The position numbers and the translations under genes are program-made. Of a stretch of 55,048 nt of DNA, positions 1 through 55,048 are shown one piece after another. Position 1 is the stretch's first letter, and every line of letters begins with the position of its first letter. Source of the DNA: an uncultured Bacteroidales bacterium (lineage in GTDB: Bacteria; Bacteroidota; Bacteroidia; Bacteroidales; Paludibacteraceae); contig ONMV01000007.1 of assembly GCA_900319005.1 (NCBI GenBank), positions 1 through 55,048 on the forward strand, given 5' to 3'. Below the pieces are notes generated by a model. That model was not told the origin of the DNA and did no database searches. It saw nothing but the letters and a program-made list of their open reading frames with translations.

Positions 1-119
<119 letters not shown>

Positions 120-149
120 TTAATATTGTTGTTTATAATTGGTGATTTG

Positions 150-193
150 TCTATTTGACTAGTAGACTAGTGGACTAGAAGACTAGTGGTCTA
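150..193. repeat. AT-rich microrepeat (GACTAG type) in the nifJ / ATPase gap
   Basis: Four imperfect copies of a unit like GACTAGTGGACTAG lie head to tail between the two minus-strand genes. The ATPase stop codon (191-193) falls at the edge of this tract. This is one of many locus-specific short tandem repeats in the gaps of this window. Confidence 0.7.
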
Positions 194-1474
194 ATACAGG
201 AACCCTAATAGCCACAACGGAATCATGTTTCCTCGTCCGGTCTCGAGTTCGCCGACAGCCGTCGGGCGAATTGTATCGCGGCTGGAGGCTTTCTCGCGCA
301 CATCGAAATAATACTTACCGTCGATGACAAACATCGCGCTCCGCTCGGTAGCATTCACCTTGTGCGCGCCGTGAACGAACGTATAGAAACAGGTCTCGTA
401 CATATCCATCGGATGGACCTCCCGGGTGAAATTCATCCTTGCTACGTTGGTGTTGTGCATATAGACTTTGGTCGGCTTCATCGGGAAGTTCTTTCCTTCC
501 GGATAGAGCAGATTGATCAGTCGCGAGTCCTTGAGGTACTTGATATAGTTCATCGTCGTCGCACGACTCAGTCCTATTTCCTCGGATATACTGCTGACAT
601 TCAGCGCACAAGGAGCGTCCTGCATGAGGATATAGAGCAGTTTGCGAAGCTTATGCAGACATGCTACGTCGATCTGCTTGATCATCAGCACATCCACCTC
701 CAGCTGGCTATTCATCACCTTCAGCAGCGAAGCCTCGAAGGACTTGCTCTCCAGATAAGAAGGATAATATCCGTGATCAAGGTACGCCTTGAAATACTCC
801 AGCGGTTGCACACGTTCGCACACCTCTCGCGAGATAGACGCATGACGTTGGATGATCTCCTCCAGCGTATAGGAACGGAACCGCAGACCGGTCTGCAGGT
901 TCAGGTACTCACGGAAGGAGAACCCGCGCAGGTTATAGGTCTTCACTATTCCCTCCAAGTCATGGTTATCTTCGTCGATATCCATCACCGGCGTCGCACA
1001 GAAGATGATGTGCAGATCCTTGTACTTAGAATAACAACGCTTAAGTTCCCGCGACCAGTTCGGATACTTGAACAGCTGGTCGAGAAACAGATATTGTCCA
1101 CCGCTTTTAGCGAACGTACCTGCCAACTCCAAGAGGGTATGGCGGGTAAAATAGAAATCGTTGAAACTGACATACAGGCACGGACGTATTTCCCGCTGCG
1201 ATTTGCGCGGGCGTTTGCCTTTCAACTCGGACTCCGGCATATTCCTCCACTCATGCTCAATCTCCTTTGCACGAGAGAGGAGAAAATCGGTTTTCCCAAC
1301 ACCACGACCTCCTTTGATGGCGATCAGACGATCATCCCAGTTGATCTCATCCATTAACAAACGACGGATGGGCATCGAGGAATGCTCCACCAAATAATCG
1401 TGAATACGGAAGAACGCGCTAAGAAGCTCTGTTCCGTCTTTCACAGGCTCGATTACAGGTACATTTTGATACAT
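191..1474 (-). CDS. AAA-type ATP-binding protein with winged-helix segment (degenerate Walker B)
   Basis: A cytoplasmic ATPase of about 427 aa resembling the AAA_14/DUF4143-type ATPases common in Bacteroidota, whose cellular role is unknown. Counting from the ATG at 1474, a Walker A motif GGRGVGKT is at residues 55-62. The Walker B position reads YLFLDQ (residues 128-133), with Gln where these proteins usually have the catalytic Glu. The downstream segment FCATP replaces the usual FTGSS-like sensor region. A winged-helix segment (GLSRATTMNYIKYLKDSRLI) lies near residue 310. A TTG at 1484-1486 is in frame four codons upstream, but the ATG is preferred. A well-formed promoter lies at 1558-1588. 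The C-terminus stops in a microrepeat. It could be an ATP-binding but hydrolysis-poor paralog (inference). Confidence 0.75.
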   Translation of the reverse strand: MYQNVPVIEPVKDGTELLSAFFRIHDYLVEHSSMPIRRLLMDEINWDDRLIAIKGGRGVGKTDFLLSRAKEIEHEWRNMPESELKGKRPRKSQREIRPCLYVSFNDFYFTRHTLLELAGTFAKSGGQYLFLDQLFKYPNWSRELKRCYSKYKDLHIIFCATPVMDIDEDNHDLEGIVKTYNLRGFSFREYLNLQTGLRFRSYTLEEIIQRHASISREVCERVQPLEYFKAYLDHGYYPSYLESKSFEASLLKVMNSQLEVDVLMIKQIDVACLHKLRKLLYILMQDAPCALNVSSISEEIGLSRATTMNYIKYLKDSRLINLLYPEGKNFPMKPTKVYMHNTNVARMNFTREVHPMDMYETCFYTFVHGAHKVNATERSAMFVIDGKYYFDVREKASSRDTIRPTAVGELETGRGNMIPLWLLGFLY

Positions 1475-1557
1475 ATTCTTGTTCAAATTCTATGCCTTCG
1501 GCTCGATAAATACCTTGCCAAAAGCGCCATTTTTCACCAAATAACGAAAATACGCTG

Positions 1558-1588
1558 CAAAATTACGAAAAAAAAATGAATTTTGCAA
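1558..1588 (-). promoter_or_regulatory. Promoter of the AAA ATPase gene
   Basis: On the minus strand a TTG (1586-1588) is followed after 20 bp by TAATTTTG (1558-1565), matching the Bacteroidota -33/-7 pattern. The expected start of transcription is near 1552, giving a leader of about 75 nt. Confidence 0.7.
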
Positions 1589-1609
1589 GGTTTACATTAC
1601 ATTTTTTGC

Positions 1610-1642
1610 AAAAAAAATGAGAGACCAGCATTTTAGTCCCTC
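1610..1642 (-). terminator. Intrinsic terminator after the ferredoxin gene
   Basis: On the minus strand an 8-bp stem with two G-U pairs (1635-1642 pairing with 1619-1626) is followed directly by a run of T (1610-1617). It lies just downstream of the ferredoxin stop codon and upstream of the next promoter. Confidence 0.55.
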
Positions 1643-1676
1643 AAAATTACACATTTTTTATCAAAAAATGCACCTT

Positions 1677-1841
1677 TTACAGGCTGATTGCTCCACTTGG
1701 ACAAACATCTGCACAAGTTCCGCACTCAGTGCATACATCCGGATCAATCGAATAGTGTTCACCTTCAGAGATCGCGCCCATCGGGCACTCGTCAATACAG
1801 GTACCGCAAGCAATGCAGTCAGTTGAAATTTTGTAAGCCAT
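1677..1841 (-). CDS. 2[4Fe-4S] ferredoxin
   Basis: A 54-aa cytoplasmic electron carrier. It has two CxxCxxCxxxCP cluster motifs: CIACGTCIDECP at residues 9-20 and CTECGTCADVCP at about residues 37-48. This is the clostridial-type bacterial ferredoxin pattern and size. It accepts electrons from enzymes such as pyruvate:ferredoxin oxidoreductase, the start of whose gene lies about 1.6 kb away on the same strand, and could in turn donate to the Rnf complex encoded further on (inference). Its own promoter is at 1919-1949 and a terminator follows it, so it is probably a single-gene transcript. The 72-nt leader is filled with a microrepeat of the CGATTTA type. Confidence 0.94.
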   Translation of the reverse strand: MAYKISTDCIACGTCIDECPMGAISEGEHYSIDPDVCTECGTCADVCPSGAISL

Positions 1842-1849
1842 AAGTCAAA

Positions 1850-1912
1850 ATATTTACGATTTAACGATTTACGATGTACGATTGATTGACGATTTTGCCA
1901 ATTTATCGATTT
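1850..1912. repeat. Microrepeat (CGATTTA / GATTGACG type) in the ferredoxin leader
   Basis: Imperfect tandem copies of ATTTACGATTTA and GATTGACGATT-like units fill the untranslated leader of the ferredoxin gene. The same sequence type recurs in the leader of the giant protein gene at 52.6-52.76 kb. Confidence 0.7.
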
Positions 1913-1918
1913 CGACTG

Positions 1919-1949
1919 CAAAGGTACAACAAATTTTTGACACTACCAA
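1919..1949 (-). promoter_or_regulatory. Promoter of the ferredoxin gene
   Basis: Minus-strand TTG (1947-1949), 20-bp spacer, TACCTTTG (1919-1926), matching the Bacteroidota -33/-7 consensus. Confidence 0.75.
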
Positions 1950-1968
1950 ATTTTAGGGAGAAAAAAAT

Positions 1969-2005
1969 TAAAAATTCAAAATTAAGAATTAAAAATTAAG
2001 AATTA
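1969..2005. repeat. Microrepeat (AATTAAAAATT type) at the ruvC 3' end
   Basis: Tandem imperfect units of AATTAAAAATTAAGAATT. The TAA stop codon of ruvC (2003-2005) lies at the edge of the tract. The same unit occurs at 16.69, 20.22, 21.73 and 24.47 kb and inside dapA. Confidence 0.75.
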
Positions 2006-2632
2006 TTTTCTCTTCTTCACGGTAGCCAATGCGGCTAGCAGTTGGGCGTTTGGTCCCGTTAATCCTTTGTCCGTCAAGCCTTTGCGTTTAGCGAAGGTAG
2101 TCCAGTCCTTAGCTCCTCCGCTCGACACCGGCATACCCAATTGTAGGTAATGACAATAAGCTATTCCGAGAGCATCGGTAGCATCGAGTTTCTTGGGCAT
2201 CTCTTCGTCGGGGATATGTAAAAAACGCTGTAACATACCCGCAACCTGCTCTTTAGAACTGTGTCCGTTGCCCGTAATCGCCATCTTGATTTTCATCGGC
2301 GAATACTCGTAAATCGGCACATCTTTGCTCAATGCCGCTGCTATCGCCACACCTTGCGCGTGAACGATCTTGATCATCGTCTGAGGGTTCTTGTCCACAA
2401 ATTGCGTCTCAATCGCCAGACAACTCGGTTTATACTTGTCGATAATCTCTTGCAAAAAGAAAAACTCTTTCTGTAACCGCGGATATTGACCCTCTAATTT
2501 ATGTACGTCGTACGCACCAAACTCCAATATTTCAACCTGTTGTCCGAACGTTCGTAATACAGCATAACCCATATACAGAGTACCCGGATCGACACCTAAG
2601 ATAATATGTTCGGATCGATTACGATCGATCAT
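2003..2632 (-). CDS. ruvC: Crossover junction endodeoxyribonuclease RuvC
   Basis: RuvC is the Holliday-junction resolvase that cuts four-way junctions held by RuvAB during recombinational repair. The four acidic active-site residues of the RNase H-like fold are visible: D15 in ILGVDPGT, E75 in AIETQF, and D150 and D153 in KKLDATDALGIAYCHY. At 209 aa it is slightly longer than the usual 170-190 because of a basic C-terminal tail ending KKRK. It is the third gene of a minus-strand run after the FtsB-like and small membrane protein genes, with gaps of about 25-30 nt filled by microrepeats. Confidence 0.96.
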   Translation of the reverse strand: MIDRNRSEHIILGVDPGTLYMGYAVLRTFGQQVEILEFGAYDVHKLEGQYPRLQKEFFFLQEIIDKYKPSCLAIETQFVDKNPQTMIKIVHAQGVAIAAALSKDVPIYEYSPMKIKMAITGNGHSSKEQVAGMLQRFLHIPDEEMPKKLDATDALGIAYCHYLQLGMPVSSGGAKDWTTFAKRKGLTDKGLTGPNAQLLAALATVKKRK

Positions 2633-2661
2633 TTATGATTTCAAATTTATGATTTATAATT
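2633..2661. repeat. Microrepeat (ATTTATGATTT type)
   Basis: Three imperfect copies of an ATTTATGATTT-like unit fill the gap between ruvC and the small membrane protein gene. Confidence 0.6.
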
Positions 2662-2823
2662 TTAGTCTTTCTCGTGGTTTCTGACAAACCCGCGGATGAT
2701 AACCACCACTGCACCCGTAATGAGCACATAATCTGCCCACGGCTCTATTTTCGCCATACTCAATCCTGCTCCAACAGCCAAGATTACCAAACCGATGATC
2801 AATATTATAGATGATTTTCTCAT
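2662..2823 (-). CDS. Small two-helix membrane protein, unknown function
   Basis: A 53-aa protein beginning MRKSSIILIIGLVILAVGAG. It has one hydrophobic helix at about residues 5-22, a short polar turn containing MAKIEPWADY, and a second helix at about residues 32-46, then a basic-acidic tail ending NHEKD. It is predicted to sit in the inner membrane as a hairpin. The family was not recognised. It lies between an FtsB-like gene and ruvC on the same strand, apparently co-transcribed. The ATG and the hydrophobic pattern make a real gene likely. Confidence 0.68.
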   Translation of the reverse strand: MRKSSIILIIGLVILAVGAGLSMAKIEPWADYVLITGAVVVIIRGFVRNHEKD

Positions 2824-2825
2824 TT

Positions 2826-2864
2826 TTCAACTATCAACTGTCAACTATCAATTATCAATTAAAT
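2826..2864. repeat. Microrepeat (CAACTATCAATTAT type) at the FtsB-like 3' end
   Basis: Tandem copies of an ACTATCAACT/TATCAATT unit. Read on the coding strand it supplies the last residues (LIDN) and the stop codon of the FtsB-like gene. The same unit occurs inside and in front of mutS2. Confidence 0.7.
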
Positions 2865-3150
2865 AAATGTCTTCATTGGGCGTGTGCATGTAATAATGTT
2901 CGCGCGCGAAGCGCTCCAAGCTGTCCGCGTCCTGAAGCACTTTGATTTCCCTCTCCACCTTTTCCGACTCCGCACGATACATATCACGCTGCTCTTCCAT
3001 CCGACGTATTTCACGATGACGATGCACAAAATGAAGCAGGCTCTGTTCGCCCACAAAGAGGAAAACGACCAAAAAAGCCAGCAATGTGACCACATATTTG
3101 CCCCACTGTCGAATCTTAATCATGTCCCAAAACTGCTTGAATGTCATCAT
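2848..3150 (-). CDS. FtsB/DivIC-like septum formation initiator
   Basis: A 100-aa single-pass membrane protein. Residues 20-37 form a transmembrane helix and residues 45-80 form a charged coiled coil (HRHREIRRMEEQRDMYRAES and on). A segment near residues 80-90 reads DSLERFAREHYYM, which matches the conserved ExxAREhyxM pattern at the C-terminal end of FtsB/DivIC proteins. FtsB pairs with FtsL and FtsQ in the divisome. The ATG at 3150 (or 3147) is chosen because a promoter predicts transcription starting near 3163; the longer open frame upstream would begin before the promoter. It heads a run with the small membrane protein and ruvC. Confidence 0.82.
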   Translation of the reverse strand: MMTFKQFWDMIKIRQWGKYVVTLLAFLVVFLFVGEQSLLHFVHRHREIRRMEEQRDMYRAESEKVEREIKVLQDADSLERFAREHYYMHTPNEDIYLIDN

Positions 3151-3168
3151 ACGTTTCAAATTCTGCCG

Positions 3169-3199
3169 CAAAGGTACAACAAAAAAACGACATACGCAA
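3169..3199 (-). promoter_or_regulatory. Promoter of the FtsB-like / ruvC operon
   Basis: Minus-strand TTG (3197-3199) in the context CTTGCGTATGTC, 20-bp spacer, TACCTTTG (3169-3176). It is divergent from the nuclease promoter at 3217. Confidence 0.75.
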
Positions 3200-3216
3200 G
3201 AAAAACGCAAAAAGAT

Positions 3217-3247
3217 TTGCATATGTGATTTTTTTTTTGTAATTTTG
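3217..3247 (+). promoter_or_regulatory. Promoter of the secreted nuclease / ligA operon
   Basis: TTG (3217-3219) in the context TTTGCATATGTG, 20-bp spacer, TAATTTTG (3240-3247). The nuclease ATG follows 24 nt later. Confidence 0.75.
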
Positions 3248-3270
3248 CGCCGCAAAATAAATTTATTCTT

Positions 3271-7477
<4,207 letters not shown>

Positions 7478-7480
<3 letters not shown>

Positions 7481-7510
7481 GGAGTGAAGGAGTGAACGAA
7501 TGAACGAATT
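7478..7510 (+). repeat. Microrepeat (GGAGTGAA / GAACGAAT type) at the dapA start
   Basis: Tandem GGAGTGAAGGAGTGAA followed by GAACGAATGAACGAAT. The dapA ATG (7500) is inside the second tract. Confidence 0.6.
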
Positions 7511-8381
7511 AAAAGGATTAGGAACAGCGCTTATTACGCCGTTTGATGCCCAGGGGAAAGTGGATTATGAAGCCCTCGCACGGCTGTTAGACACCCAGTT
7601 AACGGGGTTCGTTGATTACCTCGTTGTACTCGGTACCACCGGCGAAGCCGCCACAATGATGGAAGACGAGAAACGCGAAGTACGCACATTCATCCGCAAA
7701 TATGTGAATGGTCGTTTGCCTTTGGTATTAGGCGTTGGGGGTAATTGCACAGCAGTTGTATGCGAGAGTTTGCGTACCATAGATCTCTCCGGTTTTGAAG
7801 CTATTCTTTCTGTTTGCCCGTACTACAACAAACCCAATCAGGAAGGGTTATACCAGCATTTCTGCAAAGTAGCGGAGACAAGTCCAATCCCTGTCATTTT
7901 ATATAACGTACCCGGCAGAACAGGCGTTAACCTCCTGCCGGAGACCGTTATGCGGATTTATAACGCTTACCCCGAGAAGATCATCGGCATCAAAGAAGCG
8001 TCGGGCAATATCGCTCAAATCAAAGATTTGATCGCTCGTGCCAATTCAAAATTAAAAATTAAAAATTACGAATTACCATTCCTTGTTATTTCCGGTGATG
8101 ACGGGATAGCTTGTGAGGTAATGGAGGCAGGAGGTGCGGGATTGATCAGCGTGGCATCGAATGCATTCCCGAAGGACTTCTGGCACATCGTGCATGACAA
8201 GGACGCTTCTTTGCAGGCGAAGTATGAAGAAATGGTCCAACTGCTCTTCGCAGAAGGCAACCCTGTCGGTATCAAAGCGGTGTTAGCCGAGAGAGGGGTG
8301 ATTGGTAACTATTTACGTCTTCCTTTGGTGCCTGCGAGCCATTCATTGCAGCAAAAAATAGCAAATCTGCAAGCAGAATAA
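7500..8381 (+). CDS. dapA: 4-hydroxy-tetrahydrodipicolinate synthase
   Basis: DapA condenses pyruvate with aspartate semialdehyde, the first committed step to lysine and meso-diaminopimelate. The TIM-barrel shows the TTGEA loop (46-50), the catalytic Tyr in LYNVPGRTG (Y135) and the Schiff-base lysine K165 in GIKEASGN. The 293-aa length is normal, but residues 182-192 (NSKLKIKNYEL) are an extra loop between the helix after K165 and the VISGDD strand. That loop is encoded by an AATTAAAAATT microrepeat identical to the ones between genes. MurE in this window carries the diaminopimelate motif, so this pathway also serves the cell wall here. Confidence 0.95.
   Translation: MNELKGLGTALITPFDAQGKVDYEALARLLDTQLTGFVDYLVVLGTTGEAATMMEDEKREVRTFIRKYVNGRLPLVLGVGGNCTAVVCESLRTIDLSGFEAILSVCPYYNKPNQEGLYQHFCKVAETSPIPVILYNVPGRTGVNLLPETVMRIYNAYPEKIIGIKEASGNIAQIKDLIARANSKLKIKNYELPFLVISGDDGIACEVMEAGGAGLISVASNAFPKDFWHIVHDKDASLQAKYEEMVQLLFAEGNPVGIKAVLAERGVIGNYLRLPLVPASHSLQQKIANLQAE
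8043..8075 (+). repeat. In-frame microrepeat (AATTAAAAATT type) inside dapA
   Basis: AATTCAAAATTAAAAATT and a further AAAAATTACGAATTA are read in frame as NSKLKIKNYEL. The same motif LKIKN is produced by the same DNA repeat in rsmH. Confidence 0.75.
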
Positions 8382-8399
8382 TTTTTTTGGGCGAAATAC

Positions 8400-8430
8400 T
8401 TGTGTATGTAATTTTTTTTTAGTAATTTTG
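8400..8430 (+). promoter_or_regulatory. Promoter of the rseC-rnf operon
   Basis: TTG (8400-8402) in the context CTTGTGTATGT, 20-bp spacer, TAATTTTG (8423-8430). The first ATG is at 8445, so the leader is about 8 nt. Confidence 0.78.
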
Positions 8431-8444
8431 CGCCCGATTAGTGT

Positions 8445-8858
8445 ATGGAAGAATTGATTCGACATGAAGGAATAGTGCTGAGCGTGAAGGGAGACTCCGC
8501 GCACGTCCAGATTGTGCAGACCAGTGCCTGCTCTGCTTGCAAGGCGCGAAACATGTGCATGTCGAGTGAAAGTCAGGCGAAAGAGATGGATGCTGTGATG
8601 ACCGAACCGATGCAGGCGGGAGACCGTGTAGAGGTGGAGGTGAGAGAGCATCTGGCTTGGCGCGCTGTGCTGTTGGCTTATATCCTGCCTTTTGTGGTAA
8701 TGATGGTAGTGATTGCCGGCTTGGATTATTTCACCTCATGGAGTGAAGCAATCGTGGGCACCCTTGCCCTTTGCAGCATTGCGTTGTACTATCTCATATT
8801 AAATGCTTTCCGCAGCAAATTGCAAAAGCAGTTTACCTTCACAGCAAGAAAAATCTAA
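8445..8858 (+). CDS. RseC/SoxR-reducing-system family protein
   Basis: A 137-aa membrane protein. The N-terminal cytoplasmic part carries the cysteine pattern SACSACKARNMC (C29, C32, C38) typical of RseC proteins, followed by two transmembrane helices at about residues 70-90 and 95-115. In many bacteria an rseC gene accompanies rnf genes and the proteins reduce SoxR or act in envelope stress; in Bacteroidota it is normally the first gene of the rnf operon, as here. It has its own close promoter, and rnfB follows after 21 nt. The precise role here is inferred from context. Confidence 0.85.
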   Translation: MEELIRHEGIVLSVKGDSAHVQIVQTSACSACKARNMCMSSESQAKEMDAVMTEPMQAGDRVEVEVREHLAWRAVLLAYILPFVVMMVVIAGLDYFTSWSEAIVGTLALCSIALYYLILNAFRSKLQKQFTFTARKI

Positions 8859-8879
8859 CAATTTAAAAATACGATCAAC

Positions 8880-9293
8880 ATGAATTTAATTCTGATTTCG
8901 ATGGGAGTACTTGGCGTGATCGCTTTCTTGGCAGCATGTCTGCTGTATGTGGTCAGCCTGTATTTCAAAGTGGAAGAAGATCCGCGCATTGACTTGGTGA
9001 CCGCCGTGTTACCGGGCGCCAACTGCGGCGGATGTGGCTTTGCCGGCTGCCGTAACTTCGCGGAAGCTTGTGTCAAGGCAAACGGCATCGATGGTCTGGC
9101 ATGCCCGGTAGGTGGAGAGCCGACCATGGAGCAAGTGAAACTGATTCTTACCCCTGCAGACGAGGCAGAGACTCCTGCAGCCGAAGGAGGTAAAAAAGAC
9201 GGCTTTGATCCCGTTATTGCAGAGAAGATCAAAGCGTTACCGACTCCGAGAGCTATTTTCCCGAACGTAACTGCACGAGTGCAAGGTAAATGA
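8880..9293 (+). CDS. rnfB: Rnf complex subunit RnfB, short form lacking the ferredoxin domain
   Basis: RnfB takes electrons from ferredoxin into the membrane-bound Rnf complex. The N-terminal anchor helix (about 3-28) and the following cluster motif are intact: C49, C52, C57 and C75 in ANCGGCGFAGC...LACPVGG. The protein then stops at 137 aa after an alanine/acidic linker. Family members are usually 270-300 aa and carry several CxxCxxCxxxCP clusters in the second half. Only 19 nt separate the stop from rnfC, so no remnant of that domain exists here. Either a separate ferredoxin supplies the missing clusters (one is encoded at 1677-1841) or electron entry differs. Confidence 0.9.
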   Translation: MNLILISMGVLGVIAFLAACLLYVVSLYFKVEEDPRIDLVTAVLPGANCGGCGFAGCRNFAEACVKANGIDGLACPVGGEPTMEQVKLILTPADEAETPAAEGGKKDGFDPVIAEKIKALPTPRAIFPNVTARVQGK

Positions 9294-9312
9294 TCAAAAG
9301 CTTAATGGAATT

Positions 9313-10653
9313 ATGAAGACATTTAAGATAGGCGGAGTTCATCCGCATGACAACAAACAATTCTCTGCTCACCAGCCTATTACCGAGTGCCCGCTGCCCA
9401 AGCAGGCCATTATTCCGTTGGTACAACACATCGGAGCACCGGCTCAGGCTGTAGTGAAAGAAGGAGACAAAGTGAAAGTAGGCGAACTGCTGGCTCAAGC
9501 CGGTGGGTTCGTGAGTGCGAACATCTGTTCGCCGGTAAGTGGAACGGTCACCAAGATCGGTGACTGGACGGACGCATGGGGCGCTCCTGGACAAGCGATT
9601 TATATTGATGTCCAGGGCGATGAATGGTTGCCGGAGATCGATCGTACGCCGGATTTAGTACATGCGTGTACGCTGGAGCCGAAAGCCATCATCGATAAGA
9701 TTTCGGCTGCCGGAATCGTTGGTTTGGGAGGTGCATGTTTCCCGACGCAAGTCAAACTGTTGCCGCCTCCGGGCAAGAAAGCTGAAGTGTTGATTGTCAA
9801 CGGCGTTGAGTGCGAGCCGTACTTGACTTGCGACCATCAGTTGATGTTAGAGCACGGCGAAGAGATCATCGTTGGTATTGAGATCTTGAAGCGTGCGCTG
9901 GGTGTCGATCGCGCAATCATCGGTATTGAGAACAACAAGAAAGACGCGATCGAGCACATGACCAAGTTGACGCAAACCAAATTAGGCATTGAGGTTATGC
10001 CGCTGAAGCTCAAATATCCTCAAGGCGGTGAGAAACAGCTCATTGATGCATGTATCGGTCGTCAGGTACCGAGCGGTGCGCTGCCTATCGAGGTGGGCGC
10101 CGTAGTTGACAATGTGGCTACTATCTATGCCGTCTATGAGGCTGTCCAGAAGAATAAACCGCTTATCAGCCGAGTAATGACCGTAACGGGTAAGAACGTC
10201 ACCAAACCGGGTAACTACTGCGTTCGTTTCGGTACGCCGATTGAAGAGGTGATTGCCCTTGCAGGTGGTGTACCGGTAGACACGGGTAAGATTATCGGCG
10301 GCGGTCCAATGATGGGTCGTGCGATGGATCATATAGAGAACATGCCGGCTAACAAACGTCTGAGCGGTCTGCTCTTCCTGCCTGAAGCAGAGAGTATCCG
10401 TCCGGAGGAAGAGAACTGTATCCGTTGCGGTAAGTGCGTACAGGCTTGTCCGATGGGATTGGAGCCCTATCTGTTGCAACGAATGAGCCAGCTGGAGATG
10501 TGGGAGGAATGTGAGAAACATGACGTAATGGATTGTATCGATTGCGGTTGTTGCGTCTTCACCTGTCCTGCTCACCGCCGCTTGCTTGACGGAATCCGTC
10601 CTGCGAAAGCTAAAGTGGGAGCACTTATCCGCGAAAGAAACGCGAAGAAATAA
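9313..10653 (+). CDS. rnfC: Rnf complex subunit RnfC
   Basis: A 446-aa peripheral cytoplasmic subunit that exchanges electrons with NAD(H) through FMN and two [4Fe-4S] clusters. The N-terminal barrel begins GGVHPHDNKQ, and the glycine-rich nucleotide loop GIVGLGGACFPTQVK lies at about residues 134-148. The cluster motifs are CIRCGKCVQACP (from C369) and CIDCGCCVFTCP (from C408). The length is standard. The stop codon is the first base triplet of a microrepeat that separates it from rnfD. Confidence 0.95.
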   Translation: MKTFKIGGVHPHDNKQFSAHQPITECPLPKQAIIPLVQHIGAPAQAVVKEGDKVKVGELLAQAGGFVSANICSPVSGTVTKIGDWTDAWGAPGQAIYIDVQGDEWLPEIDRTPDLVHACTLEPKAIIDKISAAGIVGLGGACFPTQVKLLPPPGKKAEVLIVNGVECEPYLTCDHQLMLEHGEEIIVGIEILKRALGVDRAIIGIENNKKDAIEHMTKLTQTKLGIEVMPLKLKYPQGGEKQLIDACIGRQVPSGALPIEVGAVVDNVATIYAVYEAVQKNKPLISRVMTVTGKNVTKPGNYCVRFGTPIEEVIALAGGVPVDTGKIIGGGPMMGRAMDHIENMPANKRLSGLLFLPEAESIRPEEENCIRCGKCVQACPMGLEPYLLQRMSQLEMWEECEKHDVMDCIDCGCCVFTCPAHRRLLDGIRPAKAKVGALIRERNAKK

Positions 10654-10686
10654 TTGAAAATTGATAATTGAAAATTGATAATTATT
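10651..10686 (+). repeat. Microrepeat (AATTGAAAATTGAT type) between rnfC and rnfD
   Basis: Two full copies of AATTGAAAATTGAT plus a partial one. It contains the rnfC stop (10651-10653) and a TTG that could be misread as an early rnfD start. Confidence 0.72.
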
Positions 10687-10691
10687 TAGAT

Positions 10692-11678
10692 ATGAAACAA
10701 TTAATTGTTGCTCCGGCTCCTCACGCCCACAGTGGTGATTCAGTTCGCCGGAATATGCTCTTGGTCATTCTCGCCCTGCTGCCTGCTTATGTAGTGTCAG
10801 TAATCGAGTATGGCGTAGGAGCACTTATCACGGCAGCTATCTCGGTTTGCGCCTGCGTGCTGACCGAATGGTGTATCAGCCGTTTCTTGCTCAAAGAGCA
10901 AAGACAAACCATCGGTGACTTATCGGCAGTACTGACCGGTCTGTTGTTGGCTTTCAACCTGCCATCCAGTCTGGATTGGTGGATCGTTTTGATCGGCGCA
11001 GTAGTAGCGATCGGTGTAGGAAAGATGACTTTCGGCGGTCTGGGTCAGAACCCGTTCAACCCTGCTTTGGTTGGTCGTGTATTCCTGTTGATCTCTTTCC
11101 CTGCTCAGATGACCACATGGCCGACTCCGCAAGGTTTCGGAACCAGTTATCTGGATGCAGAAACGGGAGCTACACCTCTTTATTATCTCAAGCACATTGC
11201 CAAGACCGGTGATCTGAGCGTAATGGACCAACTGCCGGCACTCAAAGACGCTTTCTTAGGTGTTATGGGCGGTTCGCTTGGTGAGGTCTGCGCGTTAGCG
11301 CTCATTCTCGGTGGTCTGTTCCTCATCTGCACGAAAGTGATCACATGGCATATACCGGTATCGATCATTGCTACCGTAGCCTTGTTTGCATGGATCGGTA
11401 CTCCGGCAGGCATGGATAGTTGCCAATACGTAGCTTATGAGTTGCTGACCGGAGGTTTGATGCTCGGTGCATTCTTCATGGCAACCGATTATGTGACCAG
11501 CCCGATGAGTGCATGGGGGAAGATCATCTTCGGTGTCGGTATCGGATTCATTATGATGGTGATTCGTACGTGGGGTGCTTATCCGGAAGGTATGTCGTTT
11601 GCTATCCTGATTATGAACGCGTGTGTTCCATTGTTGAATAAGATTCGTCCGCAACGTTTCGGCGAGAAAAAGAAATAA
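10692..11678 (+). CDS. rnfD: Rnf complex subunit RnfD
   Basis: A polytopic inner-membrane subunit of about 328 aa. It carries covalently bound FMN on a threonine: the motif TGAT (158-161) followed by PL marks Thr161 as the likely flavin site. About nine or ten hydrophobic segments are visible, with the conserved GGLGQNPFNPALVGR loop before the FMN motif and a DYVTSP motif near the end. The ATG at 10692 is chosen; the longer frame starts at a TTG inside the microrepeat and would add eight repeat-encoded residues. It follows rnfC and precedes rnfG with 11 nt between. Confidence 0.94.
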   Translation: MKQLIVAPAPHAHSGDSVRRNMLLVILALLPAYVVSVIEYGVGALITAAISVCACVLTEWCISRFLLKEQRQTIGDLSAVLTGLLLAFNLPSSLDWWIVLIGAVVAIGVGKMTFGGLGQNPFNPALVGRVFLLISFPAQMTTWPTPQGFGTSYLDAETGATPLYYLKHIAKTGDLSVMDQLPALKDAFLGVMGGSLGEVCALALILGGLFLICTKVITWHIPVSIIATVALFAWIGTPAGMDSCQYVAYELLTGGLMLGAFFMATDYVTSPMSAWGKIIFGVGIGFIMMVIRTWGAYPEGMSFAILIMNACVPLLNKIRPQRFGEKKK

Positions 11679-11689
11679 GGAGGTACGTT

Positions 11690-12274
11690 ATGGCAAAGTT
11701 AGAAAGTACATTCAAAAACATGGTTCTTAGCCTTGTTATCATTTCGATGGTGGCAGCAGGAGCCCTTGCCGGCGTATATATCCTTACGCTGGAGAGCATC
11801 AACGCGCAGAAGATTGCCAAACAAGAGGCAGCTAAGAAAGCCGTTCTTGCCGGACATGAAGACGGAACGGCTATCGAAGCCGCAGTAGATGGTTTTGGCG
11901 GTCAGTTCCGAGTAATGGTAGGATTTGATGCAGAAGGAAATATCCTTGGTTACGAGATTTTGGAGCACCAAGAGACTCCGGGTCTGGGTTCGCATATGAC
12001 CCACTGGTTCAAGAACGCAGACAAACCGGGTCAGAATATCATCGGTCGCAAGGGCGGCAATCTGACGGTTAGCAAAGATGGTGGAGACGTAGATGCTATC
12101 ACCGCGGCTACTATCTCTTCCCGCGCATTCCTGAAGGCTGTCAATCAGGCTTATGCCGAGTTCCACGGAGTGGAGGCTCATACAGGTGCCAGCCAATTAA
12201 ACAAAGTACAAGGTGACGAAGTACAAGAAGAAGTTGTAGAACAAGTAACAGAAACGGAGGCTAAAGATGAGTAA
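11690..12274 (+). CDS. rnfG: Rnf complex subunit RnfG
   Basis: A 194-aa subunit with one N-terminal membrane helix (about 10-32) and a periplasmic FMN-binding domain. FMN is carried on a threonine in the motif AITAATISS, most likely T141. A clear AAGGAGG lies at 11677-11683, six bases before the ATG, which is unusual in this phylum and settles the start. The last 25 residues are a charged tail (KVQGDEVQEEVVEQVTETEA) of which the first part is encoded by a GTACAAAG-type microrepeat like those in ligA. The end overlaps rnfE by 8 nt. Confidence 0.94.
   Translation: MAKLESTFKNMVLSLVIISMVAAGALAGVYILTLESINAQKIAKQEAAKKAVLAGHEDGTAIEAAVDGFGGQFRVMVGFDAEGNILGYEILEHQETPGLGSHMTHWFKNADKPGQNIIGRKGGNLTVSKDGGDVDAITAATISSRAFLKAVNQAYAEFHGVEAHTGASQLNKVQGDEVQEEVVEQVTETEAKDE
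12199..12232 (+). repeat. In-frame microrepeat (GTACAAAG type) at the rnfG 3' end
   Basis: AACAAAGTACAAGGTGAC followed by GAAGTACAAG encodes part of the RnfG tail. It closely matches the second ligA insert. Confidence 0.62.
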
Positions 12275-12857
12275 TGGAATGAAAGTATTGACGAATGGTA
12301 TTCTCAAAGAGAACCCGACATTCGTCCTCGTACTCGGAATGTGTCCGACGCTGGCGACGACGACGAGTGCCATCAACGGTATGTCGATGGGTCTGGCAAC
12401 CATGTTCGTGCTGATTTGCTCGAACATAGTGATCTCGCTGTTGAAGAATCTCATCCCGGATAAGGTTCGTATTCCGGCGTTCATCGTGGTGATTGCGACC
12501 TTCGTGACGCTCGTTCAGTTGCTGATGCAAGCTTACCTGCCGGCTATCTACGATGTGTTGGGATTGTTTATCCCGCTGATCGTAGTGAACTGTATTGTAC
12601 TGGGTCGTGCAGAAGCTTTTGCAGCAAAGAACAGTGTGGGAATGAGTGCGCTTGACGGCATCGGAATGGGTCTTGGTTTTACGCTTGCCCTGACGCTTCT
12701 TGGCGCAGTGCGTGAGTTACTGGGAACGGGTGCATGTTTCGGTTTACATCTCTTCCCGGACAACTACGGCGCACTGGTATTCGTACTTGCACCGGGTGCA
12801 TTTATTGCGTTAGCATACTTAATGGTCATCATCAATAAGATGAAAGGTGAAAAGTGA
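12267..12857 (+). CDS. rnfE: Rnf complex subunit RnfE
   Basis: A 196-aa inner-membrane subunit with about six helices, paralogous to RnfA. It starts inside the end of rnfG (8-nt overlap), implying translational coupling. It shows the ENPTFVLVLGMCPTLA motif at about 11-26, typical of RnfE/NqrD, and the IPLIVVNCIVLGRAEAFA motif near residues 100-117. RnfA and RnfE bind an iron-sulfur centre at their interface using cysteines in these motifs and form the membrane channel. The C-terminal KMKGEK is encoded by a GTGAAAAG microrepeat. Confidence 0.94.
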   Translation: MSNGMKVLTNGILKENPTFVLVLGMCPTLATTTSAINGMSMGLATMFVLICSNIVISLLKNLIPDKVRIPAFIVVIATFVTLVQLLMQAYLPAIYDVLGLFIPLIVVNCIVLGRAEAFAAKNSVGMSALDGIGMGLGFTLALTLLGAVRELLGTGACFGLHLFPDNYGALVFVLAPGAFIALAYLMVIINKMKGEK

Positions 12858-12868
12858 AAAATGAAAGG
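12839..12868 (+). repeat. Microrepeat (GTGAAAAATGAAAG type) between rnfE and rnfA
   Basis: Tandem ATGAAAGGTGAAAAGTGAAAAATGAAAGG-like units overlap the last codons and the stop of rnfE. Confidence 0.62.
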
Positions 12869-12876
12869 ATAAATTT

Positions 12877-13470
12877 ATGGTATATTTCTTGATATTTATC
12901 TCTGCGATATTTGTTAATAATATCGTATTGAGCCAGTTCTTGGGAATTTGCCCGTTCTTAGGCGTCAGCAAGAAGATTGACACGGCAATGGGAATGAGTG
13001 CGGCAGTTGTATTCGTACTCACCCTTGCAACCGTTGTAACTTACTTGTTGCAGATGTTGTTGGTAGCCTGGGGTTTGGAGTTCTTGCAAACGATACTCTT
13101 CATCCTCATCATCGCTGCGCTTGTGCAGATGATTGAGATTATCTTGAAGAAAATCAGTCCGTCGCTCTATCAGGCGTTAGGTGTGTTCCTTCCGTTGATC
13201 ACGACTAACTGCTGTATCTTAGGTGTAGCCATCTTGGTAGCTAACGGGACAGAGAAACTGCCGATGGGAGCAGAGCACGGCATGTTGACGGGTACACTGT
13301 TTGCATTTGCAACGGCACTCGGTTTCGGTCTTGCACTCATCCTGTTTGCCGGAATCCGCGAGCAACTTGCTCTGGCTAAAGTGCCGGAGGCAATGAAGGG
13401 CACTCCGATTGCTCTTTTGACCGCAGGTCTTCTCGCGATGGCATTCATGGGCTTCAGCGGAGTAGTATAA
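12877..13470 (+). CDS. rnfA: Rnf complex subunit RnfA
   Basis: A 197-aa six-helix inner-membrane subunit. Conserved segments are NNIVLSQFLGICPFLGVSKK (about 13-32) and LITTNCCILGVAILVA (about 106-121), which carry the cysteines that bind the interfacial iron-sulfur centre with RnfE. It is the last gene of the rseC-rnfBCDGEA run and is followed by a strong terminator. Rnf couples electron flow between ferredoxin and NAD to ion transport. Confidence 0.95.
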   Translation: MVYFLIFISAIFVNNIVLSQFLGICPFLGVSKKIDTAMGMSAAVVFVLTLATVVTYLLQMLLVAWGLEFLQTILFILIIAALVQMIEIILKKISPSLYQALGVFLPLITTNCCILGVAILVANGTEKLPMGAEHGMLTGTLFAFATALGFGLALILFAGIREQLALAKVPEAMKGTPIALLTAGLLAMAFMGFSGVV

Positions 13471-13494
13471 GGCTGACAGACATATAATATAAGG

Positions 13495-13525
13495 TACGCG
13501 CACGCTCACACGTGCGCGTATTTTT
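13495..13525 (+). terminator. Terminator of the rnf operon
   Basis: A perfect 10-bp GC-rich stem (13495-13504 with 13511-13520), 6-nt loop CTCACA, followed by TTTTT. Confidence 0.9.
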
Positions 13526-13580
13526 ATGTGCCATTTGTGCGCAAAACATGTAGAAAAAAAAAAAAAAATACACTAAATTG

Positions 13581-13631
13581 AACCTATTATGTACTTAAAG
13601 TAAAATAAATAGGTTTATCTGCACTTTAAGT
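13581..13631 (+). promoter_or_regulatory. Candidate operator: nested and repeated palindromes upstream of a promoter
   Basis: Two copies of the odd-centred palindrome ACTTWAAGT occur at 13593-13601 and 13623-13631, 30 bp apart, about three helical turns. The first is itself flanked by AACCTATT (13581-13588) and AATAGGTT (13608-13615), which form an outer dyad with almost the same centre. The second copy ends 19 bp before the -33 element at 13651. This is the layout expected for a dimeric regulator acting on the peptide/lipoprotein unit. The regulator is not identified. Confidence 0.55.
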
Positions 13632-13650
13632 CAAAAAGAACACGTAATAT

Positions 13651-13681
13651 TTGTATATAAAATATAAAAGGAGTACCTTTG
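13651..13681 (+). promoter_or_regulatory. Promoter of the small peptide / lipoprotein unit
   Basis: TTG (13651-13653), 20-bp spacer, TACCTTTG (13674-13681). The 52-codon gene starts 50 nt further on. Confidence 0.75.
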
Positions 13682-13730
13682 CAGAAAATTTGCGAGAGCA
13701 CTTTTAAGAAAATAATAAAAAAATCACATA

Positions 13731-13889
13731 ATGCAAAAAGTAAAAACAATTTATCAGGCCCCGACGACAGAGGTTGTTCGGGTGCAAATGGGTGCGCATC
13801 TTTTAGATTCGAGCCAGAGTTGGCCATCTCAGGCACCAGTTAATGCAGAGCGTAAGGGCTACGGAAACGGAATTAGTGAAGATTGGTAA
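13731..13889 (+). CDS. 52-aa small protein upstream of a fimbrillin-like lipoprotein
   Basis: A short ORF starting MQKVKTIYQAPTTEVVRVQM and ending GNGISEDW. It has no signal peptide or membrane helix. The pattern (basic start, Y.AP.TEV..V, then LLDSS and a Gly/Ser/Trp-rich tail) resembles small uncharacterised Bacteroidales proteins with a YxxPxTEVxxVxxxxxLL core. Support for it being real comes from a good promoter 50 nt upstream, its own ATG, and only 15 nt to the lipoprotein gene, which has no other promoter. No function can be assigned; a leader peptide, secreted peptide or structural pilus accessory are all possible. Confidence 0.62.
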   Translation: MQKVKTIYQAPTTEVVRVQMGAHLLDSSQSWPSQAPVNAERKGYGNGISEDW

Positions 13890-13904
13890 AAGAAGGGGCA
13901 GAAA

Positions 13905-15635
13905 ATGAAAAAGACCGTATTATTCCTTAGTATATTATGCATGATTATTGCATCCCTTTCTCTGACGGGATGCAACAAGAACGAGCCGGAGCAGCCAGCA
14001 AATGTACAGAAGTATCATGTGCGTATTGAAGCAGGCAAGGTAGAAAACCAACAGATGAATGGTCCGAGACGCGCTTTGGGGCTTGAGGGCAACACGTTGA
14101 CCGCATCCTGGGCAGCGGGCGAGCAAGTGAGCGTACGCAACCTGACGAAGAATGCAGACCTGGATGGCTATCTGGCTGCGGAGTCAGCCGGCGTTCAAAC
14201 GGTTATTTCGGGTGATTTGACAGGTATTATCAATGCCGGCGACGCGTTGGAGCTGACATTCCTTTCGCCCAATTATGCCAATCAGGCAGGTACATTGGAT
14301 TATATTGCATCTCATTGCGATTATGCAAAAGATACCATCCATGTAGCGAGCGTTACATGGGGAGATATTCAGTTTGAGGAGAGTATCGCAAGTTTCAACA
14401 ACAAACAAGCGATAGCTAAGTTCATCCTCAAAAACGAAGCCAAAACGGAGAGCCTCTCTGCCTCTCAATTAGAGGTGGAGGTAGATGGTACGACTTATAC
14501 CGTTACTCCAGATCCTGCAACATCTGAGATTTTTGTTGCCCTGCCCGGTTTTAGCGAGAAGACCATCAAACTGACGGCTACCGTCAGTGGTGAGAAGTAC
14601 ACCTATACTTCCCCTTCAGCCAAGACTTTTGAGGATGGGAAATACTACATTATTACCGTTGGCATGGCTGTCAAGAATGAGGTTCATCCATTCTCCATTA
14701 GCCCAACCAAACAAATCGAGTTCGCCCATGGTAACTTGCAGTACAACGGATCAACGGGTGTTTGGCGCATCGCAGAAAATCAGTATGATTTCGTAGGAGA
14801 TAGCGTCGTGTATGGATCTATTTGGTCCGGATGGGTCGGTAATGTATATATCGGCGATGAGAAATGCAGTAATACGCAACCGAATAACGGAGAGATAATT
14901 AATAATCATGGTTGGATTGATCTATTGGGTTGGAACACGGCAAATGAACCACTTAAATGGAATGTAGATAACCAAGAATTTATTGGCACCCCATTTGTTG
15001 ATTGGGGAGTTAATGAGATTTATGATCCTAGAGCGGATATCACATACCCTGCTAACACGTGGCGTACGCTTTCCATGGATGAGTGGCATTATTTATTCTG
15101 TGGTCGTACAAATGCCGGTGACTTATTCACGACGGCATCCATTGATGGACTACCTCATGGTAACGTGAAAGGTGTAATCTTGCTGCCTGATGATTTCGTA
15201 TTGCCGACAGAATTGGCTCTAAAGACGGCTAACGACTTGTCATTTAATTTCATCGTTCCAGCAGTAGGGCTCTCGTATTACAAATACAATAATCCATTTA
15301 TTGATGTGAACGACGAGAGTGTTGATGTGGCAATAGAAGCAAATAACGGATTCATGTATAACGAAAACCGATACACAGTGTCTCAATGGGCACAATTAGA
15401 AGCAGCTGGAGCTGTATTTTTGCCTGCAGCCGGAAGACGAGATGTATATCATGGATTAGCTTCATATGTACAATTTTCACTTCTTAATGCTCATTATTGG
15501 TCTTGTACATTATTAAGCGGAGATACAGAGCCGATAGTTATGCTAATCTCTTTTGATGATTCACAAACTGTTGATGCTCATTCATCTCAACCGGCTCGAA
15601 CAGGTTGCTCCATCCGTTTGGTTAGAGATTTATAA
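13905..15635 (+). CDS. Fimbrillin-like lipoprotein with C-terminal FISUMP-like domain
   Basis: A 576-aa surface lipoprotein. The signal peptide ends in a lipobox (LSLTGC, Cys23). Residues about 35-250 resemble the beta-rich N-terminal domain of Bacteroidales fimbrillin-like proteins (TASWAAGEQVSVRN, later KYYIITVGM). Residues about 255-576 start FSISPTKQIEFAHGNLQY, include WRTLSMDEWHYLFCGR, and end with an YWSC...GCSIRLVRD segment. That ending recalls the Fibrobacter/Bacteroidetes FISUMP-type domains, which finish YWSS...GxSVRxVKD. The fold and ligand are unknown; adhesion or glycan binding is plausible. It follows a 52-aa gene after 15 nt and has a strong terminator behind it. Confidence 0.72.
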   Translation: MKKTVLFLSILCMIIASLSLTGCNKNEPEQPANVQKYHVRIEAGKVENQQMNGPRRALGLEGNTLTASWAAGEQVSVRNLTKNADLDGYLAAESAGVQTVISGDLTGIINAGDALELTFLSPNYANQAGTLDYIASHCDYAKDTIHVASVTWGDIQFEESIASFNNKQAIAKFILKNEAKTESLSASQLEVEVDGTTYTVTPDPATSEIFVALPGFSEKTIKLTATVSGEKYTYTSPSAKTFEDGKYYIITVGMAVKNEVHPFSISPTKQIEFAHGNLQYNGSTGVWRIAENQYDFVGDSVVYGSIWSGWVGNVYIGDEKCSNTQPNNGEIINNHGWIDLLGWNTANEPLKWNVDNQEFIGTPFVDWGVNEIYDPRADITYPANTWRTLSMDEWHYLFCGRTNAGDLFTTASIDGLPHGNVKGVILLPDDFVLPTELALKTANDLSFNFIVPAVGLSYYKYNNPFIDVNDESVDVAIEANNGFMYNENRYTVSQWAQLEAAGAVFLPAAGRRDVYHGLASYVQFSLLNAHYWSCTLLSGDTEPIVMLISFDDSQTVDAHSSQPARTGCSIRLVRDL

Positions 15636-15676
15636 TTGCGAAAGGGATCTTTTGGGGAAGAGAAAATCTCTAACAG

Positions 15677-15713
15677 GACCGCTTGGCGAATCGTGCCAAG
15701 CGGTCTCTTTTTG
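15677..15713 (+). terminator. Terminator after the fimbrillin-like lipoprotein
   Basis: Perfect 11-bp stem (15677-15687 with 15695-15705), 7-nt loop, then TCTTTTTG. The stretch from here to the mraZ promoter (about 150 nt) is AT-rich and holds nothing else that I can identify. Confidence 0.9.
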
Positions 15714-15867
15714 TATAGGAAGGAAGAAGGAGAAGTGTTTATCACCCATTTTGCCCCACTTTTCATTAAAATGTTAATAAGTCGTGTAAAATACTGATTT
15801 TATGAAGAATTATACTTCTATAATATTGTTTATTTCATGTTAATAAAACAATTGATAATTTTTTTCG

Positions 15868-15883
15868 TGGGGAAATGTGGTGG
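15868..15883 (+). promoter_or_regulatory. Candidate MraZ-binding boxes
   Basis: TGGGG at 15868 and TGGTGG at 15878 are spaced 10 bp apart, like the TGGG direct repeats that MraZ binds in front of its own operon in Escherichia coli. They overlap the -33 position of the mraZ promoter, where the usual TTG reads TGG, consistent with autorepression. Assignment is by position and spacing only. Confidence 0.5.
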
Positions 15884-15908
15884 ATATCAAAACTTTTTTG
15901 TACCTTTG
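15878..15908 (+). promoter_or_regulatory. Promoter of the mraZ / dcw cluster
   Basis: TACCTTTG at 15901-15908 is a strong -7 element. The -33 position (15878-15880) reads TGG and coincides with the candidate MraZ box. The leader to mraZ is about 45 nt. Confidence 0.65.
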
Positions 15909-15956
15909 CAGCGTGAAATAATTCAGAATGCACAATTGATAATTACAAATTTTGAG

Positions 15957-16415
15957 ATGCAGACATTTATTGGAAATATAGAAGGTCGGTTGGACGAGAA
16001 AGGACGTATATTTGTGCCGGCTGTTTATCGGAAGATCTTGGCGGAGGCAGAAAGCAAACGCATCGTTATGCGTAGAGATACGGACAACGAGTGTCTGATG
16101 TTCTATCCGGAGTTGGTATGGAACGAGAAAGTGGAGCAATTACGTTCTAACTTGGACGAATGGGATCCAGAGGATCAGTTGATCCTCATGCAGTTCATGG
16201 CTGACGCTGAGTATCTGGAGATGGATGGACAGGGTCGCATTCTGTTGCAAAAGAAGAATTTAGAGACCATCGGTGCGCAGCAGGACGTACTGTTTGTCGG
16301 CATGCTGAACCGCTTTGCGCTGTGGGCACCTGAGAAATTCGCCGAGAAACGTCTGAGTCAAAGCGAACTGGCTTCACGGCTGAGGGCTAAGATGAAAAAG
16401 ACAGAGGCTAAATAG
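15957..16415 (+). CDS. mraZ: Transcriptional regulator MraZ
   Basis: A 152-aa DNA-binding protein of the SpoVT/AbrB fold with two tandem MraZ domains. The first starts FIGNIEGRLDEKGRIFVPAVYR (about 3-24), the second is AEYLEMDGQGRILLQKKNLE (about 83-102). MraZ forms ring oligomers and controls the dcw operon that it heads. The open frame extends upstream to 15837, but the ATG at 15957 gives the family N-terminus and lies downstream of the promoter. It is followed after 136 nt by rsmH. Confidence 0.95.
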   Translation: MQTFIGNIEGRLDEKGRIFVPAVYRKILAEAESKRIVMRRDTDNECLMFYPELVWNEKVEQLRSNLDEWDPEDQLILMQFMADAEYLEMDGQGRILLQKKNLETIGAQQDVLFVGMLNRFALWAPEKFAEKRLSQSELASRLRAKMKKTEAK

Positions 16416-16431
16416 TAGCTGAAAAACAAAG

Positions 16432-16497
16432 GAATAACAAAATAAGAACTAACTAAGAACCAAATAAGAACTAAAGAATAACTAAAGAATTATATAA
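16432..16497 (+). repeat. Microrepeat (AATAAGAACTAA type) between mraZ and rsmH
   Basis: About six imperfect copies of an (A)ATAAGAACTAA / AGAATAACTAA unit fill the middle of the mraZ-rsmH gap. Confidence 0.65.
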
Positions 16498-16551
16498 AAT
16501 AGGCAGTACATAAACGCATAATCATAGTTCAGAAGGAGAGATAATTACACT

Positions 16552-17766
16552 ATGGAAGAGATATACCACATACCAGCAATGCTGAAAGAGACGATAGAGG
16601 GTTTGGCAATCAAGCCGAACGGGGTTTATGTGGATGTCACTTTCGGCGGCGGAGGACACAGCCGTGCAATTCTCGGTGAATTGCACGGAATTAAAAATGA
16701 AAAATTAAAAATTAAAAATGAGGTTAACAGCGGCAATTATGCCGCTGAACAGGACAAAGAAGAAGGGAGCCGGATGACATCCGGCGGAATGGACGACGTA
16801 GAAAACGCGGAGCTAAAGCCCCGCGAACAGAACGAAGAGAAGAACACGGCAGAATACAGCCGTGAACAGGACAAAGAAGAGGGCGGGCGGCTGTTCTCGT
16901 TTGATCAGGATATAGAGGCGTATGAGAATGCGATCAAAGGAGCGGGGGAAGATCGCGCATTAATGCACGATGCAAAATGGACGTTTGTGCATAGTAATTT
17001 CCGGTATTTGCGGAACTGGATGGAGTATTACGGGGTGACGGAGATTGATGGATTGTTAGCGGATTTAGGGGTTAGTTTTCATCATTTTGATTGTCCGGAG
17101 AGAGGATTCAGTTTTCGGTTTAGCGCGCCGTTGGATATGCGGATGAACCAGACCGCCAAACGGACGGCGGCAGATATAGTGAACGGGTATAGCGAGGAGG
17201 AGTTGGCGAAGTTGTTTTGGCTATACGGCGAATTGAAGAACGGGAGGGGTATCGCAAGGAATATATGCAAGGCTCGTTCTCAGAAGCCGATTTTACGGAC
17301 GGAGGAGTTGGTAGCGGCAGCAATGAATATGCCACTCGCGAAACTCACGGGCACAGAACAAGGTGCAACGCAAGGAGAAGAAGAGGGAAATCCGCCAAGA
17401 TTGGCGGATGTAAGAGAGTTGGAGATACCGACGCAGTACAAAAAGGATTTGGCACGGCTGTTTCAGGCGTTGCGGATAGAGGTGAACGACGAGATGGGGG
17501 CACTGAGGGAGATGTTAGTGGCAGCAAGAGATCTGCTGAAACCCGGAGGGCGGATAGCGATCTTGACGTATCACTCGCTGGAGGATCGGTTGGTGAAGAA
17601 TTTTCTGCGAAGCGGGAACCTCGAAGGGACGATAGAGAAGGATTTTTACGGAAATAACCTGAGTCCGTTTGAGGTGATAGAGAAAGGTCGTGAGGCGAGT
17701 GAGGAAGAGGTAGAACGTAATCCGAGGGCTCGGAGCGCCAAGTTGAGGGTGGCGGAGAAGAGGTGA
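16552..17766 (+). CDS. rsmH: 16S rRNA (cytosine-N4)-methyltransferase RsmH with three repeat-encoded insertions
   Basis: RsmH methylates C1402 of 16S rRNA using S-adenosylmethionine. The core is intact: FGGGGHS (31-37), the FDQD acidic motif (117-120), HSNFRYL (147-153), DLGVSFHH (171-178) and TYHSLEDRLVKNF (339-351). At 404 aa it is about 100 longer than usual. The excess sits in three places: residues 46-110 between the SAM loop and GGRLFSFDQD; about 130-142 (GAGEDRALMHDAK); and about 268-295 (GTEQGATQGEEEGNPPRLAD). Each is encoded by small DNA repeats that also occur outside the gene. A ribosome-binding sequence AAGGAGAG lies at 16533-16540. Whether the inserts remain in the protein as loops is not known. 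Confidence 0.94.
   Translation: MEEIYHIPAMLKETIEGLAIKPNGVYVDVTFGGGGHSRAILGELHGIKNEKLKIKNEVNSGNYAAEQDKEEGSRMTSGGMDDVENAELKPREQNEEKNTAEYSREQDKEEGGRLFSFDQDIEAYENAIKGAGEDRALMHDAKWTFVHSNFRYLRNWMEYYGVTEIDGLLADLGVSFHHFDCPERGFSFRFSAPLDMRMNQTAKRTAADIVNGYSEEELAKLFWLYGELKNGRGIARNICKARSQKPILRTEELVAAAMNMPLAKLTGTEQGATQGEEEGNPPRLADVRELEIPTQYKKDLARLFQALRIEVNDEMGALREMLVAARDLLKPGGRIAILTYHSLEDRLVKNFLRSGNLEGTIEKDFYGNNLSPFEVIEKGREASEEEVERNPRARSAKLRVAEKR
16687..16727 (+). repeat. In-frame microrepeat (AATTAAAAATT type) inside rsmH
   Basis: GAATTAAAAATGAAAAATT and following AAAAATTAAAAATGAGG units are read as GIKNEKLKIKNE, directly before the hairpin array. This is the same microrepeat as in dapA and between several genes. 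Confidence 0.7.
16728..16883 (+). repeat. 4 x 39-bp hairpin array inside rsmH
   Basis: Four units of 39 bp (13 codons). Units 1, 3 and 4 are an 8-bp inverted repeat with a 4-nt AT loop, then a tail GAACAGRACRAAGARRA. The stems differ between units: CAGCGGCA/TGCCGCTG (16728-16747), CGCGGAGC/GCCCCGCG (16806-16825, one mismatch) and CACGGCAG/CAGCCGTG (16845-16864, one mismatch). Unit 2 has a 7-bp stem GCCGGAT/ATCCGGC (16769-16785) and a diverged tail. The array is in frame and encodes EQDKEE or EQNEEK in units 1, 3 and 4. Confidence 0.85.
16951..16980 (+). repeat. ATGCACGAT hairpin repeat, copy in rsmH
   Basis: GATCGCGCATTAATGCACGA followed by TGCAAAATGG, read in frame as DRALMHDAKW. Stem ATCGCGCA/TGCACGAT (one mismatch), loop TTAA. 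It matches the copies before ftsL and in murE. Confidence 0.78.
17353..17437 (+). repeat. Third repeat-like insert in rsmH with an 8-4-8 hairpin
   Basis: A purine-rich stretch with GAACAAGG and GGAGAAGAAGAGGG, resembling the tail of the 39-bp units, is followed by a perfect hairpin ATCCGCCA-AGAT-TGGCGGAT at 17390-17409. It is in frame and encodes part of residues 268-295, which family members lack. Confidence 0.6.
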
Positions 17767-17875
17767 AAGGCTCCGACTCCCCCCATGGAGGGGGAGGGAA
17801 AAGCGGACGATGACATCGTCCTAACTATATTGACAGATGCCGAAGAAGGGGAAGAACGGAAGAGAGAGAAAAATA
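17767..17875 (+). repeat. Hairpin-rich gap between rsmH and ftsL
   Basis: Two inverted repeats: CTCCCCC/GGGGGAG (17777-17783 and 17790-17796) and GGACGAT/ATCGTCC around GAC (17805-17821). The second has the same 7-3-7 geometry and inner GATGACATC as unit 2 of the rsmH array. No gene or terminator-like T run is present. Confidence 0.6.
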
Positions 17876-17957
17876 GATCGTGCATCCATGCACGATGCAA
17901 AATATGGAAGGAATAGAGGAAAATAGATCGTGCATACATGCACGATGCAAAATATGG
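17876..17957 (+). repeat. ATGCACGAT hairpin repeat, two tandem copies before ftsL
   Basis: Copies at 17876-17907 and 17926-17957 are exactly 50 bp apart. Each has stem ATCGTGCA/TGCACGAT, loops TCCA and TACA, and an identical tail GCAAAATATGG. The ATG in the tail of the second copy (17954-17956) is the start codon of the ftsL-like gene. Confidence 0.82.
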
Positions 17958-18268
17958 CAGATACACACAATATACAGAGCTGGTTGAACGGAGAAGTGCT
18001 GAGGAGCAAAAGTATCCGGAAACAATACCCACTGATCGGATTGATTGTGGGGTTGGTGTTTCTGTATATTCTGACGGGCTATCAGTCCGTCAAACAACAA
18101 CACCGTTTGACAGACACAAAGAAAGAGATGTTAGACGCCAAGTTCCGGTACATGACCATCAGCGCCCAGTTGACTAACGCCACGCGGCAAAGTCAAATCA
18201 TCGAGGTGTTGCAGGCAAACGGGAGTGAGTTGCAGGAGAACAGAGTGCCGCCGGTGAAGATAGAATAA
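17954..18268 (+). CDS. FtsL-like cell division protein
   Basis: A 104-aa bitopic membrane protein: a short cytoplasmic start (MADTHNIQSWLNGEVLRSKS), one transmembrane helix at about residues 28-45 (GLIVGLVFLYILTGYQ), and a periplasmic coiled coil (about 46-88) with HRLTDTKKEMLDAKFRY. This is the size, topology and position of FtsL in Bacteroidota dcw clusters (rsmH, ftsL, ftsI). FtsL scaffolds FtsB and FtsQ and activates FtsWI. The ATG at 17954 is supplied by the tail of a hairpin repeat; an earlier in-frame ATG at 17930 lies within the repeat hairpin and is less likely. Confidence 0.82.
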   Translation: MADTHNIQSWLNGEVLRSKSIRKQYPLIGLIVGLVFLYILTGYQSVKQQHRLTDTKKEMLDAKFRYMTISAQLTNATRQSQIIEVLQANGSELQENRVPPVKIE

Positions 18269-18303
18269 GAACCCCACCCATCCTTCCCACAGGGGGGAGG
18301 GGA

Positions 18304-18409
18304 AGCCGGATAATATCCGGCGGAATGGACGACGTAGAAAACGCGGAGCTAAAGCCCCGCGAACAAAACGAAGAGAAGAACACGGCGGAATACCGCCGTG
18401 AACAGGACA
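18304..18409 (+). repeat. 106-bp copy of the rsmH hairpin array before ftsI
   Basis: Ungapped match to 16768-16873 inside rsmH with 5 mismatches in 106 bp by eye. It carries three of the hairpins; the last one (CACGGCGG-AATA-CCGCCGTG, 18381-18400) is a perfect 8-bp stem here and has a mismatch in rsmH. Confidence 0.88.
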
Positions 18410-18420
18410 TAACAAGATGA
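18325..18420 (+). CDS. Possible 31-codon ORF made of repeat sequence, overlapping the ftsI start
   Basis: ATG at 18325 opens a frame reading MDDVENAELKPREQNEE and on to EQDITR, stopping at TGA 18418-18420, which overlaps the ftsI ATG (ATGA). The same peptide, with one residue different over the shared part, is the insertion in RsmH. The frame is the same in both places. It may be a translated coupling ORF for ftsI or only a passive remnant of the repeat; there is no clear ribosome-binding sequence. Confidence 0.35.
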   Translation: MDDVENAELKPREQNEEKNTAEYRREQDITR

Positions 18421-20219
18421 GTGACGAGCAGAGAAATACGGTATGGCGGTTCGCGATGATATTTATCGTGATCCTGTTAGGATTCGGGGCTGTGCTCGGA
18501 AAAATCATCTATGTGCAGGTGGCAGAACGGGATGAATGGTTGAAAGTAGCGGAAAAACAAGTGCCGACGCACCGTCCGATCAAAGCGACCAGAGGGAATA
18601 TATTAGATTGCAACGGACGATTATTGGCAAGCAGCATGCCGCAATACTATGTATATATGGATACGCGCGTACCCGCGTTGCACGATAAGAACGGAGCACT
18701 TTTCACAGCTCATATCGATTCGTTGGCATTTGATTTAGCACGCATTGTGGGAGACCATTCCGCCGCCGAATACAAAGGACGTATCAGTCATGCCTACATG
18801 CGTGGAGAGAAGCGGTTGAAAGTGTGCGACCATCGGATCAATTATCTTCAGCGGCAGGATCTGGAGAAGAACAGTTTGATCAAGAAGGGCAAGTACAAGA
18901 GCGGAATTTTCTTTGAGGACCAACACAGGCGAATCAAGCCTTACGGTATATTGGCCAGCCGCACAATAGGGAGTATCTACGGCGAAGGCGGAAGCGGTAA
19001 CTCGGGATTGGAGAAAGGGTTCGACAAAGAGTTACGGGGCGAAGACGGGATGAGCAGTATTCAGCGTATCGGCGGGCGGAATGAGTCGGTTCCTGTAGAA
19101 GAAGCGAAAGACGGAATGGACGTAGTGACCACAATTGATGCCAATCTGCAGGATATCGTGGAGAACGCATTGCTGGTGAAGACCCGTGAGCGGAACGCGA
19201 AATGGGGTTGCGCTATACTGATGGAGACGCAGACCGGATATATTCGTGCGATTGCTAATCTGGACCGTTCGGAAGAGGACGGACAGTATTTTGAGGGGCA
19301 GAACCACGCCGTTCAGCGCGTGGAACCGGGTTCGACCTTTAAGACGATTGCCTTGATGGCGGCACTGGATGACGGCAAGATAGACATTGACGACACCGTT
19401 CGTATCACCAAACAGCCGTGGGTCTATATCCGCAATTCCAAACACACCGACGCCCACCCGATGGACACGGTACTGACGGTTCGTTCGGCGCTTGCGGTGT
19501 CCAGTAATATCGCCCTTGCGAAACTGATCACCCACAGTTATGAGGGTTCCGCCCGCAAGTTCGTCAAGAAGATCGAGCGGATGGGGTTGTTAGACAGTTT
19601 ATATTGCGAGATTCCGGGAGCAGACAAGGCGCGCATTGATGTGCCGCGGGACACGGTGACGCTGAGTAAGATGAGTTACGGCTACTCGGTGGAGTTGAGT
19701 CCGATGCAGATTCTGATGTTTTACAACGCGATCGCTAACGGAGGACGAATGATGCGGCCGATGTTAGTGACGGCTATCGAGCAGAACGGCGAGAGTGAAC
19801 GCACTTTCCGTCCGGAAGTGGTGAAATCGTCTATCTGTTCGCGGAGCACGCTTCGGGATATACAAGGGGCGCTGCACGATGTTGTATGGGACGATCATTT
19901 AGGAACGGCCGCCAAGAGATTATGGAGCCGGAAGGCACAATCGAACTTAGTAGCGATTGCCGGCAAGACCGGAACGGCGCAGCTGTTTATGCGAGGTCAC
20001 GGTTATTCGGGCAAACATCACCGGATCACGTTCGTAGGGTATTTTCCGGAGGACAAACCGCAGTACACCTGTATCTGCATGATCGAGGATCCGCAGTATC
20101 CGTATGACGCGGGGATGGATTGCGGCAGTACGGTTAGGGTGATTGCAGAGAAGACGATGGCTTACACGGGGTGCTATGTTTTTCGAGATGGGGTAAGACA
20201 TCTCGAAAAACGTAATTAA
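18417..20219 (+). CDS. ftsI: Division-specific peptidoglycan transpeptidase FtsI (PBP3), short C-terminus
   Basis: FtsI crosslinks septal peptidoglycan in the periplasm together with FtsW. One N-terminal membrane helix (about 10-32) precedes the non-catalytic domain (KATRGNILDCNGRLLASSMP at about 58-77) and the transpeptidase domain, with S306-T-F-K309, S362-S-N364 and K517-T-G-T. At 600 aa it ends about 100 residues earlier than typical Bacteroides FtsI, which carries a C-terminal PASTA domain; none is seen here. The last codons are part of a perfect 13-bp inverted repeat, and the stop codon opens an AATTAAAAATT microrepeat. This suggests that repeats replaced the original 3' end (inference). 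Confidence 0.94.
   Translation: MSDEQRNTVWRFAMIFIVILLGFGAVLGKIIYVQVAERDEWLKVAEKQVPTHRPIKATRGNILDCNGRLLASSMPQYYVYMDTRVPALHDKNGALFTAHIDSLAFDLARIVGDHSAAEYKGRISHAYMRGEKRLKVCDHRINYLQRQDLEKNSLIKKGKYKSGIFFEDQHRRIKPYGILASRTIGSIYGEGGSGNSGLEKGFDKELRGEDGMSSIQRIGGRNESVPVEEAKDGMDVVTTIDANLQDIVENALLVKTRERNAKWGCAILMETQTGYIRAIANLDRSEEDGQYFEGQNHAVQRVEPGSTFKTIALMAALDDGKIDIDDTVRITKQPWVYIRNSKHTDAHPMDTVLTVRSALAVSSNIALAKLITHSYEGSARKFVKKIERMGLLDSLYCEIPGADKARIDVPRDTVTLSKMSYGYSVELSPMQILMFYNAIANGGRMMRPMLVTAIEQNGESERTFRPEVVKSSICSRSTLRDIQGALHDVVWDDHLGTAAKRLWSRKAQSNLVAIAGKTGTAQLFMRGHGYSGKHHRITFVGYFPEDKPQYTCICMIEDPQYPYDAGMDCGSTVRVIAEKTMAYTGCYVFRDGVRHLEKRN
20178..20211 (+). repeat. Perfect 13-bp inverted repeat in the 3' end of ftsI
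   Basis: GTTTTTCGAGATG (20178-20190) pairs with CATCTCGAAAAAC (20199-20211) around an 8-nt loop. It encodes the last residues of FtsI (VFRDGVRHLEKR). It could act as an RNA hairpin that stabilises or ends transcripts, but no T run follows. Confidence 0.8.
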
Positions 20220-20254
20220 AAATTAAAAATTAAGAATTAAGAATTAAAAATTAT
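20215..20254 (+). repeat. Microrepeat (AATTAAAAATT type) between ftsI and murE
   Basis: Four or five copies of AATTAAAAATT/AATTAAGAATT fill the whole gap and provide the ftsI stop codon. Confidence 0.78.
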
Positions 20255-21727
20255 ATGCTTTTATCCGAGTTATTGACAGCGATTGAGCCGATAGAGGTGA
20301 TCGGTTCGACAGAAAAAGAGATCAAGGGTCTGCATTTTGACAGCCGTAAGGTGGGTCAAGGCGATCTGTTCGTTGCACAGGTGGGAACGGCAGTAGATGG
20401 ACACACGTTCATTGAGGGATGTGTGGAAAAGGGGGCGATTGCGGTCGTTCTGAGTGATCGTGCATTCATGCACGATGCGAAGGACGTGACCTATATTTTG
20501 GTTGAGAATACGGATAAGGCGTTGGGATTGTTAGCAAGCAAGTGGTTTGGCGAACCGAGTAAGGCGTTGACGCTTGTGGGCGTGACAGGAACGAACGGCA
20601 AGACGACTATTGCGACCCTGCTGTACAAACTTGTGCGTGCCTTGGGACACAAGGCAGGATTGCTTTCGACCGTGGTCAATTATATCGAGGACGAGGCGGT
20701 TCCTGCAACCCACACGACGCCGGACGCGATTGAGTTGAACGGGTTGTTGAGACGAATGGTGGATGCAGGTTGCGAGTACGCGTTCATGGAGGTTAGTTCG
20801 CACGCGATTGCTCAGGAACGTGTAGCCGGTCTGGATTTTGACGGGGCGCTGTTTACCAACCTGACGAGGGATCATATCGACTACCATAAGACCTTTGACA
20901 ACTACCGCGATACGAAAAAACGGCTGTTTGACGGATTGAAGAAGACAGCTTTCGCGGTGACGAACAAAGATGACAAGAACGGGTTGGTTATGACGCAGAA
21001 CTGCAAGGCGGAGGTGAAGACCTACTCTACCCGTTCGCTGGCGGATTACAAGGCGCAGATTTTAGAGGAAGGATTTGATGGGATGATGCTGAATATCAAC
21101 GGGAAAGAGGTGTTTGTGCCGCTGGTAGGACGATTCAATGTGAGCAATCTGCTCTGTATCTACGGCGCGGCTTTGTGTCTGGGCTTTGAGGAGTTGGATG
21201 TGCTGCGTGTGCTGAGTACGTTGAAGCCCGTAAACGGTCGTTTTGAGACGATCCGCAGCCCGAAAGGGTGGACGGCGATTGTCGATTATGCTCACACGCC
21301 GGACGCTGTTGATAATGTGATAAGTACCATAAGGGAAATCATTGGAAGTGACAAAGTGACAAAGGACAAAGGACAAAGGAAACTCATCACCGTTGTGGGT
21401 TGCGGCGGTAATCGGGACAAGGGCAAACGACCAATGATGGCGCAGATTGCAAAGAAGGGCAGCGAGCAGTTGATCCTGACGAGTGACAATCCGCGTGACG
21501 AGGAACCGGCAGATATTCTGAATGATATGAAAGCCGGGCTGACGGAAGAGGAGTTGCGTAGCACGTTAGTGATCGAAGATCGTGCTGCAGCTATCCAGAC
21601 GGCTTGTACGTTAGCGCAGGCAGGAGACGTGATTTTGGTGGCAGGAAAAGGTCATGAGGACTATCAGATCATCAAGGGGGTGAAGCATCATTTTGATGAC
21701 CACGAACAAGTGCGGAAGTACTTGTAA
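20255..21727 (+). CDS. murE: UDP-MurNAc-tripeptide synthetase MurE (meso-diaminopimelate type)
   Basis: MurE adds the third stem-peptide residue to UDP-MurNAc-L-Ala-D-Glu in the cytoplasm. The ATP-binding loop GVTGTNGKTT is at 109-118 (K116), and the DNPR motif at 411-414 (SDNPRDEEP) marks specificity for meso-diaminopimelate. It is 490 aa, normal for the family. Two short segments coincide with DNA repeats: about residues 68-77 (DRAFMHDAKD), encoded by the ATGCACGAT hairpin repeat also found in rsmH, and residues 365-376 (SDKVTKDKGQRK), a GACAAAG microrepeat between IREIIG and LITVVGCGG. The GACAAAG segment is extra relative to homologues I know. Confidence 0.95.
   Translation: MLLSELLTAIEPIEVIGSTEKEIKGLHFDSRKVGQGDLFVAQVGTAVDGHTFIEGCVEKGAIAVVLSDRAFMHDAKDVTYILVENTDKALGLLASKWFGEPSKALTLVGVTGTNGKTTIATLLYKLVRALGHKAGLLSTVVNYIEDEAVPATHTTPDAIELNGLLRRMVDAGCEYAFMEVSSHAIAQERVAGLDFDGALFTNLTRDHIDYHKTFDNYRDTKKRLFDGLKKTAFAVTNKDDKNGLVMTQNCKAEVKTYSTRSLADYKAQILEEGFDGMMLNINGKEVFVPLVGRFNVSNLLCIYGAALCLGFEELDVLRVLSTLKPVNGRFETIRSPKGWTAIVDYAHTPDAVDNVISTIREIIGSDKVTKDKGQRKLITVVGCGGNRDKGKRPMMAQIAKKGSEQLILTSDNPRDEEPADILNDMKAGLTEEELRSTLVIEDRAAAIQTACTLAQAGDVILVAGKGHEDYQIIKGVKHHFDDHEQVRKYL
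20456..20485 (+). repeat. ATGCACGAT hairpin repeat, copy in murE
   Basis: GATCGTGCATTCATGCACGA followed by TGCGAAGGAC, read in frame as DRAFMHDAKD. Stem ATCGTGCA/TGCACGAT, perfect, loop TTCA. It is translated in the same frame as the rsmH copy. Confidence 0.78.
21347..21382 (+). repeat. In-frame microrepeat (GACAAAG type) inside murE
   Basis: AGTGACAAAGTGACAAAG and GACAAAGGACAAAGG units encode MurE residues 365-376, between two conserved motifs. Confidence 0.68.
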
Positions 21728-21758
21728 ATTAAAAATTAAAAATTAAAAATTACGAATT
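21728..21758 (+). repeat. Microrepeat (AATTAAAAATT type) between murE and mraY
   Basis: Three tandem copies of ATTAAAAATTA followed by ATTACGAATT fill the gap after the murE stop. Confidence 0.75.
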
Positions 21759-21764
21759 ATTGTC

Positions 21765-23036
21765 ATGCTATATTCATTATTTACATCTTTAGGGCAGTTT
21801 CCGGGATACCGGTTGTTCTCATACATTTCTTTTAGGGCGATTATTGCCGGTATTATCGCACTGCTGATCAGTGTGTGGTTTGGCAACTGGTTTATCAACT
21901 ACATGAAGCGTCATAACATCTCCGAGACACAGCGTGACGAGAAGACCGATCCGTTCAATGTAGCGAAGAAAGGTGTGCCGACGATGGGCGGACTGATTGT
22001 GATTGCCGCTATTTTAGTGCCGTGTCTGCTGCTCGGCAAATTGACCAACGTGTATATGATCTTGATGCTGATCACAACGCTGCTGATGGGTGCGTTGGGT
22101 TTTGCGGACGATTACATCAAGACGTTCAAGAAAAACAAAGAGGGTCTGAACGGATGGGTGAAGATTGCAGGGCAAGTGAGTTTAGGTCTGATCGTGGGTC
22201 TGACGCTGCGTTTCTGCCCGGCAGTGAGCATGAATGAGGTGGTGACGAGCAAGATTGAGAATAACGTGGTGGTGTTTGAGAAGACACCGGAACTCAAGTC
22301 CACACAGACGACGATCCCTTTTGTGAAGCATCATAACTTCAACTATGCCGACCTGTTTTCATGGACAGGCGAGCAGAACAAATACCGCTTCGGATGGATT
22401 TTCTTTGTGCTGCTGACGGTATTTGTAGTGGCGGCAGTGAGCAACGGAGCTAACCTGAACGATGGTATGGACGGAATGTGTGCGGGTAACTCGGCGATTA
22501 TCGGCGTGGCGTTGCTGATTTTAGCGTACACGAGCGGTAGTGTCGTTTGGGCGGAATATTTCGATGTGATGTACATCCCCGGCAGCGAAGAGTTGGTGGT
22601 ATTTATGGCAGCTTTCGTGGGTGCGTTAGTGGGTTATCTGTGGTTTAACGGATTCCCGGCTCAGGTGTTCATGGGCGATACCGGCAGTCTGACTGTGGGC
22701 GGTATTATCGGTGTGTGTGCGATGGTGATTCACAAGGAACTGTTGGTGCCGGTGTTGTGCGGTGTGTTCCTCATGGAGAGCGTGAGTGTGATTATTCAGA
22801 CACAGACCTATAAGTTCTTCAAGAAGCGCGGACAACATGTGCGTGTTTGGAAAAGAACCCCGCTGCATGACCATTTCCGGACGAGTGTAGAACAAGTTCT
22901 CAAGAACGATCCGACCTGTGTGTTCGTTTTCAAGGGGAGTAAGAACCTGCATCATGAGACCAAGATCGTGCTGCGTTTCTGCATTGTGACCCTGATCTTG
23001 GCAGCAATAACCATCCTGACCCTCAAAATAAGGTAA
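21765..23036 (+). CDS. mraY: Phospho-N-acetylmuramoyl-pentapeptide transferase MraY
   Basis: MraY transfers phospho-MurNAc-pentapeptide to undecaprenyl phosphate, making lipid I in the inner membrane. Ten hydrophobic segments are visible over 423 aa. The hallmark motifs are KKGVPTMGGL (about 67-76), FADDYIKT (about 112-119), NLNDGMDGM with the catalytic aspartates (about 232-240) and HDHF near the C-terminus (about 363). The extended loop between residues 150 and 200 (NEVVTSKIENNVVVFEKTP) is typical of Bacteroidota MraY. It sits between murE and murD in the usual order. Confidence 0.95.
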   Translation: MLYSLFTSLGQFPGYRLFSYISFRAIIAGIIALLISVWFGNWFINYMKRHNISETQRDEKTDPFNVAKKGVPTMGGLIVIAAILVPCLLLGKLTNVYMILMLITTLLMGALGFADDYIKTFKKNKEGLNGWVKIAGQVSLGLIVGLTLRFCPAVSMNEVVTSKIENNVVVFEKTPELKSTQTTIPFVKHHNFNYADLFSWTGEQNKYRFGWIFFVLLTVFVVAAVSNGANLNDGMDGMCAGNSAIIGVALLILAYTSGSVVWAEYFDVMYIPGSEELVVFMAAFVGALVGYLWFNGFPAQVFMGDTGSLTVGGIIGVCAMVIHKELLVPVLCGVFLMESVSVIIQTQTYKFFKKRGQHVRVWKRTPLHDHFRTSVEQVLKNDPTCVFVFKGSKNLHHETKIVLRFCIVTLILAAITILTLKIR

Positions 23037-23042
23037 ACGACC

Positions 23043-23057
23043 GCAGGCGAAGCCTGC
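23043..23057 (+). repeat. Small hairpin between mraY and murD
   Basis: GCAGGC-GAA-GCCTGC, a 6-bp stem with 3-nt loop, no T run. It is followed by AAAAGACAAAAGACAAAA just before the murD ATG. It resembles the other small palindromes of the dcw cluster. Confidence 0.55.
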
Positions 23058-23099
23058 TAAAAGAATAAAGACCGTTTCACTAAAAGACAAAAGACAAAA

Positions 23100-24386
23100 A
23101 TGAATAAGCGAATAGTTGTATTAGGAGCTGGCGAGAGTGGTAGCGGAGCTGCTATTCTGGCGAAAGAGAAAGGTTTTGACGTGTTCGTGAGCGATTGCGG
23201 GACAATCAGTGAACCGTATCGCGCGCTGTTGGATCAGAACGGTGTGCAGTGGGAGGACGGAAAGCATAGCGAGGAGTTGATTCTCAATGCGGATGAGGTG
23301 GTGAAATCGCCGGGTATTCCGTTGACCGCTCCGCTGATTCAGAAATTGCAGGCACAAGGAACTCCGATCATTTCGGAGATTGAGTTTGCTGCGCGTTACA
23401 CGAACGCAAAGATGATCTGTATCACCGGTTCGAACGGCAAGACAACCACTACTTCGCTTATCTACTATATCCTGCGGAATGCAGGGCTGAACGTCGGTTT
23501 GGCGGGAAACATCGGTAACTCGCTGGCATTGCAGGTGGCGCATGAGGATCATGATTACTACGTGATTGAGTTGAGTTCATTCCAGTTGGACAACATGTAC
23601 GATTTCAAGGCGGACGTAGCGATCTTGCTCAATATCACGCCGGATCACTTGGATCGGTACGACTATAAGTTCCAAAACTATATCGATGCGAAATTCCGTA
23701 TCACGCGCAATCAGACCAAAGAGGATAGTTTTATTTACTGGGCGGAAGATCCGGTTATTGACCGCGAGATGAAGAAGATTCAGCTCGGTGCAACGCTCTA
23801 TCCGTATGGATTCAGTGTACCGAATCCGCTGCCGTTGGGCGAGGAGGAGTTAGCTCTGAAGGGTAAGCATAACGTGCTGAACTCGATGGCTGCCACGATA
23901 GCAGCGAAGGTAGTGGGTATCAAGAAAGAGGTGATACGCGAGAGTTTGAAGACTTTCCAAGGGGTGGAGCATCGTCTCCAATACGTAGCGACCGTACGAG
24001 GCGTGCGATGGATCAATGACAGCAAGGCGACGAATGTGAACAGTTGTTGGTACGCCTTGGAGTCCATGACGACACCGACCGTGCTGATCTTAGGCGGCAA
24101 GGACAAAGGCAACGACTACAGCGAGATCGATGAGCTGGTGAAAGAGAAATGTCACACCTTAGTGTTCATGGGATTGCATAATGAGAAGCTAAGAGAGCAC
24201 TTTGAGAAATTTGAAGAATTAAAAATCTTTGACACCGATAATCTGCATGATGCGGTCATGGCGGCATATAACGCGGCGCATGAGGGGGACACCGTTTTGC
24301 TGAGTCCATGCTGCGCGAGCTTCGATCTCTTCAAGAGTTACGAAGATAGAGGAGAGCAGTTCATGAAAGCGGTAAAAGCGCTGTGA
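23100..24386 (+). CDS. murD: UDP-N-acetylmuramoylalanine-D-glutamate ligase MurD
   Basis: MurD adds D-glutamate to UDP-MurNAc-L-alanine in the cytoplasm. The N-terminal Rossmann-like domain begins RIVVLGAGESGSGAAILAK. The ATP loop ITGSNGKTTTTS lies at about 107-118, the HDYYVIELSSFQLD motif at about 152-165, ITPDHLDRYD at about 180-189, and the C-terminal domain holds NDSKATNVNS and LGGKDKGNDYSE. The 428-aa length is normal. Confidence 0.95.
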   Translation: MNKRIVVLGAGESGSGAAILAKEKGFDVFVSDCGTISEPYRALLDQNGVQWEDGKHSEELILNADEVVKSPGIPLTAPLIQKLQAQGTPIISEIEFAARYTNAKMICITGSNGKTTTTSLIYYILRNAGLNVGLAGNIGNSLALQVAHEDHDYYVIELSSFQLDNMYDFKADVAILLNITPDHLDRYDYKFQNYIDAKFRITRNQTKEDSFIYWAEDPVIDREMKKIQLGATLYPYGFSVPNPLPLGEEELALKGKHNVLNSMAATIAAKVVGIKKEVIRESLKTFQGVEHRLQYVATVRGVRWINDSKATNVNSCWYALESMTTPTVLILGGKDKGNDYSEIDELVKEKCHTLVFMGLHNEKLREHFEKFEELKIFDTDNLHDAVMAAYNAAHEGDTVLLSPCCASFDLFKSYEDRGEQFMKAVKAL

Positions 24387-24490
24387 AAGGTGAAAATTGA
24401 AAATTGAAAGGAAGAAGGAAGGGGAAAATTGAAAACTGAAAGGAAGAAGGAAGGTGAAAATTGAAAATTAAGAATTAAGAATTAAAAATT
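24387..24490 (+). repeat. Long compound microrepeat between murD and ftsW
   Basis: Tandem GTGAAAATTGAAAATTGAAAG and GGAAGAAGGAAGG blocks are repeated about three times and pass into AATTAAGAATTAAAAATT. The whole murD-ftsW gap is repeat. A TTG at its right edge (24489) is the first candidate start of ftsW. Confidence 0.78.
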
Positions 24491-25730
24491 GGGGAATTTG
24501 AATTTTAAATTAGACCATATTGACAAGACTTTCTGGGGACTTTTCGGGATGCTGATTGTAGTAGCCATCATCGCTTTGTTCTCAGCGTCCTCGACCTTGG
24601 TGTACCAACGCGGGTCGGTGTTGGGACCTATTGGCTCGCAGATGTTCTTCATCGTGTTAGGCATCATCGCCGCGTTCGGAATCCAATACATCCCGTCGTA
24701 CTGGGTGCGGTTCGGGGGGTACGTTCTGTTGGGGATCAGTACATTACTGGTCTATTCGACCATGATTCCGGGCAATCCGTTAGTAGTGACCATCAACGGT
24801 GCTGCCCGATGGGTACGTATCGCCGGCATCACTTTCCAACCCTCGGAGTTAGCGAAGTTAAGTCTTATCATTGTGGTTGCCGACCAATTAGCCCGCATCA
24901 AAAACGAAGCCGATAAACCGAAATATTTCTACCGCACGCTCATTATTGCGGGTATTGTGATGCTTCCTGTGATGGCTTCGAACCTCTCTACAGCGGTGCT
25001 GATTGGGTTAATCATTTTCTGCTTGTGGATACTCGCCCGTATACCTTGGAAATACACGCTGTCTGTAGTAGGCATCGCCGTGACGGCACTGGTGTTGGGA
25101 TATGCGATTGTGGAGTTCGGATTTGTACGTCCGGGTCGGGCGATGCATGGTCCCTTCAAACGTGCGACGACGTGGGTGGCACGTATAGATCGTCATTTTG
25201 TAGATGACAACCATTCGAAATATGTGCTGACGGATGACAATATCCAGGAGGTGTACGCATCGGTAGCAATCGCCCGAGGAGGGGCATCTCCGTTGGGTGT
25301 TTTGCCCGGGAACAGCAAGGAACGGGATTATCTGCCTCTTGCTTTTGCGGATTATATCTTCGCGATTATTGTAGAAGAATCGGGAGTTCTTGGCGCTGCT
25401 TTTCTGATTTTTATCTATCTGGCTATTCTTTTTAGAGCCTGCAATGTGTCAAGCCGTTATTCGGACATGCCGGCTATGCTGATGACGATGGGTCTGGCGC
25501 TGATGATCACCTGTCAGGCGCTGATCTCCATGCTCGTTGCTGTGGGGCTGGGCCCCGTAACAGGTCAACCTTTGCCGTTGATCAGCCGAGGAGGAACGTC
25601 GGTGCTCATCACCTCTATCTATTTCGGGATTATGATGGGCGTGAGTCGCGAGCAGATGGAGTTAAAGGAGAGGGTACAAGAAACGATAGACTCATCGTTG
25701 GATGATGCGCCTATCGTTACGCTGGAATAA
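24489..25730 (+). CDS. ftsW: Septal peptidoglycan polymerase FtsW
   Basis: A SEDS-family glycosyltransferase that polymerises lipid II at the septum with FtsI. It has about ten membrane helices. Conserved features are FSASSTLVYQ (about 29-38), AARWVRIAGITFQPSELAKL (about 102-121), a long periplasmic loop with DNIQEVYASVAIARGG, and GPVTGQPLPLISRGGTS near residues 355-371. The first ATG lies inside helix 1, so the protein must start at a TTG, either 24489 (in the repeat) or 24498. It is the last cell-wall gene here; murG, murC, ftsQ, ftsA and ftsZ, which usually follow, are absent. Confidence 0.93.
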   Translation: MGNLNFKLDHIDKTFWGLFGMLIVVAIIALFSASSTLVYQRGSVLGPIGSQMFFIVLGIIAAFGIQYIPSYWVRFGGYVLLGISTLLVYSTMIPGNPLVVTINGAARWVRIAGITFQPSELAKLSLIIVVADQLARIKNEADKPKYFYRTLIIAGIVMLPVMASNLSTAVLIGLIIFCLWILARIPWKYTLSVVGIAVTALVLGYAIVEFGFVRPGRAMHGPFKRATTWVARIDRHFVDDNHSKYVLTDDNIQEVYASVAIARGGASPLGVLPGNSKERDYLPLAFADYIFAIIVEESGVLGAAFLIFIYLAILFRACNVSSRYSDMPAMLMTMGLALMITCQALISMLVAVGLGPVTGQPLPLISRGGTSVLITSIYFGIMMGVSREQMELKERVQETIDSSLDDAPIVTLE

Positions 25731-25742
25731 AATCATCAAAGA

Positions 25743-26675
25743 TTATATTGTTTTTTCTATGTGATAGCGCGGACGGCGCTTCACCTCTTTGTATATCTTT
25801 CCGATGTATTCTCCGATAATACCGAGTGAGAGCAAAATTGCCCCCCCGATAAACCAGATAGAGATGAGCATGGAGGTCCAACCGGCTACCACTGAACCAC
25901 AGAGGTACGAGACGAGCGCATAGACAGCAGCTACGAAAGAAAGGACCGTGACAATAAAACCGATCGTAGCAATCATGCGGAGGGGTTGGATAGAGAACGA
26001 GGTGATGCCATCCACAGCGAAGTTCAGCATCTTCGTGAGCGGATACTTACTCTCTCCGGCAAAACGCTCCTTGCGGTCGTAGTACACTTCCGCCGTCTTA
26101 AAGCCCAGTAGTCTGACCATTCCCCGGATGAACATATTCCGCTCGGGATAGCGCATCAATTCTTGGGTAGCACGTTGGCTGGTGAGACGGAAATCCGCAT
26201 GGTTATAGACGATGTTCACGCCCATTTTCTGCATGAGGCTATAGAACCCCAGGGCTGTCCAGCGCTTAAAGACCGTGTCTGTTTTTCTTTCCTTACGCAC
26301 CCCATAGACCACTTCGCAGCCATCCTTATAGGCATCGATCATCTGCTCAATGACAGCGATGTCATCCTGAAGGTCGGCGTCAATAGAGATGATCGCGTCA
26401 GCGCGCTCTGCGGCATATTCCAAACCAGCCCAAAGAGCGAACTGGTGACCGACATTATGCGCCAGTTTCAGACCATGCACATATGTACTGCTCTTTTGGA
26501 GTTCTTCGATGAGCGTCCAAGTGGCATCATGGCTGCCATCATCGACATAGATAATTTCGCAAGACTGAATCTTGCCTTTCGCGATGAGATCATCCACCAG
26601 TTGGGAGAGTTGCTTCGTGGTTTCATGCAAAACCGCTTCCTCGTTATAACAAGGAACGACGATATTGAGTTTCAT
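25743..26675 (-). CDS. GT2 family polyprenyl-phosphate glycosyltransferase (dolichol-phosphate-mannose synthase-like)
   Basis: A 310-aa enzyme that probably moves a sugar from a nucleotide donor to undecaprenyl phosphate at the inner membrane. The start IVVPCYNEE (about 4-12), SIDADLQDD (DxD metal site, about 100) and the RGMVRLLGFK segment are typical. Two C-terminal membrane helices follow (about 225-285). The ATG at 26675 is chosen because it gives the canonical start; the frame runs further upstream into the GtrA gene. It starts right after the GtrA stop. The GtrA + GT2 pair is the classic arrangement for making and flipping a lipid-linked sugar used to decorate surface glycans. Confidence 0.9.
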   Translation of the reverse strand: MKLNIVVPCYNEEAVLHETTKQLSQLVDDLIAKGKIQSCEIIYVDDGSHDATWTLIEELQKSSTYVHGLKLAHNVGHQFALWAGLEYAAERADAIISIDADLQDDIAVIEQMIDAYKDGCEVVYGVRKERKTDTVFKRWTALGFYSLMQKMGVNIVYNHADFRLTSQRATQELMRYPERNMFIRGMVRLLGFKTAEVYYDRKERFAGESKYPLTKMLNFAVDGITSFSIQPLRMIATIGFIVTVLSFVAAVYALVSYLCGSVVAGWTSMLISIWFIGGAILLSLGIIGEYIGKIYKEVKRRPRYHIEKTI

Positions 26676-26676
26676 A

Positions 26677-27075
26677 TTATTGGAAATATTTGGATGTGAA
26701 TACATATCTGACAAGTACAAAATTGATCGGGATGACGATACAGAAGACGGGTATCGGTGCTATCGTTTCCGACAAACCGAGCCATAAGAAGAGGTTGAGG
26801 AAAAGGATATGCAGCAGATAATTAACGCCATGAGAGAGGGCAAAACCTATACCGCGTTTGAAGGATGTGTTGCTCTTGAAGGTAAAATGGGCAGAGAGGT
26901 AGAAATTGACACACCATGAAACCAAATAGCCGATTGAATAGGCGATATTTGTGCATAAGGTCTCATCTTCCCCTATGTCATTTGCCCACACGATAAGCAG
27001 ATAGAGTCCGTAATGAATAGCTGTTGCGAGAGCACCTACAATCGCAAAGCGGATGAATTGCTGCATCTTTTTCAT
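26677..27075 (-). CDS. GtrA-family membrane protein
   Basis: A 132-aa protein with four transmembrane helices and the GtrA pattern RFAIVGALATAIHYGLYL at the start and VNFYLSAHFTFKS in the middle. GtrA proteins are thought to move lipid-linked sugars across the inner membrane. It overlaps the mutS2 end by 4 nt and precedes the GT2 gene by one base, so it forms a functional pair with the latter. Confidence 0.9.
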   Translation of the reverse strand: MKKMQQFIRFAIVGALATAIHYGLYLLIVWANDIGEDETLCTNIAYSIGYLVSWCVNFYLSAHFTFKSNTSFKRGIGFALSHGVNYLLHILFLNLFLWLGLSETIAPIPVFCIVIPINFVLVRYVFTSKYFQ

Positions 27076-29264
27076 AATTGTACTACAGTTAGTCCCGCTC
27101 CGCCGTGGTTCACATCTCCGTCACCGAAGTCGAGAGCCACTTTGCCGCGTTTACGACGTTGGCGGTTGAGGTCATTGAGGTAATCACGCGTCAGTTGTTT
27201 GAGCGCTCCGGTACCGGTACCATGAAGGATGGTTACTTCTCCGGCTCCGACCATAAGGGCATCGTCCATATAGGCGATGAGCCTTTCGAGGGCTTCGTCC
27301 GCACGACAACCGCGTATATCGAGGGTTCGTGAGAAAGCAAGGGTTCGCTGGCGGACGATAGAGACGGTAGAAGAAGGCGCTGCGGGAAGGGTGTTCTTCA
27401 GGACTTTGAGGTCCTTGAAATCCTTGAGGCGCTTAGGGGCACCCACTTCTTCTTTGAGCGCTTCCACTTTGGCGCGCGCTACTTTGGTACGCTCTTTGTC
27501 AGCCTTGGCTTCTTTGATTTCACGGATAGTGCGTTCAATAGTAGCGTTGGAGCGTTGCAGGAGATCCGCTGCTTCCTGGCGTGCCTGATCCAGCATTTCC
27601 TTCTTTTTCGCCTTGATACCGCTCATCTGCTCTTCGTACCGGGCAATACGCTCTTCGAGCACTTTCTCTTTCTGGCGGATCGATTGGCGTTTATTCTCCC
27701 AGTACCGTTTATCGCGTGCAATATCCTGGAGTTGTTTATCGTAGTCTATATGCTCCTCTCCCACTAGGTCAGTAGCATAGCGGATGATGTCTTCGGAGAG
27801 CCCGGTCTGACGCGCTATCTCGATAGCGAAAGATGACCCGGCTTGTCCAATAGAGAGTTGGAAGAGAGGTTTCATCGCTCCGCGATCATAGAGCATGGCT
27901 CCGTTGACCACTTCGGGGGTCTGTTCTGCAAAATGCTTGAGGTTGGTATAGTGGGTCGTAACAACACCGAAAGCACCTTTACTGACCAAATCGCGGAGAA
28001 CCGATTCCGCCAAGGCACCTCCGATGAGGGGTTCTGTACCGGTTCCCATCTCATCAATGAGAAAGAGCGTGTATGGATTAGCTTGTCGGAGGAAAGTCCG
28101 CATGTTCCGGAGGTGGGATGAATAGGTAGAGAGCTCATCCTGAATAGACTGCTCGTCACCTATATCAATCATTATTTGGCGGAAGAGCCCTGCTCTACTC
28201 TGCTCATTCACCGGCACAAGCATACCGCATTGGAGCATGTATTGGAGCAAAGCGACCGTCTTGAGGCAGACCGATTTACCACCGGCGTTAGGTCCGCTGA
28301 TAACCAGCACGCGGTTCTCTCCCGCCTGAAGTCGTATGGAAAGGGGTACGACGGGTTTGTTCTGCTGCGCATAATGAAGCCAGAGGACGGGATGGCGCGC
28401 CTCGCTCCAATCGAGCAAGGGAGCGTCAATCAGTTCGGGGCGGATCGCATGGAGCGTATTCGCCAGCGACACTTTAGCTGAGAGAAAATCCACCTCAGCC
28501 AACATACGCTGGGATGATAGGATCAGGTCCGTGCTGGGGCGCAACTTATCAGTGATCGTTTGGAGGATACGGATCCGTTCGCGCCTTTCGGCTCCTTCCA
28601 ATTCGCGGATACGATTATTGGCATCCACCACTTGTTGGGGCTCTATATAAACGGTTTTACCGGTAGCCGACTCGTCATGGACGATTCCGCCAATTTTGCG
28701 TTTATATCCGGGCGGTACCGGAATGACGAGTCGTCCTTCGCGCAAAGTAGGCGCAGCATCAGAATCGACCAAGCCATCCGCTTTCGCCTGACGCAAGATA
28801 GAAGCAAGGGTACAACTAACGCTCCCCTGCGCGTTGGACAGTTCTCGACGAATACGATGTAGTTCAGGAGAAGCATTGTCCGCCAAACGACCATAACGAT
28901 CGAGGATAGCATCTATCGAGCGGACGATGGAGGAAAGAGAGCTGATAGTTGATGATTGACAGTTGATAGTTGACAGTTCTTTCAGCAACGCGTATTTCTG
29001 ATCGTCCAATCCTTCAAAAAAGTTCTCCAGTTCGACCGCGAAAGAAAGCGTTTTGCGCAGATCATCCAATTCGGCTTCATCGAGGAACAGTCCTTCAATG
29101 CGAATACGAGAGATCGCTTCACGCATGTCCGCTATCTCGCCGCGCGGGAAAGAGAGCATAGGGTCCGCTTGCGCGAGACGCATTTGGTCAGTGATCATCA
29201 ACAGGCGGGAGACGGTCTCGAAATCGGTCTCCATCTGCATAGTTTCCACTCGCTCGCGTCCCAA
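27072..29264 (-). CDS. mutS2: MutS2 ATPase/endonuclease; true start codon unclear
   Basis: MutS2 proteins bind branched DNA or collided ribosomes; they have a MutS ATPase core and a C-terminal Smr domain. Seen here: Walker A ISGPNAGGKSVCLKT, Walker B LFLIDEMGTGTEP, a long coiled coil, and Smr motifs LDIRGCRADEAL and LHGTGTGAL. The first canonical start is TTG at 29264, but the frame stays open to 29369. Its upstream part reads SNIESKIDFTFLREELLRRC, which matches the conserved MutS2 N-terminus, so translation must begin further upstream. No ATG, GTG or TTG exists there; a microrepeat occupies the place. An internal repeat adds residues near 95-107 (STINCQSSTISS). Confidence 0.9.
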   Translation of the reverse strand: MGRERVETMQMETDFETVSRLLMITDQMRLAQADPMLSFPRGEIADMREAISRIRIEGLFLDEAELDDLRKTLSFAVELENFFEGLDDQKYALLKELSTINCQSSTISSLSSIVRSIDAILDRYGRLADNASPELHRIRRELSNAQGSVSCTLASILRQAKADGLVDSDAAPTLREGRLVIPVPPGYKRKIGGIVHDESATGKTVYIEPQQVVDANNRIRELEGAERRERIRILQTITDKLRPSTDLILSSQRMLAEVDFLSAKVSLANTLHAIRPELIDAPLLDWSEARHPVLWLHYAQQNKPVVPLSIRLQAGENRVLVISGPNAGGKSVCLKTVALLQYMLQCGMLVPVNEQSRAGLFRQIMIDIGDEQSIQDELSTYSSHLRNMRTFLRQANPYTLFLIDEMGTGTEPLIGGALAESVLRDLVSKGAFGVVTTHYTNLKHFAEQTPEVVNGAMLYDRGAMKPLFQLSIGQAGSSFAIEIARQTGLSEDIIRYATDLVGEEHIDYDKQLQDIARDKRYWENKRQSIRQKEKVLEERIARYEEQMSGIKAKKKEMLDQARQEAADLLQRSNATIERTIREIKEAKADKERTKVARAKVEALKEEVGAPKRLKDFKDLKVLKNTLPAAPSSTVSIVRQRTLAFSRTLDIRGCRADEALERLIAYMDDALMVGAGEVTILHGTGTGALKQLTRDYLNDLNRQRRKRGKVALDFGDGDVNHGGAGLTVVQL
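28943..28979 (-). repeat. In-frame microrepeat (ACTATCAACTGTCA type) inside mutS2
   Basis: On the coding strand AACTGTCAACTATCAACTG and following ATCATCAACTATCA encode STINCQSSTIS between two helices. The same unit lies in front of mutS2 and at the end of the FtsB-like gene. Confidence 0.72.
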
Positions 29265-29336
29265 AAGAGAGGAGCAGCGACGAAGAAGTTCTTCACGAAG
29301 AAAAGTGAAGTCAATCTTCGATTCTATGTTAGAAGG

Positions 29337-29370
29337 ATAGTTGATAGTTGATAATTGATAGTTGATAGTT
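29337..29370 (-). repeat. Microrepeat (AACTATCAACTATCA type) at the mutS2 5' end
   Basis: It begins inside the stop codon of the DciA-like gene and continues in the mutS2 frame as TINYQLSTINY, immediately before the conserved N-terminus of MutS2. It contains no canonical start codon in this frame. Confidence 0.78.
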
Positions 29371-29645
29371 TAACCTAAGATGCGACAATCTTTGATTGCG
29401 GGAGCACCGACTGCTTCGTTGAGTTTACGGACCAGTTCAAAACGATTCTCGAAGAGCTGGGCTTTGAGTGCTGCGGAGCTGATATGCACAACAAGCAGTC
29501 CGTTTTTGACCTCGATACTGCGAGTCAGTTTAGTTACCGTTTCCCCCATCACTTTAGGCCAAATCTCCTCAATCTGCACATCCAGCACGGATTGCTCCAA
29601 TCCGTTTTCGCGCAGAAAGGAGACCAGTGCTTCGCTGATAGACAT
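29370..29645 (-). CDS. DciA-like (DUF721) protein
   Basis: A 91-aa protein beginning MSISEALVSFLRENGLEQSV, with EEIWPKVMGETVTKLTRSI and LLVVHISSAALKAQL. This is the compact KH-like DUF721 domain of DciA, the protein that helps load the replicative helicase in bacteria lacking DnaC. Two ATGs are possible: 29666, which overlaps the upstream glucosaminidase by 17 nt, and 29645, which leaves a 4-nt gap and fits the domain start better. It ends ILG with a TAA that lies in the same reading frame as mutS2. Confidence 0.85.
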   Translation of the reverse strand: MSISEALVSFLRENGLEQSVLDVQIEEIWPKVMGETVTKLTRSIEVKNGLLVVHISSAALKAQLFENRFELVRKLNEAVGAPAIKDCRILG

Positions 29646-29649
29646 TGTA

Positions 29650-30663
29650 TTAATAGGCTGGCCCATCCTCTTTCACTTTGCGCAGATAAATCTTCTGGCG
29701 CGTACGGAATGTACGGACTTGCGGATCAAGTTCGTTGTATTTGCGAATCGCTTCTACAAAGACTCCCTCCTCCTGGCTTAATTGCCAAAGAGATTGTCCG
29801 GTATGGGTCCAAACATACGTGTTGGAGCCGGTATTTTTCTTAGAAGAGAGGTATATTCGATCTCCCTTTTGCAATTCACGTCCGAGCGCATCGTTATCCT
29901 CACGCAGATCACGTTCGCGCACGTTAAGCCGGAATGCTACATTCGCATACGTATCTCCCTCTCTTGCCGTGACATAAGCGATTCCGTTACATTTCTTTTT
30001 AGGGTGCATGAGCATGAAACTATCCCTCTCTTCCTTCGCCGTCAGAGGTACTTCATATGGTGGTTCGGGATCATTCTTGACAACCATGATAGGTTCGGCC
30101 TTACGGACAACCGTGGCTTTAAGAGGACGTTTCTTTTTCGGTGCGCGAGCTACAGGCGTCAAATTAGCGAGTGTATCCAAGCGGTAATCCTCAATGATTT
30201 TGATGAGTTTGGAAGCATAAAGAGGATCGGTAGCATATCCGCACTCTTTAAGGCGTTTAGCCCATCCCTCATAATCCTGCACAGCAATCTCAAAGCAGGT
30301 GGTATATCGAGGTCTTTTGAGGAACAGCGCATGATCTTTGAAGGACTCAGCAGCATCTCTATACTGGCGGAAACACTCACCTTTGCTATCATCATCATAA
30401 TAATAAACGCCCCCAAACCAATCGCTGGTACACTTGATACCAAAGTGATTGCGCGCATTTACCGCCAATTCGCTCTTTCCTGCGGCAGACTCAAGCAGCG
30501 CTTGCGCCATAATGATGGAAGCCGGGATACCATAATCCGCCTGATTCGACACAGCGGTTGATTTCCAAGTCTCAATGTAAGACAGATAAACCGATTGTTG
30601 ATTTTGAGCCTGCGTCGTCATACCAACGAGCAAAACCACAACAAAGAACCATTTTTTGCTCAT
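29650..30663 (-). CDS. Secreted peptidoglycan N-acetylglucosaminidase with LysM domains
   Basis: A 337-aa cell-wall hydrolase. After a signal peptide (MSKKWFFVVVLLVGMTTQAQ) comes a GH73-type domain: IPASIIMAQALLESAAGKSE with the catalytic Glu in ALLES, HFGIKCT, and WFGGVYYYDDDSKGECFRQY, to about residue 175. A basic linker is followed by two LysM-like modules (AYVTAREGDTYANVAFRLNV; YVWTHTGQSLWQLSQEEGV) that bind peptidoglycan. The ATG at 30663 fits the promoter at 30692-30722; the open frame upstream does not. It is followed by the DciA-like and mutS2 genes on the same strand. Confidence 0.9.
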   Translation of the reverse strand: MSKKWFFVVVLLVGMTTQAQNQQSVYLSYIETWKSTAVSNQADYGIPASIIMAQALLESAAGKSELAVNARNHFGIKCTSDWFGGVYYYDDDSKGECFRQYRDAAESFKDHALFLKRPRYTTCFEIAVQDYEGWAKRLKECGYATDPLYASKLIKIIEDYRLDTLANLTPVARAPKKKRPLKATVVRKAEPIMVVKNDPEPPYEVPLTAKEERDSFMLMHPKKKCNGIAYVTAREGDTYANVAFRLNVRERDLREDNDALGRELQKGDRIYLSSKKNTGSNTYVWTHTGQSLWQLSQEEGVFVEAIRKYNELDPQVRTFRTRQKIYLRKVKEDGPAY

Positions 30664-30691
30664 ACTACTTACCAATTTTACAAATATGCCG

Positions 30692-30722
30692 CAAAAGTAC
30701 AAAATTTTTTGCATATACGCAA
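30692..30722 (-). promoter_or_regulatory. Promoter of the glucosaminidase operon
   Basis: Minus-strand TTG (30720-30722) in the context CTTGCGTATATGC, 20-bp spacer, TACTTTTG (30692-30699). Confidence 0.75.
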
Positions 30723-30749
30723 GATTTCGACTGTTTTTTTCGTAATAAT

Positions 30750-30780
30750 TTGCATATTTGAAAAAAAAGCAGTAATTTTG
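30750..30780 (+). promoter_or_regulatory. Promoter of the first LtaS-like gene
   Basis: TTG (30750-30752) in the context TTTGCATATTTG, 20-bp spacer, TAATTTTG (30773-30780). It is divergent from the glucosaminidase promoter. Confidence 0.75.
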
Positions 30781-30802
30781 TCGCCGTTTTTTAAGATGTA
30801 TT

Positions 30803-32770
30803 ATGACACACGCTGATTCTTGGTGGCGGAGGATATGGTATCATCCGTGGATTGTTGCGGCCTGCAACATCGCGTTACTGATGGTGCTCTACACCCTCTC
30901 ACGCCTGTTTTTTTATTACGTCAATCGCGACCTGTTCTCGAACATTTCGTTCTCCCACCTGATGGAGCTTTGTCTGGGCGGTACGGTGTTCGATCGTTCG
31001 ACGGTATTGTTCTCCAATTCGCTATACCTGCTGCTGGCCCTTTTCCCCTGGCCCGAAGCATGGCGTTCGCTCAAGGGGTATCGTCAGGCCATACAATGGT
31101 CCTACTGGATCCCTAACGTACTCGGGTTGGTGGCCAACTGTGTGGACACAGTCTATTTTCGCTTTACCGACCGCCGCACCACCTGCCGCGTGTTCACCGA
31201 GTTTCAGAACGACGGCAACCTGCTTTCTATCTTCAGTCAGGCCGCTGTGCAATATTGGTACGTCACGCTCTTCGGCATCGCGCTGTTAGCCGCTTTCTTC
31301 CTGCTCAGCCGTCGTCCACCGGTAGTGGAAAAGCGCTACAACCCCTGGCTCTATTATCCCGTGGAGTCGCTCATCATCAGCCTCACGGCCTTCGTCACAG
31401 TGGTCGGCATACGCAATGGTGTACACATGTATACACGCGTCATCAACGTGAGTTACGCGCTGGAATATACCAATGAACCCATCGAGACAGGCATTGTGCT
31501 CAACACCCCGTTCTCGTTGATTCGTTCGCTGGAAAACCTGGGATTCGAAGAAGTACACTACTACGATGAACAGGAGATGGAGGAAATCTTCACGCCTATC
31601 CACCAAGCGCCGGACACGCTCGTCACGGGCCACGAGGGCATGAACGTGGTCATCTTCATATTGGAGAGTTTCAGCAAAGAATATATCGGGTTCTTCAACC
31701 ACGATCTGGACAACGGCACGTATCAGGGCTACACTCCCTTCCTCGACTCGCTCTTAGAGCATAGTCGCTCCTACCGGCTTAGTCTGGCTTCGGGCCGCAA
31801 ATCCATCGAGGCGATGCCCTCTACGCTCGCCTCTATACAACTGATGTATGAGTCGTATATCCTCACGCCCTATTCCACCAATGACATCAGTTCGCTCGCC
31901 TATTGCCTGGCGGAGAAAGGTTACTCCAGCAGTTTCTGGCACGGAGCACCGAGTGGTTCGATGGGCTTCAACGCCTTCTCGCGCGCTGCGGGATTCCAAA
32001 GCCACTACGGCTACGAAGAGTACGACGGACCCGAGGCTTTCGACGGCACGTGGGCAGTCTGGGACGATGAGTTTCTCCAGTTTTTCCTGCGCGGTCTAAA
32101 CCGTCAGCCGCAGCCTTTCTGCGCCGCTATCTTCACCGCCTCGTCCCACCAGCCGTTCAAAGTGCCCGAGCAATACCGCGACACCTTCCCAGAGGGACCC
32201 CATCCCATCCATAAATGCATCGGTTATAGCGATCACGCGCTGCGACACTTCTTCCGCTGCGCACGCACCCAACCATGGTACAACAATACCCTCTTTGTCT
32301 TTACTGCCGACCATACCAATGAGTTAACCCACGAAGAATACAGCAATGCAAAAGGACTATTCGAGATTCCCATCTTCTTCTACCGTCCCGACGACTCGCT
32401 AACGGGAATACAGGACGATATGATCGCCCAGGTGGATATCATGCCCTCCGTACTGGGTTATCTGGGCTACGACAAACCCTACTTCGCCTTTGGCGAGGAT
32501 GTGCTGACAAGGCCGCGTGAGCACCGCTATATCGTCAACTACAACTACCCCGTCCATCAGATCTTCTCCGATAGTCTGCTCGTCCAGTTTGACGGACAGA
32601 AAGTGACAGCGGTGTATAATTTCAAGCAGGACCGGCCGCTGAAGCACAACCTGGTCGATGAGATGAGCCAAAGCCCCGAAGTGATTGACATGGAGCGATA
32701 CCTCAAAGCGTATATCCAGCAATACGTCTCCCGCATGATTAACAACGATTTAAGAGTAAAACAAGACTAA
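30803..32770 (+). CDS. LtaS-like membrane sulfatase-superfamily phosphotransferase
   Basis: A 655-aa inner-membrane enzyme: about five N-terminal helices (to about residue 215) and a periplasmic alkaline-phosphatase/sulfatase-fold domain. Metal-site candidates are E288 (VIFILESFSKEY), S334 at the nucleophile position (SGRKSIEAMPST), and D503/H504 (FTADHTNE). In LtaS of Gram-positives the nucleophile is Thr; here it reads Ser. Such enzymes transfer glycerol phosphate, phosphoethanolamine or similar groups to glycolipids or glycans. The substrate cannot be told from sequence. A second family member is encoded at 39455-41224. Confidence 0.82.
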   Translation: MTHADSWWRRIWYHPWIVAACNIALLMVLYTLSRLFFYYVNRDLFSNISFSHLMELCLGGTVFDRSTVLFSNSLYLLLALFPWPEAWRSLKGYRQAIQWSYWIPNVLGLVANCVDTVYFRFTDRRTTCRVFTEFQNDGNLLSIFSQAAVQYWYVTLFGIALLAAFFLLSRRPPVVEKRYNPWLYYPVESLIISLTAFVTVVGIRNGVHMYTRVINVSYALEYTNEPIETGIVLNTPFSLIRSLENLGFEEVHYYDEQEMEEIFTPIHQAPDTLVTGHEGMNVVIFILESFSKEYIGFFNHDLDNGTYQGYTPFLDSLLEHSRSYRLSLASGRKSIEAMPSTLASIQLMYESYILTPYSTNDISSLAYCLAEKGYSSSFWHGAPSGSMGFNAFSRAAGFQSHYGYEEYDGPEAFDGTWAVWDDEFLQFFLRGLNRQPQPFCAAIFTASSHQPFKVPEQYRDTFPEGPHPIHKCIGYSDHALRHFFRCARTQPWYNNTLFVFTADHTNELTHEEYSNAKGLFEIPIFFYRPDDSLTGIQDDMIAQVDIMPSVLGYLGYDKPYFAFGEDVLTRPREHRYIVNYNYPVHQIFSDSLLVQFDGQKVTAVYNFKQDRPLKHNLVDEMSQSPEVIDMERYLKAYIQQYVSRMINNDLRVKQD

Positions 32771-32794
32771 ATATACATAAAAGTACAAAAAAAT

Positions 32795-32825
32795 TTGCAT
32801 ATATGCAAAAAAAGCAGTAATTTTG
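32795..32825 (+). promoter_or_regulatory. Promoter of the lipoprotein / aroG-pheA operon
   Basis: TTG (32795-32797) inside the perfect palindrome TTTGCATATATGCAAA, 20-bp spacer, TAATTTTG (32818-32825). Confidence 0.75.
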
Positions 32826-32845
32826 TGCGCAAAATTGTTATTTTT

Positions 32846-33292
32846 ATGAAAAATCGAGTGATTATAGGTCTGATTGCGTTGGTTTGTCTGTGTTTATCGA
32901 GTTGTTCGACTAACGAGCCAAGCAGTCGTTCATTGCGAACGATGACCATTGATTTCCGAGTGCCGCAGAACGCATGGGCTTTTGATGATCAGAACAAATG
33001 GTATTCTTATTATTACCCGACCTCAGATATATCCGAACGGGTATATAATTACGGAACATGGACGATGAGCCATGAGTATAATTCCGGGACAAAAGATGCG
33101 TTTATGATCGCACTACCGGAGTTCCGATTCAAGCAGGCGTACGATGACCAGCAACAGATTGTGAACTACTCACAACGTATTGATTATGAGGTAGGTCTTG
33201 GTTATATCCGCGTCTATATCACTAATTCCGACTATCAGTACGAGCCTGCGGATCTGGAAGAGATGTTTTTCCATATGCAAATCGTGTATTGA
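32846..33292 (+). CDS. Small lipoprotein, unknown function
   Basis: A 148-aa protein with a lipoprotein signal (MKNRVIIGLIALVCLCLSSC, Cys20). The mature part is beta-rich with many aromatic residues (WYSYYYPTSD, YNYGTWTMSHEY, LPEFRFKQAYDD). I do not recognise the family; related small Bacteroidales lipoproteins exist. The ATG at 32846 is chosen by the signal peptide and by the promoter, whose -7 element is at 32818-32825; the longer frame starts inside the promoter. Its stop overlaps the start of the DAHP synthase gene (TTGA), an odd pairing for an envelope protein and an aromatic-pathway enzyme. Confidence 0.72.
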   Translation: MKNRVIIGLIALVCLCLSSCSTNEPSSRSLRTMTIDFRVPQNAWAFDDQNKWYSYYYPTSDISERVYNYGTWTMSHEYNSGTKDAFMIALPEFRFKQAYDDQQQIVNYSQRIDYEVGLGYIRVYITNSDYQYEPADLEEMFFHMQIVY

Positions 33293-34335
33293 TTTCCGCG
33301 CCAATATACATATTTGGTCCTTGCAGCGCGGAAAGTCGTGAGCAAGTGTTACTCACCGCACGCCAGTTAAAAGAGGCATGCGGTGATACTCATTATATTT
33401 TTCGCGCGGGCGCATGGAAGCCGCGCACGAGCCCGCACACGTATCAAGGAGCAGGAGAAAAAGCCTTGGAATGGTTGAAGGAGGCGAAAGAACTGTATGG
33501 TACCGAAGTAGCTACCGAGGTAGCAAGTCCGGAGCATGTAGAGGCTGCTTTGAAGGCAGGCATCGATTATCTATGGATAGGTGCCAGGACGAGTGCCAAC
33601 CCGATGGCAGTAGAAGCTATCAGCCGTCAGGTAATAGCCGTCAGAGAAAAAGACATGCAAGGCTCTATGCCCAAAGCGCTGTTGATCAAGAATCCGGTGA
33701 ATTCGGACGCGGCTTTATGGCTGGGAAATATTGAACGACTGGAAAAGACAGGTCTTCCGGTGATGGCGATCCACAGAGGATGTAACCATGCGCCGTGCTG
33801 GTCGATGGCGCACCAAGTACGGTTGGCTCGTCCGGACATACCGATGTTGCTGGATCCGAGTCATATGAGCGGCGATGCCAACAAAGTGCCGGAGTTGATG
33901 GGTAAGATTGGCGAGTTGGGATTGGATGGCGCGATGATAGAAGTGCATTGTAATCCAAAGGAGGCTTTATCCGACGTTGACCAGCAGATTACCCCGAGAT
34001 GCCTCCGAGACAGTCTCGATCCGTTAGCGTGTCGTATGCGTGTCGTTAGCGTGTTTTCGACTAGTGACAGCCAGGAAGAACTGAATTGGCTGAGGGCCGA
34101 AATCGATGAATTGGACGCGCGTTTATGGGACACTATTGCGGCACGAATGGATGTGAGCAAGCGTATCGGCGAATGGAAGAAAGCACATGGTGTGGCTCCG
34201 TTGCAACCCGGTCGCTATCAAGAGATTGTAGAAAGAATAAAGAACACCGACAATTTCAAAGACAGCGGACAGAAAGAGTTCGCGTTACGGCTGTGGGACT
34301 TAATACATGAACAGAGTTTAAAACAACAATTATAA
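33289..34335 (+). CDS. Bifunctional 3-deoxy-7-phosphoheptulonate synthase / chorismate mutase
   Basis: A 348-aa fusion for aromatic amino acid synthesis. The N-terminal type Ib DAHP synthase (about 1-255) shows IFGPCSAESREQ, FRAGAWKPRTSPH, LWIGARTSANP, LIKNPVNSDAALW, HRGCNHAPCW, LLDPSHMSGD and IEVHCNPKEALSDVDQQITP. The C-terminal chorismate mutase type II domain (about 262-348) shows LRAEIDELDARLWDTIAARM and KRIGEWKKAHG. This fusion is typical of Bacteroidota. The start is TTG at 33289 overlapping the lipoprotein stop; the N-terminus is very short, beginning eight residues before GPCSAE. Confidence 0.93.
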   Translation: MISAPIYIFGPCSAESREQVLLTARQLKEACGDTHYIFRAGAWKPRTSPHTYQGAGEKALEWLKEAKELYGTEVATEVASPEHVEAALKAGIDYLWIGARTSANPMAVEAISRQVIAVREKDMQGSMPKALLIKNPVNSDAALWLGNIERLEKTGLPVMAIHRGCNHAPCWSMAHQVRLARPDIPMLLDPSHMSGDANKVPELMGKIGELGLDGAMIEVHCNPKEALSDVDQQITPRCLRDSLDPLACRMRVVSVFSTSDSQEELNWLRAEIDELDARLWDTIAARMDVSKRIGEWKKAHGVAPLQPGRYQEIVERIKNTDNFKDSGQKEFALRLWDLIHEQSLKQQL

Positions 34336-34336
34336 T

Positions 34337-35773
34337 ATGAAACTGACTGACAAAATATCGTACAGTTTATTAGCACTTATTAGTTTTATACTGCAGATCC
34401 CTCATACTATGGCACCATGGGGAAACGGCAATTACCCGACAGATATATGCATCTACGCAAGTATTGCGGGATGGATGAAGCAAGGGCTGGTGTTATACCA
34501 AGACATGTTCGACCATAAGGGACCGCTCGTCTTTCCGGTTTATATCGTTTATTGGCTTACCTCTTCTGCTACTCCTTACGGCGTTTGGCTGATGGATATC
34601 CTCATTTTATTCCTCTCGCTCTGCCTTATTTATCGCATGGCGAAACTGTACGTCGATAGTTCACATGCGTTGTGGATTACATTCCTCATGGCATGTTTTA
34701 TTCAACTGCCTTTCGTCAACGAAGGCGGATCGGATTGGTTAGTAATGCCGGGTTGTATCTATAGTTGCTATCTACTAGCCAAGCGACTCAAGGATGACCA
34801 ATACTGCTCTTTAACGGAAATTTTCCTATTCTCCCTGAGTGTGGCTATCTGTATGATGATCAAGCCCAACACGTCGGCTTGCATGATACCTATTGCCGGT
34901 TTTATCCTTTGGCATCTTATTCGCCACTATGATCCGCGTGTCTTTGGTCGCTATGCGTTGGGGGTCGTGTTAGGGGTAGGAATCATACTCGTACCAATCG
35001 CTATATGGCTGGTACAGCAAGATAATATCGATGGTTTTATAGAGGGCTATTGGCGCTTTAATACCGGTTCGTATGGTCCGATATCTGCACACAGACGGTT
35101 GATGGGAATAGTTACTATCACCCTCGTGTGCTTACCTGCCTATTTCACATACGTAGTGTACGCCTTTTTTGCCAATAAACGTACCTGGACTTTCTGGCTC
35201 GTAACCATCCTGTTCTTTTTCACCGTGGTGCTGAATGCCTATCTGAAAAACGGCTATCCGCACTATGTTCTCCCGACCATCGGTGTGTTCGCCTTAGTGC
35301 TCGTATTGGCATGGCAACACATACGTAGCCGCAAAGCCTTACTGGTTGTAACCTCCGCGCTCTATCTGCTGGTCGGCCTTGGCGCTTTCAGCGCACGCGC
35401 ATATATGAGTCTGACGCCTTTTGACACCTCTTTGGATGAACAGACAGCACGCTATATCAATTCACAAACAGAAGCTGACGATTACGTCATGGTCTGCGAC
35501 GTAGAAGACCGCAGCCGATGGAATGTGATGGACCCCAGTTACTCGTTTGTTTTCCGCTTATGGCTGTTGCTGGACGCCAAACCGGCTAGTCCCTATTTCT
35601 TCCTCCCACCGTCGATCACACCTCAGATGAGTGCCCATTCGTGGGAATTGATCACACAACGAATGCCCAAATTTGTGGTTTGCACGGACGACCACAAGGC
35701 GGACTATATCGGCATAGGATATACCGAAGACAAAGACTTACACAATGATTTTTATATATTACGAAGGCCATAA
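34337..35773 (+). CDS. GT-C type membrane glycosyltransferase (GT39/ArnT-like)
   Basis: A 478-aa polytopic membrane protein with about eleven helices. The first periplasmic loop reads NYPTDICIYASIAGWMKQGL and DMFDHKGPLVF, a layout typical of GT-C enzymes that use polyprenyl-phosphate sugars, with an acidic motif in the first loop (here near residues 36-38 and a second DHKG near 61). The C-terminal part after the last helix is a soluble segment with DPSYSFVFRLWLLL. The sugar and acceptor are unknown; the GtrA/GT2 pair in this window could supply a lipid-linked donor (inference). It follows the DAHP synthase gene after one base. Confidence 0.72.
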   Translation: MKLTDKISYSLLALISFILQIPHTMAPWGNGNYPTDICIYASIAGWMKQGLVLYQDMFDHKGPLVFPVYIVYWLTSSATPYGVWLMDILILFLSLCLIYRMAKLYVDSSHALWITFLMACFIQLPFVNEGGSDWLVMPGCIYSCYLLAKRLKDDQYCSLTEIFLFSLSVAICMMIKPNTSACMIPIAGFILWHLIRHYDPRVFGRYALGVVLGVGIILVPIAIWLVQQDNIDGFIEGYWRFNTGSYGPISAHRRLMGIVTITLVCLPAYFTYVVYAFFANKRTWTFWLVTILFFFTVVLNAYLKNGYPHYVLPTIGVFALVLVLAWQHIRSRKALLVVTSALYLLVGLGAFSARAYMSLTPFDTSLDEQTARYINSQTEADDYVMVCDVEDRSRWNVMDPSYSFVFRLWLLLDAKPASPYFFLPPSITPQMSAHSWELITQRMPKFVVCTDDHKADYIGIGYTEDKDLHNDFYILRRP

Positions 35774-35797
35774 CGAATTATGATTTTTCTGATAACT

Positions 35798-38605
35798 ATG
35801 CGACAGATCAAATTTTACATACTATCCCTACTCTTGTGCTTCGCCGGGACGGTGATGGCGCAAGAAGCACCGGAACGCACGAGTATATCGGGTGTTGTAG
35901 TAGATGGTGACACCGGTGAAACCCTGCCTTTCGTTCAGATTTACTTCCTCAAATCCACCACCAACAAGGGTGTAATTCCTTCGGAGGTTGGTACAACATC
36001 TGATATGGACGGTAATTTCACGATCAGTAACACACAAGGTTATACCTCGCTGAATTTTCAGATGGTGGGTTTCAAGACGGAGTTGCTGACCTTACGCAAG
36101 GGGCAGAACAGAAAGAACGTCAAGGTCAAACTGACACCGGACGTGTATGGTCTGCAAGATATCGTGGTAACGCCGAAGAACCGTAAGCGCGATTATAAGC
36201 GTAAAGGCAACCCCGCTGTTGAGTTGATCCAGAACGTGATTGCCCACAAAGAGCAACATTGTGTAAAGGCTTCCGACCAATACACCGCTCAGACCTATCA
36301 CCGAATGTCCTTCGCGTTAGATAATATCAAGGTCAATTGGGAAAAACCATTCTGGAAGAATTTCCTATTCGTCAAGAAATATATCGACACGACGGGCGTC
36401 TATCCCAGTGTGACGGTCAGTATCCGCGAGCATATGAGCGAGGAGTATTACCAACGCAAACCTCACCGCGAGAAGAAGATACTCAAGAAAAAGCGTACGT
36501 TCGGTTTGGAGGATTTGATTGGTTCGGGTTCGTTCCAAGAGAATATCAATGCGGTCTTCAAAGATGTGGAGATCAATGACAATAACATGCAGTTATTGTT
36601 CAACCGCTTTGTATCCCCACTAAACTCTACGATAGCCGTGACTTTCTATCAGTACTATATCATGGATACGATATTGGTGGATGGGTATCCGTGTATTGAC
36701 TTGGCTTTCGTGCCGGTTAACTCGCAGAGTTATGGTTTTACAGGTCACCTCTATATCGTCAATGACTCGACGTACCGAATCAAGAAATACGCCATCAATG
36801 TACCACCGGAGATCAACCTTAACTTCGTAAGTAACTTCTCCGTGGAGCATAATTACAAGCAATTGGAGAATGGTATCTGGGCGCCGGACAGGACTACTAC
36901 CTACGCCAAGTTCTATATCCTCAACAACAAGCGAGGTCTGCTTGCCCGGCAAACGAAGATCTATACCAACTGGGATTTGGACACTCCTATAGACAAGGAT
37001 GTCTTCTCCAGTTTCACAAGTTCGGACGAGACCTCTCAGATCAACGATACCACTGCGGAGAACGTCAGTTCAAAAGACTGGGAGAAATTACGTCCAGAAC
37101 CGTTGAGTTGGTATGAAAATTCCGTACAGGAGTTGGTTAACGAGTTTACCCATACACCTCTTTTCAACAGCCTTGTGCTCTTTGTTAATGCCATCACCTC
37201 CGAGTATATACCCACCGAGCACTCGTCTCACTATTGGGACTCTAAGTTCGACTTCTACCCCATCTATAGCTTCGTCAGTTGGAATATGTTGGAGGGTGTG
37301 CGTCTTCGCGTCGGCGGTGCATCGACCGCTAAGTTGCACAACCAGTTTTATTTCCGCGGGTACGTCGCCTTCGGTACCAAGGACCTGCGGCCGAAAGGTA
37401 GTGGAACCGTTCTCTACACCTTCGAACCCCACGAGTGGAATGCCTATCACGGTCTGCGCCATCATATTTCCCTCACGGGCCAGTACGATGTAGAGCAACC
37501 GGGTCTTAATACAGAAGTCATTGAGCGAGATAACATCTTTGCTTCTATCCCTACCAGCAAGCCTACCATGGGATTCTACCAATACGTGACGCGTGCTAAC
37601 GTAGAGTACATGAAAGAATGGGCGAATAAATTATCCATCCGTACCCGATTTGAGTTCATGAATAACGAGGCAGCCGGAGTGCTCAGTTATGATCGCGTTG
37701 ATTGGAAGCAGCAGATCAGTGGTACAGATACCACTTGGAGCAGTACCACAACCCCCATCCGTTCATTCCGCAATTTCGAAGGACAATTCGAGATTCGCTA
37801 TTCGCCGGGAAACCGCGCTACCTATGACCGAATGGGTAAGGAGAGTACGTTCATGCTCGACAAAGATGCGCCTACCTTCAAACTCACCCACTATGTGGGT
37901 TACCTCGACGACCGGCATCACGGTGGAGACGGATTCATCTATAACCGCACGGAGTTCCTCTTCGACAAGCGTTTCTGGTTCTCCGCTTTCGGTCACCTTG
38001 ATATGCGTGTAGAGACGGGTATGATTTGGCAGAAAGTGCCTTTTGTACACCTGTATATGCCTCAAAGTAGCGGAAGTATTTTCCTCTCCAAACGCGCTTT
38101 CAACTTAATGAAACCGATGGAGTTCTTGATGGACGAGTACGTATCGCTATACGCGACATATTACATGAAAGGATGGTTGATTAACCGAATCCCGGGATTG
38201 AACAAGCTCAAGTTGCGCGGCGTGATCGGTGTATCGGTTGTCTACGGTGGTTTGACCAAGAAGAACAATCCCTTCCTGCCTACCGAAGCCGGGAATGGTC
38301 TATATGCGTTGCCGCAGGGGACTACCTTCGATCAAAACGGATATCTCTTATCAGGTACCTCCACCTCACCCATCGGCAAGTTACCTTATATCGAGATTAA
38401 CGCAGGATTCGAGAATATCCTAAAATTCATCCGAATAGACTACGTACGCCGTATCACCTATAACGACTACGAGTTGCCCTATCCTGCAAGAGATGCGGAG
38501 GGTAATGTGATGGTCAATGAAGCCGGTGAACCGATTATGGCTCGGCGTCGTATCCCCGGTTGGGGACGAAACGGCGTGAAGATATCATTCCGCTTTGCAC
38601 TATAA
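35798..38605 (+). CDS. DUF5686 / carboxypeptidase-regulatory-like outer-membrane protein
   Basis: A 935-aa exported protein. After the signal peptide (MRQIKFYILSLLLCFAGTVM, cleavage near AQ) comes a CarboxypepD_reg-like domain (about 28-125; ISGVVVDGDTGETLPFVQI, LQDIVVTP). The rest is a DUF5686-type region predicted to end as an outer-membrane beta barrel, finishing RNGVKISFRFAL with a terminal hydrophobic/aromatic strand. These proteins are widespread in Bacteroidota; some resemble TonB-dependent receptors without a plug motif. The second ATG (35798) gives the clean signal peptide; an ATG at 35780 is possible. Confidence 0.82.
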   Translation: MRQIKFYILSLLLCFAGTVMAQEAPERTSISGVVVDGDTGETLPFVQIYFLKSTTNKGVIPSEVGTTSDMDGNFTISNTQGYTSLNFQMVGFKTELLTLRKGQNRKNVKVKLTPDVYGLQDIVVTPKNRKRDYKRKGNPAVELIQNVIAHKEQHCVKASDQYTAQTYHRMSFALDNIKVNWEKPFWKNFLFVKKYIDTTGVYPSVTVSIREHMSEEYYQRKPHREKKILKKKRTFGLEDLIGSGSFQENINAVFKDVEINDNNMQLLFNRFVSPLNSTIAVTFYQYYIMDTILVDGYPCIDLAFVPVNSQSYGFTGHLYIVNDSTYRIKKYAINVPPEINLNFVSNFSVEHNYKQLENGIWAPDRTTTYAKFYILNNKRGLLARQTKIYTNWDLDTPIDKDVFSSFTSSDETSQINDTTAENVSSKDWEKLRPEPLSWYENSVQELVNEFTHTPLFNSLVLFVNAITSEYIPTEHSSHYWDSKFDFYPIYSFVSWNMLEGVRLRVGGASTAKLHNQFYFRGYVAFGTKDLRPKGSGTVLYTFEPHEWNAYHGLRHHISLTGQYDVEQPGLNTEVIERDNIFASIPTSKPTMGFYQYVTRANVEYMKEWANKLSIRTRFEFMNNEAAGVLSYDRVDWKQQISGTDTTWSSTTTPIRSFRNFEGQFEIRYSPGNRATYDRMGKESTFMLDKDAPTFKLTHYVGYLDDRHHGGDGFIYNRTEFLFDKRFWFSAFGHLDMRVETGMIWQKVPFVHLYMPQSSGSIFLSKRAFNLMKPMEFLMDEYVSLYATYYMKGWLINRIPGLNKLKLRGVIGVSVVYGGLTKKNNPFLPTEAGNGLYALPQGTTFDQNGYLLSGTSTSPIGKLPYIEINAGFENILKFIRIDYVRRITYNDYELPYPARDAEGNVMVNEAGEPIMARRRIPGWGRNGVKISFRFAL

Positions 38606-38629
38606 TAATAACCTAAAAATGCAATAACG

Positions 38630-39451
38630 ATGAAAAGAATCTTTTTAATGAGTACCCTCATTCTGCTGATTGCAGGCGTACATGCTCAAGAGGCACAAAC
38701 ACCCGATAGTATTGATACTACGACAAAAAAGGAGAACAAATTTGTTGACGCCATGAATACAGTAGGCGATGCCATAGTCAAATGGGACACAGAAACCACT
38801 CTGGACTCGCTGGATCAGGAGAAACTGCCCAAATTAGTGACCGGTGGTTTATTTATCGGCGGTAACATGAGCGATTTCCTTATCACCCGCGCCAAGTACG
38901 GAACGATTGCTTCCCATCGACGCTTTGGTGCCGAGATAGGCGGATTCATTGATTTTGCACTCACCAAACATTTTGCTATTCAACCCCAGGTTATTTTTAC
39001 CGCCCATCAGAACTATTTTGCAGCTACGGACACAACGAATGGTCTATGGTCATTCGGAATGGAGGTACCAGTCTATTTCTTAGGCCGATTCGGAAACATG
39101 CAGCAAGGCTATGTGCAGTTCGGAGGAGGATTATTCACCCATTTCACTTTTGCCGACAACAAGGGCAAATATAAGAGTGCCGACAATGTACCCCTACCAG
39201 CCAACGGAGACACGCAGTCAGAGAAAGACGGCTATAACTATAGCGAACTATATAGCCTGCACAATAACCATTTCGGTATATGTGCCATGGTCGGTTATGA
39301 GTTCAGTTTCGGCATGCAGATCAATGTACAATACAAAATCAGCCTGTCGGATATAGCCGGATTCTACAGTTCGAACAAAGGCAAAGAAATTGCGAACGCA
39401 TTGATTTATCCGCATTCCCTAAGTCTCTGTTTTGGTTATCGTTTCAAATAA
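38630..39451 (+). CDS. Outer-membrane beta-barrel (porin-like) protein
   Basis: A 273-aa exported protein with a signal peptide (MKRIFLMSTLILLIAGVHAQ). A charged linker covers about residues 21-75. The remaining sequence alternates polar and hydrophobic residues with Gly/aromatic girdles (GGLFIGGNMSDFLITRAKYG, IGGFIDFALTKHFAIQPQVI, YVQFGGGLFTHFTF) and ends SLCFGYRFK, a typical closing strand of small OmpW/OmpA-like barrels. It follows the DUF5686 gene after 24 nt. The stop lies 3 nt from the stop of the convergent gene. Confidence 0.8.
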   Translation: MKRIFLMSTLILLIAGVHAQEAQTPDSIDTTTKKENKFVDAMNTVGDAIVKWDTETTLDSLDQEKLPKLVTGGLFIGGNMSDFLITRAKYGTIASHRRFGAEIGGFIDFALTKHFAIQPQVIFTAHQNYFAATDTTNGLWSFGMEVPVYFLGRFGNMQQGYVQFGGGLFTHFTFADNKGKYKSADNVPLPANGDTQSEKDGYNYSELYSLHNNHFGICAMVGYEFSFGMQINVQYKISLSDIAGFYSSNKGKEIANALIYPHSLSLCFGYRFK

Positions 39452-39454
39452 AAA

Positions 39455-41224
39455 CTAACGACTGAAATAATTATTTCTGATCAGACGATCGGATAACGGA
39501 AACGCTTCCTCCTCGGTGATGGGGCGTTTTTGTTTATTAACGCCACAAGAGACATCGTTCGGTTCATCCAACAGATTGATACCAAAGCCATGCCAACGAT
39601 AGTCTTCCACCCCTAAGAGCGATTGATAAGTAGGATAGATATCCATCTGGTAGCAATCCTCCGAATAATGGGGGTTATTGCTGATCTTCGGCGAATAGAT
39701 GATAAGCGGCAAGCAGTCGTCCATAGGGGTAAGGGATGCTATCCATTTATGGTCTGCGTCCGTATATTTATTACGCCAACGATCCGCATAACGCTGCATT
39801 TGTTGCCGTTTCTCGCGATGCAGGATACGATGGTCCCCGGTGATGACAATGGTATAGTCCTGCAAGACGGTATCGGTCTCTATCTTCCGGATAAAATGCG
39901 CCAAACCATCATCCAGGGCATTGAAACCGCGAATGAAATTATACATCACCCAAGGCATCGTCTTGGGCAGATTCAGATTACTGTATTTCTCATTCACAAA
40001 GGGGGCATGGGTGGATTGCGTAATACACTGGATATATTTATATCCGTGATCCACAAGGCTGTCCAGTTTGCGGAAGAGGATAGTATCGATGTCACTATAG
40101 ATAATCGTGGAGTCATATCCGTAGGCAGGAGACATATGCGTTTGATTCCATACACAAGTGTCATGCGGAAGAAGACAGATGGCGCTATCCGGCGCTAATT
40201 TCATGATAGCAGGGAACGTATTATCGGCATAGTGCATACAGGTAGCACCGGCATTGATAGGCAGCAGTCCGGTATTGACAATCATCTGACCATCCGCAGA
40301 AGGTGCACCCACGATCTGGGTATGAATACGATTGGCGTAGAAGACGTGCTCATTCGTAGTCAGACGATAGAGGTTCGGCATGATCTTAGGCGTCAAGACC
40401 CAGTTCTCCAAACTCTCCAGCAACACGATGATCAGCGGTCCGCTCAGCGTAGCAGTGTCCTGCCCCTTATCCAACTGTCTCATCATAGCATAGTCATGCG
40501 GCGTGAGAGGACGATCGGGCTGAATATCATTGACCATCAAATAATAATCCGAACTGATATATAAAGGCGAATAGAGCACACTGGTATTTGCTACAGTAGT
40601 AGGGAAATGGGTACCATAAACCGGTTCCCGATGCTCGCGAATGAACGGCATAGCATCGTATTGGGCTTTTTGATGGGTCAAGTTCTCTATATTATTCACA
40701 TAGAGGACTTCCGCAAACAGACGCATCCCTATCGCCAGAAGAATGGTGATTAGCCCTCCCCACCAATTCCGTTTGCTCTGTATAGTAAAGAAATAGATGC
40801 AGCAGAAAAGCGCTGTCAGACCATAGAAGAGGAGGTCTATCCCCCATTCGATATAGATGAGCACCGACCAGAAATAGCCATTGAGGTTCGCCGACATATT
40901 AAATGCCTCCGCATCCAGCAATATATGATTATTGCGCATGTAAATGAGGTTGGCTACAAACCAGGTATCAATAGCTACAGACAACACTATCAACCATCGT
41001 TTATCGCGCAAGAAGAAGGTCAGAGAAGCAAAGAGCATAGCCGCTGCCATTTTGCTGATGAGCATAGCGAACCTATTCAAAGGAGTCGGCTGCAAAGCCA
41101 GTTCTTTGAAGGCAAAATGGTCAAACAGCAAAGTCTGACAGAAGATAAGGAGCGTGAACAGCCCCCACACTACCCAATTAGCTCTATATCCGACCTCCAA
41201 CCACTGTTTAATTTGCTCTCTCAT
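39455..41224 (-). CDS. Second LtaS-like membrane sulfatase-superfamily enzyme
   Basis: A 589-aa protein with about five N-terminal helices (to about residue 180) and a periplasmic sulfatase-fold domain: LIIVLLESLENWVLTP (metal Glu), VGAPSADGQMIVNTG (candidate nucleophile Ser) and DYTIVITGDHRIL (Asp-His metal pair). The ATG at 41224 overlaps the stop of the SMR-like gene (ATGA). It ends the operon GT4 - SMR - LtaS-like, which suggests that it modifies a glycolipid made by the GT4 enzyme (inference). It differs clearly from the other LtaS-like protein in this window, so they probably have different substrates. Confidence 0.8.
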   Translation of the reverse strand: MREQIKQWLEVGYRANWVVWGLFTLLIFCQTLLFDHFAFKELALQPTPLNRFAMLISKMAAAMLFASLTFFLRDKRWLIVLSVAIDTWFVANLIYMRNNHILLDAEAFNMSANLNGYFWSVLIYIEWGIDLLFYGLTALFCCIYFFTIQSKRNWWGGLITILLAIGMRLFAEVLYVNNIENLTHQKAQYDAMPFIREHREPVYGTHFPTTVANTSVLYSPLYISSDYYLMVNDIQPDRPLTPHDYAMMRQLDKGQDTATLSGPLIIVLLESLENWVLTPKIMPNLYRLTTNEHVFYANRIHTQIVGAPSADGQMIVNTGLLPINAGATCMHYADNTFPAIMKLAPDSAICLLPHDTCVWNQTHMSPAYGYDSTIIYSDIDTILFRKLDSLVDHGYKYIQCITQSTHAPFVNEKYSNLNLPKTMPWVMYNFIRGFNALDDGLAHFIRKIETDTVLQDYTIVITGDHRILHREKRQQMQRYADRWRNKYTDADHKWIASLTPMDDCLPLIIYSPKISNNPHYSEDCYQMDIYPTYQSLLGVEDYRWHGFGINLLDEPNDVSCGVNKQKRPITEEEAFPLSDRLIRNNYFSR

Positions 41225-41577
41225 ACGCGCGCAATACAAATACAACCTATGATAACCAACATCACGCCGAACCACTGCATGAAGCCCACCTGTTCATGAA
41301 AAATGAGCCAACCGGAGAGCATTCCGAAGATAAAGCCCAGACTGGTCAACGGATAAACCTGCGAAAGAGGATATTTATGCAGCATCCAAAGCCAGAATAG
41401 GTTCGCCGCAATCATCAGTCCCACGGCTATCATTAGCCAGAAATTCAGAATAACATGATGCCATAAGAACGACCAACTCCACTGCCACTGCAATCCCTGC
41501 ATCGCCAGTTTCAGCGCCACTTGGCTAAAAGCCAACATTGCTGTTTGCAACAGCATCAAAAGAATCATCGTTATCAT
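41221..41577 (-). CDS. Small four-helix transporter (SMR/EamA-like)
   Basis: A 118-aa inner-membrane protein with four helices (MITMILLMLLQTAMLAFSQV; VILNFWLMIAVGLMIAANLF; QVYPLTSLGFIFGMLSGWLI; WFGVMLVIIGCICIARV). The third helix carries the YPLTSLGF segment seen in EmrE/ArnE-like proteins, and HEQVGFMQW follows it. Members export drugs or flip undecaprenyl-linked aminosugars (ArnE/ArnF). Its overlap with GT4 (ATGA) and with the LtaS-like gene (ATGA) favours a flippase role in one glycolipid pathway (inference). Confidence 0.82.
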   Translation of the reverse strand: MITMILLMLLQTAMLAFSQVALKLAMQGLQWQWSWSFLWHHVILNFWLMIAVGLMIAANLFWLWMLHKYPLSQVYPLTSLGFIFGMLSGWLIFHEQVGFMQWFGVMLVIIGCICIARV

Positions 41578-42746
41578 TTGCCGTGTTTCAATTTATAAGA
41601 TTGTTGAATATCCCGATAGCGAAGGATGACCTCCTCCATCACGTTTTCCCATGAGCGTGAGATGGTCGTAGAGGCTTTATGGCCCACTTTCGCCATCATC
41701 TCGGGGTGGTGCATCAGATAGACAATGCGGTCGGCATACTGCTGCAGATCGTTGGGGGTGAGGAAACCATTCACATCGGGTTGTATAACCTCCGCTGCTG
41801 TAGATTCCTGCAACATCAATGCCGGCGTATGCATCGCTGCCGCTTCGCGCACAACGAGCGGGGCGTTATCGTATAACGAGGGGAAGAGGAAAAGATCCGC
41901 TGCAGCATCAATCTTCTTCAGACGGTTTCGGTCATGAATATTTCCGAGCAGGGTCACTTTGTTCTGCAAACCCAATTCGCCAATCTTATGCTTGATATCC
42001 CGCACAGCGTATCCGGTACCGACCATGAAGAGTTGGAATGGCTGCTCCTTGATCAGCGCGAGGGCATCCAGGATAAAACCGATATTCTTCTCCCATATAT
42101 GTTGTCCCACAAAGAGCAACATCGTCTCCTCCGGCAACACACCCAGTTCCTCCCGCATCTCTTTGCGCATCGCATCAATAATGGGTTTGGGAGTATAGAA
42201 ATCATTGCCGTTCTCCACCACCTCCACATGGCCTTTATACCCATATTCGCGAAGGGTCGGCTCCACCGCTGCCTGCGGGATCCAAACTTCGTCCGCTTTC
42301 TCAAAGAAACGGATGATATGCCGTACCATCCAATCCACGATCGGTTTGCAGTGTACATTATGCTCAAAGTCCTGACGATATTTGGAATGGAAAGTAGCCA
42401 CCAAAGGTATCTGCTGCTTCTGTGCCGCCTGATAAGCCAGATCGCCAGTCACAAACGGACAATGGGCATGTACTATCTCGAACTCCATCTTCTTCCATTG
42501 GCGGAGAAAGGAGGGTGAGAGATAGGGCAATCCGTAACGGTAAGGCGCTCTAAAAGGAATAGGAATGGACGCAAAGCGATAAATGGGATACGATGCCTCT
42601 TCAATCACATGCTCCGAATGCGGGGCATAAGGAGTGATCACGGATACATCATGTCCCTTCTCATGCAACCAATACGCGTAGTTCTGCGCAGTCAACGCTA
42701 CCCCATCCAATATGGGTGCAAAATTATCATTGAAGATTCCAATCAT
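41574..42746 (-). CDS. GT4 family glycosyltransferase (diacylglycerol glucosyltransferase-like)
   Basis: A 390-aa GT-B enzyme starting MIGIFNDNFAPILDGVALTA, the arrangement of GT4 lipid glucosyltransferases. It shows the HAHCPFVTG motif (about 97-105), TFHSKYRQDF, GNGNDF-like region VVENGNDFY, LLFVGQHIWEKN and the sugar-nucleotide motif LFPSLYDNAPLVVREA (E-x7-E type, about 290-305). It probably adds glucose to a membrane lipid or lipid-linked acceptor on the cytoplasmic face. The ATG at 42746 is chosen because the promoter places the transcript start near 42762; the open frame upstream begins at a TTG within the -7 box. Confidence 0.82.
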   Translation of the reverse strand: MIGIFNDNFAPILDGVALTAQNYAYWLHEKGHDVSVITPYAPHSEHVIEEASYPIYRFASIPIPFRAPYRYGLPYLSPSFLRQWKKMEFEIVHAHCPFVTGDLAYQAAQKQQIPLVATFHSKYRQDFEHNVHCKPIVDWMVRHIIRFFEKADEVWIPQAAVEPTLREYGYKGHVEVVENGNDFYTPKPIIDAMRKEMREELGVLPEETMLLFVGQHIWEKNIGFILDALALIKEQPFQLFMVGTGYAVRDIKHKIGELGLQNKVTLLGNIHDRNRLKKIDAAADLFLFPSLYDNAPLVVREAAAMHTPALMLQESTAAEVIQPDVNGFLTPNDLQQYADRIVYLMHHPEMMAKVGHKASTTISRSWENVMEEVILRYRDIQQSYKLKHGK

Positions 42747-42767
42747 ATTGCTCAACCTTTGCGGCTG

Positions 42768-42798
42768 CAAAGGTATAAAAAAAATCCCACATACGCAA
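42768..42798 (-). promoter_or_regulatory. Promoter of the GT4 - SMR - LtaS-like operon
   Basis: Minus-strand TTG (42796-42798) in the context ATTTGCGTATGTG, 20-bp spacer, TACCTTTG (42768-42775). Confidence 0.76.
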
Positions 42799-42834
42799 AT
42801 GTACGCGGGATTTTTTTCTAAATTACTTTACTTT

Positions 42835-45800
42835 TTACGGCATCGCAATGATTTTACCGGATTTGAAATACCCATTTGTGCTAATGAAACCATAGAAGTA
42901 AATCTGTCCCGGTTTGATATCAATGAGTTTACCGCAGCTGAAGTCAATTACGTCCAGCAAGACGTCTTTTCCTTGTCCGCCGTCTTCTTCATTATCCTTG
43001 AAGGCAGACTTCGCCACTTCAATATCATTCGGATCAGCAACCGGCACTTTCTCCGCCAATAACTGGCGTCCTGCCTGGTCGTAGAGCATGAAGGTGACAT
43101 CACTATTAATCGTAGCGACAAACAGTTGGAATTTGCCTACGCGACGCAGGAAGACATCGTTCGCCGAGGGATGCGGACGACCATAGTTGATACCCGATAC
43201 CTCAAAGTAGATACGATAGATACGTTTTTCTCCACTGAGAGATACGCACTCTATTTGGATGGTATCACCCGGCTGATTCTTATGCATGATAGCATAAGTG
43301 CCATCTTCCAATTCCTTAGAGTCCGTCTCTATCGCCACATTCTCCGATGTCTTCTTCACCGTGATACTCGGGATTCCCGCACCGTTCTTGAGTTTATATA
43401 CATATACGGTATCCAGATCCGGCATATAGCCCTCCAATTCCAACTCATCCAGATAAATCATTTGGAGCGTGTTGCAGGTATCTTTGCCTAACTCCTGATA
43501 AATGGTGTATGTTCTATCGGTGGTTTCATCCTGAGCAATGACGCGGATGGTGATTGTTCCTTTTTCGTCCAACGCAACCTCCTTCTTAGCGAGCGGATCA
43601 CCGGTAACAATCTCCGTAATGTCCTCCAAGGTGTACTTGGTTTCCGTACCGAACGGAAGAGAGATTGTCTCGGTATATTCCATTTCCGCAAACTCGACGG
43701 TCTGTTCTCCCACCGTCACGCTCGTTAAGGAAGCGTCATTATTACGATTGAAGACAAACGTCAGTTTATATACCGTTTCGTTCTCTTCATTAGGCGAAAC
43801 GACAAGGATGAGTACTTCTTTCTTTACGACAGACAGTTCATTCTCCACCATCTCTACATGCTGCAATGTATCTGTGGGGATGCACTTGATTTCCGGCACG
43901 TCATAGCTTGTGCGAGCAGGATCGTAAGGCATGACGATGGTGTACTCTGCTATATCGGATTCGAAGAAGAACATGTCGTACGGCAGTTGTTTGCCTTTGT
44001 CCGTAATGATGATGTTCGCGAGGGTAGCTATATCGGATTTCACACGCTCGAAGGTGAGCACATAGGTCATCTGCGTACCATCCTCAGCGGTTACAATCAC
44101 TTTGACTACGTCGCCCTCCGGCATGATTTCATAGGTCTGTGCCTCTTCACGTTTGGTGACGGAGATAACGGGTATCTCTTCTCCCAAACCGATCTCTACG
44201 CGATAGTTCGGTTTCTCGGGATCCCATCCGGGCACACGGCTGTTACCATACTTGATCTCGATAGGCGTAGCGTCGGACGAGAGTTCAACGGGGAACTGAA
44301 CGGTATAGGTACGTGATTGGTTACCGGACTCGGCCGTTACCGTGATCGCGTACTTATAATCGAGCGTCTTATCCACGGACACATCCATCAATGTATCCAC
44401 TTTGCATTTCTGCCATTCGTCGCCCAGAATCGGTTCTATACGGAGGTACTGACCATCGAGTGCTGCAGCTTCGGCTGCCGTCAGGGTCTTGTACTTGTAC
44501 TCGAGCACATTTGGATCGAAAGGTTTGAGTTCATTACCATTCACAAGGATTCCTTGCAAACGGTCGTTCTCCGACTTATTGATCTTATAGGAGATCGTGT
44601 ATTGGTTCACATAAGTCGTATCTTCCGCCGTAACTGTGATTTGACGCACCAAAGTCTTAGCAATCGAGTCGTACTCTACGGTATCTAACTTCACCGTCGG
44701 GAACTCCTCATCGTCAGGCCAATAGAGATCCGGGAACTGCTTCGAGCCTACAGTCAACGTATCAGAATAATAGAATACTTCGGGGTTATAGTTCTTCAGC
44801 GTATCTCTGTTCGCCAAGATATAATCGAGCGTAGCTTTGGACGAGAGTTTGACGTTGAACGAGAGGGTATAAGTGGTCTTGTGGTTCTTATCATCCTCAT
44901 AATCTTCCGCCATCACAAGGATGGTAACCAAACCGTTGTTATTCGTGATTGAATAGGTTGCATTCTCATCCTGCGGAGTTACCGAGATCTTCGGCATCGC
45001 CTCGCCTGTTTTGAGCGTGAAGGAATAGAAATAGGTATAGGGATCGAAACCTTCGATAGGCAAACTACCCAACTCTATTTCCTGGAGCAACGAGTTATCC
45101 GATTTCTGCTGGTTGAAACGGAGCATATAGGTGTTTGTAGTCACTCCATCCACAGCCGTTACATGCAGCAGGAAGATATCCGTTTTCTCCTCGTGTTGAT
45201 GTTCGATCTCTACTTTCTGACCGTCCATCTTCAGTTGTGCGCTCACTTCCGGCAAAACTTTGCTACCCTTGAGAGGGATCACATAGTTGTTATTACCCCC
45301 ATCAAAAGAGAGGTCGCTATCAAACTTATCCATCGGTTTGCCATCAAAGAGGATATTTGCCAACTGGGCATCGTTCGATTGGTTCTCCACATAGATTTCA
45401 ATGATATAATCGGAACTGGTACCATCCTCCGCAGTCACACGGAGGGTATCGCGATACTGGTGACCGGCGGTGATTACACCCACTCGTGTCTCCACTTTCT
45501 GGAAACGATCATCGGAAGTATAATCAATATTGATATCATCCGTTTTGAGCGAAACTGAATAGAAGTGACGTCCCGCCTCGAAATAATCGAGCGCCTCACC
45601 ATTGATAATGATTCCCGTCAGGTCGGAGCAATGACTGGGTGCGGCATTGATGGTGAGGTAGTAATAAGCATTAGCGTTTCCGTCCTCGCTGGTCACAGTG
45701 AGGATAGTCTCTTCGCCGTTCAGTTCACCCGTTTGAAGGCTTACTCGCTGCCCTGGATGACCTACGAGATAAGATACGTTCGGCATCTTCGGTTGCTTTG

Positions 45801-48800
45801 TCTTCACGGTCGGGGAAGGCACCACTACGGTATAGTTGTAGTTATCCGGTTCGAAGTTAGCAACCATTACGCTATCCAGCATAATACCCGCCAACATAGC
45901 GTTAGCGCTTAGCTTAGGACGAACGGTCACTTGATAGGTATTGGTGGTATGCTCATCCTCTGCCGTTACTACGAAGGAGAATAAATGACCTTGTTCGGAG
46001 AGGGTTTGCGTCGTGGTAATTTGTTGATTGTCTTCTGCTCCTACTGCTGTCAAGACTACCGTCGAATCGGACTCAATCGTATAGTTGAAGTACGATGGAC
46101 TGAACTCGGCATAGGGTTCTCCATTGATGAGGAGAGCAGCCAGGAATGCATTATCACTCTTCTCGGTAGGATAAATCAACTGATAGGTATGATTGACCGA
46201 ACCGTAAACCTGCCATTCCATACCCTCTGCAGATTGAATATGTACCACTGAATCCTGCTCATACTTACGTTCAAAGAGGATAGCTTGGGTCGGTCTGGGT
46301 TCTGTGGTTTCATAGATGTCACCACCCAATGCAGGCCAAGGTGTAGTACCCTTCGTGAACTCATTTATCTGAGCGCTGGTAGTTACCTGCGGATCCTTAC
46401 GACGGATAGTGAAGGTCTGCGTCGTTTTACCATCCTCAGCCGTGATAGTAAACACTGCACTATCAACCGCATAGTTCAGATCTACCAACTGACCTTCTTT
46501 CTTCACAATCTCTACCAACGGCATGGTGTTAGCTTCTACCGAATAGATCAATCGATCTACATCTTCGGTCACTAACGTACCGCTCTCCAACGCCCACATC
46601 TCCGGCATAGCATCGTCACTCTTTGCCTCGCGGAAGACATAGACCTTCGTGATCTCATCGCCATTCTCTGCTTTCACGTTCACAGAGACTGCGTTGCCGT
46701 TCTTGGTCATGGAAACCAATTGGTGAATATTTGCCGGTGTGATGGTCAAGTCCGGTAATTGCTTAGTACCATAAGGCAGGCTTACAAAGAGGGAGTCGCC
46801 TTTCTCAGTAACATCATATGCACCGAAATCAGCCGAATAATCGAGCGTCGTCACCGGTGTACGCTTGAGTACTACGGTATATTCGGTATGGTCGGCAAGG
46901 TTCTCTCCGTAGTTCACTACGCGCGCTTTCAATTCGCCGTTCACCCATTCGCCGTTATTAAGCCATTCGATGGTTTGGGTCTGGTCATGTACCGCTCCGG
47001 TGAATTTCAACGTCGGAAGACCCATAATAGCCTCATCGGCAGCTAAGGTATAAGTAAAGGTATTGCCCTCCTTCACAGTGGATTTACCGTTTACGGTAAC
47101 ACCCGTCAGGTCGGAGTTATAAACAAAGCGGATGTTACGGATTTGCAAGTCCGAACTCTTGGATTCCGATCCACCATATACAGACAGACTATTACCGCTA
47201 AATTCGCTGGAACAAAGTAGAATATTCAATCTCTTTACAGTAAAGTTGTAAGACAAAGCCTGCGAAGCAGTTTTCCACTTGCCCAATTCATTATAATTTC
47301 CACTCAGCGTATATGCTACTTTCTTGCTATCTGTATTGTCCTCGCCTATCGATATCCATGCGTTCCATTGTGAGATTCCGTAACTCATAATCGGCAAATA
47401 ATCAAACTCAAATTTCTCCGGCGTATTACGGAAAGTGGTGTATTTGGAAAGATTGTTTATGAACGAAACCTTCGTATTTCCACCGATTTTCACGCCACTT
47501 GGAAGGCTTAACCCTCCTATGGTTACTGCTCCGGGAATGGAACTATTCAATGCACCACCCCGAATAGTGGATAATATTAATTCTTTATCCCCAATGCGGG
47601 TCACCTCCTTGCCTGTATAATAGGTAAATGTCGAAACAACCGGTTCATAAATGATACCCGCAAACAAATCTGCCGGAACCGTCCACCCTTGCGGCTTATA
47701 TCCGGTCGGATCCTTTATACCTTGGTCAGATATAGATCCCGTCAAACTGGAGCGATAGAAGTGTGCTTTCTCTGTCTGAACCCAATTGAAGGTAAACAGA
47801 TTTTCATCTTCGGAATAATACCAGCAAACGGAATAAGTCTCTCCGCCGGAAACGGTCAGAGTGATTTGTTTCTTCTTGTTGTCCAAAGCGGATTTAGTAA
47901 CGGTCTTTCCTCCAAAAGCGGTACCGACGAAATCAGATAAAGCCGGTTGTGCTGTTACCTTCACGATATAATTATATACATCGGGGCGGAAATTCGGTAC
48001 GGTAGTTCCCTTGAAAGTGAGGTTTTCCAACTTACCATCCGTATCCATCTCGGGCATTTGCGGCACGATGGTATAGGTCACATCCGCTTCGTCCGCACGG
48101 TTAGAGACTGCGATGATCTTCGCACCGCGACGGATACCTCCGTTGTAGAAGTAAACGGACTGCTCGGCATAGTTCTTCTCCACTTTCTTTACCTCGAAGC
48201 TCTTTGCGCCGAACGGCAGATGGAGGATATTCTCCCCCTGTACCGGCTGCAAACTACCATTAATAGTCTCACCCGACGCATTAACATAGCTATAATCCAA
48301 ACTCTTCACTTTGTTCTCGCCTTGCGGTTGTGCTACCGTGTATCGAATCGCATACGTACGCGTATTCGTCCTTGTCTCGTTCGTTACGATGATCTGTGTA
48401 ACACCGCTCAGCGGAGCTTCTATCACATGCACTAACTGACCCGGTTTAGCCTTATAGGTAACATCGTACGGTTCAATTTGGGTGAAGGGTACGTTGAAAT
48501 GGAACTCGGTTGTGCTGACATCCTTACTCTCCCCGTTAATAACCAGACTCTGTAGTTGTGTATCTTCGGATTTCTCTACAGGGAAAGCGATTGTGTACTC
48601 GCCTTTCGACCCATTCTGTGCTACCACTTCGATGCGTGTTACCCCATCAGGGCGAGAGAACCAAGTAGTCACTTTTTGGTTCTCATAAACAGGTACGGGG
48701 AAGATATTCGGTACTACTTTTGTATCACGCGAAAGGGCGATGGTGTAGTCGGTTTTCTCAGGACGGAACCCATCCATCGACACACCGTTCACCAATATAT

Positions 48801-51800
48801 CCGCCAACTGCACATTATTACTCTTGACGCGCGTGTACTCGATCTTATAGCTGTTTTGCGCACCGCTTTGAGCTACCACCAACACCTGTTGGATTGTATC
48901 GTTCGCATTATTCTGCATGATCGTCTGTCCTTCTCGTGATTCGACGATGAGTTCAGGCAGCTGGGCACCCTCCTCTATTGTTGCGGTATAGGCAAACGTG
49001 TTGGGATCGAAAGCCGGCGTCATCGCTATCGGCGCGATACTCAGGTTCGCCAACGTTGCGTCGTCATACTGCGCAATCATATACTGCACGGTATAAGTAG
49101 CCTCTTCGCCGTTCTCAGCCAAGACGGTGATACCCCATTTGCCGGGTGCCAACTGACCGAAGAAGAGCACCTGTGCCTCGTTGGACGCCAGATAAGTGAT
49201 CTCCGGATAAACGCTGCCGGCAGCCAGATGATAGGTATAGTTCAGTTCCTCCGGCTTGAAACCGTCAATGAGCGTTCCGTTCGCATAGATCGCTTGGAGG
49301 GTGTTGTCTCCGGAGAGCGTACGGGTGAAGGAAACGGAATAGATCGCTTTCAATCCTTCATGCTCCACATGCAGATAAGCCGTGTTGCCTTTCCATAGCA
49401 CGCTGATGTGCATATTCTCACCGATACCTTCTACGGTCGGCTGTTCGTTGTTTTCCAGCGTTACATCGTAGTGCATCTTTGTCGGTTCGAAGCCCCCAAC
49501 GCTCTTCCCGTTATAGCGAATATCGCTCAACTGCACCGTTGCAGGGGGTGCTTTGGTAAATTCGATGGTATAGAGCGAGTTGCTCTCCTCCATCTCCACG
49601 AGGATTGTAGCTGTTCCGGCAGCGTACGGCGCGGTGATGGTCACCTGTTGCTCCTCCACTCCCTTGACTGCAACGATCTTCGGACATGTCTCGCCCGTCA
49701 GCGGATAGGTATATTCGTATTGGTCTTTGCGGAATCCGGGCAGCAAGATCGTATCGTTACCTTCCACCAGCAGAATGCTGTCAAGTTGCGTGCTGGCAGC
49801 TGAGGGAACGAGGAACTTGAGTTTATAGGTACGTTTGTCATCGTTCTCCGCTTTGACGGTCAGACGCACGATACGTTTGTTGTTCTCATCCCATTTCTTG
49901 GTCACTACCTGACCCGATTCACTCAAGTCCCAAGTTACGTCCGGCATATCGACACGTCCCGTATCCAACGTAAACGTATAATCGGTAAGCTCCGGATGGA
50001 AGCCCGGAAGCGGGGTGACGGTACCTTTGACGGTATCGTTGATATAGATCATCTGAAGGGCGGTGTTGCCCGAGAGTTCATAGACGAACTTGATCGTGTA
50101 GGTACGGCTTGCACCGTTCACAGGGCGCACCGAGATCTTGTATTTGCCGTTCGGCGAAGTAGTAGGATAGATGTCAATAGTCTGATATTGTGCATCCTGT
50201 GCTTCGTAGGTAACGGTCGGCAGCGAGTCGTTCTCTAATTTGACCCAGTATTCATTGCGTTGCGGATCGAAGGCTATCGGGTGATAGTTCTCGTCCTGCA
50301 AGTCATAGTACGGACCGACGCTCAGGGATTTGAGGGTGTTATCCTTGTATTGGAGCACCTCAAAAGTGATATAGTAATTGGTGGTGCTTCCGTTACCGGC
50401 TGTGACGGAGATACGCATTCTTCCGTTCACGCTGGTAGGAGCGGAGATGGAGATGGTCTGGAACTCATCATGGGCGATCGGTTCAACTACCGGAAAAGTC
50501 TCCATCGTCGTACCGATCGGGAGTGCGTACCGGTACTCCGTTTTCTCCGGATCGAAGCCCTCCAACGGCACACCGCCTATAGTGATTCCGGAGAGCGTGG
50601 AGATCTCGGATTTCTCCGCGGAGAAAACGATCTTGTAGATGGATTGGTCGGTACCGTTTCCTGCGGTCACTTTGACTTTCACCGTTCCGTCCACTACGCC
50701 CGGTTCGAGCGTGAGGATATCAATCGTTTGGGTATCTTCACCCTTGGTAGCGATGATCTGCGGCAGCTCGGTAGCACCCATCATCAGGTTGACGTAATAC
50801 GTCATGTTCTCCGGATCGAAGGACAGGACGGTCGGTTCGCCTTGTTTGGCGGGATTGACGCGGGCAATCTTATCGCCGATCACCTGCAGATCTGCCAGAT
50901 GCGAATAAGAGGACGCCTCTTTCTTGAAGTTCAGTTTATACACTTTCGGCGTCGGGTTACCCGGCGTAGAGACGCTGATCTGGTATTGACCCCCGTCCAC
51001 TACGTCCGGCGCTTTGTAGGTGATAGTCTGTTCACCTGCCGGATAAGCGGAAACGGCTTCGACGGTCGGCATATCATCCGTAGAGACGGACACCTTATAG
51101 ACGGTCTGAGCCGGCGAGAAACCCGGGATAGGTTTGCCGTTCACGAGGATGGACCGGAGGGTGTTATCCTTGAGCAGTCCGATAGAGAACTGCACCGTGT
51201 AGGTCTCCTTTATTTTCTTGCTCGGAGAGGTCACTACCAGCGTTGCTTTGCCCGTCGGAGAGGTAGCTTGGGTCGCTGAAACGGTCTGTTTCTCTTCCGC
51301 TAATGTGTACAGCACTTCCGGCGTCTCGGTCGTACCATACGGCAACTCAACGTTGTAGTTATTCTTTCCGAAACTGTAATCGCTCAGGGCTATCGTGTCG
51401 TTGCCTAATACGTATGAGATCCCCGCCAACTTGGCGTTATCGCTCTCGGCGCGCTGGAAGAGGATACGATAGGTAGTAGTGGAGCTATTATCCTCCGCGG
51501 TAACGGTGATAGTCGTCTCTTTGCCGTTGAGGTCACCCGGGGCAATAGCAATCTCCGAGCCTTGCAACTTACGGCCCGGGAAATTGAAGGTTTTAGTGAA
51601 CTTGGACTTACGCTCATATCCCTCGCCTTTCGTGGAGAGGGTTCCTGCACCGCGCCATGCTTCGATCGAGGGAATGGAAGTAGCGTCTGTTCCCAGCGAA
51701 TAAACCTGCACTTCAGTAGAGTTAGGGTCGAAGGCGTTCCATTTCTTACCGCCCACCCAGAGCTCCTGGATTTTCGAGGAGTAAATCAATTCCACATCAT

Positions 51801-52581
51801 CGACGTACAAAGCATTATCTACGTAAATACCGTCGTTGGCACGGAAGTTAGGATAGTTGGAAGCCGAGAAGAGCATGTTACAATTCGTCGGCACGAGATC
51901 GTTCATGTAATAAATAGGCACTACGACGCGTGTCCACGTGTTATAGAGTTTGCGGTCATGCAGCCATCCTTCGGCTACCTGCTTTGCCAGAACAGCGGTA
52001 CCACACTCGTTACCGTCCAATACTTGGCGGACATCCGACTCCTCGTTAACGATATAATCCGGTGTCTCGGTACAGGATCCGGCTTTGTTCAGGAATTTCT
52101 TTCCTTTGGAGTCTCCCTGCCATGCGTAATAGAGGATATGAAAATCCTCCTTGTCGGTATTATTACCCGTACGCTTGATCCATACGGCTACGGAGTCCGG
52201 ACGATGGTCAAACTTAATACCTCCCTTCGAACCGGCTGTAGCCGAGTTGGTGTCCAGACCTTTGAGGTACTGCCATGCTTCCGCGAGCGAGAAATAACCC
52301 GGAGCGTTCTCTGTAATACCCGCTGCTCCCACCTCTTGACCTTTCGTCATGGCACAATAACCGGTACGGCCGTTATCGCGATACATAAAATTGAAACGGA
52401 AGGTAAGACCGATGGCACTCTGCTCCACATTCGAACCATGCCAATGCTTCGGTTGGATCTGTCCGTTAAAAGCGCTACCCGACCAATCCTCGAAATGAGG
52501 GTCCGGCAACTGGAAATCCGTTGCTGCAAACGCTGTGACTGCGATTAGCAACAGTACTGTTTGGAATAAAAACTTTTTCAT
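42835..52581 (-). CDS. Giant secreted repeat protein: two PCMD-like domains, about 30 cadherin-like beta-sandwich repeats, sorting domain
   Basis: A 3248-aa extracellular protein. Signal peptide: MKKFLFQTVLLLIAVTAFA. Residues about 20-265 resemble the PCMD (putative carbohydrate metabolism) domain of Bacteroidota (FQLPDPHFEDW, GYCAMTKG, VDNALYVDDVELIY). About 15 repeats of 85-95 aa follow to about 1585, each like xxLxxIxVNGxxxxGFxPxx, then Y.V.LP.G....P.V and an I.V.AEDG...TY.I.F end, matching the cadherin-like beta-sandwich pattern. A second PCMD-like domain (about 1585-1820) and about 15 more repeats (1820-3130) follow. The last 110 residues (FMLYDQAGRQLL, GQIYFYGF, KSGKIIAMP) look like a type IX sorting domain. 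Probably a surface adhesin or stalk for glycan contact (inference). Confidence 0.88.
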   Translation of the reverse strand: MKKFLFQTVLLLIAVTAFAATDFQLPDPHFEDWSGSAFNGQIQPKHWHGSNVEQSAIGLTFRFNFMYRDNGRTGYCAMTKGQEVGAAGITENAPGYFSLAEAWQYLKGLDTNSATAGSKGGIKFDHRPDSVAVWIKRTGNNTDKEDFHILYYAWQGDSKGKKFLNKAGSCTETPDYIVNEESDVRQVLDGNECGTAVLAKQVAEGWLHDRKLYNTWTRVVVPIYYMNDLVPTNCNMLFSASNYPNFRANDGIYVDNALYVDDVELIYSSKIQELWVGGKKWNAFDPNSTEVQVYSLGTDATSIPSIEAWRGAGTLSTKGEGYERKSKFTKTFNFPGRKLQGSEIAIAPGDLNGKETTITVTAEDNSSTTTYRILFQRAESDNAKLAGISYVLGNDTIALSDYSFGKNNYNVELPYGTTETPEVLYTLAEEKQTVSATQATSPTGKATLVVTSPSKKIKETYTVQFSIGLLKDNTLRSILVNGKPIPGFSPAQTVYKVSVSTDDMPTVEAVSAYPAGEQTITYKAPDVVDGGQYQISVSTPGNPTPKVYKLNFKKEASSYSHLADLQVIGDKIARVNPAKQGEPTVLSFDPENMTYYVNLMMGATELPQIIATKGEDTQTIDILTLEPGVVDGTVKVKVTAGNGTDQSIYKIVFSAEKSEISTLSGITIGGVPLEGFDPEKTEYRYALPIGTTMETFPVVEPIAHDEFQTISISAPTSVNGRMRISVTAGNGSTTNYYITFEVLQYKDNTLKSLSVGPYYDLQDENYHPIAFDPQRNEYWVKLENDSLPTVTYEAQDAQYQTIDIYPTTSPNGKYKISVRPVNGASRTYTIKFVYELSGNTALQMIYINDTVKGTVTPLPGFHPELTDYTFTLDTGRVDMPDVTWDLSESGQVVTKKWDENNKRIVRLTVKAENDDKRTYKLKFLVPSAASTQLDSILLVEGNDTILLPGFRKDQYEYTYPLTGETCPKIVAVKGVEEQQVTITAPYAAGTATILVEMEESNSLYTIEFTKAPPATVQLSDIRYNGKSVGGFEPTKMHYDVTLENNEQPTVEGIGENMHISVLWKGNTAYLHVEHEGLKAIYSVSFTRTLSGDNTLQAIYANGTLIDGFKPEELNYTYHLAAGSVYPEITYLASNEAQVLFFGQLAPGKWGITVLAENGEEATYTVQYMIAQYDDATLANLSIAPIAMTPAFDPNTFAYTATIEEGAQLPELIVESREGQTIMQNNANDTIQQVLVVAQSGAQNSYKIEYTRVKSNNVQLADILVNGVSMDGFRPEKTDYTIALSRDTKVVPNIFPVPVYENQKVTTWFSRPDGVTRIEVVAQNGSKGEYTIAFPVEKSEDTQLQSLVINGESKDVSTTEFHFNVPFTQIEPYDVTYKAKPGQLVHVIEAPLSGVTQIIVTNETRTNTRTYAIRYTVAQPQGENKVKSLDYSYVNASGETINGSLQPVQGENILHLPFGAKSFEVKKVEKNYAEQSVYFYNGGIRRGAKIIAVSNRADEADVTYTIVPQMPEMDTDGKLENLTFKGTTVPNFRPDVYNYIVKVTAQPALSDFVGTAFGGKTVTKSALDNKKKQITLTVSGGETYSVCWYYSEDENLFTFNWVQTEKAHFYRSSLTGSISDQGIKDPTGYKPQGWTVPADLFAGIIYEPVVSTFTYYTGKEVTRIGDKELILSTIRGGALNSSIPGAVTIGGLSLPSGVKIGGNTKVSFINNLSKYTTFRNTPEKFEFDYLPIMSYGISQWNAWISIGEDNTDSKKVAYTLSGNYNELGKWKTASQALSYNFTVKRLNILLCSSEFSGNSLSVYGGSESKSSDLQIRNIRFVYNSDLTGVTVNGKSTVKEGNTFTYTLAADEAIMGLPTLKFTGAVHDQTQTIEWLNNGEWVNGELKARVVNYGENLADHTEYTVVLKRTPVTTLDYSADFGAYDVTEKGDSLFVSLPYGTKQLPDLTITPANIHQLVSMTKNGNAVSVNVKAENGDEITKVYVFREAKSDDAMPEMWALESGTLVTEDVDRLIYSVEANTMPLVEIVKKEGQLVDLNYAVDSAVFTITAEDGKTTQTFTIRRKDPQVTTSAQINEFTKGTTPWPALGGDIYETTEPRPTQAILFERKYEQDSVVHIQSAEGMEWQVYGSVNHTYQLIYPTEKSDNAFLAALLINGEPYAEFSPSYFNYTIESDSTVVLTAVGAEDNQQITTTQTLSEQGHLFSFVVTAEDEHTTNTYQVTVRPKLSANAMLAGIMLDSVMVANFEPDNYNYTVVVPSPTVKTKQPKMPNVSYLVGHPGQRVSLQTGELNGEETILTVTSEDGNANAYYYLTINAAPSHCSDLTGIIINGEALDYFEAGRHFYSVSLKTDDINIDYTSDDRFQKVETRVGVITAGHQYRDTLRVTAEDGTSSDYIIEIYVENQSNDAQLANILFDGKPMDKFDSDLSFDGGNNNYVIPLKGSKVLPEVSAQLKMDGQKVEIEHQHEEKTDIFLLHVTAVDGVTTNTYMLRFNQQKSDNSLLQEIELGSLPIEGFDPYTYFYSFTLKTGEAMPKISVTPQDENATYSITNNNGLVTILVMAEDYEDDKNHKTTYTLSFNVKLSSKATLDYILANRDTLKNYNPEVFYYSDTLTVGSKQFPDLYWPDDEEFPTVKLDTVEYDSIAKTLVRQITVTAEDTTYVNQYTISYKINKSENDRLQGILVNGNELKPFDPNVLEYKYKTLTAAEAAALDGQYLRIEPILGDEWQKCKVDTLMDVSVDKTLDYKYAITVTAESGNQSRTYTVQFPVELSSDATPIEIKYGNSRVPGWDPEKPNYRVEIGLGEEIPVISVTKREEAQTYEIMPEGDVVKVIVTAEDGTQMTYVLTFERVKSDIATLANIIITDKGKQLPYDMFFFESDIAEYTIVMPYDPARTSYDVPEIKCIPTDTLQHVEMVENELSVVKKEVLILVVSPNEENETVYKLTFVFNRNNDASLTSVTVGEQTVEFAEMEYTETISLPFGTETKYTLEDITEIVTGDPLAKKEVALDEKGTITIRVIAQDETTDRTYTIYQELGKDTCNTLQMIYLDELELEGYMPDLDTVYVYKLKNGAGIPSITVKKTSENVAIETDSKELEDGTYAIMHKNQPGDTIQIECVSLSGEKRIYRIYFEVSGINYGRPHPSANDVFLRRVGKFQLFVATINSDVTFMLYDQAGRQLLAEKVPVADPNDIEVAKSAFKDNEEDGGQGKDVLLDVIDFSCGKLIDIKPGQIYFYGFISTNGYFKSGKIIAMP

Positions 52582-52772
52582 ATCGAAATATTAATTTTTC
52601 ATTATTAATTTATTTACGATTTACAGATTTACCATTTACGATTTATTTACGATTTGCCGCTTCGCAGGATTTACAATTTACGTTACGAACAATCGTCAAT
52701 AATTATAATTCGTCAATCAATCGTACCTCGTCAATCGTCCAATCGTCAATTACTAAAAGGCGCATTCTTTAT
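52582..52772 (-). repeat. Microrepeat-filled leader of the giant protein gene
   Basis: The 190-nt untranslated leader consists largely of imperfect tandem units: ATTTACGATTTACAGATTT and TTTACGATTTATTTACGATT near 52610-52660, then CGTCAATAATT/CGTCAATCAATCGT/CGTCAATCGTCCAATCGTC up to 52750. No ORF or convincing ribosome-binding sequence is seen in it. The unit type is shared with the ferredoxin leader. Confidence 0.7.
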
Positions 52773-52778
52773 CGGGTG

Positions 52779-52809
52779 CAAAGGTACTGCTTTTTTGTCA
52801 AGTCCACAA
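52779..52809 (-). promoter_or_regulatory. Promoter of the giant protein gene
   Basis: Minus-strand TTG (52807-52809), 20-bp spacer, TACCTTTG (52779-52786). Confidence 0.75.
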
Positions 52810-52850
52810 TAACGATTATTACGAAAAAGGACACGATTGTTAAGTACATA

Positions 52851-52881
52851 TCTAAAAATATGCCCCGCAAAGGGCATATTT
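52851..52881 (-). terminator. Terminator after the vWA-like lipoprotein gene
   Basis: 10-bp stem AAATATGCCC/GGGCATATTT (52856-52865 with 52872-52881), 6-nt loop, followed on the minus strand by a T run. It separates this gene from the giant protein promoter. Confidence 0.8.
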
Positions 52882-52919
52882 AATAGTCAATCTTTAAGAT
52901 TTTTCGGAAAATAGGATAA

Positions 52920-54137
52920 TTATTTAGCCGAAGTCTTGGTAGGCGAAGTCGATTTCAAAACAATATCCAAGATATCCTCCATGGCTTTTTGTTCGTTCTT
53001 GGTCTGGTCTCCGAGCGAAGTGCTCTCATCCATGATCAAAAGCACATAGGCATTCGTATTCGCCAGTTTGGATAGTTCGTACTCCGTGTTGGTTTCGAAA
53101 TACTTGCCATGCTCCTGAGTGGCATGTTTGATATGAAATTTCTTGTCATTGAGATGAATCTCTTCCAGCCGGAAGACGGCAGACAGTTCTTTGCTGTCAT
53201 TGATGGCGTAAAGTTCTTTGATGGGCTTGGGTTTGCCCGAGGCACTTTTCATGACGGTCACATTATCAGGATATTCAATGTCCGTCAGGCACCATTTGAA
53301 CCATTTTTTCTTGAGCGTTCCCTCTATTTGTATTTTTTCTTTCTTATCATTCTCGAGGATCATACGTACCCGCTGATTGCGATACCCCGTCGGAACATAA
53401 AATTCAAATCCTGAGGAAGCGAAGAGCTCCTGAAAATCTCTGGTGATCTCCTTGAAATCCGTCCCGAGAATGACTTCCGGCACTGCCGCACCCTTCGATG
53501 CGCCACGATAGGATTGCATATCCTCATTGGCTGCTTTGAGGATATCCTCTTTGGTCGTCAATCCCCGTTTGGCGAGGTTAGCCTGCATATCCTTGCCTAC
53601 GAATAGAATGGGGAAAATCTGGAACGTGTTTTGCCTCGGTTTACAAACACCCATCGCGTTCTTGATTTTTTTCTGGATACGTTTGACGTATTGATCCTCG
53701 CTGTTGATGAACCAAAGTTGCTTCTTGTTCTTCGCCAGTTGGACGCTGGCATTATCCAGTCCATCGGTCATATAGACAATGAAATACTTGGTATTAGGAT
53801 CATTCTTGAACTGATGTTTGCGCACATATTCAATACGATCCAAACCGAGATCCAAAGCATAATAACCGGTAGTCTGATGTCCTTGTTTCTTCTGACGGAT
53901 AAAGGATTTCAGATTGGCTACTTCCTTTTTGTCAACCCCGTTTTTGGTATACAAGGACACGGGATCCGATTGATAATATAAGTTCTTGAATTTACCGTCC
54001 TTGTGCGTATAAGTGGTGGTCACATCGTCGCCAAAACGTATGGCATCGCCCATAATCGCCTCATGCTGAGTACGACAAGAGACGCATACCAACAGACTCA
54101 CCAACAAGATAAATAATGGAAAATAAGTTCTATTCAT
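52920..54137 (-). CDS. Lipoprotein with von Willebrand A-like domain in permuted order
   Basis: A 405-aa lipoprotein (signal MNRTYFPLFILLVSLLVCVS, Cys21). The three metal-site motifs of a von Willebrand A domain are present in unusual order. The Thr motif comes first (HQTTGYYALDLGLDRI, T89/T90), then the Asp motif (FIVYMTDGLDN, D125), and DxSxS only at the C-terminus (YVLLIMDESTSLG, D370/S372/S374), followed by an amphipathic helix. In the normal fold DxSxS precedes the other two. The N-terminus (AIRFGDDVTT) fits the strand that normally follows DxSxS and its helix, so the domain reads as circularly permuted. A beta-rich segment (about 225-330) lies between. It follows a small lipoprotein gene by 10 nt. 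Confidence 0.72.
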   Translation of the reverse strand: MNRTYFPLFILLVSLLVCVSCRTQHEAIMGDAIRFGDDVTTTYTHKDGKFKNLYYQSDPVSLYTKNGVDKKEVANLKSFIRQKKQGHQTTGYYALDLGLDRIEYVRKHQFKNDPNTKYFIVYMTDGLDNASVQLAKNKKQLWFINSEDQYVKRIQKKIKNAMGVCKPRQNTFQIFPILFVGKDMQANLAKRGLTTKEDILKAANEDMQSYRGASKGAAVPEVILGTDFKEITRDFQELFASSGFEFYVPTGYRNQRVRMILENDKKEKIQIEGTLKKKWFKWCLTDIEYPDNVTVMKSASGKPKPIKELYAINDSKELSAVFRLEEIHLNDKKFHIKHATQEHGKYFETNTEYELSKLANTNAYVLLIMDESTSLGDQTKNEQKAMEDILDIVLKSTSPTKTSAK

Positions 54138-54147
54138 TTGTTATCAA

Positions 54148-54576
54148 TTAGTTTTGTTCCGTCAAAGTATAAGTAAAATGCTTACCATCGAAGTCTCCAC
54201 TGAGGGTAACGGTTTTTTGGGTAGCGTTGTATGAGCCGGAGAGGAATTTTTGTCCGGAGAGCGAGTATCCGGTTGTTTTGTCGTATGCTCCTTGCGCGTA
54301 ACGGATGACCACTTCATTGTCGTTCGGAGACATCCACCACTCAAAATAGGAGTTTGCTACAGGAGCTTCGCCGGGCCTTTTAGCCTCCATCGTACACCGA
54401 TAATTCATATGGAAAGAAAACTGCGAATAACTGTCTGCAGAGATTGTCTCACGATACGTCTTTCCGGCAATCGGTTGCGTGGTCGGATCGGCTGTAAAGC
54501 CGCTATCTTTGTCACAAGAAGTGAATGCTACACAAACCAAACTCAGCGCCATTAGTGCAAAAAATACTTTTTTCAT
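54148..54576 (-). CDS. Small beta-rich lipoprotein (lipocalin-like)
   Basis: A 142-aa lipoprotein with signal MKKVFFALMALSLVCVAFTS and Cys21. The mature part consists of alternating short beta strands (GKTYRETIS, SQFSFHMNYRC, SYFEWWMSPNDNEVVIRY, KTVTLSGDFDGKHFTYTL), a pattern seen in small lipocalin-like Bacteroidales lipoproteins. No ligand can be predicted. It has its own promoter and is the first gene of a two-gene operon with the vWA-like lipoprotein, suggesting that they act together at the cell surface or periplasm. Confidence 0.75.
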   Translation of the reverse strand: MKKVFFALMALSLVCVAFTSCDKDSGFTADPTTQPIAGKTYRETISADSYSQFSFHMNYRCTMEAKRPGEAPVANSYFEWWMSPNDNEVVIRYAQGAYDKTTGYSLSGQKFLSGSYNATQKTVTLSGDFDGKHFTYTLTEQN

Positions 54577-54624
54577 AATATCATCATTTTAAGTTGTTCA
54601 TCCATATTTTTTTCAAACACGCTG

Positions 54625-54655
54625 CAAAAGTACAAAAAAATTTGCATATATGCAA
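54625..54655 (-). promoter_or_regulatory. Promoter of the two-lipoprotein operon
   Basis: Minus-strand TTG (54653-54655) inside TTTGCATATATGCAAA, 20-bp spacer, TACTTTTG (54625-54632). Confidence 0.76.
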
Positions 54656-54659
54656 ATAA

Positions 54660-54700
54660 AAAAGAGAAAATCGCCCGAAAGAGAGCGATTTTCCTTTTTT
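54660..54700 (-). terminator. Bidirectional-looking terminator after the right-edge gene
   Basis: 9-bp stem GAAAATCGC/GCGATTTTC (54666-54674 with 54685-54693), 10-nt loop, with A/T runs on both sides so that T runs follow it on either strand. It lies just downstream of the minus-strand gene at the window edge. Confidence 0.75.
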
Positions 54701-54712
54701 TAGCCTTGGGCG

Positions 54713-55048
54713 TTAGCCTTGCGCTTGGTCGTAGGCTTCCAGTTCGAGTTTCCAGAGGAAGCTCTTCATGGTTCTTCGACCTCCCGAGAGATCCTTCTGC
54801 GCGATGAAAGCCGCTTTGTCGGCAGCCATCTTCGTGAGGTCTTTAGCGCGTGCAGCAACGGCTGCAGATACGGTTGCGAATTTCTCGCGTGCTGACATCT
54901 CGTCCTGCGAGGGTGCTGTCGAACGCTCTACTTTCGAGCGCAGATACAAACGGTTGCAATCGGGGTTGGTGGTCTCTGCTACGCGGTGGGTTGCCAGCAG
55001 CATTTTGCTGCATGAGTGTTGCGGGTTCTTACCCGGCTTTGCGAGCGC
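54713..55048 (-). CDS. Unknown protein, C-terminal part (gene continues past the window)
   Basis: The frame is open to the right edge, so the visible 111 codons are the end of a longer gene. The first ATG seen (55003) is internal to the open frame. The sequence is polar and mostly helical, with ATHRVAETTNPDCNRLYLRS, an alanine-rich segment (FATVSAAVAARAKDLTKMAA) and the end FLWKLELEAYDQAQG. It has no signal or membrane segment in the visible part. I do not recognise the family. Confidence 0.6.
   Translation of the reverse strand, partial: ALAKPGKNPQHSCSKMLLATHRVAETTNPDCNRLYLRSKVERSTAPSQDEMSAREKFATVSAAVAARAKDLTKMAADKAAFIAQKDLSGGRRTMKSFLWKLELEAYDQAQG

Follow-up and report, generated by a model that had tools for sequence, protein, structure and literature searches.

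Hairpin units with a common tail and differing stems, resembling REPs, in loops of the RsmH methyltransferase of rumen Paludibacteraceae

The rsmH (mraW) gene of an uncultured rumen bacterium of the family Paludibacteraceae carries a tandem array of short DNA hairpins, with unlike stems and mostly identical tails. This raises two questions: how such an array became part of a conserved rRNA methyltransferase, and why its stems differ and are nevertheless paired. The gene is located in a window of 55,048 nucleotides, which is the whole stretch of DNA that was analysed and corresponds to one entire contig (C25) of a genome of 2.18 Mb that is 85% complete. The features discussed below are collected in Table 1.

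Table 1. Positions in the window of rsmH, its hairpin units and the array that precedes ftsI
Feature	Position	Strand	Description
rsmH (mraW), host of the insert	16552..17766	+	ORF, 404 aa; PF01795, E 4.7e-84
7-bp AATTAAA tandem tract, start of the loop-1 insert	16689..16719	+	repeat listing
Unit 1, beta class	16728..16766	+	CAGCGGCA-atta-TGCCGCTG + tail AACAGGACAAAG
Unit 2, alpha class	16768..16805	+	GCCGGAT-gac-ATCCGGC + tail GGAATGGACGACG
Unit 3, gamma class	16806..16844	+	CGCGGAGC-taaa-GCCCCGCG + tail AACAGAACGAAG
Unit 4, delta class	16845..16883	+	CACGGCAG-aata-CAGCCGTG + tail AACAGGACAAAG
C-rich/G-rich hairpin opening the composite module before ftsI	18272..18300 (end approximate)	+	
Second array, alpha-gamma-delta	18304..18418	+	93% identical to RsmH units 2-4 (18301-18417 in the DNA search)
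ftsI-like penicillin-binding protein gene	18417..20219	+	PF00905, PF03717; 3' of the second array

A preliminary description of this DNA had proposed that four hairpin units are translated in frame within RsmH, and this is confirmed by the open reading frame, the match to PF01795, the spacing and the folding. The array spans positions 16728-16883 with unit starts at 16728, 16768/16769, 16806 and 16845, the distance from the first to the fourth being 117 bp, or 3 x 39 bp. In its general form, a unit is a hairpin of 7-8 bp with a loop of 3-4 bases, followed by a constant, purine-rich tail of approximately RAAYRGRACRAAGA. Units 1, 3 and 4 had been described as 8-bp inverted repeats, which is exact for unit 1, the only one whose 8-bp stem is fully paired; in unit 3 the sixth pair is mismatched (A/C) and in unit 4 the seventh (A/A), so that each of these two pairs at 7 of 8 positions. 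The tail that was said to be constant is common to these three units, and unit 2 differs from them in having, in addition to the 7-bp stem already recognized (GCCGGAT/ATCCGGC), a 3-base loop and a tail of its own. When the array was folded as a whole, z was -5.0 and none of 200 shuffles was equally stable. Folded singly as DNA, units 1-4 gave z values of -6.8, -2.8, -3.6 and -6.7, with 0, 3, 0 and 0 of 200 shuffles as stable, which makes unit 2 the weakest. In the whole genome, units 1-4 are matched with E-values of 4.8e-12, 2.4e-7, 8.7e-12 and 2.1e-11 by a covariance model that was built partly from these same units. Within the window, nothing in Rfam reached its gathering score.

The insert extends beyond the array and opens with the AATTAAA tract, ahead of the units. 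In the window, 83 residues separate the GGGGHS and FDQD motifs, and the same distance ranges from 17 to 83 among the 79 relatives in which it could be read; the insert therefore adds approximately 64 residues to the short forms. This is close to the 65 first estimated.

Why are the stems so different? By eye, the units fall into four classes: alpha (GCCGGAT-NNN-ATCCGGC and variants), beta (CGGCGGCA-NNNN-TGCCGCCG), gamma (CGCGGNNC-TAAA-GNNCCGCG) and delta (CACGGCGG-AATA-CCGCCGTG). Strict patterns for these match 35, 9, 57 and 6 of the fetched loci, respectively, overlapping ones being counted. The RsmH stems are unlike one another because units of different REP-like classes adjoin, each of which is also found elsewhere. 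Here, the stem of unit 2 is found again downstream of a gene for a REP-associated tyrosine transposase (RAYT) on contig C16 of the same genome, and the gamma class of unit 3 recurs at the end of the C15 RAYT gene, over its stop codon. When the RsmH stems are compared by eye between the window and the relative L041, the differences are wobble or decay, with no compensation. In-place compensatory evolution within RsmH was considered as the main source of the differing stems and rejected.

Copies were sought with a covariance model, R1. Loose detection of a tail plus a hairpin gave 148 candidate rows, many of them chance-like, and the tail pattern with at most two mismatches had 148 matches versus 82 for a reversed control, so that it is largely background. 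From the 148 candidate rows 34 units were picked, and two of these were dropped for breaking the column alignment, which left a model of 32 units, from the own genome and from relatives, chosen for having hairpins. In the model alignment, 91% of cells are paired versus 60% after shuffling, which is not evidence of in-place compensation because the mixture of classes and the choice of units shape the figure. Selection by the tail alone is a fairer test. The exact tail GAACAGRACRAAGA has a hairpin directly 5' of it in 6 of its 7 occurrences in the genome (three of the six being RsmH units, and elsewhere 3 of 4), and tails with one mismatch do so in 6 of 14, as compared with 2.0% of random positions. 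Likewise, 38 distinct tail-selected matches of the gamma, beta and delta classes pair at 81%, the shuffled maximum being 63%, and the best 22 of these 38 have 12 different 5' arms; many of the fetched loci behind these values had been retrieved with the model. The alpha tail alone is mostly a chance selector: among its 112 distinct matches, 36 are paired at 6 or 7 of the 7 positions and show 10 different arms, whereas the remainder are chance-like.

The view of the element as a repeat was borne out by these searches. In its own genome, R1 has 56 matches at E<=1, of which 27 reach E<=1e-4 (24 under stricter filters), and those at E<=0.003 form approximately 16 clusters outside RsmH. A DNA search found a copy of the RsmH array in the gap before ftsI and further copies on contigs C15, C19, C26, C27 and C34. 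Within the genus, R1 matches 87 of 151 genomes, sampled from a larger group, at E<=1e-4. In the family, 38 of 120 sampled genomes match at E<=0.01, with 8 of the 120 listed as the own or the same genus; among the roughly 112 outside it, 34 match at E<=0.01 and one at E<=1e-4. Given the rough E-values, the E<=0.01 matches outside the genus are near background, and the family genomes there may hold weak relatives of the units. Most of the genomes were assembled from metagenomes, and their genes were identified as open reading frames, without a gene caller.

The element had also been seen as a structured repeat of coding regions, which is true of RsmH, where it is in frame, and not of most sampled copies, which lie outside a coding frame. 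From the genus, 69 hit loci were taken (29 best-per-genome and 40 hand-picked, some near already-sampled loci being left out), and units lie inside a long open reading frame in 18 of these, approximately 10 of them convincing. The 18 comprise 8 RsmH genes, some in genomes that also belong to the RsmH set described below, 2 DUF3987 proteins with the unit on the other strand, and 8 frames that by eye appear chance-like. In the DUF3987 proteins, the opposite-strand unit reads in frame as a serine-rich segment (L295, 1511-1547; L297, 1498-1535).

A plausible carrier, absent from the preliminary description, is provided by RAYTs, which are HUH-tyrosine transposases. In the own genome, the Y1_Tnp profile found two RAYT genes above its cut-off, and a RAYT of the genus, when used as the query, found seven matches. 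Across 37 aligned proteins, residues H90, H92, Y154, N158 and P159, which include the HUH motif and the single catalytic tyrosine, are invariant; Y1_Tnp matches 31 of the 37 at E<=1. Three RAYTs match NCBIfam NF047646 with E-values of 8.7e-7, 1.4e-11 and 1.3e-16, all under its 80-bit cut-off. The proteins are approximately 330 residues long, with the motifs DHFH and YLxDNP (HNRLRRK type) or MPDHxH/MPNHLH and MNPxRLATKR (WHWQ type), and have a C-terminal part in common. This part, of approximately 150 residues (GAVLVSPFISPAEK...IVNRGLDGKFIYPSGRDL), is seen in L158 (the C15 RAYT), L162, L166 and others. It has no convincing match in Pfam and may resemble the DprA/LOG Rossmann fold.

Units scoring at least 16 bits, a threshold chosen after the scores were known, are present at 13 of 16 close RAYT loci and at 6 of 34 distant ones, versus 2 of 111 control stretches (p = 3e-13 and 0.002, respectively, values that overstate independence because the 13 positive loci include near-orthologues). 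L158-L161, for example, share 96% identity or more with the query RAYT. The distant set consisted of 14 further loci from the RAYT search and 20 picked from its list, and the controls were stretches of 3.6 kb in 400 kb of genus genomes, mostly from RAYT-bearing contigs with the RAYT elsewhere. There was no 16-bit match at 3 of the 16 close and 28 of the 34 distant loci, and the RAYTs on C30 and C34 of the own genome had no model match up to E 1. In the genus, a RAYT is found at E<=1e-10 in 102 of 151 genomes: units and RAYT are both present in 74, units only in 13, RAYT only in 28 and neither in 36 (p = 1.6e-7, ignoring kinship).

Units also enter the RAYT genes themselves. They are translated in frame inside the RAYTs of L166 and L169; model matches lie within the open reading frame between HUH and Y in L166, L167 and L169; and by eye there are repeats at the same site in L168, L170 and L172. 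In the C15 RAYT, a gamma unit spans the stop codon, with the TAA inside its loop. A near-identical direct repeat of approximately 120 bp, seen by eye, is present on both sides of this gene (L140); it starts in the tail of this unit and contains the 5' end of the RAYT, an arrangement suggestive of the loss of a tandem copy.

Hairpin arrays with similar tails flank the RAYTs on C7, C16, C1 and C22. One of the two hairpins beside the C16 RAYT has the alpha stem, the array on C1 has three different stems with similar tails, and in the C22 array all 7 of 7 tail-selected units are paired by eye, with three stem types. The puzzle of the variable stems is answered here, because the flanks of a single RAYT keep a near-constant tail and have stems that differ yet are paired. 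The earlier claim that pairing is kept while sequence changes thus holds for arrays beside RAYT genes; within RsmH, what had been taken for such change is the presence of different classes.

From these findings it is probable that the units are mobile, REP-like palindromes and form part of a REP/RAYT system, which in the genomes searched belongs largely to one rumen Paludibacteraceae genus. In such a system several RAYT paralogues, seven in this genome, would each go with hairpin classes of their own, all with similar tails. The tail may be a cleavage or guide module, and the hairpin may be recognised chiefly by its shape, which would allow the stems to drift freely while pairing holds. With the RAYTs as the putative movers, units of different classes would have been joined into a composite module in the rsmH-ftsI region. 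By copying or insertion, this module would then have entered three RsmH loops several times in the sense orientation; there, the 13-codon pitch would preserve the frame and the hydrophilic peptide would be tolerated.

The loops were studied in the best 80 of 518 candidate loci titled Bacteroidales or Paludibacteraceae, of which all but L073, which is cut, had a readable RsmH; these 79 and the window make up the 80 rows of the alignment. The length of RsmH varies at three loops, the first following RAILxxL, the second following DIEAYEN and the third preceding ELDIPAQYK. They were placed on RsmH by profile alignment to 3TKA and 1WG8, where they correspond to gaps or short loops of the family. 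Most of the 79 relatives have short loops or other repeats at the site of the insert. Units are present in 12 of the 80 rows, six in loop 1 and seven in loop 3, one row having them in both; L047 has an alpha unit in loop 2 as well. The two further loops had escaped the preliminary description. In other relatives, 7-mer tracts or C-rich hairpins occupy the same loops, and close relatives flip between presence and absence of units. On a tree of the conserved core, loop 1 requires at least 5 gains or losses, 3 of them forced by well-supported branches, and loop 3 at least 5, with 4 so forced. Tree neighbours (L048/L052/L055, L051/L053 and L046/L047) differ in which loop is filled and in its content.

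A second array, approximately 1.5 kb downstream of that in RsmH, extends to the ftsI start codon. The order of C-rich hairpin, alpha, beta or gamma, and delta recurs, whole or in part, in RsmH loops 1-3 and in this downstream gap. In the sister L042, a C-rich hairpin, alpha, gamma-like and delta units stand before ftsI, and a beta-delta-alpha array is found in RsmH. As the pitch is 38-39 bp in both gap and gene, each unit adds 13 codons, which may be the reason that coding DNA accepts these modules; pitches such as 49 and 54 elsewhere depart from this pattern. Tandem arrays with pitches of approximately 54 and 49 bp are found at L302 (1497-1697) and L058 (4690-4873), compared with 39 bp in coding arrays.

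As judged from sequence comparison, the recurring order would fit a resident composite module having been copied out of the gap into the adjoining rsmH, and RAYT-driven insertion into RsmH is possible. Could the units then have spread mainly by recombination-type copying, such as template switching or gene conversion between arrays, with the RAYTs as fellow passengers? RsmH would on that account have been hit because it adjoins the array before ftsI, and the 93% identity between RsmH units 2-4 and the downstream array, the composite order common to both sites, the arrays of L042 before ftsI and in RsmH, and the 38-39 bp pitch of both places are what would be expected. However, the units are scattered over many contigs and enriched at RAYT genes, and the RAYT flanks carry stem sets of their own, which makes copying as the main route somewhat doubtful.

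A role in RNA, with the hairpins kept for transcript stability, one-way termination or control of translation and carried in RsmH as a side effect of selection on mRNA, would account for the strong folding of the array and its units. It would also account for the finding that in the 80 rsmH loci all 46 of 46 model matches with E<=0.05 lie on the transcribed strand, a few weak ones among these being probably chance, and some reversed units 3' of genes resemble a GC hairpin with a T run. Against this, there is no general strand bias in the wider genus, where among 59 loci judged by open reading frames the next frame is on the same strand in 20, on the opposite strand in 27 and absent in 12, and in the own genome 8 of 16 are in each orientation. 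In addition, presence flips between close relatives and the RsmH stems decay between sisters, leaving an RNA role improbable. The units that resemble an intrinsic terminator are those at L126, L132, L133 and L137, on the strand of the gene.

It is still less likely, and to our minds very unlikely, that RsmH has acquired in the insert an extension that is adaptive and functional. The core of the protein is under purifying selection between the window and L041 (dN 0.009, dS 0.248), and the insert has a dN of 0.032 and a dS of 0.186, a weaker constraint whose ratio of approximately 0.17 could be read in favour of function but is weakly determined because the two inserts have just 11 differences. 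Among relatives, 27 of 28 unit matches in RsmH fit one frame per class and retain the acidic reading; however, length and content vary freely, and unrelated 7-mer and C-rich repeats fill the same loops. An assembly or binning artefact, which a fragmented, 85% complete assembly might invite, is hardly credible given the closely similar insert in L041, whose protein is 98% identical and whose array matches at 94% over 168 bp, and the related RsmH inserts in L042 and L048, which are assemblies from other projects.

How do the probable REP-like units compare with known systems? The Rickettsia palindromic element RPE-1 is a palindromic repeat inserted in conserved protein genes. The likeness in concept to such elements, drawn at the outset, stands, in that a small structured repeat also enters coding DNA; the present units differ in being short tandem hairpins with one main host gene, RsmH, in the sample. 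In IS200/IS605, the HUH-Y1 transposase stands beside hairpins, as here, where in contrast units are also dispersed without a transposase. A REPIN consists of two inverted REPs, whereas the 46 of 46 matches in the rsmH loci are on one strand.

The units share with GTAG-type REPs a palindrome of 20-40 bp, many copies and a position flanking RAYT genes, but their number (27 at E<=1e-4, 56 at E<=1) is below the more than 100 copies per genome given in PMC2817692. Neither GTAG nor GTGG stands beside the stem foot on either strand of the unit listings, as examined by eye. For HUH subclass 2.4, or RAYT group 4, PMC6006769 describes REPs inserted in frame within the RAYT, between HUH and Y, as is the case here. 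It also gives the motifs NH[IFV]H, WQ and YIxNNP; the present proteins of approximately 330 residues instead have DHFH/YLxDNP or WHWQ-type motifs and a common C-terminal part, and the units have no GT[AG]G guide, a constant purine tail and stems that vary within one array. Two classes of REP tag, GTAG and CGTC, are distinguished in PMC3733652, with REPs inside genes in several species and clusters coding 43-82 residues. The CGTC-tagged class, including Rickettsia RPE-4 and RPE-6, resembles the units in its 8-bp stems, 4-base loops and intragenic copies, including the coding clusters. The reverse complement of the tail, CTTCGTCC or CTTTGTCC, also holds CGTC or TGTC. However, in that source CGTC ends a stem of 8-9 bp that has AT pairs first and a CCA tail, and the elements form head-to-head dimers with no RAYT association found; here, the CGTC/TGTC-like motif is approximately 5 bases away from the stem, the first stem pair is C-G in 21 of the 32 model units, the arrays are direct and RAYTs are associated.

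The general phenomenon is thus already known, because PMC3733652 and PMC6006769 report REPs in genes and in RAYT genes. What is new is the constant tail, the absence of a GTAG guide, the free stems and the recurrent host gene. Among the top-ranked papers of a search of largely open-access literature, none described a family linked to RAYTs that combines a constant tail with the absence of a GTAG guide, or RsmH as a recurrent target; RsmH/MraW with insertion gave nothing, and no top-ranked result for Paludibacteraceae with repeats mentioned the family.

A more specific proposal, which we put forward tentatively and consider less likely than the REP/RAYT reading as such, is that this branch of RAYTs reads the shape of the hairpin together with the common tail, rather than a GTAG guide plus a stem of set sequence. 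Were this so, stems would drift freely, RAYTs would use one another's units and mixed modules would arise, pre-fitted to coding DNA by their 13-codon pitch and acidic, stop-free reading, and these modules would have settled repeatedly in RsmH, at three of its loops, and in the RAYT protein. As the constant tail and variable stem are naturally separated in this REP/RAYT system, what a RAYT reads becomes directly testable. In these rumen bacteria mobile-looking hairpins, mostly intergenic, have settled in flexible loops of a conserved rRNA-modifying enzyme with the frame intact, and they may illustrate how repeat DNA becomes part of an ordinary protein. The 80 related genomes, with three loops either empty or filled, form a natural series in which to follow that process and to ask why one housekeeping enzyme repeatedly accepts repeats.

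Tandem repeats of 7 bp (AATTAAA, ATTTACG and others) are abundant across the window, at several places in 1852-52655, and 7-mers resembling the AATTAAA tract of RsmH are found at 20214-20253 and 21726-21752.
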